A DNA stretch of 50,962 nt from the NCBI GenBank assembly GCA_025935755.1, contig JAICUQ010000006.1:1-50962 (forward strand). The letters are read 5' to 3'. This document shows, piece by piece, positions 1 to 50,962 of the stretch. Position 1 is the first letter of the stretch, and each line of letters opens with the position of its first letter. Position numbers and translations under genes: made by a program. The notes beneath the pieces were generated by a model that saw only the letters and a program-made list of their open reading frames with translations, was not told where the DNA came from and did not search any database. Origin of the DNA: Chthoniobacterales bacterium. GTDB taxonomy: Bacteria; Verrucomicrobiota; Verrucomicrobiia; Chthoniobacterales; UBA10450.

Positions 1-26
1 ATAACGGAACATCTCCGCCAGCGGGC

Positions 27-2162
27 TTATTGCCGTTCGCCAGAAGCAGCGAGTTTGCGGTCGAAGAATTCGGCCGTAGCGCCGTAGGCGCGGACCCAAT
101 CGTTCCAACGGAGCAGATCGTGAATTTCGTCGGGGAAGATTAGTTCTTCGAATACGACTTTTTGGTTGCGCAATTTCTCGACCAGGTCGGTGGTTTGCTG
201 GAACGGCACGTTACGATCGTCGTCGCCGTGGACGAACAGCACTGGGGAGCGCCAGTTTGCGATGCTTGCGACTGGCGACGATTTGAACGCCAGTTCGCGC
301 GCTTCCTTGATGTCGGGCGCGACGTCGGCGTCTTTCGCCTCGGCTTCTGCGGCCCACATCGGAAGGAAGACCGCCCAGTCATGTACACCGTGGAAGTCGA
401 CGCCGGCTTTGAAGATGTCGGAGTTGCGCGCGAGACCCATAGCGGTCAGAAATCCACCGTACGATCCGCCCCATAATCCGAGCCGTTGCGGATCAACGTT
501 GTCGAGCGTTTGCAGATATTTCGCACCAGCGACAACGTCCTGGTATTCGGATGCGCCGCGCCAGACCGATTTTGGCGGCTCGCGAAAGGCGCGTCCATAC
601 ATAATCCCGAGCCGGTAATTCACCGACAGCACGGTGTAACCTTTGCTGGCCAGGTATTGATTCATCGCGTAGGCGTTGTGGTAATACTCCATGTAATGAA
701 ACCCGAGCAGCATTTGCCGGATCGGTCCGCCGTGGGTGAAGATCAGAGCAGGACCGCGTCCTGTCTGGTTCTTTGGTGTGAACAACTGGCCGTGAATTTC
801 CAAGCCATCCTCACTTTTGAACAACACCTGCCTGGGAGTGACTAACTGCGCCGATGGGAAATCCGCAGGAATTGTATGCTTAGCAATCAACTCGCGCCCG
901 CTGCTCGTTAGGCGATACGGCATGGCGGGCGATGTCCCGGTTGAGCCGAGACACAACACCGTATTGCCATCGCTCGTCTCCAGCGGGTTCCATTCGATTG
1001 TCTCACCGTCAGTGAGTGCTTGCGGTTCGCCGCCTGTCGCGTTCACGCGCCAGATGTGCCGGCGATCGACGTCGTTCTGGTTCGAAGTGAAAAGAATGCT
1101 GCGTTTGTCTGCGCTTAGCACGACTTCCTCCACGTCAAAGTCACCCGGCGTAAGGAGCTGAGGAGTTCCGCCAGTAGCGGCGATCGAATAAAGATGGTTC
1201 CTGCCATCTTTCTCGCTCGCGAAAATGATGTGACCTGCGTCCGTGAACTTCAGTGATTCAAACGCGAACAGTGGCAGCGAATCTTCCATCGCATGGCCGC
1301 CCTGAAACAACTCGCGCCCTTCGCCGGTCTGCGCGTCTGCTATCCAAAGTGCCCACGGTCGCGGCAACTCAGGAATGAGCGGCCTCTTAAATTCGATACC
1401 AGGCTGGCGGATAAACGCGAGTTGTTTGCTGTCGGGTGACCAAACTGGATTCGCATCGCGATTCGTAGTCGGCGCCAGATAGGTGATCTTCTTCGTCGCC
1501 AGGTCGAGCACGGCGACGAACGAGTGATCTTTGCGGTTTGATCGAAACGCGATCCGTTTCCCGTCCGGCGACCAGCGCGGTGTGTTGGTTTCGCCTGCCA
1601 ACTCATCGAGTTGCTCCGCCTTTCTTTTGCCGTCGGTTGGTGCTATCCAGAGATGTTTTTTCCCGGCCCAAACAACATATTTTCCATCAGGTGAGATCTG
1701 CAGATCTTCGCACCCTTCCTCGTTGCAGCCGACGTCGCCGAGGAAACGTCCCGCAGCTGCGGGACCGCTCACGTTCACTGCCCATGCCTGCTGTTTAGGC
1801 ATTTTCGTGAGGCTGGCCGGATTGGCCGAGGTACCCTCTTTGTTGATCTCACTGCCGCGCGCGTAAACGAGCGTTTTTCCATCCGGCGTCAGTTTCAGGC
1901 TCGCGATTGCCTGGCCATCGTCGCCTTTGTAATGCGTTATTTGTCGCGATACGAAATCGGGCGGGTCTGCTATCCAGATGTTGCGTTCGCCTTTGTTGTC
2001 GAACACCCATGCCACGCGTGGCGCATGAGAAGCGCTCGTTAGGCCATACGGAAACGGCGCACTCATTACCTGCTCAATGCTGAATGGTTCGGCAAAGCAA
2101 AGGACGGGCAACAATGCGCTGCCGAGACTAACGACAAGAAAGTAGAATGATCTTTTCAACAC
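27..2162 (-). CDS. Secreted S9 family prolyl oligopeptidase / acylaminoacyl-peptidase
   Basis: 711-residue serine peptidase with a GTG start and a TAA stop. An N-terminal signal peptide (basic KR then a hydrophobic run ending near residue 24) points to export. The middle is a beta-propeller built of WD40-like/TolB-type repeats (for example ISPDGKYVVW and WSPDGKRIAF). The C-terminal alpha/beta hydrolase domain carries the nucleophile motif GGSYGG (Ser about 567), an Asp in HGDDDRNVP (about 648) and a His in EIHD (about 681), the expected S9 triad. These enzymes cleave short peptides, so a role in periplasmic peptide scavenging is likely. It stands alone; the next gene lies 447 bp away on the other strand. 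Confidence 0.93.
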   Translation of the reverse strand: MLKRSFYFLVVSLGSALLPVLCFAEPFSIEQVMSAPFPYGLTSASHAPRVAWVFDNKGERNIWIADPPDFVSRQITHYKGDDGQAIASLKLTPDGKTLVYARGSEINKEGTSANPASLTKMPKQQAWAVNVSGPAAAGRFLGDVGCNEEGCEDLQISPDGKYVVWAGKKHLWIAPTDGKRKAEQLDELAGETNTPRWSPDGKRIAFRSNRKDHSFVAVLDLATKKITYLAPTTNRDANPVWSPDSKQLAFIRQPGIEFKRPLIPELPRPWALWIADAQTGEGRELFQGGHAMEDSLPLFAFESLKFTDAGHIIFASEKDGRNHLYSIAATGGTPQLLTPGDFDVEEVVLSADKRSILFTSNQNDVDRRHIWRVNATGGEPQALTDGETIEWNPLETSDGNTVLCLGSTGTSPAMPYRLTSSGRELIAKHTIPADFPSAQLVTPRQVLFKSEDGLEIHGQLFTPKNQTGRGPALIFTHGGPIRQMLLGFHYMEYYHNAYAMNQYLASKGYTVLSVNYRLGIMYGRAFREPPKSVWRGASEYQDVVAGAKYLQTLDNVDPQRLGLWGGSYGGFLTAMGLARNSDIFKAGVDFHGVHDWAVFLPMWAAEAEAKDADVAPDIKEARELAFKSSPVASIANWRSPVLFVHGDDDRNVPFQQTTDLVEKLRNQKVVFEELIFPDEIHDLLRWNDWVRAYGATAEFFDRKLAASGERQ

Positions 2163-2609
2163 AGTCGCGCATTATCGTGGGCGATTGATGACGCGTCGAA
2201 TGGAATTGGATGACCGGGGAGCGCGGGCGCCTCGCCCGCAATCCGAGGCGCCTCGCCTCGGATCTCTGAGCACATCGCCCCGATTGACTCAGACGAACTT
2301 GCGTTGCGCACTGCTGAAGAGCCATTCAACGAGGCGTCGTTCCTTGATTATTATGAATGGGTTTACGTAGCACAGGCATCTTGCCTTTGGGCAACGCGAA
2401 TAAACGATTGCGAAGGTCCGAGGCGAGGCGCCTCGGATTGCGGGCGAGGCGCCCGCGCTCCCCGGTCAAAACGAGCATCAGGTGGCGCGATTCATTGGCG
2501 TCGAGGCGGGGCGACCTCGCCTGGTTGGGCAGGTCTTTCAAAAAACTGGATGTAATTGCTTGCACTTAACCGTTTTGCGGCTGAAATCTCCCGCCGCAAT
2601 ACACGCATT
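2163..2609. other. Repeat-bearing intergenic gap
   Basis: About 450 bp between two divergently oriented genes. I see no convincing gene. It holds two inverted 51-bp GC-rich repeat arms (separate entry) and, between them, a short fragment containing CACAGGCATCTTGCC, which looks like part of another dispersed repeat. Promoters for both flanking genes should lie here but I cannot place them. Confidence 0.6.
2212..2467. repeat. Perfect 51-bp inverted repeat pair (2212-2262 and 2417-2467)
   Basis: The left arm, starting GACCGGGGAGCGCGGGCG, is the exact reverse complement of the right arm over 51 bases; the arms are 154 bp apart. Each arm itself contains shorter palindromes (GCGGGCGCCTCGCCCGC and CCGAGGCGCCTCGCCTCGG), so each can fold alone or pair with the other. 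This looks like two opposite copies of a dispersed REP-like element. Confidence 0.9.
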
Positions 2610-3971
2610 ATGATTAAGAAACTATCTTGTTTAATAGCGATCGCTATCATCGGCGGGGCAGTGACAATTTTTGCGCAGAGTGGGGTGAAACCGGCAAACG
2701 TCGGCGAGGGGACACTGATGGTTAAAGGTAAAAACTATTCGTTAAAAAATGCTGCAGCCTACGAGACTACGGTCGACGGGGAGAACGGGATCGCGGTGGT
2801 GCTCAGCGGTCCAACGATTTCAAACGAAAAAATCAGTGAGGCGAGAAAATCGGATAAGAAAGATGAGCCTACTGATTTCAGGCGGCCTTACGTAAAACTG
2901 GAGTTCACGAAGGCCGGGGAATTCAAAGGTTGGGGCGCGGCTACGACTGACGTATCGCTGGGCAGGCATAGAAGTGCTGCGACGGGAGAAATCAAAGTGC
3001 AGGACGGCCGCGCGATCGGCAAAGCGAGTCAGCCTAACGAGACCGAAGGTATGTTTCCCTCGGGATTGGATGTCCATTTCGACGTACCTCTGGTTCGTGC
3101 CGGAGATTCGTTGCCGCCGTCCAAAAAGCCCGGACCCGCGGCTAATGTTAAGCCAGCCGTGACCGGCATCTTCAAGGGGAACGGCAAGGACGCGAAGCTG
3201 GCTTATGTATCCGCGCATTGGCGCGAGCCGTTTGGCGATAAGCCTTCCATGGTGCTGGTGTTCACCGAGAAGGATCATTCCAAGGATAAGAAGCCCGACT
3301 TCAACGCGGGATTCGGCAAGTTCGGAAGCGCGTTGATCGTTTCACTGCACGAAGACGGCGATATCTTTGGGTGCGAGGTGGCGCATAACGCGCTTAAGCA
3401 TCAAAACTTTAGTTCGATCGGCAAGATCAACACAAACGACTTCGAGTATGCGGATGGCCAGGTAAAAGGAGAATTGGCTACCGATGGGCCGGCGGACATC
3501 TTCGGCGAGACGTGGGAAGTGAATGTGAAATTTGTAGCGCCGCTCGGAGAGACGCCAAAAGAATTTCAGGTTGCAGCTCCCAAACAGGCTGAAGAAGATG
3601 CAACCGACAAATCCGCTGTGAGCGAGGCAATGAGTGAGCTGAGCGAAAAATCAGCCGCCAAGCCGGCAAAGGATCAACTAAGCGCCAGAGATTTAGCCCT
3701 AACGAAAGATGCGACCGAGGTCGAGTATAAGGGGCTTGTTGAACAACTGGGATTCAAGAGCAAGGCCAATGTGAAGAGCGCCTGCGCCGAACTGTCGGCG
3801 AATCTCAAGGCCCAGGGCTGGACGAAAGAAGGTAGCGATTTAGTCACGCCAGCCTCTGCAATCTTGAAGCGGAAGCGGGGAGACGCTGAACTCACAATCT
3901 TCGTGAAACCGGCGAGCGGCGGGAGTGAGGTGAAGATGATGACGGAAGGGCTTTCCTGGGATGACAAGTAA
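2610..3971 (+). CDS. Secreted protein of unknown function
   Basis: 453 residues from the ATG at 2610, chosen because it begins a clear signal peptide (MIKKLSCLIAIAIIGGA, cut after FAQS). An in-frame extension to 2556 adds 18 residues with no signal character. The mature part is polar, with a segment that repeatedly uses GKNYSLKNAAAYE-like and FTKAGEFKGW-like beta-strand patterns, a charged linker about residues 330-375 and a small C-terminal domain ending in WDDK. I do not recognise the family. Nothing in its neighbours suggests a role beyond an exported location. Confidence 0.8.
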   Translation: MIKKLSCLIAIAIIGGAVTIFAQSGVKPANVGEGTLMVKGKNYSLKNAAAYETTVDGENGIAVVLSGPTISNEKISEARKSDKKDEPTDFRRPYVKLEFTKAGEFKGWGAATTDVSLGRHRSAATGEIKVQDGRAIGKASQPNETEGMFPSGLDVHFDVPLVRAGDSLPPSKKPGPAANVKPAVTGIFKGNGKDAKLAYVSAHWREPFGDKPSMVLVFTEKDHSKDKKPDFNAGFGKFGSALIVSLHEDGDIFGCEVAHNALKHQNFSSIGKINTNDFEYADGQVKGELATDGPADIFGETWEVNVKFVAPLGETPKEFQVAAPKQAEEDATDKSAVSEAMSELSEKSAAKPAKDQLSARDLALTKDATEVEYKGLVEQLGFKSKANVKSACAELSANLKAQGWTKEGSDLVTPASAILKRKRGDAELTIFVKPASGGSEVKMMTEGLSWDDK

Positions 3972-3997
3972 CGCTGCGAATCCTTCCTGATTAGTCT

Positions 3998-4028
3998 GTC
4001 ATTCCGAGCGAAATCGAGGAATCTCTGA
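3998..4028. repeat. Half copy of GTCATYCCGAGC palindromic repeat
   Basis: A single arm (GTCATTCCGAGCGAAATCGA followed by GGAATCTCTGA) of the family that occurs complete at 23086-23175, 45501-45614 and inside rnd at 20655-20737. It sits just after the stop of the secreted protein gene. Confidence 0.75.
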
Positions 4029-4101
4029 TTGATTGTCCCTCCCCGGTTTTCTCGCGCGCAAATACGCGCTATCTAAAACCCGGAGGGTTAAGTGCTAGAA
4101 G

Positions 4102-4157
4102 AAATCGAGCACGAGCATGAGAATGGGAAGAGGACGAGCACGAGGATGAGGATGAGG
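4102..4157. repeat. GAGCACGAGCA/GAGGATGAG simple-type repeat
   Basis: Purine-rich degenerate hexamer tract just 5' of cysK. A related GAGCACGAGCACGATT tract lies at 14700-14745, so this is a dispersed element and not part of cysK. Confidence 0.6.
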
Positions 4158-5165
4158 ATGGAAGCGAGATACTCGGGCATTGATGGATACGTTGGCAATA
4201 CGCCGTTGATTCGACTGAGGCGATTATCGGAGCTGACCGGATGCGAAATCCTGGGAAAAGCGGAATTCATGAATCCGGGCGGCTCGGTGAAAGATCGCGC
4301 GGCATACGGAATCATTACTGACGCTGAGAAAGCAGGCCGGCTGACGCCTGGTGCAACTATTGTTGAGGGAACGGCTGGTAATACCGGGATTGGCCTTACG
4401 GTGATCGGACGGGCGAGGGGATATCGCACCCTTATTGTGATTCCGAATAACCAGTCGCCGGAGAAAATGCATTTGCTTCGAACGCTCGGCGCGGAAGTGA
4501 AAGCGGTTCCGGAAAAACCGTACAAGGATCCGGAAAATTACAATCATATCGCCCGTCGGCTCGCGGAGGAGCGCGACTGGTTCTGGGCGAACCAGTTCGA
4601 TAATACCGCTAACCGCGACGCGCATTATCGCGGCACGGGTCCTGAAATTTGGAAGGAAACCGGAGGCGTGATCACTGCGTTTGTTGCTGCGGTCGGCACC
4701 GGTGGAACGCTCGCGGGCGTGAGCACTTACCTGAAGGAACAAAACCCAAATATTCAGATTATTTGCGCCGATCCATACGGCGCTGCGATGTGGTCGTGGT
4801 TTACGAATGGAAACCTGGAAACAAATGATGGCGATTCGATCGCAGAAGGAATCGGTCAGGGGCGCGTCACGAAGAATGTCGAAAACATCAAAGTCGATCG
4901 CGCTTATCGCATCCCGGATCAGACCGGCCTAACGATAGTTTACCAGCTGCTCCGCCAAGAAGGTTTGTTCCTCGGTTTATCGACCGGTATCAACGTTGCC
5001 GGCGCTGTGCGATTCGCCATGGAATCCGGCCCCGGCCAAACGATCGTCACGGTCCTTTGCGATTCGGGCCAGAAATATCAATCAACGCTGTTCAACCGTG
5101 ACTGGCTGGCTTCGAATCATCTCGATCCGGATCTTCCGTTGGAATCAGTTCTGGGTTTGGTGTGA
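4158..5165 (+). CDS. cysK: Cysteine synthase / PLP-dependent beta-replacing enzyme
   Basis: Makes cysteine from O-acetylserine and sulfide. Seen in sequence: N-terminal GNTPLIRL, the PLP-lysine motif NPGGSVKDRAA, the substrate loop EGTAGNTGIGL, the glycine-rich phosphate loop GTGGTLAGV and the C-terminal CDSGQKYQSTLFN. The EGTAGNTG form, in place of EPTSGNTG, resembles a subgroup also found in fungi, so cystathionine beta-synthase-like activity cannot be excluded. I chose the ATG at 4158 (335 residues); an in-frame ATG at 4092 would add 22 residues that are translated from a GAGCACGAGCA-type repeat (His-Glu, then Arg-Met runs) and do not look like enzyme. Convergent with the next gene. Confidence 0.9.
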   Translation: MEARYSGIDGYVGNTPLIRLRRLSELTGCEILGKAEFMNPGGSVKDRAAYGIITDAEKAGRLTPGATIVEGTAGNTGIGLTVIGRARGYRTLIVIPNNQSPEKMHLLRTLGAEVKAVPEKPYKDPENYNHIARRLAEERDWFWANQFDNTANRDAHYRGTGPEIWKETGGVITAFVAAVGTGGTLAGVSTYLKEQNPNIQIICADPYGAAMWSWFTNGNLETNDGDSIAEGIGQGRVTKNVENIKVDRAYRIPDQTGLTIVYQLLRQEGLFLGLSTGINVAGAVRFAMESGPGQTIVTVLCDSGQKYQSTLFNRDWLASNHLDPDLPLESVLGLV

Positions 5166-5198
5166 TTCCTCAAACCGTTGAATCGCCTGATCGCCATT

Positions 5199-5218
5199 GC
5201 ACCGGATAAATCCAGTGC
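5199..5218. terminator. Possible bidirectional terminator hairpin
   Basis: GCACCGGATAAATCCAGTGC can form a 9-bp stem with one mismatch. It lies between the convergent cysK and Asp-box genes. There is no strong T-tract, so it may need Rho or act only as an mRNA end. Confidence 0.4.
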
Positions 5219-5274
5219 TATAGCCGCGCCCGTTGTCCGCCGTGCGGAACGCAGTGTCGAAACGATTGTCGCCG

Positions 5275-6933
5275 TTAAGAACGCGGACGCGGAGTGGGGC
5301 GAGGTCTGGGCGTTGGTTGGAACCTCGGCGTAGGCGTGGGTCGAGGGGTTGGAGTAGCGGTGGCAGTTGCAGTTGCTGTTGCTGTCGCTGTGGCCGTTGC
5401 AGTTGGTGTCGCGGTAGCAGTTGCCGTCGCGGTTGGGGTCGCGGTTGCCGTTGCTGTTGGACTCGCAGTCGGTGTCGGCGTTGGAGTTCCGCCTGCGAAA
5501 GCGAGCGGGTTCGTGTAAAGATCGAACTGGTGCAAAGTTCCATTCGGATTGGTGCCGTCGCAGTTAGCGTTATCCGCCCATAATGTATAGAGCTTGCCGC
5601 CGAACGCGGACAGCCCAACGTAGTCACCATAATCAATGCCGTTGCCCGAAGCAGTAGCGTTCGAGAACCCGCCGCTCAACCGCCGGTTCGGGGCCCATGT
5701 GGCGCCACCATCGGTGGTGTAGGTACCGTAATATTCAGCGTCGTCATTAGGAATCATGTTCGTCCCGCCTGGACCGGGTACGCCGTTATCATTGCGACAA
5801 TCGTGAAAGCCTACTGCCACGATTCCCGATGTAGAATCGAGAGCGACATAAGGCAGGAACTGACTGTTGGTGGTTGCGTCATCATTCACGCGCACCGCTG
5901 CGCTCCACGTCGTTCCGTCGTCGGTCGATGTGCGCATCATGATGTCGGTGTCATTGTTCTCATTAACGGTTTCATCTGTGTAAACGAGATAAATCCGATC
6001 GTTGAAGGGTCCGCCTGTTGCATCCCAAACCACGCCGGCTTCCGCATCGACTGAGCGTTCGTCCTGAGCTGGAATAAAGTCGAAGCCACCGACGTTGGTT
6101 GACGTGGCCGTTACGCGCGGGCCGAAACCGCCTGGTCCCAAACCGTCAGCGTCGACATTGACATAGATCGTCGCTGGACCCTCTCCGCCAGTCGGGCTCT
6201 GATAGGTTACGATGACTTTGCCGCCGTTCGTGCCGGGTCCGACAGCGATACCGCCGAAGCTGCCGGTCGCGGATGGGATCGCTTGTTGCGCGTTAAATGG
6301 TCCCCACGTACCCAGGCCGGTAACCGGAGCGCCGCGCGCGACCATGCTTCCGCTCTGATTCCAGTCGACCCAAACGCTTCCGTTGCCAACAGCGATTGAG
6401 GGTTGGTCAATGCTACCAGTACCCGCAGTGACTGGCGCACTGAATGTAGCGCCGCCGTCGGTGCTCAGGATGACGTTAATTTGGTTAACGCTGTTGTTGA
6501 TGTAAACCAGGAACAAGTTGCCGAACGAATCCCACGCTGCCTGACCGTCGCAGCACGCCACACCAGTGGCGACGGTGCCGCGTGTCCAGGTCGTGCCGCC
6601 GTCTGTAGAATACGCGCGGAAAATACTGGCTGAGCTGGGGTTGTTCGAGGTAGCTACGATGCGGTTTGGGTTCGTCGGGTCGACGTTCATGAAACTCTCA
6701 GCCTGGTTACCGGCCGTGGCGCTGGCATTCACAACCGGCTCCAGGCAGGTCAGCGGCCTGAAAAGTTCGAATCGTTGCGGTGCGCGCTCCGGGGGCTTTA
6801 TGCATTTACGTGTACCGTCGGGCACTTCGACGTGCTTTCTTGGAACTACTACCTGCGCGTGCAGCATCGGTGTGGAGGGCGCGAGCAACCCGAGAACGGC
6901 GGCAAGCATGGTCAGGTAGAAGCGTGTGTTCAT
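5275..6933 (-). CDS. Secreted Asp-box/BNR (sialidase-fold) protein with Thr-Pro/Thr-Ala low-complexity tail
   Basis: 552 residues with a signal peptide (cleaved near MLHAQ). The body is a beta-propeller of Asp-box type: repeats such as YSTDGGTTWTRG, LSTDGGATFSAP, TSTDDGTTWSAA and YTTDGGATWAPN. No catalytic set of a true sialidase is obvious. The last about 80 residues are pure low complexity: PTPTPTASPTA, then Thr-Ala dipeptides, then Arg-Pro-rich PTPRPRPTPRPRS, typical of a wall-spanning or surface linker, yet nothing follows it. The dipeptide run is a 6-nt DNA repeat (5340-5500) and leaves all frames open. Function unknown; probably extracellular. Confidence 0.85.
   Translation of the reverse strand: MNTRFYLTMLAAVLGLLAPSTPMLHAQVVVPRKHVEVPDGTRKCIKPPERAPQRFELFRPLTCLEPVVNASATAGNQAESFMNVDPTNPNRIVATSNNPSSASIFRAYSTDGGTTWTRGTVATGVACCDGQAAWDSFGNLFLVYINNSVNQINVILSTDGGATFSAPVTAGTGSIDQPSIAVGNGSVWVDWNQSGSMVARGAPVTGLGTWGPFNAQQAIPSATGSFGGIAVGPGTNGGKVIVTYQSPTGGEGPATIYVNVDADGLGPGGFGPRVTATSTNVGGFDFIPAQDERSVDAEAGVVWDATGGPFNDRIYLVYTDETVNENNDTDIMMRTSTDDGTTWSAAVRVNDDATTNSQFLPYVALDSTSGIVAVGFHDCRNDNGVPGPGGTNMIPNDDAEYYGTYTTDGGATWAPNRRLSGGFSNATASGNGIDYGDYVGLSAFGGKLYTLWADNANCDGTNPNGTLHQFDLYTNPLAFAGGTPTPTPTASPTATATATPTATATATATPTATATATATATATATATPTPRPTPTPRFQPTPRPRPTPRPRS
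5340..5500. repeat. Hexanucleotide coding repeat (Thr-Ala dipeptides)
   Basis: Degenerate GCNGTT/GCNGTC hexamers on the + strand encode the Thr-Ala tail of the minus-strand Asp-box protein. Period of 6 keeps the reading frame under unit gain or loss. Confidence 0.85.
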
Positions 6934-7102
6934 GTCTTTGTTGTATCGTGAAGTGGTACGGAGCGAATTGACGTGGACTGGAAACTGAACGGGATTCTTG
7001 AAAGATTTTCGAACGAGTGTCGAGGTTTATTTTGTAACATCAGTCTGCTGCGCGTCGAACATTGACGGCAGTTTGAAAAAACCGGATCGTCCTTCGTCCG
7101 GT

Positions 7103-7480
7103 ATGAATCGACTTTGTCGCGGAGCATTATTGATTGTTATCTCATTGATGCTGATGGGTACTGCGCTCCCGTCGATGGCTCAACCCGCTGCTGACGACGC
7201 CGTCTCGCTGCAGAAAAAAGCCGGTGAAGCGCAGGCGAGTATTCACGCCAACAAAGCCGATCGCGATCAGCTGATGATTGCGGTGAAAACGAACGAGGTG
7301 CCGCTGGCCAAACAGGTTCTCCTTAGAAACGGATTTACCGCTGAAGATTTGGAAAACGCAAAAATTGTTCTGCGAACCGGTGGTGGAAAGGGAATAGAAA
7401 ACGAAATAGAAATCACTGCCAGGTGCTGTAATCCGAAGGAAATCACAATCGCGCGATCGCTGGATTACTTCACAAAATAG
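7103..7480 (+). CDS. Small secreted protein with a conserved-looking Cys-Cys pair
   Basis: 125 residues from the ATG at 7103, which opens a signal peptide (MNRLCRGALLIVISLMLMG, cut after SMA). The mature protein is about 99 residues: a helical, charged N-half (LQKKAGEAQASIHANKADRD), then NGFTAEDLENAKIVLRTGGG and a C-terminal strand-rich piece with TARCCNPKEI. The family is not known to me. The layout (short, exported, glycine-rich hinge, then a double Cys near the end) recalls ribosomal peptide precursors, but no modification enzyme is next to it, so that is only a thought. It is followed by the convergent glxA-like gene. Confidence 0.65.
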   Translation: MNRLCRGALLIVISLMLMGTALPSMAQPAADDAVSLQKKAGEAQASIHANKADRDQLMIAVKTNEVPLAKQVLLRNGFTAEDLENAKIVLRTGGGKGIENEIEITARCCNPKEITIARSLDYFTK

Positions 7481-7596
7481 TTTGCGGCAGATCTGGAAGA
7501 TTTCCGAAAAAAGATGGATCGCCTTGTCCACAAGGCGATGCAGGGCCTGAGCCAACGCCTTGAGGACAACGCGTTCCACCTTTTCCGCTTTCCAGA

Positions 7597-8649
7597 TTAG
7601 ATCTTCCTAGACGGATGAGCTTTCACGTGGCGAAAGTGACGACGGTATTGGCCAGGTGCGATTTTCAGGGTGCGCTGAAAAACGTTGCGCATTGAGTTGA
7701 CGTTTCCGAAGCCGCATTCGCCTGCAATCATTTCCATGCTGTTGTGACTTTCTTCCAGCCGGCGGCGCGCGGCTTCGACTCGCAAACGCTCGATAAATTT
7801 TGCCGGGGTTGTCTTCATTTCTTTTGTAAAAATGCGCGCGAAATTGCGCGGACTCATCGCGACGCGCTCTGCCAGTAACGGAACAGTCAGGGGTCTGTGC
7901 AGGTTATCGAGCACCCACGCCTCTAATTCGCGCAAAGGTTTTCGATCGGTCAGTTGCAGTGATAATGCAGCGCTGAATTGCGACTGACCGCCTGGCCGCC
8001 GCAAATAGAGCACCAGGTTGCGCGCAACCTGCAGGGCGAGTTGCGAACCGTGATCTTCCTCGACCAGTGCCAGCGCCAGATCCATTCCAGCTGTGACGCC
8101 GGCAGACGTGTAAACGTTTTCGTCACGCACAAATATCGGATCGGGTTCTACCCTCGTATGCGGCGCGCGTTTGATGAGGGTCTGGCACCAGTTCCAATGA
8201 GTAGTGGCACGCCGGCCATCGAGTAAACCGGCCCGGGCCAGGAGCATTGCGCCAGTGCACACCGAGCCGACTCGCCGGATTCGGGGGGAAATTTTTTTCA
8301 GCCAATGAACCGCTTCCGGATTAACTTCATTCTGTTCAATGGCATCCCCACCGGCTACGAGCAGTGTGTCGATATTTCCAGGTATTTCGCGAAACGTTTT
8401 GTCCGCAGTGATGTGCAGTCCGCAGTTGGCAATTAGTGATCGACGCGAACAAACAGTCGCGACTTCGACCGAATAAATTGGTGGCGTTCCAGGATGCTCT
8501 CTGGCGTGCATTTCCGATGCGCGTGCAAAGACCTGAAGCGGTCCGACAAGGTCAAGGATTTCGACGCCGGGCCCAGCCACAAATACCACCCGCCGTGTCC
8601 CTGGTTGGAATGATGATTTGTTCGGTTTAAGTACGTGTTTTGATTTCAA
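7597..8649 (-). CDS. GlxA-type AraC-family transcriptional regulator (DJ-1/PfpI + HTH)
   Basis: 350 residues. N-terminal DJ-1/PfpI-like domain (RVVFVAGPGVEILDLVGPLQ, nucleophile-elbow SVCTGAMLLARAG) and C-terminal AraC double helix-turn-helix (MSPRNFARIFTKEMKTTPAK and ECGFGNVNSMRNVFQR). Such proteins activate genes in response to small metabolites bound by the first domain. The start is TTG, its bases overlapping the stop of the upstream gene as TTGA, so the two are probably translationally coupled; the next in-frame Met lies inside the domain. The pairing with another DJ-1 protein suggests that both sense or process the same ligand. Confidence 0.9.
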   Translation of the reverse strand: MKSKHVLKPNKSSFQPGTRRVVFVAGPGVEILDLVGPLQVFARASEMHAREHPGTPPIYSVEVATVCSRRSLIANCGLHITADKTFREIPGNIDTLLVAGGDAIEQNEVNPEAVHWLKKISPRIRRVGSVCTGAMLLARAGLLDGRRATTHWNWCQTLIKRAPHTRVEPDPIFVRDENVYTSAGVTAGMDLALALVEEDHGSQLALQVARNLVLYLRRPGGQSQFSAALSLQLTDRKPLRELEAWVLDNLHRPLTVPLLAERVAMSPRNFARIFTKEMKTTPAKFIERLRVEAARRRLEESHNSMEMIAGECGFGNVNSMRNVFQRTLKIAPGQYRRHFRHVKAHPSRKI

Positions 8650-9638
8650 TTCGAAGAGCCGGATGTGGCCGGTCGGCGCGCGGTGGCAGTGACAAATCTT
8701 TCCGGAGCGGTGTCGAAGGTTTTCTTGTCATCTTCCGAGCAGAAATAATAAGTCGCGCCTTTGAACACGGATTTCGGAGCAACCTTTGGATCGACGTCCA
8801 TTCCGCACACCGTGCAAAGCGGATGCTCCGATGTGGACACCGGTGATGTGGCGTAAGTCTTATTGGAATCAGGATTCATCCAGCCTTCTCCCTGATATTC
8901 CATGTTATAGGCCGTGTTCTTCGCAACGTTGCGACCGTAATAGCGTTCGACTATGCGGAGCGCGAGATCGATCCCGGAAGAAAGACCGCCGGCTGTTGCC
9001 AGATTTCCATTCTCGACAAATCGCGCGCCGCGCTTCACTTGAATCTCCGGGAATTGCATGGCGAAGCGTTCAAACGCGCCGTGATACGTGGTCGCAGATT
9101 TCCCGTTCAGCAGTCCCGTTTTCGCCAGAACGAATGCGCCTGTGCAGACTGACATGGTCACATCTGTGGTTTTTGAAGATTTCCTGACCCATTCCAGCAC
9201 TGCTGCGCTCGGTGGACTCTGCGCCGGAATAACAATCACCTTTGGTGGTGGCGCATCTTCGATCGTGTAATCGGGAACGATCTGCATTCCGCCGCTGGTG
9301 CGGATTGGTTTCCGGGTTTCGCCTACCGTGTATAAACGGAATGGCATCTCTTCACTGCCGGGAATCATGACGTCCTGGAAGACTTCCCACGGCCCGCAAA
9401 AATCGATCACGACAGCACCATCGGAAATCAGAAAGGCTACCGGGATCTGTCCTTTGCCTGGCGGTTTAAGCGAATTCGCATCGGCCGTCACAGCGTTCGG
9501 TTTTGATTTTGCGCCGGTGTCAGCCGGAGTTGTGGTTGCGAAGATTGCACGGAGCGCCAGCAGACCAAGAGCAACCAGGAAACAGAATCGTGCTATTCGA
9601 CAAACGAACTCTACTTTATTGATGGTACGAGCATTCAT
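8646..9638 (-). CDS. Exported DJ-1/PfpI protein fused to a C-terminal YHS domain
   Basis: 330 residues from the ATG at 9638; a TTG at 9683 would add 15 residues. A hydrophobic stretch (FCFLVALGLLALRAIFA) gives a signal peptide or anchor. The DJ-1/PfpI domain follows (PVAFLISDGAVVIDFCGPWE, Cys in SVCTGAFVLAKTG). The last 55 residues form a YHS-type metal-binding domain: CTVCGMDVDPKVAPKSVFKG then YYFCSEDDKKTF. Cys-x-x-Cys plus the third Cys would bind a metal such as copper or zinc. DJ-1 proteins of this SVCTGA subgroup include isonitrile hydratases; whether it has that activity is not shown. First gene of a two-gene operon with the GlxA-type regulator. Confidence 0.87.
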   Translation of the reverse strand: MNARTINKVEFVCRIARFCFLVALGLLALRAIFATTTPADTGAKSKPNAVTADANSLKPPGKGQIPVAFLISDGAVVIDFCGPWEVFQDVMIPGSEEMPFRLYTVGETRKPIRTSGGMQIVPDYTIEDAPPPKVIVIPAQSPPSAAVLEWVRKSSKTTDVTMSVCTGAFVLAKTGLLNGKSATTYHGAFERFAMQFPEIQVKRGARFVENGNLATAGGLSSGIDLALRIVERYYGRNVAKNTAYNMEYQGEGWMNPDSNKTYATSPVSTSEHPLCTVCGMDVDPKVAPKSVFKGATYYFCSEDDKKTFDTAPERFVTATARRPATSGSSN

Positions 9639-9730
9639 AAGTCGAATTTTCGGGTAATCGGTTGGTGGCAGCAATGACAACAATCATCATATTTCTGCCA
9701 ATAACGACCATCTGGTTACCGTCCATTTCT

Positions 9731-9767
9731 GTAGCGCGTCTCTGTGAAACGCGTTTCTTGCTGTAGC
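9731..9767. repeat. Member of the GCGTCTCTGT...CTGTAGC repeat family
   Basis: GTAGCGCGTCTCTGTGAAAC then GCGTTTCTTGCTGTAGC forms an imperfect palindrome, related to the elements at 26013-26070, 34142-34167 and 40929-40972. It lies between divergent genes, unlike the other three, which touch stop codons. Confidence 0.6.
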
Positions 9768-9909
9768 ATGAACATGAAAGCCCCGCCTCAAGCGAAGCGG
9801 CTAAAAGATCGCCTGGGCGAGACGTTTTCTGGAAAGAATGCAGCGACGCGCGCATTCACACCGGCGAATACGAATTCAATAACGGGTCGAATAGTTGACT
9901 CGACGTATT

Positions 9910-10704
9910 ATGAAACGGCTGCTGCTATGTCTTGGCGTCATCTTTTGCGGGGTCAGTTTCGCAAATGCGGACGAGACGATTCGAACGCTTCAACAAACTC
10001 TCAAAAATCAGGGTTTTTATTATGGCGCCGTCACAGGTGACAAAAGCGCCGAAACGACATCGGCGATTCGCCGTTATCAAATTCGCAACGGGCTACAAGT
10101 AACTGGCGAGCTCAATGAAGAGACATTGCGCTCGGTCAAATCGAGCTCGAATTCCATCGCCACAGCATCGCGACCGATTCCACAACCTGTCGCACGAGCT
10201 AACAAAATCGGCGACGCGAACGGCCTTGCGAATCAGAGCTCCCCGGTTCCCGCATTCAGCCAACCGGATCATCCGCTTCAAAGCAATCCGCAATATTCCG
10301 CGAGCTTTTATCAATCAGCGCCGATTCGGATGAACCGGCGGACGATCGCGGGAGTGCAATACCAACTGATGAGTCGCGGATATTACCGCGGCCGCGTCGA
10401 TGGGAAATACGGACGCGAGACGGCGTTCGCGTTGCGAGCATTCCAATCGAGGGCCGGACTTCCGTCCACGGGACGTTTGGACACGGGAACGCTCGAAGCG
10501 CTTGGGTCCTACGACGTGGACTTCGCGTATACCGCGCCACGATCTCCCGGTTATGAAACCTGGATGCCAGTGAGAAAATTCAAAGACGGGAAGTGGAAGA
10601 TGAAGTGGAAGAGATATCATCGCCCGTTTGGCAGCGATGATCGCGACGAAGATCGGCAGGTGAATAGGAGCTCTCCCTGGAATCCTTCCAACGACGACTA
10701 TTAA
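9910..10704 (+). CDS. Secreted peptidoglycan-binding protein with two PG_binding_1 domains
   Basis: 264 residues from the ATG at 9910 (signal peptide MKRLLLCLGVIFCGVSFANA); an in-frame codon at 9895 is less likely. Domain 1 is about residues 23-75 (IRTLQQTLKNQGFYYGAVTG...IRRYQIRNGLQVTG) and domain 2 about 148-205 (YQLMSRGYYRGRVDGKYGRE...LRAFQSRAGLPSTGRLD). These three-helix modules bind cell-wall glycan peptides. A Ser/Pro/Asn-rich linker joins them and a basic Lys/Trp-rich tail ends the protein. No catalytic domain is present, so it may anchor or scaffold. Confidence 0.9.
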   Translation: MKRLLLCLGVIFCGVSFANADETIRTLQQTLKNQGFYYGAVTGDKSAETTSAIRRYQIRNGLQVTGELNEETLRSVKSSSNSIATASRPIPQPVARANKIGDANGLANQSSPVPAFSQPDHPLQSNPQYSASFYQSAPIRMNRRTIAGVQYQLMSRGYYRGRVDGKYGRETAFALRAFQSRAGLPSTGRLDTGTLEALGSYDVDFAYTAPRSPGYETWMPVRKFKDGKWKMKWKRYHRPFGSDDRDEDRQVNRSSPWNPSNDDY

Positions 10705-10802
10705 GCCGGCGCGGATTCGATAACTAATGCGCAGGCGGTTGAATCGCTGAGAGATCTTCAGAGAGCATTGTGAATCGATGCGTAACGCATCATACTTCCG
10801 GC

Positions 10803-11129
10803 ATGACCGACGAACGCATCCAGAAAATCAAATCGGCAGTTGAATCGGCCGATCATATTTCACCGGAGAAAAAGGGCGAGCTTCTCGACGTGCTCGCGAA
10901 ATTAAAACCGGCGATTGCCGAGGTTGCACAGACGCATGAGGAAGATGCCGAGAAGATTAGCCAGTTCGTCGAAGCTTCAGCGCATAAAGTCGCTGCGAGG
11001 AAGGAGCGACCAGACAGCGACGTTTTGCACAAACTAAAACAGTCTGTTGAAAAATTCGAAGCCTCTCACCCGCAGCTGACGACATTTGTCACGGAATATT
11101 CCGCGGCACTGTCGAACCTGGGATTTTAA
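10803..11129 (+). CDS. DUF4404-like small helical protein
   Basis: 108 residues from the ATG at 10803 (MTDERIQKIKSAVE); an extension to 10770 adds 11 poor residues. Almost wholly helical and charged, with the C-terminal pattern FEASHPQLTTFVTEYSAALS ending NLGF, which matches my memory of DUF4404. Cytoplasmic; function unknown. Confidence 0.75.
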   Translation: MTDERIQKIKSAVESADHISPEKKGELLDVLAKLKPAIAEVAQTHEEDAEKISQFVEASAHKVAARKERPDSDVLHKLKQSVEKFEASHPQLTTFVTEYSAALSNLGF

Positions 11130-11237
11130 CCGCGTGATTGGTAGGCTCACACTCCCGTCGGAGCCGTGATGTGTTGCGCCGGGTCACATATCGCAGACGG
11201 CGTGCAGGGCGCTGCCGCCCTACCTTTCCAGTATTCG

Positions 11238-11575
11238 TCAGAAACACGTTCGAACGAATCCCGCGAAATTCGGCATCAGGTCGCCGAGAGCGTGAATGAG
11301 GATTACGGCAAGAGATTCTTGTTCGTGCCCAGATGAAACCGAAAGTGATGCCACTTACTGCCAGTACCACAATCGAGTAGGTACTCGCATCGGGCGCGCA
11401 CGGATTTGACCTGAGTCCTTCCACTTCCCCAGCATGTCGGAAAAATGAAACCCGGTGCGTGCGCCAAACCAAAAATTAGAGACATCAATACGACGCCGCT
11501 CACTTCGGATTTGAAAGCGGCAGTAAACTGCGATTGAACCAGACCGCCGAAAGAAAAATTCTTCCACCAGATATC
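11238..11575 (-). pseudogene. Decayed CPBP (CAAX protease/bacteriocin-processing) intramembrane protease
   Basis: Read on the minus strand in three frames the segments join to one protein: EEFFFR in one frame, [17 protein letters not shown] and VVLMSLIFGLAHAPG in the next, then HAGEVEGL and YSIVVLAVSGITFGFIWART, and finally NLLAVILIHALGDLMPN in a further frame before TGA. These are the three CPBP metalloprotease motifs (EExxxR, FxxxH and a second His segment). At least three frameshifts and loss of the 5' half make it a pseudogene, unless the indels are sequencing errors. Confidence 0.8.
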
Positions 11576-11830
11576 AATTGAATTGATGCGGAGACGTTTG
11601 AGGCTGCGCTCGCGGATTCTGGTAATTTTTTGCGTGACGCGTTATGGGGATAAACCTTCGTAACAATACAAAGACAAGATGGTTGTCCTTGAATCGCCTC
11701 ACCGACAACTTCTTCCGCACCGCCTTCGCCGTACATCTCCGCGGTGTCCAATCAAACTCATGCCTGACTCGATTCCCAAACGCAGCGCTGCGACTTCAGC
11801 AGCGCAAACTCACGCCGTTGGTTTGAAAGA
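11576..11830 (-). pseudogene. Decayed aldo/keto reductase fragment
   Basis: Minus-strand pieces [16 protein letters not shown], then [33 protein letters not shown] and [11 protein letters not shown] spell the N-terminal third of an aldo/keto reductase (catalytic Asp and Tyr region DTAEMYG, then Lys in VTKVYP). They fall in at least three frames. The 3' two thirds are absent; the sequence runs directly into the CPBP protease remnant at about 11570, as if one deletion joined two neighbouring genes. Confidence 0.78.
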
Positions 11831-11839
11831 GGGACGAAC

Positions 11840-12694
11840 TCAGCGCGCGATCGTGCCGAGTCGTTCCACCAGCGTCTTGCCCTTGGCACGATCGTTGATG
11901 ACGAACGTATTGTTTTCGCCGTGCGTTGACCACGGGCCGCGTGGCACTTCCTTGAAATCTACGAACCTCCAGTCAGTCACATCCGTTGGTTTCAATCCAA
12001 GGAAATCGCGCACGGCAGGCGAAACATCGAGCCCGGCGCCTTTGTTCAAGTTTGGTTTCGGCCGTTCATTTCCGAAAACGTACTGCCAGTTATCGGTGCG
12101 GAACGGCCCCGCATCTTCCCATTGGGCGTATGCGACGCGATTCCCTTTGCGAATCGCGACCCAATGACCTTTACATGTGGAAACCGCGGGCCCCTGATAA
12201 GCTTCCTGGAACCACGGGACCACGCGCGGCGCTTCCGGACGATGGCCTTCTCTTGCTTTGTCGTTGTACGGGAGCGCGCAGTAAAATGGATTGAGCTTTG
12301 GTGTGAAACTCACCGGCATATAATTGCTCCGCCGCGTAGCATTAGGTTCGTCCACTCCGCCGTAATTTTTGGCCCAGTCTTTGTCCCATGAGCTCGTCCG
12401 ATTGGGGACCGGGTTGTTTTCGGAAGGTTTTTCACCAATCCAGAAGACAGTCGTCACGATATTGCTTTTCCAAGGGTAACGCTGTCCAGGTTGCATTTTC
12501 TCTGATGCCAATTCTCCCGGCGTGAAGCCGAGTGAACTGATGTCGAGCACCCGGTCGTCCGCCTCCTTCTTGTCAGTGTTTTTGCTGAATTTTGTTTTTG
12601 CAGGTTCTCCCTTGGACGCTGCGCCGTGTGCAAAAAGAGAGGCGGCGGACGAAAGTAGAACCGCAATGGCGTGAGTAAATTTTCCTGGTTTCAT
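11840..12694 (-). CDS. Secreted double-psi beta-barrel-like protein
   Basis: 284 residues from the ATG at 12694, chosen for its signal peptide (MKPGKFTHAIAVLLSSAASL, cut after FAHG); the ORF is open to 12733. After a Lys-rich stretch comes a domain with VTTVFWIGE, YYMPVS-like and FYCALPYND motifs and then KGNRVAYAQWEDAGPFRTD and LNKGAGLDVSPAVRDFLGL, which resemble the RlpA/expansin-type double-psi beta-barrel (conserved Asp in WEDAGP and in GLDVSPA). Probably a periplasmic cell-wall-associated protein. Identification rests on motif recall. Confidence 0.7.
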   Translation of the reverse strand: MKPGKFTHAIAVLLSSAASLFAHGAASKGEPAKTKFSKNTDKKEADDRVLDISSLGFTPGELASEKMQPGQRYPWKSNIVTTVFWIGEKPSENNPVPNRTSSWDKDWAKNYGGVDEPNATRRSNYMPVSFTPKLNPFYCALPYNDKAREGHRPEAPRVVPWFQEAYQGPAVSTCKGHWVAIRKGNRVAYAQWEDAGPFRTDNWQYVFGNERPKPNLNKGAGLDVSPAVRDFLGLKPTDVTDWRFVDFKEVPRGPWSTHGENNTFVINDRAKGKTLVERLGTIAR

Positions 12695-12922
12695 TGGTTT
12701 GTTTCGTTGCGGCGTCACAAAACAAGACGTCATGCGTCTTTGTTACTTCATCGTGCACGAGGACGCGGATGCGCGTCAGTCGCGGCGAGTTTAGATGCGC
12801 CTCAAAAAGTAGTGGCGCAATGTCGATGCGGATTGGCGGGAGTCAACGGCGATTCCGTTTATCACGTAATCAACGTGAATAAACTAAAACGCTGGTAAAA
12901 ACCAGACGTCTGCGCCTTTAGC

Positions 12923-14299
12923 TCAGACGAATTTCCCTGGATTCAAAATGTCATCTGGATCCAGCGTTTGCTTCAGCCGACGATGCAAATCGCGCGCTAC
13001 CTCGCTCGTTGCCTTTGGCCACCATCGTTTTTTCGCCAGACCGATTCCATGTTCGCCCGTGATCACACCGCCCCACGCCAGTACTTGTTCAAATAAATCG
13101 TCGAGCGCGCGTTCCACTTTTTCGCGCACATGGGCGTCACGATTGTAGCGGTCCGCCATGATGTTGATGTGGATATTGCCGTCTCCAGCATGGCCGAAAC
13201 AGGCGATCGGGAACCCGTGCTTTGCTTGCAGCCTGCCTGCGAATTCCATCAGGTCGACGAGATGACTGCGCGGAACAACTACGTCTTCGTTCAGTTTCGT
13301 TAGGCCGGTAGCGCGCAGCGAGTTACTGAACTGGCGCCGCAACGCCCATAGCTTTTCGCAATCGGCTTCGCCGTTGGCTATCTGAATGGCGTTTGGTTTT
13401 CGGAGATCGATCAACTCGCGAATGGCCGCGGCCTCGCTTCGCACGCTCTCTTGCTGTCCGTCCAGATCGACGAGCAAGTGCGCACTTCCCTCAGGCACAA
13501 TCTTTGCCCCCAAATCACGTCGCGCCGCTTCCAGCGTGAAATGATCGGCGATTTCGAGTGCTGCCGGCAAAAATCCCGCCGCGAAAATCGCCTGCACAGC
13601 TTCAGCAGCTTGTGTCGCAGTGGCGAACGCCGCCGACAAAGTTGCGCGTGCTGGCGGAAGTGGCAGCAAACGTAGTGTGACTTGGGTGACAACCCCGAGC
13701 ATTCCTTCCGAGCCGACGAAAAGGCCGACCAAATCGAAGCCGGTTTTGTTTTTGTGCACGCGTCCGCCGGTTCGCAGGACATCGCCAGCGGCAAGCACGA
13801 CTTCAAGACCGATGACATAATTGCGCGTCACTCCATACTTCAAACAGCGCGGGCCGCCTGCATTTGTAGCGACGTTCCCGCCAATCGTGCAATCCTTCAT
13901 GCTCGCCGGGTCAGGTGGGTAAAATAACTTGTGCGCGCGCACGGCCGCTTTGAGTTCACCGGTGAACACTCCTGGTTCAACCACGGCAACGGCGTCGGCG
14001 AAATTGATTTCCTGAATTCGATTCATGCGCATCAACGAGAGCGCAACGCCACCGCGCGACGGCACGCATCCGCCCACATAACCAAAGCCTCCTCCGCGCG
14101 CCGTGACCGGAACTTTCTCGCGTGAAGCGAACTGGAGGAGCTTGCTCACATCAGGCGTCGACCGCGGGAACACGATCGCTTGTGGCGCATGCGCTGCGAA
14201 CCATTTGTCACCGCTGTGCGTCGCGACAGTTTCGGCATCATCAGCGACAAGGTCTGCGCCGAGTAAATCGCGCAGGTCTGATGCGAGCTTCATGCTCAT
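12923..14299 (-). CDS. FAD-linked oxidase, glycolate/D-lactate dehydrogenase (GlcD) family
   Basis: 458 residues, the usual length for GlcD/LldD-type FAD enzymes that oxidise 2-hydroxy acids such as glycolate or D-lactate. N-terminal FAD-binding PCMH domain: IVFPRSTPDVSKLLQFA, TARGGGFGYVGGCVP and GGNVATNAGGPRCLKYG. C-terminal FAD oxidase domain: CFGHAGDGNIHINIM, ITGEHGIGLAKKRWW and DPDDILNPGKFV. No Fe-S partner subunit (GlcF) or GlcE is adjacent, which fits the single-subunit D-lactate dehydrogenase branch at least as well. Start at 14299 or the next Met at 14293. Confidence 0.9.
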   Translation of the reverse strand: MSMKLASDLRDLLGADLVADDAETVATHSGDKWFAAHAPQAIVFPRSTPDVSKLLQFASREKVPVTARGGGFGYVGGCVPSRGGVALSLMRMNRIQEINFADAVAVVEPGVFTGELKAAVRAHKLFYPPDPASMKDCTIGGNVATNAGGPRCLKYGVTRNYVIGLEVVLAAGDVLRTGGRVHKNKTGFDLVGLFVGSEGMLGVVTQVTLRLLPLPPARATLSAAFATATQAAEAVQAIFAAGFLPAALEIADHFTLEAARRDLGAKIVPEGSAHLLVDLDGQQESVRSEAAAIRELIDLRKPNAIQIANGEADCEKLWALRRQFSNSLRATGLTKLNEDVVVPRSHLVDLMEFAGRLQAKHGFPIACFGHAGDGNIHINIMADRYNRDAHVREKVERALDDLFEQVLAWGGVITGEHGIGLAKKRWWPKATSEVARDLHRRLKQTLDPDDILNPGKFV

Positions 14300-14340
14300 A
14301 CTCGTGTTAATGGATTAGCAGCGGGCGCACGAGAACGAGA

Positions 14341-14643
14341 TCAAATCGCGACGCGATAATGTTGTGCCGGCGTCATTCGCGCGATGAGCGCTTCGGCTGT
14401 TGGGAAGATCACTGGCTTATTTGCTTCGGGGCCGGCGAATTCCTTTACGGCGTCCGTGGAATCGAAACGCAGCACCGTGACGAATTCCACTTCGTTCCCA
14501 TCGTTGCGAACGAATAATTCGGCACCGCGGTAACCTTCGATGTTCTGCGCGGCAATTGCCGGAAAAATCTCACCGCGCAGCAGTTTTTCGTATGCATTTG
14601 CGTCTTCAGGTTTTGTCCAGCCGTGCCAAATGCGTGCGATCAT
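14341..14643 (-). CDS. Antibiotic biosynthesis monooxygenase-like dimeric alpha+beta barrel protein
   Basis: 100 residues. MIARIWHGWTKPEDANAYEK, then FPAIAAQNIEGYRGAELFVR and EFVTVLRFDS fit the ABM/ferredoxin-like fold common in small monooxygenases and stress proteins. No cofactor residues can be named. It lies between the GlcD-like gene and fabI on the same strand, 41 bp and 109 bp away, and may be co-transcribed. Confidence 0.7.
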   Translation of the reverse strand: MIARIWHGWTKPEDANAYEKLLRGEIFPAIAAQNIEGYRGAELFVRNDGNEVEFVTVLRFDSTDAVKEFAGPEANKPVIFPTAEALIARMTPAQHYRVAI

Positions 14644-14693
14644 GAGTCAGTGAATTTCGTGTCAGACTCATAATCGTGCTCGAATGTTGTCCA

Positions 14694-14745
14694 TCGATTA
14701 CGAGCAGGAGCACGAGCACGATTAAGAATAAGAGGGAGAGGAAGC
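14694..14745. repeat. GAGCACGAGCACGATT repeat tract
   Basis: Purine-rich tract (TTACGAGCAGGAGCACGAGC onward) with an inverted partner AATCGTGCTCG at about 14671, giving an imperfect hairpin in the 109-bp gap upstream of the ABM-like gene. Same family as the tract before cysK. Confidence 0.55.
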
Positions 14746-14752
14746 GGAAGAG

Positions 14753-15529
14753 TCACATGCCCATTACCTGATAGCCGCCGTCAACGTAGATTACCTGGCC
14801 GGTGATCGCTGCGGCGCCGTCGCTGGCGAGAAAAACTCCGGTGGCGCCTAACTCGGCAGGTTCGCAACTGCGCTTCAGCGGCGCGCGTTCTTGATAGTGT
14901 TTTAACATCGATGTGAATCCGCTTATGCCGCGAGCAGCGAGCGTCTGCACCGGGCCGGCGGAAATGCAGTTCACACGAATTTTTTTCGAGCCCAGATCGT
15001 AAGCAAGATAACGGGTGCTGGCTTCTAGACTGGCTTTGGCCACGCCCATCACGTTGTAATGCGGCACGACTTTCTCCGAACCGTAATAAGTCATCGCGAC
15101 GATGCTGCCGCCATTGGTCATCAGCGGCGCTGCTTCCCGCGCCAGCGCGACTAACGAGTATGCGCTGACGTCCTGCGCGACGCGGAACGCTTCCCGAGTG
15201 GTGCTAAGGAAATCGCCTTCCAATGCCTCACGCGGCGCGTATGCCAGCGAGTGCAGCATCAAATCGACGCGGTCAGTCTGGCTGCGAACGTTCTCGAAAA
15301 ATGCTTTAATCTCATCGTCGCTGGTCACGTCGCACGGAAACAGCGGAGTCTTTTCTCCAAATTCGCTGGTCAACTCCTCGACATTTTCTTTTAGCCGTTC
15401 GCCTTGATAATTGAAAATCAATCGCGCTCCCGCCGCGGCCCAGGCTTTCGCGATTGCCCAGGCGATACTGCGTTTGTTCGCTACGCCAAACACAAGCCCA
15501 ATTTTTTCTTTCAAAACTTGTTGCGTCAT
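14753..15529 (-). CDS. fabI: Enoyl-[acyl-carrier-protein] reductase (NADH), FabI
   Basis: Catalyses the last reduction of each fatty-acid elongation cycle. 258 residues, the family length. N-terminal nucleotide-binding GVANKRSIAWAIAKAWAAAG is the FabI form of the short-chain dehydrogenase motif; LHSLAYAPREALEGDF follows; the catalytic Tyr-x6-Lys is YNVMGVAK; the C-terminus AAITGQVIYVDGGYQVMGM is typical. Cytoplasmic and presumably essential unless another reductase exists. Confidence 0.96.
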   Translation of the reverse strand: MTQQVLKEKIGLVFGVANKRSIAWAIAKAWAAAGARLIFNYQGERLKENVEELTSEFGEKTPLFPCDVTSDDEIKAFFENVRSQTDRVDLMLHSLAYAPREALEGDFLSTTREAFRVAQDVSAYSLVALAREAAPLMTNGGSIVAMTYYGSEKVVPHYNVMGVAKASLEASTRYLAYDLGSKKIRVNCISAGPVQTLAARGISGFTSMLKHYQERAPLKRSCEPAELGATGVFLASDGAAAITGQVIYVDGGYQVMGM

Positions 15530-15668
15530 AGCTCAGGAAGATACGCGGCTTTACTACGCAGCAAAGATTGCAGATTCGGTCCGGTCATTGAATTTTGCGG
15601 CTGGCACAGCAGCCTCTGCCGGAGCGGATTTCAGGCATCGCAAACATGACGGCCTTGGCTAGACTCTC

Positions 15669-18482
15669 GTGCAAATGATTGCTCGATTTTTGATGACCGG
15701 TTCATTGCTGGTTTCGTTTAACGTCGCTTCCGTTTCGCGCGCGCAGGAGCAAACTCCGGCGAATCCGATTGGGTCACCCACGGCTTCGGCAACTGCGCCG
15801 GCAGTTTTGTCTTCGACTGCCACAGCAACTCCTTCCGCTACACCGCCGCGACTTAGTGATGTGCTCTTTAAGAATCTGAAAGCGCGCTCGATCGGGCCGG
15901 CGGTGATGGGTGGTCGCGTGTCCGATATCGCCATCGATCCGCGGAATCCATTTGTATTTTACGTCGGCTTCGGACACGGCGGCGTTTTCAAAACCAACGA
16001 CAACGGCGTGACCTTCCAGCCTATCTTCGACAAGCAACCGATGCTCTCTATCGGTGCGGTCGCGGTTGCGCCGTCTGATTCCGATGTCGTTTGGGTTGGG
16101 ACCGGCGAAGCCAACGATCGGAATTCATCGGGATGGGGTGACGGCGTCTATCGGTCGACCGACGCTGGCGATACGTGGCAGAACGTCGGGCTAAACGAAA
16201 GCCGCACGATTGCGCGGATCGTTGTCGATCCGAAGAAACCGGAAGTCGCTTACGTCGCAGCCATGGGCAACTTATGGAAAGACGGCGGCGAACGCGGGCT
16301 ATTTAAAACAACTGATGGGGGCAAGACTTGGAAATTAGTCCTCCATGCGGAGTCTCCGCATGATGCACACACGGGCGGTGGCGATGTCGCGATCGATCCG
16401 GCCAATTCACAGATTGTTTACGCGGTGCTGTACGCGCGGCAACGGACACCCTGGAGTTTCACTTCGGGCCCGAACGTCACAGGAAGCGAAGATGTCGGTG
16501 GAATTTTTAAGAGCACCGATGGTGGCGGAACCTGGAAGAAGCTTTCCGGAGGTCTCCCGGGTCAAACTGGTCGGATAGGTCTGGCAGTTAGCGCCAGCAA
16601 TCCAAAAGTCGTCATGGCTGTTGTGCAAAGTTATGAAGGTGGGGTGGGGGCGCTTGACGATCTGCGCAGCAAGAGCGGCGGAGTTTTTCGCTCGGAGGAC
16701 GGAGGCGAAACGTGGACACGCATGAGCGCGATGGATCCGCGCCCGTTTTATTTCAGCCAGATTCGTATCGACCCGGCAAATAACCAGCGCGTGTATCTGC
16801 TCGGGTTCGCGTTGTTTGTGTCCGATGATGCCGGAAAAAACTTTCGCGAGGATCTAACTGAAAAAACGCATCCCGATCATCACGCGTTGGCCATTCAGCC
16901 AGGCACAGTGCCACCGCCAAGACCACCCAAGCCGGAGGAAAAGAACAAGCCACCAAAGCCTCAAGTCTGCCTGCGTTTATTGCTCGGAACTGATGGCGGC
17001 GTTTACCAAAGCTTTGCTGGTGGAAAAAATTGGGATCACCTAAACAAAATTCCCGCGGGTGAATTTTATCGAATCTCACTCGACGACACGCAACCATATT
17101 TCCGAATCGCCGGCGGCCTTCAAGACAACGAAAACTGGGTCGGACCCAGCGCGGTGCAAAGCAAGGAAGCGATTCGCAACTGCGACTGGATTGCGCTCGC
17201 AGGTGGCGATGGCTTCTATGTGCTGTTCGATCCGACGGATTCCAACACGTTTTACGCCGAGAGCCAGCAGGGCGAGGTGCACCGGATCAATTTAGAAAAC
17301 GGGGAGATTCGGCGTTTGCGGCCTGAGCCTGCTGAAGGCCAGCCGCGGTATCGTTTCAATTGGAACTCGCCGATGATCATGAGCCGGCATAAACCGGGCA
17401 TGATTTATCTGGGCGGTGATCGCGTGTTCCGGCTGACCGACCACATGGAAAAATATTCCGTGATCAGTCCCGATCTGACGCGCAATGAACCAACACATAC
17501 AGTTGCCGCGGGTAGCGGCGCGGAAAGTTACGGCACGGTTTTTTCGCTGGCGGAATCACCTAAACGTGCCGGGTTGTTGTGGGCGGGCACTGATGATGGG
17601 CGGCTGTGGCTGACAGAAAATGAAGGCGGCAAATGGACCGAGGTGACCGACAATTTGCCTGAGTCGGCGCGTGGCCAATGGGTGTCGCGTATCGAGCCCT
17701 CTCACTTTGACGCGAACGTCGCATATGTTGCTACCAACGGTTATCGAACGGGTGACGAGCGTCCGTCGATTTTGCGAACGGCCGATATGGGAAAAACGTG
17801 GCAGCCGGTTAATGGCAACCTGCCATTGGCCGATCCAGTCGAAGTGGTCCGCGAAGATCCCGTTAATCCCAAACTCCTTTATGCCGGCACGCATTTCGGC
17901 GTGTTCGCGTCGTTTGATCAAGGTGAACACTGGGTGCGCATTGGCGATATCCCTTCGGTGCGTGTTGATGATATTCAGATTCATCCGCGCACATCAGATT
18001 TGGTAATCGCCACGCACGGACGCAGCATTGCCATTCTTGATGACAGCGTTCCGTTTCGCGAGTTCATTCCGGAAATCGCTGCAACTCCTGCGCATTTGTT
18101 TAGCGTGCGCTCCGTTACCGCAAGATATCTGCAGCCTGGATTTGTGGACTCAAATGGCAAAGGCGTCTATCGCGGTGAAAATCCCGCCGAAGGCGCATTC
18201 TTTACAGTTTGGGTACGCGAATTCACAGGCGACGAGATCAAAATCGCAGTCACCACCGCAAAAGGACAGCCAGTGGCAAATCTAAAGGCGCCCGGCGCTC
18301 CAGGTTTCACTCGTTTGAATTGGGATTTACGGCCAACGAAAGATGTCAGGGTAGAATATGGCGGGGAAAAGCCGGAACGGTTTGTTCCCGCAGGTGATTA
18401 CACGGCAGAGCTGACCTTCGGCACCACGAAAATGAAACAAAATTTCCATGTCGCCCTCGCCGAAGGCATCACGCCCCGCTGA
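15669..18482 (+). CDS. Large secreted BNR/VPS10-like beta-propeller protein
   Basis: 937 residues with GTG start (ATG at 15675 is an alternative two codons in) and a signal peptide ending near SRAQ. A Thr/Ala/Pro-rich linker leads to many Asp-box repeats: TNDNGVTFQP, STDAGDTWQN, TTDGGKTWKL, STDGGGTWKK, SEDGGETWTR, TADMGKTWQP. The fold is that of the glycosyl hydrolase/sortilin-type double propeller, with a C-terminal immunoglobulin-like part (APGFTRLNWDLRP). Related proteins are widespread in Acidobacteria, Verrucomicrobia and Bacteroidetes, without a proven function. Only 11 bp precede coaE, so transcription may read through. Confidence 0.9.
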   Translation: MQMIARFLMTGSLLVSFNVASVSRAQEQTPANPIGSPTASATAPAVLSSTATATPSATPPRLSDVLFKNLKARSIGPAVMGGRVSDIAIDPRNPFVFYVGFGHGGVFKTNDNGVTFQPIFDKQPMLSIGAVAVAPSDSDVVWVGTGEANDRNSSGWGDGVYRSTDAGDTWQNVGLNESRTIARIVVDPKKPEVAYVAAMGNLWKDGGERGLFKTTDGGKTWKLVLHAESPHDAHTGGGDVAIDPANSQIVYAVLYARQRTPWSFTSGPNVTGSEDVGGIFKSTDGGGTWKKLSGGLPGQTGRIGLAVSASNPKVVMAVVQSYEGGVGALDDLRSKSGGVFRSEDGGETWTRMSAMDPRPFYFSQIRIDPANNQRVYLLGFALFVSDDAGKNFREDLTEKTHPDHHALAIQPGTVPPPRPPKPEEKNKPPKPQVCLRLLLGTDGGVYQSFAGGKNWDHLNKIPAGEFYRISLDDTQPYFRIAGGLQDNENWVGPSAVQSKEAIRNCDWIALAGGDGFYVLFDPTDSNTFYAESQQGEVHRINLENGEIRRLRPEPAEGQPRYRFNWNSPMIMSRHKPGMIYLGGDRVFRLTDHMEKYSVISPDLTRNEPTHTVAAGSGAESYGTVFSLAESPKRAGLLWAGTDDGRLWLTENEGGKWTEVTDNLPESARGQWVSRIEPSHFDANVAYVATNGYRTGDERPSILRTADMGKTWQPVNGNLPLADPVEVVREDPVNPKLLYAGTHFGVFASFDQGEHWVRIGDIPSVRVDDIQIHPRTSDLVIATHGRSIAILDDSVPFREFIPEIAATPAHLFSVRSVTARYLQPGFVDSNGKGVYRGENPAEGAFFTVWVREFTGDEIKIAVTTAKGQPVANLKAPGAPGFTRLNWDLRPTKDVRVEYGGEKPERFVPAGDYTAELTFGTTKMKQNFHVALAEGITPR

Positions 18483-18493
18483 CGTTTGCCGGC

Positions 18494-19105
18494 ATGCCTG
18501 CAATTGGAATCACTGGCGGAATTTCCACGGGTAAAAGCACTTTCGTCGATTGCCTTCGCGAGCTTCTGCCGAACGCTACGTTTTTCGACGCAGACGAGGC
18601 GGCTCATGCGCTCTTGAATGTGGCGCACGTGCAAAAGGAAATTCGGAGTGAATTTGGCACAAAAGTGTTTTCACCCAGAGGAGACTTGAATCGAAGCAAG
18701 CTTCGAGCAATAGTATTCGCCGACGCGACCAGAAAACGCGCGCTGGAGCGGATCCTCCATCCGCGCATTCGCCGCCAATGGCGGACAGAGGCGAAAAGCC
18801 ATCGCAATTCCCCCAAATTTTTCTTTGCTGATATTCCACTTCTTTATGAGACCGGCGGTGAAAGCTTATGCGACAAAGTGGTTGTACTGGCCTCTTCGCT
18901 GAAGGTGCAACTCGCGCGTTTACGAAAGCGCATGTCGATAAAAAACGCCGAAGCCAGACAAATGATTAACTCGCAAATGCCACTCGAAGAAAAAATCAGA
19001 CGTGCGGACCACGTGGTTTGGAACAATGGGAGTCGAAGCGCGCTCATGGAGCAGGCGCAGTTGCTGGTTGCATCGTGGCAGGGACAAACATGGACGAAAA
19101 AGTAG
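18494..19105 (+). CDS. coaE: Dephospho-CoA kinase
   Basis: Phosphorylates dephospho-CoA in the last step of coenzyme A synthesis. 203 residues, normal length. P-loop GITGGISTGKS at residues 5-15; DADEAAHALL follows; the lid region carries HPRIRRQW; FADIPLLYETGGE is the CoaE signature. The 3' end overlaps the start of rho by 16 bp, so the genes form an operon. Confidence 0.95.
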   Translation: MPAIGITGGISTGKSTFVDCLRELLPNATFFDADEAAHALLNVAHVQKEIRSEFGTKVFSPRGDLNRSKLRAIVFADATRKRALERILHPRIRRQWRTEAKSHRNSPKFFFADIPLLYETGGESLCDKVVVLASSLKVQLARLRKRMSIKNAEARQMINSQMPLEEKIRRADHVVWNNGSRSALMEQAQLLVASWQGQTWTKK

Positions 19106-20478
19106 AGATACTGAGCTCAGAGGCGGAGATTGCGGCAGAAGGCGAAGGTGCGGCAGATACGGCTGCCACTCCACCGGAGAAGGAGATGCAAACGCCGGGG
19201 TCAACGCCCGCGGCTACGCTGCGCGCGCTTGACCTGAACGAGCTGCAGGATTTTTCGGAGAAAAAGCTGAGAGCTCTCGCGCGGGATTTAGATCTGCATC
19301 TACACCCCGCTCGCTCCAGGCATCAACACATTCTCGATATTGTGCGTGCGGCGGCAGGCGGTGGCGCAATCGTTTCCGCAGAAGGATTTCTCGATCAGGT
19401 GAGCGATTCGTTCGCAATGCTGCGCTGGCCGAAGTTAAATTTTCTGCCCGTTCCCGAGGATGTGGCCGTTCCGCGCAGTCTCATTGAACAATACGATCTG
19501 CGGCCCGGGCAAAAAGTTAAAGGCACGATACGCTTGCCGGTCCAACGCGAAAAATTCCTGTCGCTCGACAAAGTGACAAGCGTGGAGAATCAACCGGTCG
19601 AAGAATGGAAACAATGTACCGCGTTCGATAAGCTAACTCCGCAGTTTCCGCAGGGTAGAATCATCCTGGAGAATCCAAGCACCAGTTCGGTTTGCGCACG
19701 CGCAGTGGATTTGCTAACGCCACTCGGCCGCGGACAGCGCGGTCTCATCGTTGCGCCGCCGCGCGTCGGCAAAACCATCTTGCTAAAAGAGATTGCGAAG
19801 GCGATCCGCGCAAATTATCCGGAGATCGTTCTTATCCTGCTGTTGGTAGACGAGCGACCGGAAGAAGTCACCGATTTGCAGCGGGAAATCGACTGCGAGA
19901 TTTACCATTCAAACTTCGACGAAAGCGTGCAGCGCCATGTGCAAGTGGCGGAGATGGTGCTCGAGCGTGCGAAACGTCTGGTGGAAATGAAACACGATGT
20001 GGTGTTGTTGCTCGACAGCCTGACGCGGCTTTCACGCGGCTACAATAATTTGGAGCCGGGCAAAGGCCGTATCATGTCCGGCGGTGTCGAAGCGAAGGCG
20101 TTGATCAAGCCGAAGAAGTTTTTTGGGTCGGCGCGCAATGCCGAAGAAGGCGGGAGCCTGACTGTGCTGGCCACTGCGTTGACTGAGACTGGCAGCCGGA
20201 TGGACGAACTGATCTTCGAGGAGTTCAAGGGCACCGGAAACATGGAATTGCATCTCGATCGTGGGCTGCAGGAAAAGAGGATTTATCCGGCGATTCATCC
20301 GATGCTTTCGGCTACCAGACGCGAGGAATTACTTTATCATCCAGAGGAATGGGACCGGGTGCTGATGCTGCGCAAGACGATGGGCGCGTTGCCGCCGCTC
20401 GAATCGATGGAAAAACTCATCGATAATCTGCACGCGACCAAAACCAATGCCGAACTACTGTTGAGCGGATTGCGGTGA
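19090..20478 (+). CDS. rho: Transcription termination factor Rho
   Basis: RNA-dependent ATPase that ends transcripts. 462 residues from the ATG at 19090 (MDEKVEIL), inside the end of coaE; an ORF start at 19018 would overlap coaE by 88 bp and looks less likely. An acidic, Ala/Pro-rich N-terminus precedes the Rho N domain ([11 protein letters not shown]), the RNA-binding fold (residues about 95-170), then Walker A APPRVGKT at 222-229, [28 protein letters not shown] and [16 protein letters not shown]. The Q-loop segment reads [16 protein letters not shown]. Its stop overlaps the start of rnd. Confidence 0.97.
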
Positions 20479-21665
20479 GGGAGATGGTGCTCGCAAGATC
20501 TGCTTCACACGATGTGATCGCGTCGGAGCAGCAGTTGGCCGATTTGATCCGGCAAATCGATGCAGCTGATCGCATAGCGCTCGATACCGAGGCAGACAGC
20601 CTGCATTCTTACCGGGAAAAACTTTGTCTGCTCCAGATCAGCGCGCCAGCAGGCGTCATCCTGAGCAACGTCGAAGGATCCCGTGGAACTGCCTCGAAGG
20701 TAACGCTGCGGGATTCCTCGACTTCGCTCGGAATGACTGTGGACTCAGTCGGCGACTTTATCGTTGATCCGTTGAGCAATCTCGATCTCGAGCCGCTGCG
20801 CTGCGCATTGGAATCGAGAGAAATCGTTTTGCATGCTGCCGATTACGATCTGCGAATGCTGCGGCGCGGCCTGAATTTCAAGGCAAGCAAAATTTTCGAT
20901 ACTGTCATTGCGGCGCGATTACTCGGGATCCGCGAATTCAGTCTCGGTGCGCTGGTGAAGCGCTTCTTCGATGTGGAGCTCCACAAACATTCCCAAAAGG
21001 CCAACTGGGCGTTGCGACCATTGCCGCCGAGGATGCTGAAATATGCACTCGACGATGTGCATTATTTGCTGGCGCTTGCCGCAAGATTGGAGCACGAACT
21101 GGAACGAGTTGAACGCGTCGATTGGTTTCGACAATCCTGCGCGCGCGCCATCGAGTCAGCCTCGGCCGCCCGCGAACGGACGGAAGATGAAAATTGGCGT
21201 ATCGCTGGAGTTGGCGCGCTCGATCCGAAGACTGCAGCAGTGCTTCGCGCGCTCTGGCAATGGCGGGAGACAGAAGCGGAATTAGCGGATCGACCTCCAT
21301 TTCATATTTTACACAACCGCGAGCTCCTGGAGGCGGCGGGAAATTTCGCGTCAGGCCACGTCCCTGATTACAAACAGTTCTCCGCGCGCCGGCGCCGGAC
21401 GTTCCGCGAAGCGGCGGAGATGGCTTTGCAATCGCCGCAATCCGACTGGCCGGTGATGCGCCGTCGTTCTGGTATTCGGCCGACACCCGAGATGCGCCAG
21501 CGTGCGGATGAGTTGCGCGAACGGCGAGATAAAGCGGCTGTGCAGCTTGGCTTGGAAGCATCTTTCATTGCATCTCGCGGCTCACTCGAAGCGATCGCAG
21601 CTGATCCCGCGCGCGCAACATCGTTACTGGTGCCGTGGCAACGTGAGTTAATCAGGATCGATTAA
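20475..21665 (+). CDS. rnd: Ribonuclease D with in-frame repeat insertion
   Basis: 3'-5' exoribonuclease for tRNA maturation. 396 residues. GTG start whose GTGA overlaps rho's stop; an ATG lies 9 bp on. DEDD exonuclease motifs: ALDTEADSLHSY (Asp37, Glu39), LHAADYDLRMLRR and YALDDVHYLLALA. HRDC-type helical domain follows (ALWQWRETEAELADRPPFHI). Residues 61-88 (VILSNVEGSRGTA to STSLGMT) are the translation of a dispersed palindromic repeat and sit in the loop between LLQISAPAG and DFIVDPL, where other RNase D proteins have a short turn. The frame is kept and the catalytic residues are intact, so the protein may still work. Confidence 0.92.
   Translation: MREMVLARSASHDVIASEQQLADLIRQIDAADRIALDTEADSLHSYREKLCLLQISAPAGVILSNVEGSRGTASKVTLRDSSTSLGMTVDSVGDFIVDPLSNLDLEPLRCALESREIVLHAADYDLRMLRRGLNFKASKIFDTVIAARLLGIREFSLGALVKRFFDVELHKHSQKANWALRPLPPRMLKYALDDVHYLLALAARLEHELERVERVDWFRQSCARAIESASAARERTEDENWRIAGVGALDPKTAAVLRALWQWRETEAELADRPPFHILHNRELLEAAGNFASGHVPDYKQFSARRRRTFREAAEMALQSPQSDWPVMRRRSGIRPTPEMRQRADELRERRDKAAVQLGLEASFIASRGSLEAIAADPARATSLLVPWQRELIRID
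20655..20737. repeat. GTCATCCTGAGC palindromic repeat inside rnd
   Basis: 83-bp element with arms GTCATCCTGAGCAACGTCGA and TCGACTTCGCTCGGAATGAC, the inverted-repeat plan of the intergenic copies at 23086-23175 and 45501-45614. Here it adds 28 codons without a stop. Confidence 0.88.
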
Positions 21666-21763
21666 GCGCGGCGAATGGAAAAGCGAGGCGAGGACGCATC
21701 GCACTCCCCGAAGCTGTCGCAAAACAATCTCAACCAGGTTAGCAATCCGGCCCCGGATACACC

Positions 21764-22486
21764 TTATGGAATGATGAGAGTTTGACCGACGGTAAGATCT
21801 TTTGGATCACGGACGCTTTTCTTGTTCGCTTCAAGGATGGCCTTCCAACGTTTCGACGATTTATAAAACTTTCGCGAAATCGAGAAGAGTGTGTCACCCG
21901 ATTGCACGACGTAAGTTTGGCCTCCCTTTTTTAATCCAGGTTTTTTGGCGTTACTCGCTTCCAATTTCTCCAACGCCGTTCGTGATACCGCTCGCTCTTC
22001 CAGTTGTTTGTGCAGCGCCAAATTTTCGTTGCGTAACCGCGCCGCTTCCGCCCGCGTGATAACAGAATCGCCCGACAACGCTGTCAGTGCAGCGATCTCG
22101 TCGCGCTTGATTGAATCCTTTACGTCTTTGGCGTGTGAGCCGTTTGGAGTTAGCGCGAGATAGCGTTTGAAGTGATGCAGCGCGCTGACAGGATCGTTGA
22201 GTTTGTCATCGTAGAGCAAAGCGAGTTTGTAGTGCACCTCGGCCGCGCGTGGGCTGTCGTCCAGAGCAGCTTCATAAAGGTTTACCGCGCGTTCGAAGTC
22301 GCCCTGCACGGATTTCGTGTCGGCATCCTGCATCAGTTGGGCGTAACGCGAATCGCCAAAACGGTCGCACCCGGTTAATCCGCAGACAGTAATCAGGAAG
22401 AGCTGAGTCCAGCCCACAACCGCATTTACGGACCACAGCGAAAAAGAATGGCAGCAGCGAGGCTGAGAGTTGTCAGTGCGGCGCAT
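21764..22486 (-). CDS. Lipoprotein with TPR and C-terminal LysM domain
   Basis: 240 residues from the ATG at 22486 (open to 22540). A hydrophobic segment ends in the lipobox LTGC, so it should be lipid-anchored. TPR-like helices follow (YAQLMQDADTKSVQGDFERA, HYKLALLYDDKLNDPVSALH), then a coiled-coil-prone stretch (RAEAARLRNENLALHKQLEE) and a LysM module at the end (YVVQSGDTLFSISRKFYKSS, DLTVGQTLIIP) that binds peptidoglycan. Its 5' end overlaps that of the divergent next gene by about 11 bp if both starts are right. Likely an envelope scaffold. Confidence 0.85.
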   Translation of the reverse strand: MRRTDNSQPRCCHSFSLWSVNAVVGWTQLFLITVCGLTGCDRFGDSRYAQLMQDADTKSVQGDFERAVNLYEAALDDSPRAAEVHYKLALLYDDKLNDPVSALHHFKRYLALTPNGSHAKDVKDSIKRDEIAALTALSGDSVITRAEAARLRNENLALHKQLEERAVSRTALEKLEASNAKKPGLKKGGQTYVVQSGDTLFSISRKFYKSSKRWKAILEANKKSVRDPKDLTVGQTLIIP

Positions 22487-23072
22487 TCTCGGCAATTTGC
22501 TTGTTGTGAGCACGCGTGCACTTTTTTTCTCAGTCGGCACTACACTGCTCTTCGCAGCGATCGCTTGCCATGGGGCGCTTTCAACCGGCTCCGACTATTC
22601 GATTAGCTTAGTCGATCTCGATGGCAACAAACTTTCGACGGCTGACGGACACGTCACCGTCGTCGTATTGGCAACCCCTGCTGCCCGCGAACAGGCCCGA
22701 ACTGTGGGCGACCATGTTCCGGATTTTTGTCTCGGCAATCCGACTTACAGGATGATTACCATCATTCATTTCACCGGCAGACACATGGCAATCGGGCGCC
22801 GACTGGCGACGGCGTTCGTTCGGCATCGCGTCAAGGAGGCAGCACAACGGCTTCAGGCGCGGTACGATGCACTGAAAATCTCGCGCGATGCCAAAAGCGA
22901 TATATTTGTCGTCACTGATTTTGACGGGACAATCGCTTCGCAGTTCGGTCAGGTTGCGGGAGCTGCGGAGTTTGGCGTGTTTGTGTTTGGCCCCAAAGGA
23001 GAATTGTTAGCGCAATGGCATAGCGTGCCCTCTATGGACGAACTCGCTGCGGTTCTGAAAAAATCCGATTAA
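22476..23072 (+). CDS. Secreted thioredoxin-fold protein lacking CxxC
   Basis: About 198 residues from GTG at 22476 (TTG at 22470 also possible; no ATG at the front). Signal peptide LFFSVGTTLLFAAIACHGA. The rest resembles the AhpC/TlpA thioredoxin fold: YSISLVDLDGNKLSTADGHV, VTVVVLATPAAREQ, IFVVTDFDGTIASQFG and FGVFVFGPKGELLAQWHSVP. The redox CxxC is missing; the nearest Cys is DFCLGNPTYR, so it is unlikely to be a disulfide reductase. Function unknown. Confidence 0.7.
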   Translation: MRRILGNLLVVSTRALFFSVGTTLLFAAIACHGALSTGSDYSISLVDLDGNKLSTADGHVTVVVLATPAAREQARTVGDHVPDFCLGNPTYRMITIIHFTGRHMAIGRRLATAFVRHRVKEAAQRLQARYDALKISRDAKSDIFVVTDFDGTIASQFGQVAGAAEFGVFVFGPKGELLAQWHSVPSMDELAAVLKKSD

Positions 23073-23085
23073 CGATCGTCGGCCG

Positions 23086-23175
23086 GTCATCCCGAGCGAA
23101 GCTGAGGGGTCCCGCTGCGCAGCGTCCGGTAATCCCGCGGGTTCCTCGACTCCGCTGCGCTTCGCTCGGAATGAC
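23086..23175. repeat. GTCATCCCGAGC palindromic repeat between convergent genes
   Basis: Left arm GTCATCCCGAGCGAAGCTGA, right arm CGCTTCGCTCGGAATGAC, with an inner palindrome GCTGCGCAGC. Located between two convergent genes, where the hairpin could end transcripts from both sides. Confidence 0.85.
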
Positions 23176-23206
23176 CACTTGCGCGGCAGGGCAAAGCCGT
23201 TGTGTC

Positions 23207-24376
23207 TCAGTATTTCGGTACAGTTGGATCGATGGCGTCCGACCAGGCCTCGATTCCTCCTTCCAGATTGTACACATTTGCGAAGCCCCGGTGCTTGAGC
23301 AGTCGTACGGCTTCGGCACTGCGGCGACCGCTATGACAATGAACGATGACGGTCTGCCCGCGGCGCAACTCGCTGGCGCGGTCAGCGATTTCTCCGAGCG
23401 GGATCAACTTCGCGCCTTCGATTCGTGCGATCTCGAATTCGAATGGCTCACGCACATCGATCAGGTCGAACGCTTCACGCGCATCCATCTTTTCTTTCAA
23501 TTCTTGCACCGATATTCCAGGGACGCCCGCTTCGTCGGGAGCGCCGCAAAATTGATCGTAGTCAATCGGCGCAAAGATTGTTGGGTTTTCGCCGCAAACA
23601 GGACAGCGCGGATCGCGCCGCAGCTTTAGCTCACGAAATGCGACCTTCAGCGCATCGAAATGCAGCAGGCGTCCAAGCAATGATTCGCCGACGCCCACGA
23701 TCAGTTTGATCGTCTCGATCGCCTGAAGCATGCCAATAATGCCGGGCAAAACACCGAGCACACCGGCTTGTGCACAGTTCGGAACCGACTCCGGCGGCGG
23801 TGGCTCCGGAAAAAGACAACGATAACATGGCCCACCTAAATGCGGCGCGAATACAGTGGTTTGGCCTTCGAATCTGAATACGGAGCCGTAGACATTCGGC
23901 TTCTGCGCAAACACACAAACGTCGTTTGAGAGATAACGTGTCGCGAAATTATCCGAACCATCTACGATCACGTCGTAATCAGATACAATTCGCTCCGCGT
24001 TTTCGCTGGACAATCGACACTCGTGCAACTCGATGTTGATGTCCGGGTTGATGTCGCGCAGCCGGTCACGCGCCGATTCGAGTTTACTGCGGCCAATATC
24101 CTTTGTTCCGTGAAGAATCTGCCGTTGCAGATTGGTGAGATCGACACGATCGAAATCAACGAGGCCAAGTCTTCCCACGCCTGCTGCTGCCAGATAAAGG
24201 GCAGCAGGGGAACCGAGGCCGCCCGCGCCGATACATAAAACGCGCGACGCCTTCAGCCGTTTCTGTCCGTCGGCGGTCACTTCGGGCATAATGAGATGTC
24301 GCGAATAGCGTTGCAGTTCCGCTTTCGTTAGGCCTGCTGCGGAAATTCTTTCGTCGCCGATGACGCTCTGATGCAT
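23207..24376 (-). CDS. moeB: MoeB/ThiF-type adenylyltransferase with C-terminal rhodanese domain (MoeZ-like)
   Basis: Adenylates the C-terminal Gly of a small sulfur-carrier protein (MoaD or ThiS type) and passes sulfur to it. 389 residues: E1-like domain with GAGGLGSPAALYLAAAGVG, VDFDRVDLTNLQRQ and SDNFATRYLSNDVC, zinc ligands CYRCLF and CPVCG, and a rhodanese domain from about residue 285 with the active-site Cys in VIVHCHSGRRSAEAV. The fused form makes a separate sulfurtransferase unnecessary. No partner carrier gene is in the window. Confidence 0.93.
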   Translation of the reverse strand: MHQSVIGDERISAAGLTKAELQRYSRHLIMPEVTADGQKRLKASRVLCIGAGGLGSPAALYLAAAGVGRLGLVDFDRVDLTNLQRQILHGTKDIGRSKLESARDRLRDINPDINIELHECRLSSENAERIVSDYDVIVDGSDNFATRYLSNDVCVFAQKPNVYGSVFRFEGQTTVFAPHLGGPCYRCLFPEPPPPESVPNCAQAGVLGVLPGIIGMLQAIETIKLIVGVGESLLGRLLHFDALKVAFRELKLRRDPRCPVCGENPTIFAPIDYDQFCGAPDEAGVPGISVQELKEKMDAREAFDLIDVREPFEFEIARIEGAKLIPLGEIADRASELRRGQTVIVHCHSGRRSAEAVRLLKHRGFANVYNLEGGIEAWSDAIDPTVPKY

Positions 24377-24480
24377 GTTGGCGGTACATTAGCATGCCTG
24401 CCAGATCCGGGCATGCCGCTACAGCGAATAGTCGAGGCGTACCGAAAACCCCGGCGGTTCGCGAGGGCTGCGGGGAACTC

Positions 24481-25086
24481 CTATTCAGTGACCGTCACCG
24501 CAGTGCCTACCGGAGCGTTTTCGAAAAACCTAACCGCCATTTCTCCCGGCAAACGAATACAACCGTGGGATGCAGCGAATGGCGGAACATAACCCTGATG
24601 CATTGCGTAGCCGCCTCTGAAGAACATGGCATACGGCATCCGCGCACCGTCGAAATGAGTGCCCTTCGGACGAGCATCCTTTCGTGAGTCAATGTTTGAC
24701 CTAACGACGTTGCCGTACTCATCGACATAATCGCCAAATGCGCTGGAAACGTGGTCTGCATTTTTCGAAAGCACCGTGTAATGTCCAGGCGGAGTCGAAA
24801 AGCCGGGCTTACCAGTCGAGACGGTGGTTTCGCCGACTAACGTCTTGCCCTTGTAGAAGTACGCTTTTTGTTCTCCGATATGGACAACAATGCGCGGCTT
24901 TCCAGTAGCGCCTTCGTCGTCCCACCATCCTGCGGGAGCGGCGCGGGGATACATGCCCGGTTGATATGGAGTTGGATACTCTTCGCAGCTTGAAATGATC
25001 AGCCCCGCGAGGAGCGCCATTGTAATTCTTACCAGGGGGAGCTTATTCACAAAACGGCGGATACTATTCAATGGTCGGTCACTCAT
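24481..25086 (-). CDS. L,D-transpeptidase (YkuD domain) lipoprotein
   Basis: 201 residues. The N-terminus (ITMALLAGLIISSC) ends in a lipobox-like ISSC, so a lipoprotein. YkuD domain: RIVVHIGEQKAYFYKGKTLV, STGKPGFSTPPGHYTVLSK and the active-site motif SHGCIRLPGE preceded by MHQGYVPPF. The Cys of HGC attacks stem peptides to form 3-3 crosslinks or to attach proteins to peptidoglycan. Stands alone. Confidence 0.92.
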   Translation of the reverse strand: MSDRPLNSIRRFVNKLPLVRITMALLAGLIISSCEEYPTPYQPGMYPRAAPAGWWDDEGATGKPRIVVHIGEQKAYFYKGKTLVGETTVSTGKPGFSTPPGHYTVLSKNADHVSSAFGDYVDEYGNVVRSNIDSRKDARPKGTHFDGARMPYAMFFRGGYAMHQGYVPPFAASHGCIRLPGEMAVRFFENAPVGTAVTVTE

Positions 25087-25463
25087 TCAACTCTAAAGTC
25101 GGTTTTAACAGGCCGGTTGGCCGCCTCTGAACAGCGGACCGGCGATCATCGGCCTGGGGGCCTGAAACCGTCTCAACCAGGCAGCCCCACCGGGTTAAAT
25201 GAACTTGACTGTGAACGGCGCGTTTGCCGGGTTGTTTTTCCACGTTCATTCACCGACTTAGAACTGCCGCTTCGCAGAGCCACGCCGTGAACCGGCCAAG
25301 CGTAATTCGCGTCAAGACTTTCTCAATCGGCAAATCGACAGGCGCTCGTTAGGGACCTGAACGATTCCGTCGCGCCTTCCGATACGAGTAGTGGAGCTGA
25401 ACCGTTACCAGATTCTACACCGGCCGGCGTGTGTTTGACGCTTCGCGCGCGCCAAATACGCTG
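25087..25463. other. Intergenic gap between divergent genes
   Basis: About 377 bp upstream of the 3-hydroxyanthranilate dioxygenase and of the L,D-transpeptidase. It contains short GC-rich dyads (GGCCGGTTGGCC, AGGCCCCCAGGCC on the opposite strand) but no gene or clear promoter that I can support. Confidence 0.5.
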
Positions 25464-26003
25464 ATGTCTATGACCAAAGTGCAATCGCCAATCAACCTGG
25501 AGAAGTGGATTGAAGAAAACGCCGACAAATTCAAGCCACCAGTAAGCAACCGGTATCTTTATGACGGCCGCGATTTTTTTGTGATGGTCATCAAAGGTCC
25601 CAACGCGCGAAACGATTTTCACCTGGTCGATTCGGAAGAATATTTTTATCAGCTCAAAGGCGACATAAAGGTGCGTATCAGGGAAGGCGATCGCATGGTC
25701 GATCACATTATCCGCGAAGGCGAAACATTTTTCATTCCGCCGAATGTGCCGCACTCGCCCCAGCGTCCGCCCGATACCATCGGTTTAGTTGTGGAGCGCC
25801 GCAGGCCCCCCGGTGAAAAGGAGCACGTGATTTTCTATTGCGAAAATTGCGGAGCGCTGGTTGAAGACATCCACTTCGATTGCGCAGATATCGTCGACCA
25901 TTTTAGCAAAGCAATGCTCGAATTCTGGAGCGACGACGCGCGTCGGACTTGCAAAAAGTGTGGTAAAAAAGTGGAAAAAGCGCAGCCTGTAAAGGCGCTG
26001 TAG
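25464..26003 (+). CDS. nbaC: 3-hydroxyanthranilate 3,4-dioxygenase
   Basis: Opens the ring of 3-hydroxyanthranilate to 2-amino-3-carboxymuconate semialdehyde. About 179 residues from the ATG at 25464 (or 25470). Cupin motifs: NDFHLVDSEEYFYQLKGDIK (iron ligands His and Glu), FFIPPNVPHSPQRP (third His), then the bacterial C-terminal rubredoxin-like metal site CENCG ... CKKCGKK. The stop codon TAG lies at the edge of a repeat (26013-26070). Followed after 76 bp by the next enzyme of the route on the same strand. The eukaryote-style name is HAAO. Confidence 0.94.
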   Translation: MSMTKVQSPINLEKWIEENADKFKPPVSNRYLYDGRDFFVMVIKGPNARNDFHLVDSEEYFYQLKGDIKVRIREGDRMVDHIIREGETFFIPPNVPHSPQRPPDTIGLVVERRRPPGEKEHVIFYCENCGALVEDIHFDCADIVDHFSKAMLEFWSDDARRTCKKCGKKVEKAQPVKAL

Positions 26004-26012
26004 CATCAACAT

Positions 26013-26070
26013 TGTAGGCGTCTGTGTCAGACGCCTTTCAACGTTGGCGTTTCACAGAAACGCCCTACAA
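26013..26070. repeat. Double palindrome of the TGTAGGCGTCTG family
   Basis: TGTAGGCGTCTGTGTCAGAC then GCC, followed by a second dyad GGCGTTTCACAGAAACGCC and CTACAA. It fills the space between the dioxygenase and decarboxylase genes of one operon and could modulate read-through or mRNA stability. Confidence 0.8.
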
Positions 26071-26079
26071 TTCCAGCCG

Positions 26080-27114
26080 GTGAAAATTGATCTGCACACC
26101 CATATTCTGCCGCGCGAGTGGCCGGACCTCGATTCCAAATACGGCTATGGCGGTTTTGTGCGACTGGATCATCACAAGCCGTGCTGCGCGCGCATGATGG
26201 TGGGCGGTCGTTTTTTTCGGAACATCAACGAAAATGTATGGGAGCCAACACGTCGAATCGAAGAGATGGAGGAGGCAGGCGTTTCGATGCAGGTCCTTTC
26301 TACCGTTCCGGTGATGTTCAGTTATTGGGCAAAACCGGCAGATGGACTCGATCTTTCCCGGCAGCTCAACGATCACATTGCCGAAGTGGTTCGTGATCAT
26401 CCGACGAGATTCACTGGTCTTGGAACAATTCCAATGCAGGATCCCGATCTTGCCGCAGCGGAGCTGGAACGCTGCATCAAAGAACTTGGCCTGCGAGGCG
26501 TCGAGATCGGAACGCACGTTGATGCGAATCCGGATTTCGGACGGGTAGAAACTCTCAACCTGGATGACGCAGCGCTTCGGCCGGTCTGGAGCACCGCCGA
26601 AGAACTCGATGCCGGGATCTTTGTTCATCCATGGGATATGCTGGGCAGCGAGCGCATGCCGAAATATTGGCTGCCGTGGCTGGTCGCCATGCCGGCTGAA
26701 ACATCTCTTGCGATCTGTTCGATGATTTTCGGAGGAGTATTCGAGCGGTTCCCAAAGTTGCGCGTCGCGTTTGCTCACGGCGGCGGTTCGTTTCCGTTCA
26801 CCATTGGCCGGGTTGACCACGCATTTCGTGTGCGACCTGATGTGGTCGCGGCGGAAAACAGCGTAAGTCCACGCCAGTATCTGGCGCATAACGGAATGCC
26901 CGCGCGGTTTTATGTCGATTCACTTCTTCATGACGCCGACGCTCTGGGCTTGCTTCTCAAATTGTTCGGCGCTGAACGAATCGCTTTCGGTTCGGATTAC
27001 CCTTTCTCGTTAGGCGAAACGCAGCCGGGTAAACTGATCGAATCCATGAAGCTTCACGAGAAAGAGAAAGAACAAATGTTTTCGGAGACGGTGCGCGAAT
27101 TTCTTCGGCTTTGA
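26080..27114 (+). CDS. nbaD: 2-amino-3-carboxymuconate-6-semialdehyde decarboxylase (ACMSD)
   Basis: Decarboxylates the product of the preceding dioxygenase and so diverts it from quinolinate and NAD synthesis. About 344 residues from GTG at 26080, giving VKIDLHTHILPREWP; a TTG at 26044 would lie inside the repeat. Amidohydrolase-fold metal ligands: HTH near the N-terminus, FVHPWDMLG, FAHGGGSFPFTIGR and FGSDYPFSLGE. Very typical ACMSD segments are EMEEAGVSMQVLSTVPVMFS and YWLPWLVAMPAETSLA. Confidence 0.95.
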   Translation: MKIDLHTHILPREWPDLDSKYGYGGFVRLDHHKPCCARMMVGGRFFRNINENVWEPTRRIEEMEEAGVSMQVLSTVPVMFSYWAKPADGLDLSRQLNDHIAEVVRDHPTRFTGLGTIPMQDPDLAAAELERCIKELGLRGVEIGTHVDANPDFGRVETLNLDDAALRPVWSTAEELDAGIFVHPWDMLGSERMPKYWLPWLVAMPAETSLAICSMIFGGVFERFPKLRVAFAHGGGSFPFTIGRVDHAFRVRPDVVAAENSVSPRQYLAHNGMPARFYVDSLLHDADALGLLLKLFGAERIAFGSDYPFSLGETQPGKLIESMKLHEKEKEQMFSETVREFLRL

Positions 27115-27218
27115 TGATGAGAGCGATGGAACGATGAAGCGTTGAAGGATTAAAGGAGCTAATATTCCGACCGCTTTAAGGGTTTAACCCGGGTCAACGC
27201 TTCAACGGCGCGTTAGCG

Positions 27219-28004
27219 TTACATTTCGTGCCGGATGGCCCAGAGATCGGGGAAGATCGGCCTGAATAGTGATTCCTTCAAAAACGGCACACCCGGCGAT
27301 CCGCCCGTGCCTTTCTTCGCGCCGATGGTGCGCTCGACGAGTTTGACGTGTCGATAACGCCACTCCTGCAGGCCTTCATCGAAATCGGTCATCAATTCGA
27401 ACAGGATCGAGCATTCGGGCGAAGTCTTGTAAAGGCGCAGAATCTCTTTCTGCACCAGTTCGTTTGGTCCGTTCGGTTGCGTCAGGTCGCGATTCTTCAA
27501 CTCGGCCGGGATCTGTGCACCTCGTGTCTCGAGAAAATCATAGAAGCGATCCACCACCGTCGCTTCATGCAGCCGTTGCTTCATGCGATCGTATCCTGGA
27601 AAATCAGGCTTCACATAAGACAGGGTCGAGGCGCGTTTGTATCCGAGCAGAAATTCCAGTTCACGAAATTGGATCGACTGAAAACCTGACGCAGTCTCAA
27701 GTCGATCGCGGAAGCTCGAAAACGATGATGGCGTCATTGTTTCTAAAATGTCCAGCTGCGCCACCAACACCTTCATGATTGTCCGCGTGCGTTTGAACGC
27801 GTGAATCGCCCCGAAGAGGTCCCCGGCAGAAAAATCCCGTTTTATCCTTTCGAACTCATGCAGGAGCTGCTTGAACCAGAGTTCGTAAGTCTGATGAATG
27901 ATGATGAACAGCATCTCGTCGTGCTCGGGCGGCGTTGACCGCGGGTTCTGAAGCGTCAACAGCTTCTCAAGATCGAGATAGTTCGCGTAAGTAAGCGGCG
28001 GCAT
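27219..28004 (-). CDS. kynA: Tryptophan 2,3-dioxygenase
   Basis: Heme enzyme that turns tryptophan into N-formylkynurenine, the first step of the kynurenine route. 261 residues. Characteristic TYANYLDLEKLLTLQNPRS, HDEMLFIIIHQTYELWFKQL (distal His in FIIIHQTYELWFKQ), FQSIQFRELEFLLGYK and EWRYRHVKLVERTIGAKKGT with the proximal His in the RHVKLVER segment. Convergent with the ACMSD gene, so the cluster has at least two transcription units. Confidence 0.96.
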   Translation of the reverse strand: MPPLTYANYLDLEKLLTLQNPRSTPPEHDEMLFIIIHQTYELWFKQLLHEFERIKRDFSAGDLFGAIHAFKRTRTIMKVLVAQLDILETMTPSSFSSFRDRLETASGFQSIQFRELEFLLGYKRASTLSYVKPDFPGYDRMKQRLHEATVVDRFYDFLETRGAQIPAELKNRDLTQPNGPNELVQKEILRLYKTSPECSILFELMTDFDEGLQEWRYRHVKLVERTIGAKKGTGGSPGVPFLKESLFRPIFPDLWAIRHEM

Positions 28005-28285
28005 AAGCTCATGCTCGCTTCAAGGCTGCAACGATTCAACGTTTTAAAGCTTCGACCGGCATACGGTCCGTTCTCGACAGCGCACAGCGGCACAACTATG
28101 GATTCGTCGTACGTGAAAGTCTTCCGGGGTAAAACCGGAATTCGAGGTTCAATCGTTAATCAATGAAGCGTTGAAGCGTTGAAGCGTTGAATCGGCGAGT
28201 TCGACAGCTTGCGGGGAGGCGAAGGCGCTCACATCGCGGTGCGACGATCTGACGAGCTGAACGAAAGACGACGAGCTCGCCTCGC
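28005..28285. other. Upstream region of kynA with octamer repeats
   Basis: Contains a short tandem tract TGAAGCGTTGAAGCGTTGAA at about 28165-28190, also seen once-only at 27136-27146 on the other side of kynA and as inverted AACGCTTCAACG at 27195-27207. No gene seen. Confidence 0.5.
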
Positions 28286-28749
28286 TTAGCCTGGTTGCTT
28301 CTGTTGCAACAATCGCTTTAGCCTAACGACATCCGCCCCGATCCTGCTCCGGCGGTGTTTCTTTAGTGGCGATCAATGTTTTCAGATCGACATACGGCAC
28401 GTCGACGCCATCGATCTTAACATTTGAGCGCAGAGCCGATCGCGTCGTTAAACGAAATTCTCCAGGCGCTTCGGCTCACGTCCACCTCTACGTCATCGGC
28501 AATTTTCACTATAACGTTTTCCAACAGATCGCGCGGCGTGAGCTCCCTGGCTGCGCCGTCTTCCATTTCCGACAGAGCAGCGGTCACTCTCTTGAGATTC
28601 TCTTCAGAGTCTTCCAGCAAAATATCTACGTCTTCGGTCGTCCGGATGAGTCCATGCAAGATGCAGGCGTGTCCACCGATTACGAGATATTTGGCCGAAT
28701 GGGTGTTCAGCAACGAACAAACGCGCAGCAACGGATCAGTTTCAGCCAC
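28286..28749 (-). pseudogene. Frameshifted nucleotidyltransferase-like protein (AbiEii/DUF6036 type)
   Basis: GTG start at 28749. The first frame gives about 105 good residues (KYLVIGGHACILHGLIRTTE, DVDILLEDS, IADDVEVDVS) with the nucleotidyltransferase GGHA and DVD motifs. It stops at TAA 28417 in GSALKC, but the adjacent frame continues as KIDGVDVPYVDLKTLIATKE, and a second shift gives ADVVRLKRLLQQKQPG then TAA at 28286. That is the usual C-terminus of this family (LKTLI...K, then DxxDxxxL). So two single-base indels break an otherwise intact gene, or they are assembly errors. Such proteins often act in toxin-antitoxin-like pairs with the preceding gene. Confidence 0.75.
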
Positions 28750-28755
28750 AATTCC

Positions 28756-29097
28756 TCACCACAGACGCGGGTTCAGCTGCGCGCGCCGCCATTCTTCATA
28801 GCGCTCGCGAGTGGGCGCCTTGAACACAAAACCACGTGGCTGGGGATGGGGGTCAATCGCTGGACACGCCGCCAAAGCTTCAGCGCGCGTCGATGGCTCT
28901 CTATCGGTCCAGTGCTGATCGTGTCTTTGCCTACGACTTTCGTTGCAGTATCGATCCAGTCCGGTTGCATTTATTTACCAGTCTTATCCTTTGACGTGCG
29001 ATCCTCAACTCCAAGGTTAAAAGTAGCCGGCTTGCCCATCAAGAGCTCTAAGGATTTGTCATAATCAAAGATTGATGCGACGCCGAGGTTCAATCAT
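28756..29097 (-). pseudogene. Probable partner of the nucleotidyltransferase, frameshifted, family unknown
   Basis: On the minus strand a frame with no ATG reads GLDRYCNESRRQRHDQHWTD, then EALAACPAIDPHPQPRGFVF and KAPTRERYEEWRRAQLNPRL W, ending in TGA 6 bp before the nucleotidyltransferase start. A one-base shift in an A-run at about 28971 would join it to FDYDKSLELLMGKPATFNLG and VEDRTSKDKTGK upstream, with a start at TTG 29093 or ATG 29097. An overlapping 65-codon ATG ORF (28773-28970) in another frame exists and I prefer it less. Reading is tentative. Confidence 0.45.
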
Positions 29098-29129
29098 GCT
29101 TCGCCTCGAACTTCCCGGGAAAGAATCTT

Positions 29130-29624
29130 ATGAGAAGAACGATCGTTGGCTTCGCCATTTTGACTGTTACTTACGCCAGCGTGTGCTGCGTGAGCGCTGG
29201 GGACAAGATCGATGTCCCAAAAGTCGTTACCAAGCCTGACGTCGAGAAAATTTTACACGCCGCGGTCAAAGAGGCAAAGGGCCACAATAAGAATGGCGCT
29301 GACGGCTACTACGAATCGGAGTGGAGTTATCGTACGATTGAGGGCGATAAAGGATTGTATTTCGACGTTCTGTATCCGGGGCAAGGCGCTCCGCCGCACC
29401 TTACTCAAACGATGTTTTCCATGCTGCCCGCCGACAAGAGCAAATCGACTCCGGTGCACGGGCTTGGTGATCAAGCGATTTTCTGTCCTAACGAGACGGG
29501 CATGGCAATGTTACATGTTGTGAAGGGCGACATCCTGATCACGATCGGATTTCACGGTCATGCTCCGAAGGAGGTTCTCGATACCGAGAAATCGATGGCC
29601 ACAAAAATCCTCGCCAACCTATAG
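29130..29624 (+). CDS. Secreted protein of unknown function
   Basis: 164 residues with a signal peptide (MRRTIVGFAILTVTYASVCC, cut after VSAG). The mature protein has KPDVEKILHAAVKEAKGHNK, a Tyr/Trp-rich strand region (GYYESEWSYRTIEG) and a C-terminal part PVHGLGDQAIFCPNETGMAM then LHVVKGDILITIGF. This resembles a group of small exported proteins with a GLGDxA motif whose role is unknown. Convergent with the Rieske oxygenase gene. Confidence 0.75.
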   Translation: MRRTIVGFAILTVTYASVCCVSAGDKIDVPKVVTKPDVEKILHAAVKEAKGHNKNGADGYYESEWSYRTIEGDKGLYFDVLYPGQGAPPHLTQTMFSMLPADKSKSTPVHGLGDQAIFCPNETGMAMLHVVKGDILITIGFHGHAPKEVLDTEKSMATKILANL

Positions 29625-29703
29625 GGGGTTGCATGGCCTTCCGATCGGCCACGCTGGAAAAGGCGCTTAGAGAGTCGGGATTTCAAAGAGCCTTGGATAC
29701 AGC

Positions 29704-30846
29704 TCAGCTCACCTGCCGCAGGTAGTAGTCGTCCCACGCTGCCGGAATGCTTTCGCGTGCCGAATACGGCCCCGACTCGTAAGCCCGTGACGCGATGCCT
29801 TGCTGACTCAATTCACACACGTGCCAGTCTTGTTTGTTGACCATGTCCCAAAACTTAATGGCATCGTTCGGATCGAAATCGCTACGTTTGAACGCTTCCG
29901 GATTAAAGAACCAATCGCACAAGATCAGTGTTCGTTGCGGCGACTGCGGTTGAAGTTGATGCACCATGGCGTAATCCGGATGCAGACTGAGCAGCATGTT
30001 TGGGAAAATGGAGTAATAGAAGACGAACTTGAAATCATCGTCGCCGAAATCACCAACGGGCAGCGCGCAGGCATTTCCACTCATCGTCAGGCTTTTGCCG
30101 CTCGCAATCCGCATAAAGCCACCCAGGAACGGCCCGTCGGTCAGATCATTCTCTGCAGAGTCGTAGGGCGAAATTTTCGACAACTCCGGATGCACGCCCA
30201 GGCAGTGGTAGCATTCCGAGTAGTTTTGAAACATCAACTTCCAATTTGCGTGCACGTCGTACTCGATGCGTTTGGCCGCGCGCAATCCGGCCAGGTTCCA
30301 CCGCGAAAATTTTCCGTCCAGTGGCTCAAACCATTTCTCCAGCGACATGTAGCCGCCTCGCTCTGTCGAGGCGTCTTCCAGATTCAGGAAAATAAAACCT
30401 TCCCAAAGACCAAGCCGCGCCGGCTTCAGCGGATATTCAGTCTTGTTAAATCCCGGCGTTTCATCCATGTGCGGCGCGCCGAGCAATCGACCATCCAGGG
30501 CGTACGTCCAGGCGTGGTAGGGACACCGAATCGCTGAAGCATGACCACTTTGCTCTTCGCAAAGTCGCGCACCGCGATGACGGCAAACGTTGTAAAACGC
30601 GCGGATCGTCGATCGTTGATCCTTCGCGACGACCAAGCTTTCGCCATTTACTTCGGCGAGGAAATAGTCGCCCGGTTCTGCGAGCTGGGTTTGATGACCC
30701 ACCAACACCCAATTCGTCGCGAAAATCTTCTCCAACTCTCTGGCGAAAAACTCCTGCGAAACAAAATACTGCTGCGGCAGCGTCTTGGGGCGGGGCTGAA
30801 CAGTCGCACCCGCGTTGAGAAATGCTTGCGTTGATCTCGTTTCCAT
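29704..30846 (-). CDS. Rieske-type aromatic ring-hydroxylating oxygenase alpha subunit (GbcA-like)
   Basis: 380 residues from ATG 30846; TTG at 30873 is an alternative. N-terminal Rieske [2Fe-2S] domain with CRHRGARLCEEQSGHAS then IRCPYHAWTY (C-x-H ... C-x2-H). C-terminal SRPBCC catalytic domain with the mononuclear-iron motif NYSECYHCLGVHPEL. Length and CPYHAWTY context resemble glycine betaine or carnitine monooxygenases as much as aromatic dioxygenases. The substrate cannot be told. No reductase or ferredoxin gene is next to it, so it must borrow electrons from elsewhere. Confidence 0.9.
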   Translation of the reverse strand: METRSTQAFLNAGATVQPRPKTLPQQYFVSQEFFARELEKIFATNWVLVGHQTQLAEPGDYFLAEVNGESLVVAKDQRSTIRAFYNVCRHRGARLCEEQSGHASAIRCPYHAWTYALDGRLLGAPHMDETPGFNKTEYPLKPARLGLWEGFIFLNLEDASTERGGYMSLEKWFEPLDGKFSRWNLAGLRAAKRIEYDVHANWKLMFQNYSECYHCLGVHPELSKISPYDSAENDLTDGPFLGGFMRIASGKSLTMSGNACALPVGDFGDDDFKFVFYYSIFPNMLLSLHPDYAMVHQLQPQSPQRTLILCDWFFNPEAFKRSDFDPNDAIKFWDMVNKQDWHVCELSQQGIASRAYESGPYSARESIPAAWDDYYLRQVS

Positions 30847-31148
30847 CAATCGAGCAATGCTCGCATGTTGCAAGCGCGGCCGTCAATCGGCGGGTGAATC
30901 ACTGAATGGCCTTCGACTTCTGCTTTGGTAACTGGCGGGTATTTCTTTCCCGGGTACCGGGGCCGCGTTTCACCGTGAGCGCAACCTGTCGGACCGCATC
31001 AATGTTTTGGAGCGAGTCGATTATGGATGGACCCGAGTACACAACTGTTTTGTCCTTGGTCGGCAGCTGCGGCGACGCTGAAGGCGCGGCCGGTATGGCA
31101 AGAAACGCCGCTCCGGAGATCGCCCGGCACGCGAGACGCGTGCGCTCC
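30847..31148. other. Intergenic gap with partial GGGAGCGCACGCG repeat
   Basis: About 300 bp between two minus-strand genes. At 31110-31150 the minus strand reads GGGAGCGCACGCGTCTCGCG, a GC-rich repeat also seen in diverged form at about 50158-50206. After it an open frame of about 80 codons exists (through TKDKTVVYSGPSIIDSLQNI to a TGA at 30903-30905) but has no credible start codon; it may be the remnant of a truncated gene. Confidence 0.45.
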
Positions 31149-31592
31149 CTACGCCAGTACCGCTTGGTGAAACTCGTACCAATCGTCCAGATTGTTCAGG
31201 TTCACGGCGTCTTTTGGCAAAGAAGCGTCATCGGCAATGTTGCACGCACCCAGGATTCCCTTGCGGGTTTCGTCGTCGTGATTGTAGCCGCGCACCGCAG
31301 CATTGTGCTTTTCGACGGCGTCCCGATTCAATGATTTTGCGTTTTCCTTCACCCACGCCTCGAACTGCGGATAGGTTGGTTTACTTTGTCTGATGTAATC
31401 ACGTACTGCCTGCTCTTCGAGTCCGAGCGCGGCGAGGGTCATTGCGTCGAAACCTTTACCGACACCAGGGTAGCCGGGAGCGAGTTTCCCTGATTCTTCC
31501 AGCGAGACTTTCTGCCAAAGCCGCGGAAGATGCAGGACACCAAGTGGTCCGGCGATGCCGGAACTAATCATTGGAACGTATGTTTCAGCCAT
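31149..31592 (-). CDS. DUF5069 family protein
   Basis: 147 residues from ATG 31592 (MAETYVPMISSG); open to 31631. HLPRLWQKVSLEESGKLAPG, then GKGFDAMTLAALGLEEQAVR and YPQFEAWVKEN match my recollection of DUF5069. Predicted soluble. Function unknown. Confidence 0.78.
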   Translation of the reverse strand: MAETYVPMISSGIAGPLGVLHLPRLWQKVSLEESGKLAPGYPGVGKGFDAMTLAALGLEEQAVRDYIRQSKPTYPQFEAWVKENAKSLNRDAVEKHNAAVRGYNHDDETRKGILGACNIADDASLPKDAVNLNNLDDWYEFHQAVLA

Positions 31593-31772
31593 AGTACCAA
31601 CGTCGGTAATCCCATGCTGAACGGAATGCAAGTTGCCGCGGAGAGAAACGTCTGCGTCGCGACAAAAAGTGCGAGGCTGTCCTTCTGAGCGAGACGAAGC
31701 TGCAACGGCAGTCCCGAAGTTGTAGCCATGGCGCTCTGTCGCCGTCGGCTAACGGCAAACGCGGCCCCTATA

Positions 31773-31800
31773 TTGACGATATCGGATAATACGATATCGT
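31773..31800 (+). promoter_or_regulatory. Putative promoter with paired CGATATCG operator
   Basis: Two perfect 8-bp palindromes CGATATCG at 31777-31784 and 31792-31799, centres 15 bp apart, sit over a possible promoter TTGACG (31773-31778), 16-bp spacer, TATCGT (31795-31800). About 85 bp downstream starts an operon that ends in a MarR-type regulator, so this looks like its autoregulatory site. Inference from position and symmetry. Confidence 0.5.
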
Positions 31801-31844
31801 AATAAAGTATGAAGAGCCGCGCTCGTCGGAATTCTAGGTCTCGA

Positions 31845-31861
31845 CTGCCTTCGGCAGTGTC
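31845..31861 (+). other. Small hairpin and strong RBS ahead of the MarR operon
   Basis: GACTGCCTTCGGCAGT forms a tight stem-loop directly before AAAGGAGG (31863-31870). Best spacing from this ribosome site favours a start at CTG 31876 or the GTG at 31885. Confidence 0.4.
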
Positions 31862-31884
31862 GAAAGGAGGCTTCCCTGACTGAT

Positions 31885-32331
31885 GTGGAATTGACGCGTG
31901 CGTTGGAACGGGGCGAAATCCCTAAGGATGGCTTCCATCACGCTTCACACCTGCATGTGGCCTGGGTGTATCTCACCGAATCGTTGTCGGTGCAGGACGC
32001 TGCCAACAAGATGCGCCAGACCTTGCGCCGATTAACCGCTGCCGCCGGCCAATCAGAAAAATATCATGACACCATCACTTTGTTTTGGGTGCATCTTCTC
32101 GCTCAGGCACGGACAGTCGCGCGCGCAGAGAAATTGGAAGACGTCGTGGACGCAAATCCCCAATTGCTGGAAAAGGATTTTCCGCTCGCTTACTATTCAG
32201 CCGATCGGCTTTTCAGTGAGGAAGCGCGAGCTTCATGGATGGAGCCGGATCTAAAGCCGCTTTCAATCGATGCCATTGCGATTTGTTCACCCAGTGCACC
32301 GCGCGACACACCGAATCGGTCTTTATCTTGA
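31885..32331 (+). CDS. Conserved hypothetical protein, first gene of MarR operon
   Basis: 148 residues from GTG 31885 (a CTG three codons upstream fits the AGGAGG better). Features: FHHASHLHVAWVYLTE, YHDTITLFWVHLLAQAR and a late ANPQLLEKDFPLAYYSADRL. This His/Trp-rich helical layout is known to me from uncharacterised proteins in many phyla. Its 3' end overlaps the MarR gene by 62 bp in another frame. No function can be given. Confidence 0.72.
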   Translation: MELTRALERGEIPKDGFHHASHLHVAWVYLTESLSVQDAANKMRQTLRRLTAAAGQSEKYHDTITLFWVHLLAQARTVARAEKLEDVVDANPQLLEKDFPLAYYSADRLFSEEARASWMEPDLKPLSIDAIAICSPSAPRDTPNRSLS

Positions 32332-32749
32332 CGACTTAGAGGAGCCGGGTCTGACGCAGGGCGAAGCGCATATCCTGGCGCTTCTGGCTTGTTCAGGTCC
32401 AGCCAATGTAGCTCATCTCCATGGCGGGCTCGCGCATAAGAGATCGACTTTAACCAGTATCCTCGATCGCCTCGCAAAACGTGGACTGATCACCAGGGCA
32501 GTCGGCAAAACAGATCGGCGCACATTTGTGGTGCGACCGACGGCGAAAGGACGAAGACTCGCGCAGCGCGTTCGGCACCATTTGTCCGTTTTGGAACGCG
32601 CAGTTAGCGGTCGCGTTAGCGCGGCCGACATCAAAGGTTTTAACAAAGTCGTGGCAGCCCTCGAGCAGGAAGCACATAGACGCTGTGGTTACAGGGACAC
32701 CCTTCAGAACCGGAACCGAAAAAAGGGAGCAGTTAGACCGGGCCGTTAA
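32270..32749 (+). CDS. MarR family transcriptional regulator
   Basis: 159 residues. Winged-helix core: LTQGEAHILALLACSGPANV, AHLHGGLAHKRSTLTSILDR and LAKRGLITRAVGKTDRRTFV with the wing Asp-Arg-Arg typical of MarR. The N-terminus HRATHRIGLYLDDLEE supports the ATG at 32270 despite the 62-bp overlap with the preceding gene. Likely represses its own operon through the paired CGATATCG site upstream. Convergent with the kynurenine monooxygenase gene, 15 bp apart. Confidence 0.88.
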   Translation: MPLRFVHPVHRATHRIGLYLDDLEEPGLTQGEAHILALLACSGPANVAHLHGGLAHKRSTLTSILDRLAKRGLITRAVGKTDRRTFVVRPTAKGRRLAQRVRHHLSVLERAVSGRVSAADIKGFNKVVAALEQEAHRRCGYRDTLQNRNRKKGAVRPGR

Positions 32750-32764
32750 CTGATGTAATTGCGG

Positions 32765-34087
32765 CTAGGAACGGCCAAGGAACATTGCGACGGTCACGAT
32801 TCCGATCACGAGAAGGCCGATAACAGCGGCGTAGAGAATCCGATCTTGCAGTCGAGCGCGTCTTGCGGCTGCTGAATAGGGAATTCTTGTGAACGTGACC
32901 ATCGCATAGAGCGGCAGATAAATTCCGGGCAGCGCGGCTTCCAGCGCGTGATCCAGTTTCTTTTTCGCGCGAAACATTTTTGACGCAGTTTTGTCTCGCA
33001 TCTCGATGAAATTTCCAATCGCAAGATCGGCAAGCGCATCGGCATTTTCTTTCCGGCGACGAAAATATTCGGCGAAAGCGCGCTCACGGTTTCCGTGATT
33101 TTCTTCAAGGCACTCGTCCAGCACGACGCAATCTTCAAAAGCGGCATTCATGCCCTGGCCGTAAAACGGCACAACCGCGTGCGCAGCGTCGCCGACCAGG
33201 CAAACTTTGTCGCGGTAAAACCACGGTGCGCACCGAATGGTCACCAGTGAACCAGTGGGATTATTCCGGAAATCCTCGAGCAGGGTTGGCATGAGCGGCA
33301 CCGCATCCGGAAATTCTTCATCGAAAAATCGGTGGACATCGTCATCGGTTTGGATCGTGCCGAAGCTGCGCGGTCCTTCGAATTCCCAGAAAAGCGTGCA
33401 GGTAAACGAGCCGTCGGGATTGGGCAGGGCAATCATCATGAAACTTTTTCGCGGCCAGATGTGCAGGGCATTTTTTTCCATTTGCCATGAGCCATCGGGC
33501 CGGGGCGGAATGGTCAATTCTTTGTAACCGTGTGCGAGATAACTCTCGTCGTATTTGAATTCGGCGATCGCGTTCTGCATCGATTTGCGTACTGCAGAGA
33601 ATGCGCCATCGACGCCGATGACCGCGTCGCCCTCTGCAGTGATAGTCCCCTTTACAGTTTCCAAACAGGCAACCGCCGACGCGAGATCAACCCCCGTACA
33701 CTTGTGGTTGAAATGAACTCGAACGTTGGAATGACGCTGGGCGGCTTCAATCACCGTTGAGTTAAGCGCCGCTCGACCGATCGAGTTGATGCACTTTTTC
33801 GGGTCGACGTCGTATGGCGCAAAATGCAGTACTCCGGATTTGTCATGAATCATGCGACCGCGCATTGGAATCGCGTTTTGCAACGTTTCATCAGCAATCC
33901 CGATCTGTTTAAGGGCGTGAATTCCACGTGTCGAAATCGCGAGATTAATCGACCGCCCGCCGACGATGTTCCCTTCGCGCGGATCAGCGCGTCTTTCATA
34001 AAGATCCACTTCGTGTCCACGCCGGCCGAGGTACGCTGCGAGTAATCCCCCGGCTAATCCGGAACCAATCAGTACGAATTTGGACAC
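32765..34087 (-). CDS. kmo: Kynurenine 3-monooxygenase
   Basis: FAD- and NADPH-dependent hydroxylation of kynurenine to 3-hydroxykynurenine. 440 residues. FAD motif VLIGSGLAGGLLAAYLGRRG, then YERRADPREGNIVGGRSINL and AISTRGIHALKQIG, the second FAD motif CLVGDAAHAVVPFYGQGMNA and family-specific FEDCVVLDE. A C-terminal hydrophobic segment (YAAVIGLLVIGIVTVAMFLG) should anchor it to a membrane as in mitochondrial KMO. Only 74 bp from nnr on the same strand. Confidence 0.95.
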   Translation of the reverse strand: MSKFVLIGSGLAGGLLAAYLGRRGHEVDLYERRADPREGNIVGGRSINLAISTRGIHALKQIGIADETLQNAIPMRGRMIHDKSGVLHFAPYDVDPKKCINSIGRAALNSTVIEAAQRHSNVRVHFNHKCTGVDLASAVACLETVKGTITAEGDAVIGVDGAFSAVRKSMQNAIAEFKYDESYLAHGYKELTIPPRPDGSWQMEKNALHIWPRKSFMMIALPNPDGSFTCTLFWEFEGPRSFGTIQTDDDVHRFFDEEFPDAVPLMPTLLEDFRNNPTGSLVTIRCAPWFYRDKVCLVGDAAHAVVPFYGQGMNAAFEDCVVLDECLEENHGNRERAFAEYFRRRKENADALADLAIGNFIEMRDKTASKMFRAKKKLDHALEAALPGIYLPLYAMVTFTRIPYSAAARRARLQDRILYAAVIGLLVIGIVTVAMFLGRS

Positions 34088-34141
34088 TCAAAAAACATGA
34101 ATGAATCGGGAGATTAGGAAAACAGGAAAGATGCAGGAAAT

Positions 34142-34167
34142 CGGCGTCTGACACAGACGCCCTACAG
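34142..34167. repeat. CTGTAGGGCGTCTG palindrome overlapping the nnr stop
   Basis: CGGCGTCTGACACAGACGCC then CTACAG. On the minus strand the TAG stop of nnr is the TAG of CTGTAGGGCGTC, so the element begins inside the gene's last codons. Confidence 0.8.
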
Positions 34168-35736
34168 TTCGTTGAACGCTCGGCCGAGATGATCAAGAAC
34201 GTCACGCGGCAACAGCGATTGCTCGCTTTGTTTGCCGTTAAAGATAGCGATCTCTGCTGCGCGTCCGCACAGCCATGCCCCGACTCGGGCGGCATCGTAC
34301 AGGCAGAGGCCTTGTCCCATCAACCCGGCGCACACTCCGGTGAGAACGTCACCCATCCCCCCGGTGGCCATTCCCGGATTGCCGGTGGTGTTGTAACTCA
34401 CGGGTCGACCGCGTTCAGTGACGATGGTGCGACTGCCTTTGAGCAAAAGTGTAACCGAAAATCGATCGCAGAATTTCGTCGCTGTCTTCGCACGCGACTC
34501 TTGCTCGTTAGGGAACAACCGTTTCATCTCACCGGGGTGCGGGGTGAGCAGCCGTTTGCCTTTGCAACGGCGCAACACCGAAGTCTTTTCCGACACGATG
34601 TTCAAGCCGTCTGCGTCGAGCACCATCGGTTCTTTCACTTTTTCAACGAACTCAAGGATCCCGGCGGCGTGCGATTTTCCCAGACCAGGGCCCACAGCCC
34701 AAACGTCGGCTTTCTCTTTCAGCAGGTGACGGTACGACGCGATCGGCTTTACCATTGCTTCCATGAACGCTGAGCCGGCCACGATTTGGTAGATGTCCTC
34801 GGGAACGAAAACTTCTACCAGCCCGGCGCCCGCTCTGAGCGCACCTTGTGATGCCATCAGCGCCGCGCCCACGAATCCCCTGGAACCTGCTACGATGCCG
34901 ATGCGGCCAAATTGATTCTTGTACGAATTGTACTTGCGCCTGGGAAGCAAACCGCGAAAAGCGGACGGGCTCGCGATAATTTCTCTCGGTTTGATTTGCG
35001 GTGGCTGCAGTTCCTCGAGCGGCACAACCTCGAGCCGGCCGACATAATTCGCAGCGCCGTCAGCGACGAGAGCTGGCTTGGCATAACCAATCGTTACCGT
35101 GAAATCGGCGACTACGCAGTCCCGATCTGCCTTGCCTGAATCGGTATCGAGACCAGTTGGAAGATCCACTGCAAATACCCAGGCACCCTTGGTTGTTCGC
35201 AATTTGTTAATAGCGCGACAAGCGCACCGAATCGGCTCGCGAAGCGGTGGTTTTGCGCCCACGCCGAGTAAGCCATCCAAGACAATCAATGGAGCGGTGC
35301 CGAGGTACGCATCAGCCGCAATCTTGTCCTGAGCAAAAGACAACTGGTCAGCTGAATACGAAAAGACATCCAGGATAGTGATGCCCGCGTCCTGCGCCTG
35401 GCTGTTACTCCAGGCAGGCATTCTGGCGCTGGAGTTTTGCAAATCGTTGAGCTTTTTGCGCATCAGATTGCTGCAATCAGCTTCATTGAATGCCAGGCGC
35501 ACTTCGATTTTCCATCCGCACTGCTCTAAACACTGCGCGGCAAATAAAGCGTCGCCGGCGTTGTTTCCTTTCCCGGCGAACACGATGCATCGGCCGGGCT
35601 TCTGGAAAAATTTCGTGACTGCCCTGGCGACACCGGCGCCAGCCTTATTCATCAGCGCCTCGACTTCCACGCCATCGGCGAATGCAGCCTGCTCTGCGGC
35701 TCGCATCTGCGCCGAAGTCAAAACTGGCAGGTCCAA
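34162..35736 (-). CDS. nnr: Bifunctional NAD(P)H-hydrate epimerase / ADP-dependent dehydratase
   Basis: Repairs hydrated NADH and NADPH. 524 residues. N-terminal epimerase domain (YjeF_N): ADGVEVEALMNKAGAGVARA and VFAGKGNNAGDALFAAQCL. C-terminal kinase-fold dehydratase (YjeF_C): GRIGIVAGSRGFVGAALMAS, DADGLNIVSEKT, LLTPHPGEMKRLF and NTTGNPGMATGGMGDVLTGV. TTG start right after the amidase stop (TGA then TTG), supported by GGGAGGG about 5 bp upstream. The TAG stop lies in a repeat. Confidence 0.95.
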   Translation of the reverse strand: MDLPVLTSAQMRAAEQAAFADGVEVEALMNKAGAGVARAVTKFFQKPGRCIVFAGKGNNAGDALFAAQCLEQCGWKIEVRLAFNEADCSNLMRKKLNDLQNSSARMPAWSNSQAQDAGITILDVFSYSADQLSFAQDKIAADAYLGTAPLIVLDGLLGVGAKPPLREPIRCACRAINKLRTTKGAWVFAVDLPTGLDTDSGKADRDCVVADFTVTIGYAKPALVADGAANYVGRLEVVPLEELQPPQIKPREIIASPSAFRGLLPRRKYNSYKNQFGRIGIVAGSRGFVGAALMASQGALRAGAGLVEVFVPEDIYQIVAGSAFMEAMVKPIASYRHLLKEKADVWAVGPGLGKSHAAGILEFVEKVKEPMVLDADGLNIVSEKTSVLRRCKGKRLLTPHPGEMKRLFPNEQESRAKTATKFCDRFSVTLLLKGSRTIVTERGRPVSYNTTGNPGMATGGMGDVLTGVCAGLMGQGLCLYDAARVGAWLCGRAAEIAIFNGKQSEQSLLPRDVLDHLGRAFNEL

Positions 35737-36582
35737 TCAGCCCTCCCGATCTGATGACACGACACGCGCTTCTATGTCAGGCCGTTTCAACGAAGTCTTC
35801 TTTTTCTTCCGCCGAGTACTCTTCTTACTTGACCGTTTCGACCGGCTCTTTTTGGATCTGCTGACTCTAGTCTGGTCGATGTACGGTTGCATCGGGATGC
35901 TTTCGGCCGTGGCGACCCGGGTCGTACTGAACGAGCTGGCAACGGAATTACGTCTGCCGATTCCGGCTGCAATTTCTTCAGCGAGTTTTTGACGATAAGA
36001 AGCATTCTGGACGTAGGAAGCTTCGGTTGGATTCGTTAGGAAACCGCATTCGACAAGGATTGCGGGAACATTTGTTCTTCGCAGCACGAAATAACCGCGT
36101 CGGCGCACTCCGCGGTTTGGGGAAGGCGCTCCACCGGCCACGTAATGATGAATTGCCGAAGCGAGCGCCAGGCTATTGCGGCTATAGAAATAGGTTTCTA
36201 TGCCGTCGGCGCCTCTGCGCGTTGCCGAGTTGAAATGGATCGACACGAAAATCGCGTTTCGATACTGGTTGGCGATTGCGGTGCGTGTTCCCAACGGGAC
36301 AAAGACGTCGCTATCCCTGGTCATGATCACCCGGTAACCGTTGGCTGAGAGAACCTTTCGAAGTCGCTGTGCCACATCGAGAGTCATGTCTTTTTCCGAA
36401 ACTCTTTGACCAGGGATTCCTCCGCGATCGTAGCCGCCATGTCCCGCGTCAATTACGACAACTGTGCCAGCGCCGTCTCCATCGGAGCTTCGGCTGCCCT
36501 TTGCAGCGTGCGAATTGAGTGCCAGGCATGTTGATAACAGACCGGCGGCCGACACAACGAGTCGAAGAGAATTCGCGCGCAT
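35737..36582 (-). CDS. N-acetylmuramoyl-L-alanine amidase (Amidase_3)
   Basis: Zinc hydrolase that removes stem peptides from peptidoglycan. 281 residues from ATG 36582, chosen because it opens a signal peptide (LRLVVSAAGLLSTCLALNSH) and lies 2 bp after the preceding stop; the longer ORF to 36807 overlaps that gene. Motifs: VVIDAGHGGYDRGG (His ligand), SEKDMTLDVA (Glu), FVSIHFNSA (His) and AILVECGFLTNPTEA (catalytic Glu). The tail is extremely basic (RSKKSRSKRSSKKSTRRKKK), perhaps to bind teichoic-like or nucleic polyanions. Confidence 0.93.
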   Translation of the reverse strand: MRANSLRLVVSAAGLLSTCLALNSHAAKGSRSSDGDGAGTVVVIDAGHGGYDRGGIPGQRVSEKDMTLDVAQRLRKVLSANGYRVIMTRDSDVFVPLGTRTAIANQYRNAIFVSIHFNSATRRGADGIETYFYSRNSLALASAIHHYVAGGAPSPNRGVRRRGYFVLRRTNVPAILVECGFLTNPTEASYVQNASYRQKLAEEIAAGIGRRNSVASSFSTTRVATAESIPMQPYIDQTRVSRSKKSRSKRSSKKSTRRKKKKTSLKRPDIEARVVSSDREG

Positions 36583-36584
36583 CG

Positions 36585-37517
36585 TTAATCCTCTATCGGA
36601 GCCCCGGGCGGGCGAGCTGAAAGTTTTGGCGCTTTGTTCCCCGAACTTTGGGCAGGCGCTTCGACCATACCCCCGCGCACCGCCACTTCGCCACCCCCGG
36701 AATGGACAAGGTGGGGCCGGGTTTTGGTCTCCATGAAAGAAGTATGTTCCAACAATTCGCCGTTCAATCCCACCCGCGCATACGACCAGGCGCGGGGAGC
36801 CGCACAATGCAAAACATGCAATTGATTGGCGCGATCGATCTCCGCCTGTGGTTGCTCGAAAGAGATGGTCCGGCCTAACGAGTAAGTGGCATACACGATG
36901 CCGGTATCTTTGTCCTGCACTCGTACGTACAACGATGTGTGATCCGGAAAACGATTGGTCATCAGTGAATAGGTGCGCACGTCGCCGGATCCGCCGCCGT
37001 CTGGAACTCCGACCGTTTGCTGCCAGATCGGCCGCGCGTCAGTCACTTCGAACACGCGCGTTCCTGAGTAGAAGAATTTTTGCAGATCCGCGAAGTAAAT
37101 ATTCGCGCGCACGTGGTATCCGCCATATTCGTGGACGGGATACAGTGGCGTGAGATTGATTTGACGGGTCACTCGCTGGCCCGCCTGGATCCTTAAAGGA
37201 GGTTCGCGATTTGTACCATTAAGTGGTCCGATCGGCTGTTCCTCGCTGCCGGTAATCTCAAAGCCAAGCCATGATTGCCCGTCGGCGTCGTGAAGTTCAA
37301 TATCACGCCCGGCCAAATTCGTGATGGCAAGTGTTGCCACGACAGGTTCGTAGGCGATGTATTGCAACCGTTTGAATTTGAGATCCACCTGAACCTGCGC
37401 GTCTGCCATACCCGCAAGGACAAAAACAAGCAACAGTGGAAGAAGATGTCGCAGATTGCCCCTGCAGTTCCGTCTCCGACGGCTGCAAATAACCCGGTGC
37501 CGAATCGGTCGTGTCAT
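36585..37517 (-). CDS. Secreted protein of unknown function
   Basis: 310 residues; signal peptide LLPLLLVFVLAGMADAQ after an Arg-rich start. The mature part is beta-rich with an immunoglobulin-like look (FKRLQYIAYEPVVATLAITN, DIELHDADGQSWLGFEITG, YPVHEYGGYHVRANIYFADL), ending in a Pro/Lys-rich tail. ATGA overlap with the upstream gene and 2 bp to the amidase show one operon, so it may act in the envelope. Confidence 0.78.
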   Translation of the reverse strand: MTRPIRHRVICSRRRRNCRGNLRHLLPLLLVFVLAGMADAQVQVDLKFKRLQYIAYEPVVATLAITNLAGRDIELHDADGQSWLGFEITGSEEQPIGPLNGTNREPPLRIQAGQRVTRQINLTPLYPVHEYGGYHVRANIYFADLQKFFYSGTRVFEVTDARPIWQQTVGVPDGGGSGDVRTYSLMTNRFPDHTSLYVRVQDKDTGIVYATYSLGRTISFEQPQAEIDRANQLHVLHCAAPRAWSYARVGLNGELLEHTSFMETKTRPHLVHSGGGEVAVRGGMVEAPAQSSGNKAPKLSARPPGAPIED

Positions 37518-38608
37518 CGTCCTGAGGGAGTTTTCGAGGAAGGAAACTGTTGTAAAAGCCGCGCCGGTTCCGCCTGCACAGCCTGCAGATCGTCACCGTA
37601 ATAAACGCGAACGATGTAGCCGAGATATTTCCGTTGTCCGACATCCGGGGAGTTTTTTGATCCACGACCTTTTTGACCGGGCCGAACTTTTGCCGCGGCC
37701 TCGGACAGCGATGTTTCGGATAAGGCGCCGTTGGTTTTTGCGCGCACGTAGCGCACCATGAGCACTTCCGGATTTGTTTCGGACCAATCGTGTTTCGATG
37801 TGATCCATTCGTTACTGACGTCGGCATCGGTCAGCTTGATGTCCTTGTCATTTACGATGTCGTACAGAAACACCAGAATTTTGACTTTGTTATGGTCGAT
37901 GACGGCGCCTGGCTCTTTTTTTATTCCAATCTCAAGCGCCAGATTGGTTTCGGTTTCCGGATCCGGTGTTTCCCTGGTTTTAACCTCAGAAATTCCCATG
38001 ATCGGACCGTCCGGATTGCCGCCGACATCTTTGCGTGACGGGACATCGGGTTCCGCAGGTGCTTCGACGGGAGCGACGCTCGGAGCAGCGGGAACTCCGA
38101 CCTTCAACCGGCGATCCGCCAAAGCATATGTAGCACTGTCCGACGGACTCACTTGTTTGATTCTGCGCCAGACGTCGTTCGCGCGATCGAACAACTGCAT
38201 CGACTCGTACGTTTGTGCCATTTCCTGGAGCACGCTAGTATTGTCCGGTTCGGTGTCCGAGGCTTCCTGAAAACGTGCGAGCGCGTTTGTCGTGTCACCT
38301 CGTTCGCGCAATTCTTTTCCTTGTTGCAGCAACTGATCCACGATCGATGGAGCGGGTGAAGTGACTGCTGCAGCCGGTGGGACGCTTGGTTGCGCCGCTG
38401 CTCCGGCTGGAGTTGAAGGCGCCGCCGCCGCTGGCGTATTGGCGATGACGGGAGCGGAGGCTTGCATGGCGACGCGGTTAGCCCGCGCGCGGCCGACATA
38501 ATAGGATGTCGCAAAGAAAACCTCAGCAATCGCCAGGGTCACGATGATGGCCAGGCCTACGTGGAAGCTTGGATCGATTTGAATAGCCCGTGAAAGAAGA
38601 GTCCGCAT
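37514..38608 (-). CDS. Membrane-anchored TPR protein
   Basis: 364 residues. One N-terminal transmembrane helix (VGLAIIVTLAIAEVFFATSY), a Pro/Ala-rich linker, then TPR repeats about residues 85-160 (LLQQGKELRERGDTTNALAR, VLQEMAQTYESMQLFDRAND) and a C-terminal beta-rich domain (KILVFLYDIVNDKDIKLTDA, YLGYIVRVYYGDDLQAVQ). First gene of the operon that runs into the amidase and nnr. Probably a periplasmic scaffold; function unknown. Confidence 0.8.
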   Translation of the reverse strand: MRTLLSRAIQIDPSFHVGLAIIVTLAIAEVFFATSYYVGRARANRVAMQASAPVIANTPAAAAPSTPAGAAAQPSVPPAAAVTSPAPSIVDQLLQQGKELRERGDTTNALARFQEASDTEPDNTSVLQEMAQTYESMQLFDRANDVWRRIKQVSPSDSATYALADRRLKVGVPAAPSVAPVEAPAEPDVPSRKDVGGNPDGPIMGISEVKTRETPDPETETNLALEIGIKKEPGAVIDHNKVKILVFLYDIVNDKDIKLTDADVSNEWITSKHDWSETNPEVLMVRYVRAKTNGALSETSLSEAAAKVRPGQKGRGSKNSPDVGQRKYLGYIVRVYYGDDLQAVQAEPARLLQQFPSSKTPSGR

Positions 38609-38712
38609 GCAGCAATAAAGTCAATTTTGTACGCGCGCTATTGCCAGCCTGTCAACAACCTGCCGGGTATTTGACCGCGGAACGGTCGAAAAGTTAGAAC
38701 GCCGATCGTCAC

Positions 38713-39183
38713 TTAGCGCGAGATATCGTCCTGGCTGAGAATTTTGAATCCTTCCCCCATGAGCACAGACGACGCGCAATCTGTATCATCCACGTGAAGG
38801 GCGATCGCCGAAAAACCCCGCGGCCGGATCAGCAGGGGATAGGCGAAATGCACGTTGACCTCTGCCATCACCAATGCGGCAAGGAGTTTTACGAGTTGCG
38901 TCGCTACTTCCCGCATCTCGACCACCACCACCTGGCTGACGCCGAAACCAACATTGTTTTCCCTGAACAATTTTTCTACTTCGTTCGGATCGCTGGCGAT
39001 GATCCGCGCAATCGCTGAATCAGTGGATTCCGATACGCTGAGCGCGACAACGTGCGTGTGATGGGCGCTAAGCAGTTTCACGATGTCGAGCATCGCTCCG
39101 ACTTTGTTTGGCAGAAAAACCGAGAACTGCTTTACCAGCGGTCCTTCCAGTTTGGAACTCGTTTGCGGCAGGTTGGCAGTCAT
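38713..39183 (-). CDS. Tandem ACT-domain protein
   Basis: 156 residues with two ACT folds: KQFSVFLPNKVGAMLDIVKL to about residue 85, and EVATQLVKLLAALVMAEVNV then FSAIALHVDDTD. ACT domains bind amino acids; stand-alone tandem ACT proteins are thought to act as sensors or to control acetolactate synthase-like enzymes. No catalytic domain. Confidence 0.85.
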   Translation of the reverse strand: MTANLPQTSSKLEGPLVKQFSVFLPNKVGAMLDIVKLLSAHHTHVVALSVSESTDSAIARIIASDPNEVEKLFRENNVGFGVSQVVVVEMREVATQLVKLLAALVMAEVNVHFAYPLLIRPRGFSAIALHVDDTDCASSVLMGEGFKILSQDDISR

Positions 39184-39400
39184 TTGAATACAGGGCAGCG
39201 CGACGAAAGCTCATGGGCCGCGCCAGCTCAAACTATCACATTGTAGATGTTTCCTTGGCAAACGTAATATCGCGAGAAGCCGTCAAGGACGGACGGTTTC
39301 GAGCCGTCATCTTTCGACTACTGCCCAAACCGCCGTTCCTTGTTGAATTCACGATTTGGCGTGGCGAAGCACGCGCAGGGCCTTACATTCGCTGTCCGAT

Positions 39401-40933
39401 ATGGAAGACGAAAACGAGCTGATCGCGCTCAGACGAAAAAAACTTGAGACGCTCCGCGCGAAAGGCATCGATCCATTCGGCACAACGTTTGATGTCAGCG
39501 GCTCGATCGCGGAGGTGCGCGCCCTATTCAAAGAAGCTGAAATATTCCGTGTCGCGGGCCGTATCACCGCGCATCGTGACATGGGCAAAAGCCACTTTCT
39601 CGACCTGCGTGACGCCACGGGACGGATTCAAATCTATCTCCATGCCAAAGAGGTTGGGCCGGAACTGTTCGATCTGTTTCGGCTACTCGACATCGGTGAT
39701 TTCATTGGAGTGGAGGGAACATCTTTCGTCACGAAAAGCGGGGAACCGACCATAAAAGTTCAAACCTTCCAATTGCTTGCGAAGACGTTGCGGCCGCTTC
39801 CGGAAAAATGGCACGGACTGCAGGACATCGAAGCGCGTTACAGGCAGCGGTATCTTGATCTTCTCACCAACGAACATTCGCGTACGGTGTTTGAAAAACG
39901 GATCGTGATTATTCGGGAAACACGCCGCTTTTTCGAGGACCGCGGCTTCGTTGAAGTGGAGACACCGATCTTGCAAACCATAGCGGGAGGCGCGGCAGCG
40001 CAACCCTTCCAAACGCATCACAACGCACTTGGCATCGATCTTTATCTGCGCATTGCGCTCGAGCTTTATCTCAAACGTCTGCTGGTGGGCGGATTCAACA
40101 AGGTGTTCGAAATCAATCGCAACTTTCGCAATGAAGGCATCTCACGAAAACATAATCCGGAATTCACGATGCTCGAGGCGTATTGGGCCTACGCTGATTT
40201 TGAAAAAGTGGCCAATCTCGTAGAAGAACTAATTTGTTACCTTGCCGAAAAAATTCACGCTCTCGACTTGGCAAAAATGGAGGCCGGAGCTCCTGGGAGG
40301 CCGTCGGTGCCCATTGCTGGGGCTCGCGAAAGCTCGCCTCTCCAAATCGCCCATCGTGATGCTGATGGACACATTACCCGCACGATCAACTTAAAACGGC
40401 CGTGGCGCCGCGTGCGTTACCGCGATCTGGTACGCGAAGTTGCGGGCAAGGATTGGTTTGAGCTGTCGCCTGACCAGCGACGCGAACGCGCGATGAACGA
40501 ATTCAAACTCGAGATCTTGCCGCAGCTCGCCGACTTCGAAGTGACGCAGCATGTTTTTGAAAAACTTATCGAAGAGAAGACGATTGATCCGTTATTTGTA
40601 ACGCATTGTCCGAAAGAGCTCGTGCCGCTTGCCAAACAAAACGTGGAAGACAACTCCCTCGTGGACGTTTTTGAACTCGTTATCAACGGTGTGGAAATTG
40701 CACCTGGTTACAGCGAACTGAACGATCCGATTGTGCAGCGCCAGCGTCTGGAGGAACAGGCTGGCGAAGAAAAGCAAAACATCGATGAGGAATTTCTGCT
40801 CGCGCTTGAGCATGGCATGCCGCCGGCGGGCGGCGTCGGGATCGGAATGGACCGGCTCACCATGCTGCTCACGGGAGCAGAATCAATCCGTGACGTCGTC
40901 CTGTTCCCGTTGCTGCGACCCAGGAAACTGTAG
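39401..40933 (+). CDS. lysS: Lysyl-tRNA synthetase, class II
   Basis: Charges tRNA-Lys. 510 residues from ATG 39401 (MEDENELIALRRKKLETLRA). OB-fold anticodon domain (FRVAGRITAHRDMGKSHFLD), then class II motif 1 (FFEDRGFVEVETPIL), motif 2 (FEINRNFRNEGISRKHNPEF) and motif 3 (GVGIGMDRLTMLLTG). Compared with E. coli LysRS from memory, residues 289-314 (from DLAKMEAGAPGRPS to ESSPL) look like an extra 26-residue insertion. The TAG stop lies in a repeat (40929-40972). Confidence 0.95.
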   Translation: MEDENELIALRRKKLETLRAKGIDPFGTTFDVSGSIAEVRALFKEAEIFRVAGRITAHRDMGKSHFLDLRDATGRIQIYLHAKEVGPELFDLFRLLDIGDFIGVEGTSFVTKSGEPTIKVQTFQLLAKTLRPLPEKWHGLQDIEARYRQRYLDLLTNEHSRTVFEKRIVIIRETRRFFEDRGFVEVETPILQTIAGGAAAQPFQTHHNALGIDLYLRIALELYLKRLLVGGFNKVFEINRNFRNEGISRKHNPEFTMLEAYWAYADFEKVANLVEELICYLAEKIHALDLAKMEAGAPGRPSVPIAGARESSPLQIAHRDADGHITRTINLKRPWRRVRYRDLVREVAGKDWFELSPDQRRERAMNEFKLEILPQLADFEVTQHVFEKLIEEKTIDPLFVTHCPKELVPLAKQNVEDNSLVDVFELVINGVEIAPGYSELNDPIVQRQRLEEQAGEEKQNIDEEFLLALEHGMPPAGGVGIGMDRLTMLLTGAESIRDVVLFPLLRPRKL

Positions 40934-40972
40934 CCGTCGCAGGCTTCGGCCTCTGACAGAGACGCCCTACAG
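40929..40972. repeat. CTGTAGCCGTC repeat overlapping the lysS stop
   Basis: Starts TGTAGCCGTCGCAGGCTTCG and ends TCTGACAGAGACGCCCTACAGG. The lysS codons CTG TAG are shared with the element's edge. Same family as 26013-26070 and 34142-34167. Confidence 0.75.
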
Positions 40973-41042
40973 GAGCATTCAACATCATTTCCTGTGTGCG
41001 TGGCGAACTGGAGACCGCCGCTCGTTGTTCTATGATTGGCGG

Positions 41043-42662
41043 ATGCCGCGAACGATTTCACTGCTGTTTGTAATTCTGTGCGCATCTGCTGCAGCAATCG
41101 CACCTGCCGAACCGCAGCATCGCGTGGTGATCGTAGTGTGGGACGGAATGCGTCCCGATTTTGTCACCGAGCAGAATACTCCGACGCTTTCGAAACTGGC
41201 TCGCGAGGGCGTGACCTTTCGTAATCATCATGCGGTTTATCCCAGTGCCACAATGGTAAATGGCACGGCCATGATGACCGGGGTTTATCCTGGCAGAAGC
41301 GGTATCATTGCGAACCATGTTTATCGGCCGGACATCGATCCCAACCACGTGATCGATGTCGAACTGTCATCCGTGGTAGCGAAGGGGGATGAGATCTCGG
41401 GTGGAAAATACATTGCCGTTCCCGCAATCGCCGAACTGGTGCAGGGCACACGCGCGCGTACCGTTATCACCGCTGCCAAAAACGTCGGGCTTTTGTTGGA
41501 TCGGAATTTAGGGCATCCCTCTGGCTTGCCCTCCGGTGACCACGCAAGCGAGACGCATGCGCTACCTTTGCATGCAGCCGCGAACAACAGTGTCACATTG
41601 TTCGCAGGTAAAGCGTTGCCCGCCTCAGCCCTTGATCCAATCACGGAAAAGCTTGGTCCTTTTCCGTCTGCTCTTTTGCAACGGGATCGCTGGACGACCA
41701 AAGCATTGTTAGACGTGTTTTGGAGAGATGGCGTACCGGCTTTTTCGGTTCTGTGGCTCGGCGAACCGGACCTTACGGAACATGCGACAGCGCCGGGTTC
41801 GCCTGCGGCCATAGGTGCGATCAAATCTGCCGATGAAAATCTCGCAGCCGTTCTTTCGGCATTGGATGAACGGAAGGCGCGCGGCACAACCGACATTTTT
41901 GTGGTATCGGATCATGGTTTCTCCACGATCAGACGTTCGATTGATCTGCCAAAGATTCTGAATGACGCGGGCTTTGTCGCCGCGACGGAATTCAAGGGAG
42001 AACCTAAACCAGGCGACATCATGATGGCCGGCAACGGCGGCAGCGTACTTTTCTATGTCACTGGACACGATGCTGCGGTGACCCGGCGCCTGGTCGAGTT
42101 TTTACAACAATCGGATTTCGCCGGAGTGATTTTTACGAAGCAAGCAATGGAAGGAACGTTCACTCTGGAGCAAGCGAGGATTGAAAATAGTCACGCCCCT
42201 GACGTCGTGATGGCGTTCGGATGGGACGCTTCCAAAAATCAATTTGGCGTGCCAGGAATGATCGATTCCGATTGGCAACGAGCAGCAGGAAAGGGAACAC
42301 ACGTTACGCTCAGCCGTTTCGACATGCACAACATGTTAATTGGCAGTGGCCCTGATTTTAAACGGGACGCAACGAACGATCTGCCTAGCGGAAACGTCGA
42401 TCTCGCTCCGACGATTTTGCAGATTCTCGGCCTCAAACCGGCAGAGAAGATAGACGGACGAATCCTGTCCGAAGCGATGACGGTCGCAACGCCTTCGCAA
42501 AAAGTCGAAACCAAAACCATTGACGCCACAAAAACTTTCCAATCGGGAAAGTGGCGGCAATCGCTTAAGATCTCGCGTGTCGGTTCCACGATCTATTTCG
42601 ATGAGGGAAACGGAGCGTTTGTGAAGCTGGCAGCGCCTGATGAATCACGGAGCGATCGCTGA
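41043..42662 (+). CDS. Secreted alkaline phosphatase superfamily protein (type I phosphodiesterase/nucleotide pyrophosphatase)
   Basis: 539 residues from ATG 41043, which starts a signal peptide (MPRTISLLFVILCASAAAIA). The ORF is open back to 40731 but that part overlaps lysS. Metal and nucleophile motifs: VVWDGMRPDF (Asp), YPSATMVNGTAMMTG (Thr nucleophile), LGEPDLTEHA (Asp, His) and FVVSDHGFSTIR (Asp-His), then SPHDVV-like NSHAPDVVMAF. Substrate could be nucleotides or phosphodiesters. The 3' end overlaps aroE by 18 bp tail to tail. Confidence 0.9.
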   Translation: MPRTISLLFVILCASAAAIAPAEPQHRVVIVVWDGMRPDFVTEQNTPTLSKLAREGVTFRNHHAVYPSATMVNGTAMMTGVYPGRSGIIANHVYRPDIDPNHVIDVELSSVVAKGDEISGGKYIAVPAIAELVQGTRARTVITAAKNVGLLLDRNLGHPSGLPSGDHASETHALPLHAAANNSVTLFAGKALPASALDPITEKLGPFPSALLQRDRWTTKALLDVFWRDGVPAFSVLWLGEPDLTEHATAPGSPAAIGAIKSADENLAAVLSALDERKARGTTDIFVVSDHGFSTIRRSIDLPKILNDAGFVAATEFKGEPKPGDIMMAGNGGSVLFYVTGHDAAVTRRLVEFLQQSDFAGVIFTKQAMEGTFTLEQARIENSHAPDVVMAFGWDASKNQFGVPGMIDSDWQRAAGKGTHVTLSRFDMHNMLIGSGPDFKRDATNDLPSGNVDLAPTILQILGLKPAEKIDGRILSEAMTVATPSQKVETKTIDATKTFQSGKWRQSLKISRVGSTIYFDEGNGAFVKLAAPDESRSDR

Positions 42663-43601
42663 ACGCATCACCTCGAGCGGTGCTTCGCGATTGAACCATG
42701 TTGAGAAGGATAATGCGCCCTGGTGCAGCAACATCGACAAACCATTGGCGCCGCGCGCGCCGGCTTCATCAGCTGCTCGAAGCAATGCAGTCCTGGCCGG
42801 GCGATAGACGCAATCGAATACAATGTGGTGCGGTGCGAGCAATCGTGCCGGAATCGGCGCGGGATCGCTGGGGTTCAAGCCGATCGGCGTGGCGTTGACG
42901 ATCAGGTCAATGTCTGGGAGTTGCGCGCGAATCGCCGTCTCGTCCCATGGCACCGCTTCGAGTCGTCCCACGGGACCGAGCACGCGGGGTTCGACGAAGA
43001 AACCGCGCAACCGCTGCATAAGCATACTGGTCTTATCAGGCGTGCGGTTCACCAGAACCAGGCGCTCGCAATTTTCCAAGGCGCATTGCCAGGCAATGGC
43101 ATAACCGGTGCCTCCGCCGGCGCCAAGGATCATCACGCGCAAATCGCGTAAATCGATTGAGAACTCGCTGCGAACCGCTCGTGAGAATCCTTCGGCGTCC
43201 GTATTTGAACCGACCAATTTTTTATCATGCAACCGTATGGTGTTGACCGAACCGCAGCGGGTCGCTGATTCATCAGCCTCGTCGATTTGCCTGAGCCCCG
43301 CAATCTTGTGGGGGACCGTGAGATTGATTCCGACAAAATCCAGGTCCCTCACCGAACGGAGGGCTGCGCGCAGTTCGTTAGGCCGGATGTGAAATCGCGT
43401 GTATTGCATTTTGATGTCGAAGTCGCGCAACGCCGCGTTTTGCATTTGCGGGGAAAGCGAATGCGCCACCGGGTCGCCGAAAATGCCGAGACGAATTAGC
43501 GGATCGACGCCGCGTGTGATTTCGCTCCAGCGCTCAAGATCGGCCAGTGTGTAACGGTCGGTGGTTTTTTGTTCTTCTTTCACGTGGTGCCGTGATCTCA
43601 T
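42645..43601 (-). CDS. aroE: Shikimate dehydrogenase
   Basis: Reduces 3-dehydroshikimate with NADPH in the aromatic amino-acid pathway. About 318 residues from ATG 43601 (GTG at 43607 is possible), longer than the usual 270 because of an N-terminal tail of about 40. Motifs: GIFGDPVAHSLSPQMQNAA, NLTVPHK with the catalytic Lys, GSNTDAEGF with the catalytic Asp, and LGAGGGTGYAIAWQCALENC for NADP. Interesting as tryptophan synthesis input while the kynurenine genes break tryptophan down. Confidence 0.94.
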   Translation of the reverse strand: MRSRHHVKEEQKTTDRYTLADLERWSEITRGVDPLIRLGIFGDPVAHSLSPQMQNAALRDFDIKMQYTRFHIRPNELRAALRSVRDLDFVGINLTVPHKIAGLRQIDEADESATRCGSVNTIRLHDKKLVGSNTDAEGFSRAVRSEFSIDLRDLRVMILGAGGGTGYAIAWQCALENCERLVLVNRTPDKTSMLMQRLRGFFVEPRVLGPVGRLEAVPWDETAIRAQLPDIDLIVNATPIGLNPSDPAPIPARLLAPHHIVFDCVYRPARTALLRAADEAGARGANGLSMLLHQGALSFSTWFNREAPLEVMRSAIAP

Positions 43602-43647
43602 TAACACCCTGCTTTAGCTGGATGTTAGAAGCAAACTATGGCGTCTG

Positions 43648-43747
43648 AACCGCTTCAGCGGTTTAGAGTAGGAAGCAGGATGGAGAGAAACCGCTGAAGC
43701 GGTTGGAGCCGCGCGAAGTGTTTTCGGCACCGCGCTTAAGCGCGGTG
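43648..43747. repeat. Cluster of three palindromes before glnS
   Basis: AACCGCTTCAGCGGTT at 43648-43663, AACCGCTGAAGCGGTT at 43689-43704 (the same dyad, inverted centre) and CACCGCGCTTAAGCGCGGTG at 43728-43747, each perfect. They lie between divergent aroE and glnS and could be REP-like elements or control sites. Confidence 0.85.
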
Positions 43748-43819
43748 TTAATGAAAAGTTACGTTCGTGGCGCACTGAAGTTGTCGACCCGCGCTTTCGC
43801 CGATAACTTGCGCGGCCCA

Positions 43820-45493
43820 ATGACAACCGAAACAGAAAGACCATCCGACTTTATTCGCGACATCATCGCGGAGGATCTGCGCACTGGGAAATACAACAAA
43901 ATCGTCACCCGGTTTCCGCCTGAGCCGAATGGTTACCTGCACATCGGCCACGCAAAATCGATCTGTCTAAATTTTGGAATTGCGCGCGAGTTTGGCGGCA
44001 TCTGCAACATCCGCATGGACGACACCAATCCGACAAAAGAGGAAGCAGAATATGTCCGGTCAATTATGGCGGACGTGCATTGGTTGATCGATGGCTGGGC
44101 AGACAAACGACTCGGCGGCGCGCCGGTCTATGCCTCCGATTATTTCGACCGGTTTTACCACTACGCCCTGGAACTGATCGGTAAAGGCAACGCCTACGTT
44201 GACGACATGACTCCGCAGGAAACCGATGAGTATCGCCGTCTGGGCAAGCCCAGCCGTTTTCGGGACCGCCCGATCGACGAAAGTCTCGAACTGTTTGCCC
44301 GAATGAAAGGGGGCGAGTTTCCTGATGGCGCCCGCACGTTGCGCGCAAAGATTGACGTCAACGCGGCGAACGTCTGGTTACGCGACCCGGTGCTCTATCG
44401 CATCCGGCATGCGACGCATCATCGCACCGGCGATAAATGGTGCATTTACCCGATGTACGATTGGGCGCATACGCTGAGCGATTACATCGAAGGCATCACA
44501 CACTCAATTTGCACTCTCGAGTTCGAAGTGCACCGGCCGCTTTACGATTGGATTCTCGACGCGCTCGAAATTCCTGAGCCTCGTCCTCATCAGTATGAGT
44601 TCGCGAGATTCAATCTGACATACACGGTCATGAGCAAGCGCAAACTTATCCAGCTCGTGAATGAGAACCTGGTCAATGGCTGGGACGATCCGCGGATGTT
44701 GACCATTTCAGGTTTGCGACGGCGCGGTGTGCCCCCGACAGCTTTGAGGAGCCTGGCGTACAATGTCGGGATCACAAAATATCCGAGTACGACCGACATG
44801 GCTCTGCTCGAACATACAACGCGTGATGAACTCAATCGCATCGCAACGCGCCGCCTCGTCGTGCTGCGACCGATTAAAGTTGTGCTCACAAATTATCCCG
44901 AAGGAAAAACCGAAGAACTGGACGCCATTAATAATCCGGAGGATCCAAATGCCGGGATCCGTAAGATTCCTTTCGGCCGCGAGCTTTACATTGAGCATGA
45001 CGATTTCATGGAAACGCCGCCACCGAAATATTTCCGGCTTCGTCCGGGCGGCGAGGTGCGCCTGAAATACGCTTACATCATCAAATGCGAAGAAGTGGTG
45101 AAAGATGCCGCTGGCAACGTGACGGAGCTGCGATGCAGCGTTGATCTGGACAGCAAGTCAGGTGGACCAACGGCCGGCCGCAGAATCAAGGGGACGATTC
45201 ATTGGGTCAGCGCGACCCACGCGCTGGATGCGCAGGTCCGATTGTACGATCGACTTTTTACCGTGCCTGAGCCGGATGCTGACGGCGATTTCAAATCATT
45301 CATCAATCGCGATTCGCTCGAAGTAGCACACGCAAAGTGCGAACCGGCGCTTGCAAATGCGTGTCCGGAGGAACGCTATCAGTTTGAACGCCTCGGCTAT
45401 TTCGCGCTGGATCCTGACTCGACGCCGCAGAAACAAGTCTGGAATCGTACGGCGACGCTTCGCGATACCTGGGCGAAGACGGCGACAAAATAA
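43820..45493 (+). CDS. glnS: Glutaminyl-tRNA synthetase
   Basis: Charges tRNA-Gln directly. 557 residues from ATG 43820 (MTTETERPSDFIRDIIAEDL), close to the 554 of E. coli; the upstream extension runs through repeats. Class I signature HIGH in GYLHIGHAKSICLNF and KMSKS-like VMSKRKL. Typical RFPPEPNGYLHIGH and RMDDTNP, WCIYPMYDWAHTLSDYIEGI. Two beta-barrel anticodon domains at the C-terminus. Confidence 0.97.
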   Translation: MTTETERPSDFIRDIIAEDLRTGKYNKIVTRFPPEPNGYLHIGHAKSICLNFGIAREFGGICNIRMDDTNPTKEEAEYVRSIMADVHWLIDGWADKRLGGAPVYASDYFDRFYHYALELIGKGNAYVDDMTPQETDEYRRLGKPSRFRDRPIDESLELFARMKGGEFPDGARTLRAKIDVNAANVWLRDPVLYRIRHATHHRTGDKWCIYPMYDWAHTLSDYIEGITHSICTLEFEVHRPLYDWILDALEIPEPRPHQYEFARFNLTYTVMSKRKLIQLVNENLVNGWDDPRMLTISGLRRRGVPPTALRSLAYNVGITKYPSTTDMALLEHTTRDELNRIATRRLVVLRPIKVVLTNYPEGKTEELDAINNPEDPNAGIRKIPFGRELYIEHDDFMETPPPKYFRLRPGGEVRLKYAYIIKCEEVVKDAAGNVTELRCSVDLDSKSGGPTAGRRIKGTIHWVSATHALDAQVRLYDRLFTVPEPDADGDFKSFINRDSLEVAHAKCEPALANACPEERYQFERLGYFALDPDSTPQKQVWNRTATLRDTWAKTATK

Positions 45494-45500
45494 ATCGCGT

Positions 45501-45614
45501 GTCATCCTGAGTCGCGAAGGCGACGAAGGATCTCTCGATCGGGAATATATTACAGAACGTAGCTTGCGTGAGGTTCCGCTGTTTCGGGAGGTCCCTCGCT
45601 TCGCTCGGGATGAC
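45501..45614. repeat. GTCATCCTGAG palindromic repeat between glnS and gltX
   Basis: Outer arms GTCATCCTGAGTCGCGAAGG and CGCTTCGCTCGGGATGAC fill the whole 127-bp gap between the convergent glnS and gltX. Complete member of the family found inside rnd. Likely a hairpin at both mRNA ends. Confidence 0.85.
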
Positions 45615-45620
45615 AGCACG

Positions 45621-46943
45621 TTAAAAAGTGGAAAGCGCGCGATCGATTCGAGCCAGTACTTTTTCTTTGCCGAGCACTTCGAGCAGATGATACAGGCTCG
45701 GACCCACAGTGCTGCCGGTCGTCGCCAGCCGTACCGGGTGAACGATTGCGCGAATTTTCACGCCGAGCTCTGCCGCGGTATTTTTTAGTGCAGCTTCAAC
45801 TTCTGCGGCGTCGAATTTCTCAAGTGCAGCCAAGCTATCGCGAACGGCTTTTAGCCGCGGTCTGTTTTCAGCAGTGAAATGCTTCGCCGCGCCCTGGGGA
45901 TCGTAACCGAAATCATCCGTAAAGTAGAATCCGCAATAAGGCGGCAACTCGTCGAATGTGTTGATCTTGCCTTTGCACGTTTGGAGGGCCGCACGGACGT
46001 ATTGCTCCGGATAGTCGTCGACCTTGACGCCGCTCGACTTCAGCCTGGCGACCGCTAATTGGTAAAAATTCTCGTCGCTGAGCTCGCGCGCATATTCGCC
46101 ATTCAACCAATGCAGTTTGTCCGGATCGAATGTGGCCGAGCTGCGGCCAATATTCTTCACGTCGAAAATCCGGATGATCTCGCCGATGTCCAACTTCTCT
46201 CGATCATCCTTCGGCGACCAACCGAGCAGGCAAAGATAGTTGCGGACTGCTGCGGGAAGGAAACCACGCTGAATGTAATACTCCACGCGCGCGCCCGCGT
46301 CTCGCTTGCTCATTTTTGTCCCATCACGATTAAGAATGAGCGGAATATGCGCATAATTCGGCGGCGTAGCGCCTAACGCGCGAATGAGTTCGATGTGCTT
46401 GGGCGTATTCGAGAGATGATCTTCGCCCCGGATGACGTGGGAGATTTTCATTTCCAGATCGTCGACGACGTTGACGAAGTGGAAAATCCAAGAGCCATCG
46501 GGCCGACGGATCGTCATGTCCGGGTGCGTGGCAGGATTGCTGAGATCAAAATCGATTCTGCCGCAGACGAGATCATCTACGATGACATGTTCGCGTGGTG
46601 AACGGAATCGTAACGCGCCCTGGTCTTCGAAAATGTGACTGCCGTCCTGAAGCTTCTTCAGGTAACGCTCATAAAGCTCCGTGCGCTCGCTCTGCAAATA
46701 CGGTCCGAAATCGCCGCCTACATGCGGCCCTTCGTCCCAATTCAAGCCCAGCCATTCCAATCCTTCATAAATGGCGGCCATGGCCTCCTCCGTGTTGCGC
46801 TTTGTATCGGTATCTTCGATGCGCAAGACGAATTTCCCGCCGTGATGCCGCGCAAACAGCCAGTTGAATAGGGCAGTGCGTGCTCCGCCTATGTGCAAAA
46901 AGCCAGTAGGCGAGGGGGCGAAGCGAACGCGGACTTCAGGCAT
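45621..46943 (-). CDS. gltX: Glutamyl-tRNA synthetase
   Basis: Charges tRNA-Glu. 440 residues, somewhat shorter than the 471 of E. coli. HIGH motif variant FAPSPTGFLHIGGARTALFN, LRIEDTDTKRNTEEAM, and KMSKRDAGARVEYY (KMSKS loop). Lies 7 bp from the repeat that separates it from glnS. A pair of related class Ic synthetases facing each other is notable but both look complete. Confidence 0.96.
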   Translation of the reverse strand: MPEVRVRFAPSPTGFLHIGGARTALFNWLFARHHGGKFVLRIEDTDTKRNTEEAMAAIYEGLEWLGLNWDEGPHVGGDFGPYLQSERTELYERYLKKLQDGSHIFEDQGALRFRSPREHVIVDDLVCGRIDFDLSNPATHPDMTIRRPDGSWIFHFVNVVDDLEMKISHVIRGEDHLSNTPKHIELIRALGATPPNYAHIPLILNRDGTKMSKRDAGARVEYYIQRGFLPAAVRNYLCLLGWSPKDDREKLDIGEIIRIFDVKNIGRSSATFDPDKLHWLNGEYARELSDENFYQLAVARLKSSGVKVDDYPEQYVRAALQTCKGKINTFDELPPYCGFYFTDDFGYDPQGAAKHFTAENRPRLKAVRDSLAALEKFDAAEVEAALKNTAAELGVKIRAIVHPVRLATTGSTVGPSLYHLLEVLGKEKVLARIDRALSTF

Positions 46944-47036
46944 TGGAGTGATGGAGCAGTGGAATCATGAAGTAATGCATTTTTTTCTTGGTTGTGTCAG
47001 CCATTAACTCCAGCACTCCAATACTCCATTACTCTA
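46944..47036. repeat. Inverted GGAGTRATGGAG simple repeats
   Basis: GGAGTGATGGAGCAGTGGAA at 46945-46964 faces CTCCAGCACTCCAATACTCC at 47008-47027 across a short AT-rich spacer with TTTTTTT; the tract fills the gap between gltX and tilS and may end the tilS transcript. Confidence 0.55.
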
Positions 47037-48099
47037 AAAAAATCTTCTTGGCTCGGCGCCGCGCGTGTTGATTTCCGGGAAGATTCACTTTTGCAATCGA
47101 ACCCTCAGGATCTACTAACGACCGAACCCGTTCGATGGCATCGAATCCAACGTCCGGAATGTTTTGTGCACGCAACCATTTCAAGACCGCCCGACGCTGA
47201 AGCGCGATTGGCAAAGCGCGTAATTTTTGGACCGACAGACTTCGTGTTGCATATGCAACAAAAAGTTGCTCAAGATTTGGCGATTGGTTCTCAATCCATT
47301 TCTCTTCATCGGCAGCGATGATCGCTGTTCGCCAGATGTTTTGCCGGATGTTGCGGCCGACCGCTTTTTCCAGGTACGGAATCACCCGACGCCGGATACG
47401 GTTTCGGAGCGGAGTGAGATTTTCGTTTGTAACGTCTTCGCGAAATGTCAGCCGGTGCTCGGTCACGTAATCATCGATCTCAGTACGCCAGGCGCCGAGA
47501 AATGGGCGCACGACCGTCAGGTCGATGCGGTTGATGCGCCGTGTGGAAATTTCCTGCATCGCAGAAAGACCAGCGTTGCCGGCGCCCCGAAACAGATTGA
47601 TCAGCAATGTTTCGACCAAGTCGTCTGCGTGATGCGCGACGAAGATTGTTCGGCAGTTTCGGCGCCGTGCGATTTCAGCAAAAAACGCGTAGCGCGCCTC
47701 ACGCGCCGCAGTTTCGATCGACATCTTCTTTTTCTTCGTGAGCTCAAGGATGTTGGCAGAACCGAGTTCGAATTCGATCCCGCCAGCCTTTGTAACGCGA
47801 GCGGATCGATTGTCCGCCCGTGCGGCTGGCTGGCGGAGCGGCTGCCCTACAGCTTTCCCGTTGTAGCGCTCGGCAAGTCTCTCAACAAACCGCGCATCGG
47901 CATCGCTCGATCGTCCGCGTAACCGGTGATTTAGATGGCAAACGATCAGGCGCTTGTAACCGCGGCTGATCAGCCAGTGAAGTAGCGCGACGGAATCGCG
48001 CCCGCCAGATACGCCGACCAAGTAGCGTGCACCCGGCGGAAAAGCGCGGGTTAAGCCCGGTTTCAATTCAAGCGAAAGCACGGTGAAAGAGTAGCGCAT
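47029..48099 (-). CDS. tilS: tRNA(Ile)-lysidine synthetase
   Basis: Modifies C34 of tRNA-Ile(CAU) with lysine. 356 residues from ATG 48099; the ORF is open to 48141, and a GTG at 48081 gives VLSLELKPGLTRAF. PP-loop ATPase motif GVSGGRDSVALLHWL, then CHLNHRLRGRSSDADARFVE, IFVAHHADDLVETLLINLFR and GNAGLSAMQE. C-terminal domain short. The first codons (ATGCGCTAC) fall inside a palindromic repeat, so the true start may be the GTG. Its first about 200 bp are duplicated upstream. Confidence 0.93.
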   Translation of the reverse strand: MRYSFTVLSLELKPGLTRAFPPGARYLVGVSGGRDSVALLHWLISRGYKRLIVCHLNHRLRGRSSDADARFVERLAERYNGKAVGQPLRQPAARADNRSARVTKAGGIEFELGSANILELTKKKKMSIETAAREARYAFFAEIARRRNCRTIFVAHHADDLVETLLINLFRGAGNAGLSAMQEISTRRINRIDLTVVRPFLGAWRTEIDDYVTEHRLTFREDVTNENLTPLRNRIRRRVIPYLEKAVGRNIRQNIWRTAIIAADEEKWIENQSPNLEQLFVAYATRSLSVQKLRALPIALQRRAVLKWLRAQNIPDVGFDAIERVRSLVDPEGSIAKVNLPGNQHARRRAKKIFLE

Positions 48100-48470
48100 G
48101 CGTTCCGCTTGCGAACCGTAAAACGCGCAAGCCGGAGGCATGCGCTACCTTTTGACTCAACTCGATCGTGCGCGTAACCGGTGATTTAGATAGCAAACGA
48201 TCAGGTGCTTGTAACCGCGGCTGATCAGCCAATGAAGTAGCGCGACGGAATCGCGCCCGCCAGAGACGCCGATCAAATAGAGTGCATCCGGGGGAAAAGC
48301 GCGGGTTAAGCCCGGTTTCAATTCAAGCGAAAGCACGGTGAAAGAGTAGCGCATGCGTCCCGCTTGCGAACCCTAAAACGCGCAAGCCGGAGGCATGCGC
48401 TACCTTTTGACTCACTCGATCGTCCGCGTAACCGGTGATTTAGATGACAAACGATCAGGCGCTTGTCACC
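47906..48470. repeat. Tandem repeat of a 255-bp unit (two full, one partial)
   Basis: Unit 1 47906-48160, unit 2 48161-48414 and a 56-bp start of unit 3 at 48415-48470, each beginning CTCGATCGTSCGCGTAACCG. Each unit holds the tilS start region plus the palindrome GTAGCGCATGCGTYCCGCTT ... AAGCCGGAGGCATGCGCTAC. Confidence 0.9.
48157..48354 (-). pseudogene. Truncated duplicate of the tilS 5' end
   Basis: 65-codon ORF, about 90% identical to the first 65 residues of the TilS entry (GVSGGRDSVALLHWLISRGY kept, PPGARYLVG changed to PPDALYLIG). It stops where the duplicated unit ends. The P-loop is intact but the rest of the enzyme is missing, so it should have no activity. Confidence 0.9.
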
Positions 48471-48889
48471 GAAGTTGCTGGTATACGTGAATCACGTATA
48501 GCCACGCACCGCGAACCCGGAGTGAATACTTCCGATCTCGTCAATCGCCCGTGGTGCGACGCGAGTTCTTCGCCATGAGCAACGCTTGGTGTGTGGGCGA
48601 AACGGCGTGGGAAAATCCCGTCCTTCGCACCCCAATGCAAAACTTCCCGTGCTCATTCTCCAGAAGAACCATTTCGTACGCCGTTTTCTGTAGCCTTCTC
48701 AAAGAATGACGACTTCCCGGTCGTCACTCCTCGGTATATGAGCGACGAAACGTCTCTCGCCGGAGCAGGCGATAAAATAATCTGGAATCCAGGAATCCAT
48801 GAATTCATTATCCCGTCCGGTATGACCGATCGATATGCGCGCGACGTTGTTCCAATACAGACATCAAACATCGAACCTCGAAACACTTT
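48415..48889. other. Gap between tilS duplication and terB
   Basis: Contains the end of the tandem repeat and, at 48481-48500, a copy of the palindrome TATACGTGAATCACGTATA. The rest (48500-48889) holds no gene I can support; a weak + strand open frame of 100 codons lacks family signals. Confidence 0.55.
48481..48499. repeat. 19-bp palindrome TATACGTGAATCACGTATA, copy 1
   Basis: Perfect dyad around a central A/T base. Further copies at 49602-49618 (one end shortened) and 50033-50051. Confidence 0.85.
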
Positions 48890-49297
48890 ATGAGCCTACT
48901 CAAAAAATTGTTCCATCGCTCCGAAGCGCCGAATGATGGCCTCACCCAGCCGCAGCGTGAGGCGATCGTCGACTTGCTCAACTATTGCATGTACGCCGAC
49001 AACCTGGTCATGCTCGCGGAGGACAGATTGATCGCGGACGTGGCCGCGAAGTTTAATTGGGATCCGAAAGCCGTACCGTTCGACCAGTTCGATGCGAGAT
49101 CGGTTGGCAACGCACGCAACGCGAGAGAAAGCAAAGTATACAGAGATAAATTCCTCGGTTCCATAAAGGAGCGGCTCGACACTCCAGCGGTGAGGATGAA
49201 GGCATTGGACCTATGCCAGGAACTCTTTCTCGCTGACGGCGCCCAGTCCGAGGAAGAAGACGAGATGTTTGAAAATCTAAAGCCGCTGCTGGAATAG
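48890..49297 (+). CDS. TerB-like (tellurite resistance) helical protein
   Basis: 135 residues: MSLLKKLFHRSEAPNDGLTQ, then QREAIVDLLNYCMYADNLVM, EDRLIADVAAKFNWD, VRMKALDLCQELFLADGAQS and EEEDEMFENL. The helical pattern with MYADN and LFLADGxxxxEE matches the TerB/DjlA N-terminal fold, thought to bind divalent metal through acidic residues. No ter operon is around it, so a general stress or trafficking role is more likely than tellurite resistance. Confidence 0.8.
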   Translation: MSLLKKLFHRSEAPNDGLTQPQREAIVDLLNYCMYADNLVMLAEDRLIADVAAKFNWDPKAVPFDQFDARSVGNARNARESKVYRDKFLGSIKERLDTPAVRMKALDLCQELFLADGAQSEEEDEMFENLKPLLE

Positions 49298-50263
49298 ATT
49301 CCGTCAACGCGAGGTTCTGGCGACCTGGTTTGAAACCCTGGCTGTCGCTCAGTCTATCCGAAGCCTGCTCGCCGCGGCGAGCGGCGGCCGTCCGTTGCAG
49401 CGGCACTTTGCCGAACGAACTTGGTCCTCACATTGCCGGGAGCGCGCGCTTCCATGGTGCTGGTTGCGGCATCCTGCCGAAACGAACTTGAATCCTCTGC
49501 AGAAGAAAGCGAAGAAAACAAAGGTTCTCCCGCGAACAGATAACCATTAGTTCTAACCGTTCTCAGGAGGGGATGATGTTTGTGGCCAGGAGTCATTGCT
49601 TTACGTGATTCACGTATACCACTGCCGTTAGAGTTGTAATCCCCCAGTCACCGGAGATTTTTGGGAGCAGGCGGGAATTTGATGCAACATCGACTCCCAA
49701 ACATTCCTTTTCGCGGGTGTTAAAAGTGTGTCAAAAGTGAGGACTGACCCCAATTTCAATCTTCGAATGATTCCGGGGAGCGAGCGCTTCCAGTCCGCCA
49801 TAGCACCGGATTGGCCGTGGCGAACGTGCTGATTTGAAAGCCTGGCCGTCGCTCAGTTTACCCGAAGCCTGCTTATCGCCGCGAGTGGCGGGCGTCCGTT
49901 ACAGCGGCGTCTTGCCGAACTTGCATCGTTACAGAAGCAAGCGAAGGACACAAGGTTTCTATTGCCGAGCAAAAAGCACCGACGCCTGGCATGACAGACA
50001 GGAGGGGTTAATCCCTGGCGGCCATGGATGCTATACGTGATTCACGTATACCATCGCCGTACCGGTCACAGTATTCGGTGCCCGGAGGAATTTTTCGGCC
50101 GGTCGCATCAAAATCTCACGCCCCTGCTCGAATAATCTTGTCGTTCTCCCATCTGGGGAGCACACGCGCCCCGCGTCGCATGTTCGGCGGCCTCGCCGAA
50201 CGCCTTTCAGATACCGCCGAAAACAGCGTTTGCTCGACACTCTGTTCCCAGCCAGAATTTAAA
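49298..50263. other. 966-bp repeat-rich region without a clear gene
   Basis: Two diverged copies of one element (about 49327-49620 and 49829-50053), each starting near TTTGAAA.CCTGGC and ending in the TACGTGATTCACGTATACC palindrome. Between them: a stem TTTGGGAG ... CTCCCAAA (49660-49701) and a GTGTCAAAAGTGAGGACTGA tract at about 49727. After them a GGGAGCACACGCG-type repeat (50158-50206). Open frames exist inside the copies but I recognise no family. Confidence 0.6.
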
Positions 50264-50962
50264 ATGCAAATTGCTTTCCGGAACCGCTGGCTTAGCTGCG
50301 TCTTCAGCACCCTCCTGATAACAACTGCACTCGCCGTTCAAGTGAAAGCGGCCTCGCAGAAGGGTTCCGAATCTGAACCGAAGTCTGCGCCTACGCCTGC
50401 TGCGACCCCGAACTTTAAGCCCGAGTCCGTCACCACTACCGGCAACGTGGCTGTCGAAGGCAGTCCGATCGAGTATCAAGCCGTAGCCGGCACGCTCGTC
50501 GTGCATCCCAAAGGCTGGGATGACGCAGCTTTGCCTGCGGACCGTCAGAAAAAGGAGAGCGACGAAAGTGAAGAAAGCGCGGAGAGCGGCAAGGAGCCTA
50601 ACGAGCATAAGAACCCAACGGCCGAAGCTTCGATGTTCTACGTGGCGTATAGCAAAAAGAACGTGGAACCGAATAAACGGCCCGTCACGTTCCTGTTCAA
50701 CGGCGGACCTGGCTCTTCAACAGTCTGGCTGCACATGGGCGCCTTTGGACCTCAGCGGGTGATTACCGCCGACGACACGCATACCGCCGCAGCGCCGTAT
50801 CAAATTGTTAATAACGACTTCAGTCTGCTCGACGCGAGTGATCTGGTGTTTATCGACGCTCCGGGGACCGGCTTCAGTCGCATCGCCGGTAAAAACAAGG
50901 AGAAAGAATTTTACGGCGTGGACCAGGACGCGCACGCGTTTGCGGAATTCATCGTGGCATAT
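50264..50962 (+). CDS. Peptidase S10 (serine carboxypeptidase) family, 5' part, cut by window end
   Basis: 233 codons visible, open at the window edge. ATG 50264 opens a signal peptide (NRWLSCVFSTLLITTALAVQ). An acidic, Ser/Glu-rich insert (residues about 85-110) precedes FYVAYSKKN and the oxyanion-hole motif FLFNGGPGSSTVWLHMGAFG and VFIDAPGTGFS typical of S10. The catalytic Ser (GESYGG) should lie just outside. Expected to trim C-terminal residues from peptides in the periplasm. Confidence 0.9.
   Translation, partial: MQIAFRNRWLSCVFSTLLITTALAVQVKAASQKGSESEPKSAPTPAATPNFKPESVTTTGNVAVEGSPIEYQAVAGTLVVHPKGWDDAALPADRQKKESDESEESAESGKEPNEHKNPTAEASMFYVAYSKKNVEPNKRPVTFLFNGGPGSSTVWLHMGAFGPQRVITADDTHTAAAPYQIVNNDFSLLDASDLVFIDAPGTGFSRIAGKNKEKEFYGVDQDAHAFAEFIVAY

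Follow-up and report, generated by a model that had tools for sequence, protein, structure and literature searches.

A dispersed palindromic repeat lies in frame in a loop of RNase D in a Chthoniobacterales bacterium

In the 50,962-nt stretch of DNA analysed here (the window), the RNase D gene of a Chthoniobacterales bacterium carries a palindromic element in frame. The element belongs to a dispersed repeat family, here called the GTCAT family, which is absent from this position in most orthologs read, and the same protein loop holds units of a second, unrelated family in relatives. We consider it highly probable that the element is a palindromic repeat, mobile now or in the past, that is built as an inverted REP-like dimer and is tolerated, and putatively translated, in a β-hairpin turn of RNase D. 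The window is one contig (C56) of a draft genome (G000) of 3.67 Mb in 270 contigs, 90% complete; the coordinates of its features are collected in Table 1.

Table 1 Features of the window that bear on the palindromic element (positions are those of the window)
Feature	Position	Strand	Remarks
rho	19018-20478	+	directly upstream of RNase D
RNase D ORF, 396 aa	20475-21665	+	GTG start overlaps rho stop codon
Palindromic element, 83 nt	20655-20737		read as RNase D residues 61-88
Left REP-like monomer	20655-20682	+	GTC, internal stem ATCCT/AGGAT, CCC tail; stem covariation, 64 distinct arms
Spacer between the two monomers	20683-20709		
Right REP-like monomer, inverted	20710-20737	-	ATTCC/GGAAT stem
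Further full copy	23086-23175		between 3′ ends of ORFs 22470-23072 (+) and 23207-24376 (-)
Further longer copy	45501-45614		
Single family arm	3998-4019	+	

The initial annotation described an 83-bp element that encodes 28 residues in frame, from VILSNVEGSR to STSLGMT. The coordinates and the translation confirm this, as the element starts on a codon boundary of the ORF and fills 28 codons. Its 5′ end reads GTCATCCTGAGC and its 3′ end GGAATGAC, and it folds at -44.9 kcal/mol, compared with a shuffle mean of -23.2 (z -6.97; none of 200 shuffles reaches it). Stem covariation indicates that each arm is a small hairpin, so that the 83-bp palindrome reads as an inverted dimer of a ~28-nt, GTC-tipped, REP-like unit. 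This analysis used the 80 of 172 arms with canonical spacing (64 distinct), leaving out the other 92. At the two variable stem positions, 98 of 128 cells are Watson-Crick pairs, compared with a mean of 59 and a maximum of 75 in 2,000 shuffles. As read here, the arm unit has seven pairs (5 + 2) with a GA bulge and a 6-nt loop. The stem begins with A-T pairs (A4-T25 in 36 and T5-A24 in 39 of the 64 distinct arms), and the tail is CCC in 31 of the 64. The base preceding GTC at the 172 arm ends is T in 75, C in 47, G in 30 and A in 20. Relative to the background (C 0.28, T 0.22), T is enriched and C is at background level; the window copy reads CGTC.

The intergenic copies to which the annotation had likened the insert are real. 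Two further copies lie in the window (Table 1), and the exact arm occurs 59 times in the genome, whereas a reversed-pattern control gives 0. A longer arm pattern with up to 2 mismatches occurs 122 times (control, 1), and BLAST with the element gives 52 genome matches at E up to 1, a count in which a palindrome may score on both strands. Arms of the family are present in all 22 genomes searched, namely G000 and 21 relatives (control, 0), and dispersed copies in G034 and G027 are 84 to 86% identical to the window element. Pairing arms around the listed match places gave 86 pairs, or 84 elements after two with a common 3′ end were removed; copies of which one arm has decayed badly fall outside this set, as do places that were not listed. 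On average, 2.19 of the six frames of these 84 elements are stop-free, compared with 2.70 in dinucleotide shuffles. Selection of the elements for open frames was rejected, with 200 of 200 dinucleotide shuffles at least as open.

The element is also read in frame elsewhere in the genome, as the annotation had suggested checking. Eight of the 84 paired elements, RNase D included, lie in frame in genes with recognisable domains. The seven further copies are found in a LigD-like ligase (between LigD_N and the ligase domain), PheT (between tRNA_bind and B3/4), a FadB-like enzyme (near the C-terminal 3HCDH repeat), two FAD oxidoreductases (inside DAO), UvrC (inside the RNase H domain) and a UvrA-like protein (between the ATPase halves). 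For three of these, alignment to the best PDB chain, which lacks the insert, marks the place: residues 197 and 232 of PheT align to chain positions 193 and 203, residues 336 and 400 of UvrC align to 78 and 80, and the match of the FadB-like enzyme breaks at 478/514. In 12 genomes of the same genus, the PheT match breaks at around residues 191 to 201 and resumes at around 223 to 240, and GTCAT-family matches lie inside PheT of G014 and G015 and inside UvrC of G014. Several other candidate hosts were set aside. In a long ORF at L096, a domain is found on the acyltransferase side alone, and the ORF may be two genes read together. The copy at L109 (1664-1751) precedes the PBP2 domains and probably lies 5′ of the start. 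ORFs at L005, L083 and L087, together with opposite-strand ORFs of L020 and L109, were judged spurious by eye.

The interrupted gene is the sole RNase D match in the draft genome. Outside the insert the protein matches PF01612 and HRDC, the best solved folds are 3cym and E. coli RNase D 1yt3, and the nearest named record found is from a Verrucomicrobia bacterium MAG (77% identity in RNase D; L156). Residues D37, E39, D125, Y190 and D194, which we take, by E. coli RNase D, to be the catalytic DEDD-type residues, are invariant in an alignment of six sequences, and the ORF is open, in line with the claim that the frame and the catalytic motifs survive. An AlphaFold model (6 sequences in the alignment, mean pLDDT 76.6) predicts strands at residues 52-58 and 92-97 on either side of a segment, residues 61-89, with pLDDT below 50, which agrees with the proposed position between two strands.

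We then read the same loop in orthologs. Of 98 genomes searched, 92 had an RNase D match, and the best 30 of these 92 loci were read; rho lies directly upstream in 29 of the 30, and the remaining locus ends at a contig edge. Among the 30 orthologs, the loop is bare (12 nt) in 6, carries the GTCAT family in 4, a GTAG-type palindrome in 12 and unassigned inserts in 8. The alignment of close relatives proposed in the annotation thus finds the GTCAT insert in just 4 of the 30. These carriers (G000, G015, G001 and G034) belong to one genus, and most same-genus orthologs read hold some insert. Both flanking motifs lie within one open frame in all 30. As the best-scoring loci favour intact genes, eight further loci were fetched, five of them for matches in pieces or with stops. 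Six are bare and two (G031 and G017) hold other inserts; all eight keep an open frame across the loop, with breaks elsewhere, so that one open frame crosses the loop in 38 of 38 loci in total.

The GTAG-type unit at the loop reads GTAGCCGG..TC..TGA..CCGGC and was called with a weight matrix built from dispersed GTAG units; for each of the 12 loci, none of 2,000 coding windows scores as high. The unit is dispersed in 21 of 22 genomes, with 8 matches in G000 and 50 to 90 in five relatives (controls, 0 to 3 per genome). Scored against this matrix, the window element is not of the GTAG family (best score, -11.6). Judged by their sequences, the two units are unrelated, and each is dispersed. The remaining inserts are less readily assigned. 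Five of ten inserts of 33 to 45 nt score as GTAG units and the rest do not. Inserts of 81 to 84 nt in five genomes of one clade were considered as a third family; two of the five score as degenerate GTAG units and the rest are unassigned. An insert of 147 nt in G028 is the most intact and folds at -90.8 kcal/mol (z -7.8). Five other loop inserts fold at z -0.9 to -2.8 and are thus no longer strong palindromes; the whole G034 insert, in which a further piece of GTCAT-family sequence is nested in frame, folds no better than shuffles (z -0.9). In two relatives (G013 and G007; L054 and L056), RNase D carries another in-frame insert eleven residues beyond the first loop, on its downstream side; this second insert is 43 aa long, folds at -58 and -66 kcal/mol (energies without a shuffle control) and matches neither palindrome family.

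How often the loop received an insert bears on an alternative in which one ancestral loop insert diverged into all present variants. The prevalence of inserts in the genus is in keeping with such an ancestor, as is the resemblance among the four GTCAT copies, which are more alike than most copies within G000. All four have GGAAC in the spacer, a motif that only 4 of 106 arm orientations show among short G000 copies (counting the RNase D copy); this could also mean common descent of the four. Against a single ancestor, the GTAG and GTCAT units are unrelated and dispersed in the genomes, as described above. In a tree of RNase D alone, built with the loop left out, the GTCAT carriers fall in two places, and a single clade of carriers is rejected (AU p 2.9e-6), which points to a probable repeated invasion of the loop. 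The bases adjoining the G034 insert are nearest to those of G011 and G026, both without a GTCAT insert, and not to those of G000; local exchange is therefore not visible in the flanks, and local recombination was set aside as the source of this insert. Dispersed copies in G034 are about as close to the window element as is the RNase D copy of that genome (87% over 68 bases). We regard a single ancestral insert as unlikely.

The fate of the element after insertion was followed by hand alignment with the three other carriers (L039, L040 and L041), from which the insert pN/pS values and base-pair counts derive. Insert pN/pS is 0.16 between G000 and G015 and 0.69 to 1.35 in the other five ortholog pairs, with flanks at 0.19 to 0.28. 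Synonymous divergence is lower in the insert (0.19 to 0.28) than in the flanks (0.46 to 0.70) in all six pairs, about a quarter to half of the flank value. Between G000 and G015, synonymous changes number 5 of 24 in the insert and 159 of 258 in the flanks (Fisher p 1.4e-4), a pattern that simple neutral decay would not predict.

This reduced synonymous divergence would suit an element that acts at the site as an RNA hairpin, for instance by controlling rho-rnd expression, as would the strong fold (z -7) and the 29 of 32 base pairs kept in G015. In G034, 28 pairs are kept. Against such a role, G001 keeps 23 pairs and has nine broken, and none of the 32 pairs shows a compensatory change on both sides in any of the three other carriers. 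Insert type and size also vary freely among orthologs. Selection for the hairpin within RNase D is thus unsupported, we found nothing in support of a functional link between the hairpin and the job of RNase D, and we hold a role as RNA at this site to be quite improbable.

A selected functional peptide, such as an extra RNA-binding loop, would account for the closest pair, in which 26 of 28 residues are identical (pN 0.034, pS 0.205). This identity is not exceptional, since among 327 overlapping blocks of 28 codons in the flanks, 19 have at least 27 identical residues. The pN/pS of the other five pairs argues against such a peptide, as do the low pLDDT of the insert and the other 26 of 30 orthologs, in which the loop has either no insert or an unrelated peptide; we give this explanation very little credence. 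As a group, the sequences of the four carriers give no sign of a conserved peptide or hairpin. With weak constraint on the peptide, no compensation of pairs and a turn of low pLDDT, the insert looks like a tolerated loop, probably disordered in view of the model.

At 83 nt or 28 aa, the element is, to our knowledge, too short for any known self-splicing intron or intein. That it is cut out of the mRNA or skipped by the ribosome, and so absent from the protein, is scarcely credible: the hairpin is very stable (-44.9 kcal/mol) and bypassing of palindromes in translation is mentioned for a yeast mitochondrion in the available part of one report (PMC6649704), but removal needs no open frame, and all 26 loop inserts of at least 33 nt (24 of the 30 loci and 2 of the 8) keep one.

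We therefore return to the tolerated palindromic repeat as the preferred explanation. A GTC-starting, inverted REP-like dimer would have inserted into the β-hairpin turn of RNase D, probably by transposition in trans. It would have survived because the frame was kept, its reading frame holds no stop and the protein tolerates a change of length at this site. Selection would filter random insertions rather than steer them, and the insert would be translated as part of a working enzyme. Chance insertion and subsequent selection, for frame and for tolerance, account for most of the data.

As for the mobiliser, none of eight Y1_Tnp hits carries element arms as terminal repeats, in a search limited to Y1_Tnp in the draft genome (270 contigs, 90% complete). 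Elements lie within 1.5 kb of three of the eight hits, never as their ends. A RAYT as mobiliser of the GTCAT family was accordingly set aside, a transposase flanked by the repeat being absent among the eight.

The search also revealed Y1 transposase domains (PF01797) in frame in three long ORFs of G000, encoding AlaRS (L075, C263, 1178 aa), RecG (L073, C260, 895 aa) and Sua5 (L074, C18, 571 aa). The matches have E values of 3e-4 to 1e-5, that in AlaRS being just under the Pfam cut-off. They are flanked by inverted repeats of 54 to 56 nt in AlaRS and RecG and by 53-nt direct repeats in Sua5. The AlaRS insert is common to G029 (82% identity over the full length) and G031 (split over two contigs). 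Among the matches listed, AlaRS of the other relatives mostly stops matching at around residue 420 and resumes at around 625, and the transposase stretch also matches other long ORFs. In the window, positions 2211-2468 form a 55-nt inverted repeat, 98% complementary, with 148 nt between the arms and a fold of -184 kcal/mol; its sequence GGGGAGCGCGGGCGCCTCGCCCGC also occurs in the terminal repeat of the transposase in AlaRS, which suggests that the repeat is a MITE of this transposase. Two further repeats of the window are a run with a 12-nt period (5330-5487) and a near-identical 254-nt tandem duplication with a third, partial copy (47903-48471).

A broader reading, which we offer tentatively and consider less likely to hold than to fail, is that housekeeping proteins of this genus regularly receive mobile DNA, which remains translated. 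The RNase D loop would then be a landing pad used repeatedly by unrelated palindromes, in which a resident perhaps draws in a further one, and AlaRS, RecG and Sua5 would be cases in which even a whole Y1 transposase, long terminal repeats included, lies in frame. If this were true, since the elements have fewer open frames than their shuffles, either target choice or an unusual tolerance of the proteins would be a new principle.

In-frame palindromes have already been described in Rickettsia and in Opitutus, so the kind of event is known. The value of the present case is that it shows clearly how unrelated element families can occupy one and the same loop. With two such families in the one loop of sister species, and with bare relatives, a hotspot can be tested directly against one old insert. 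As a caution for annotators, loops of conserved enzymes in this group can be mobile DNA and not functional insertions. Within a partial coverage of the literature, which says little on prior description, we found no report of repeats with these arm sequences or peptides, and for intragenic REPs in Verrucomicrobia a single paper was found (PMC3733652).

The parallel with the Rickettsia palindromic elements (RPEs), drawn in the initial annotation, proved close. The available parts of two papers describe RPEs as in-frame palindromes within Rickettsia genes (PMC3767692, PMC6649704). RPE-4, RPE-6 and RPE-7 resemble the GTCAT family in being dispersed, in frame in genes, marked by an ATGAC motif and present in pheT as a host gene (PMC3767692, PMC3733652, as far as their available text goes), a likeness of described features. 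From the same portions, RPEs are reported in solvent-exposed stretches; the insert in RNase D is a low-confidence turn in our model. At a given locus, the RPE group differs between species, and the accessible text leaves open whether the shared positions of RPE-4, RPE-6 and RPE-7 reflect a hotspot or a common origin (PMC3767692). Unlike the RPEs as described there, the two families in the RNase D loop are unrelated, and two placements of GTCAT carriers are backed by the AU test.

The second comparison is with REP superfamilies, again as the accessible portion of PMC3733652 presents them. GTAG-tagged REPs match the unit in the loop of 12 relatives; the window element lies outside that family. 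CGTC-tagged REPs bear the tag CGTC, in many repeats TGTC or CCTC, and the GTCAT family is like them in its initial A-T pairs and its inverted dimers, and may resemble them in its GTC tip, mostly preceded by T or C. Available passages also describe intragenic members and no dedicated transposase (PMC3733652, Di Nocera 2013), which fits the 0 of 8 Y1_Tnp hits here. In contrast to CGTC-tagged REPs, the GTCAT family has T enriched before GTC with C at background, a CCC tail where theirs is mostly CCA, and 5 + 2 pairs with a bulge and a 6-nt loop where theirs have a stem of 8 to 9 bp and a loop of 4 to 5 (PMC3733652). Given these differences in stem, loop and tail, and a comparison by description only, we call the family CGTC-like and not a member. 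The same portion of PMC3733652 records different REPs at approximately one recB site in two Xanthomonas species, and intragenic GTAG and CGTC REPs, with uvrA among the hosts, in the verrucomicrobial Opitutus terrae and other bacteria.
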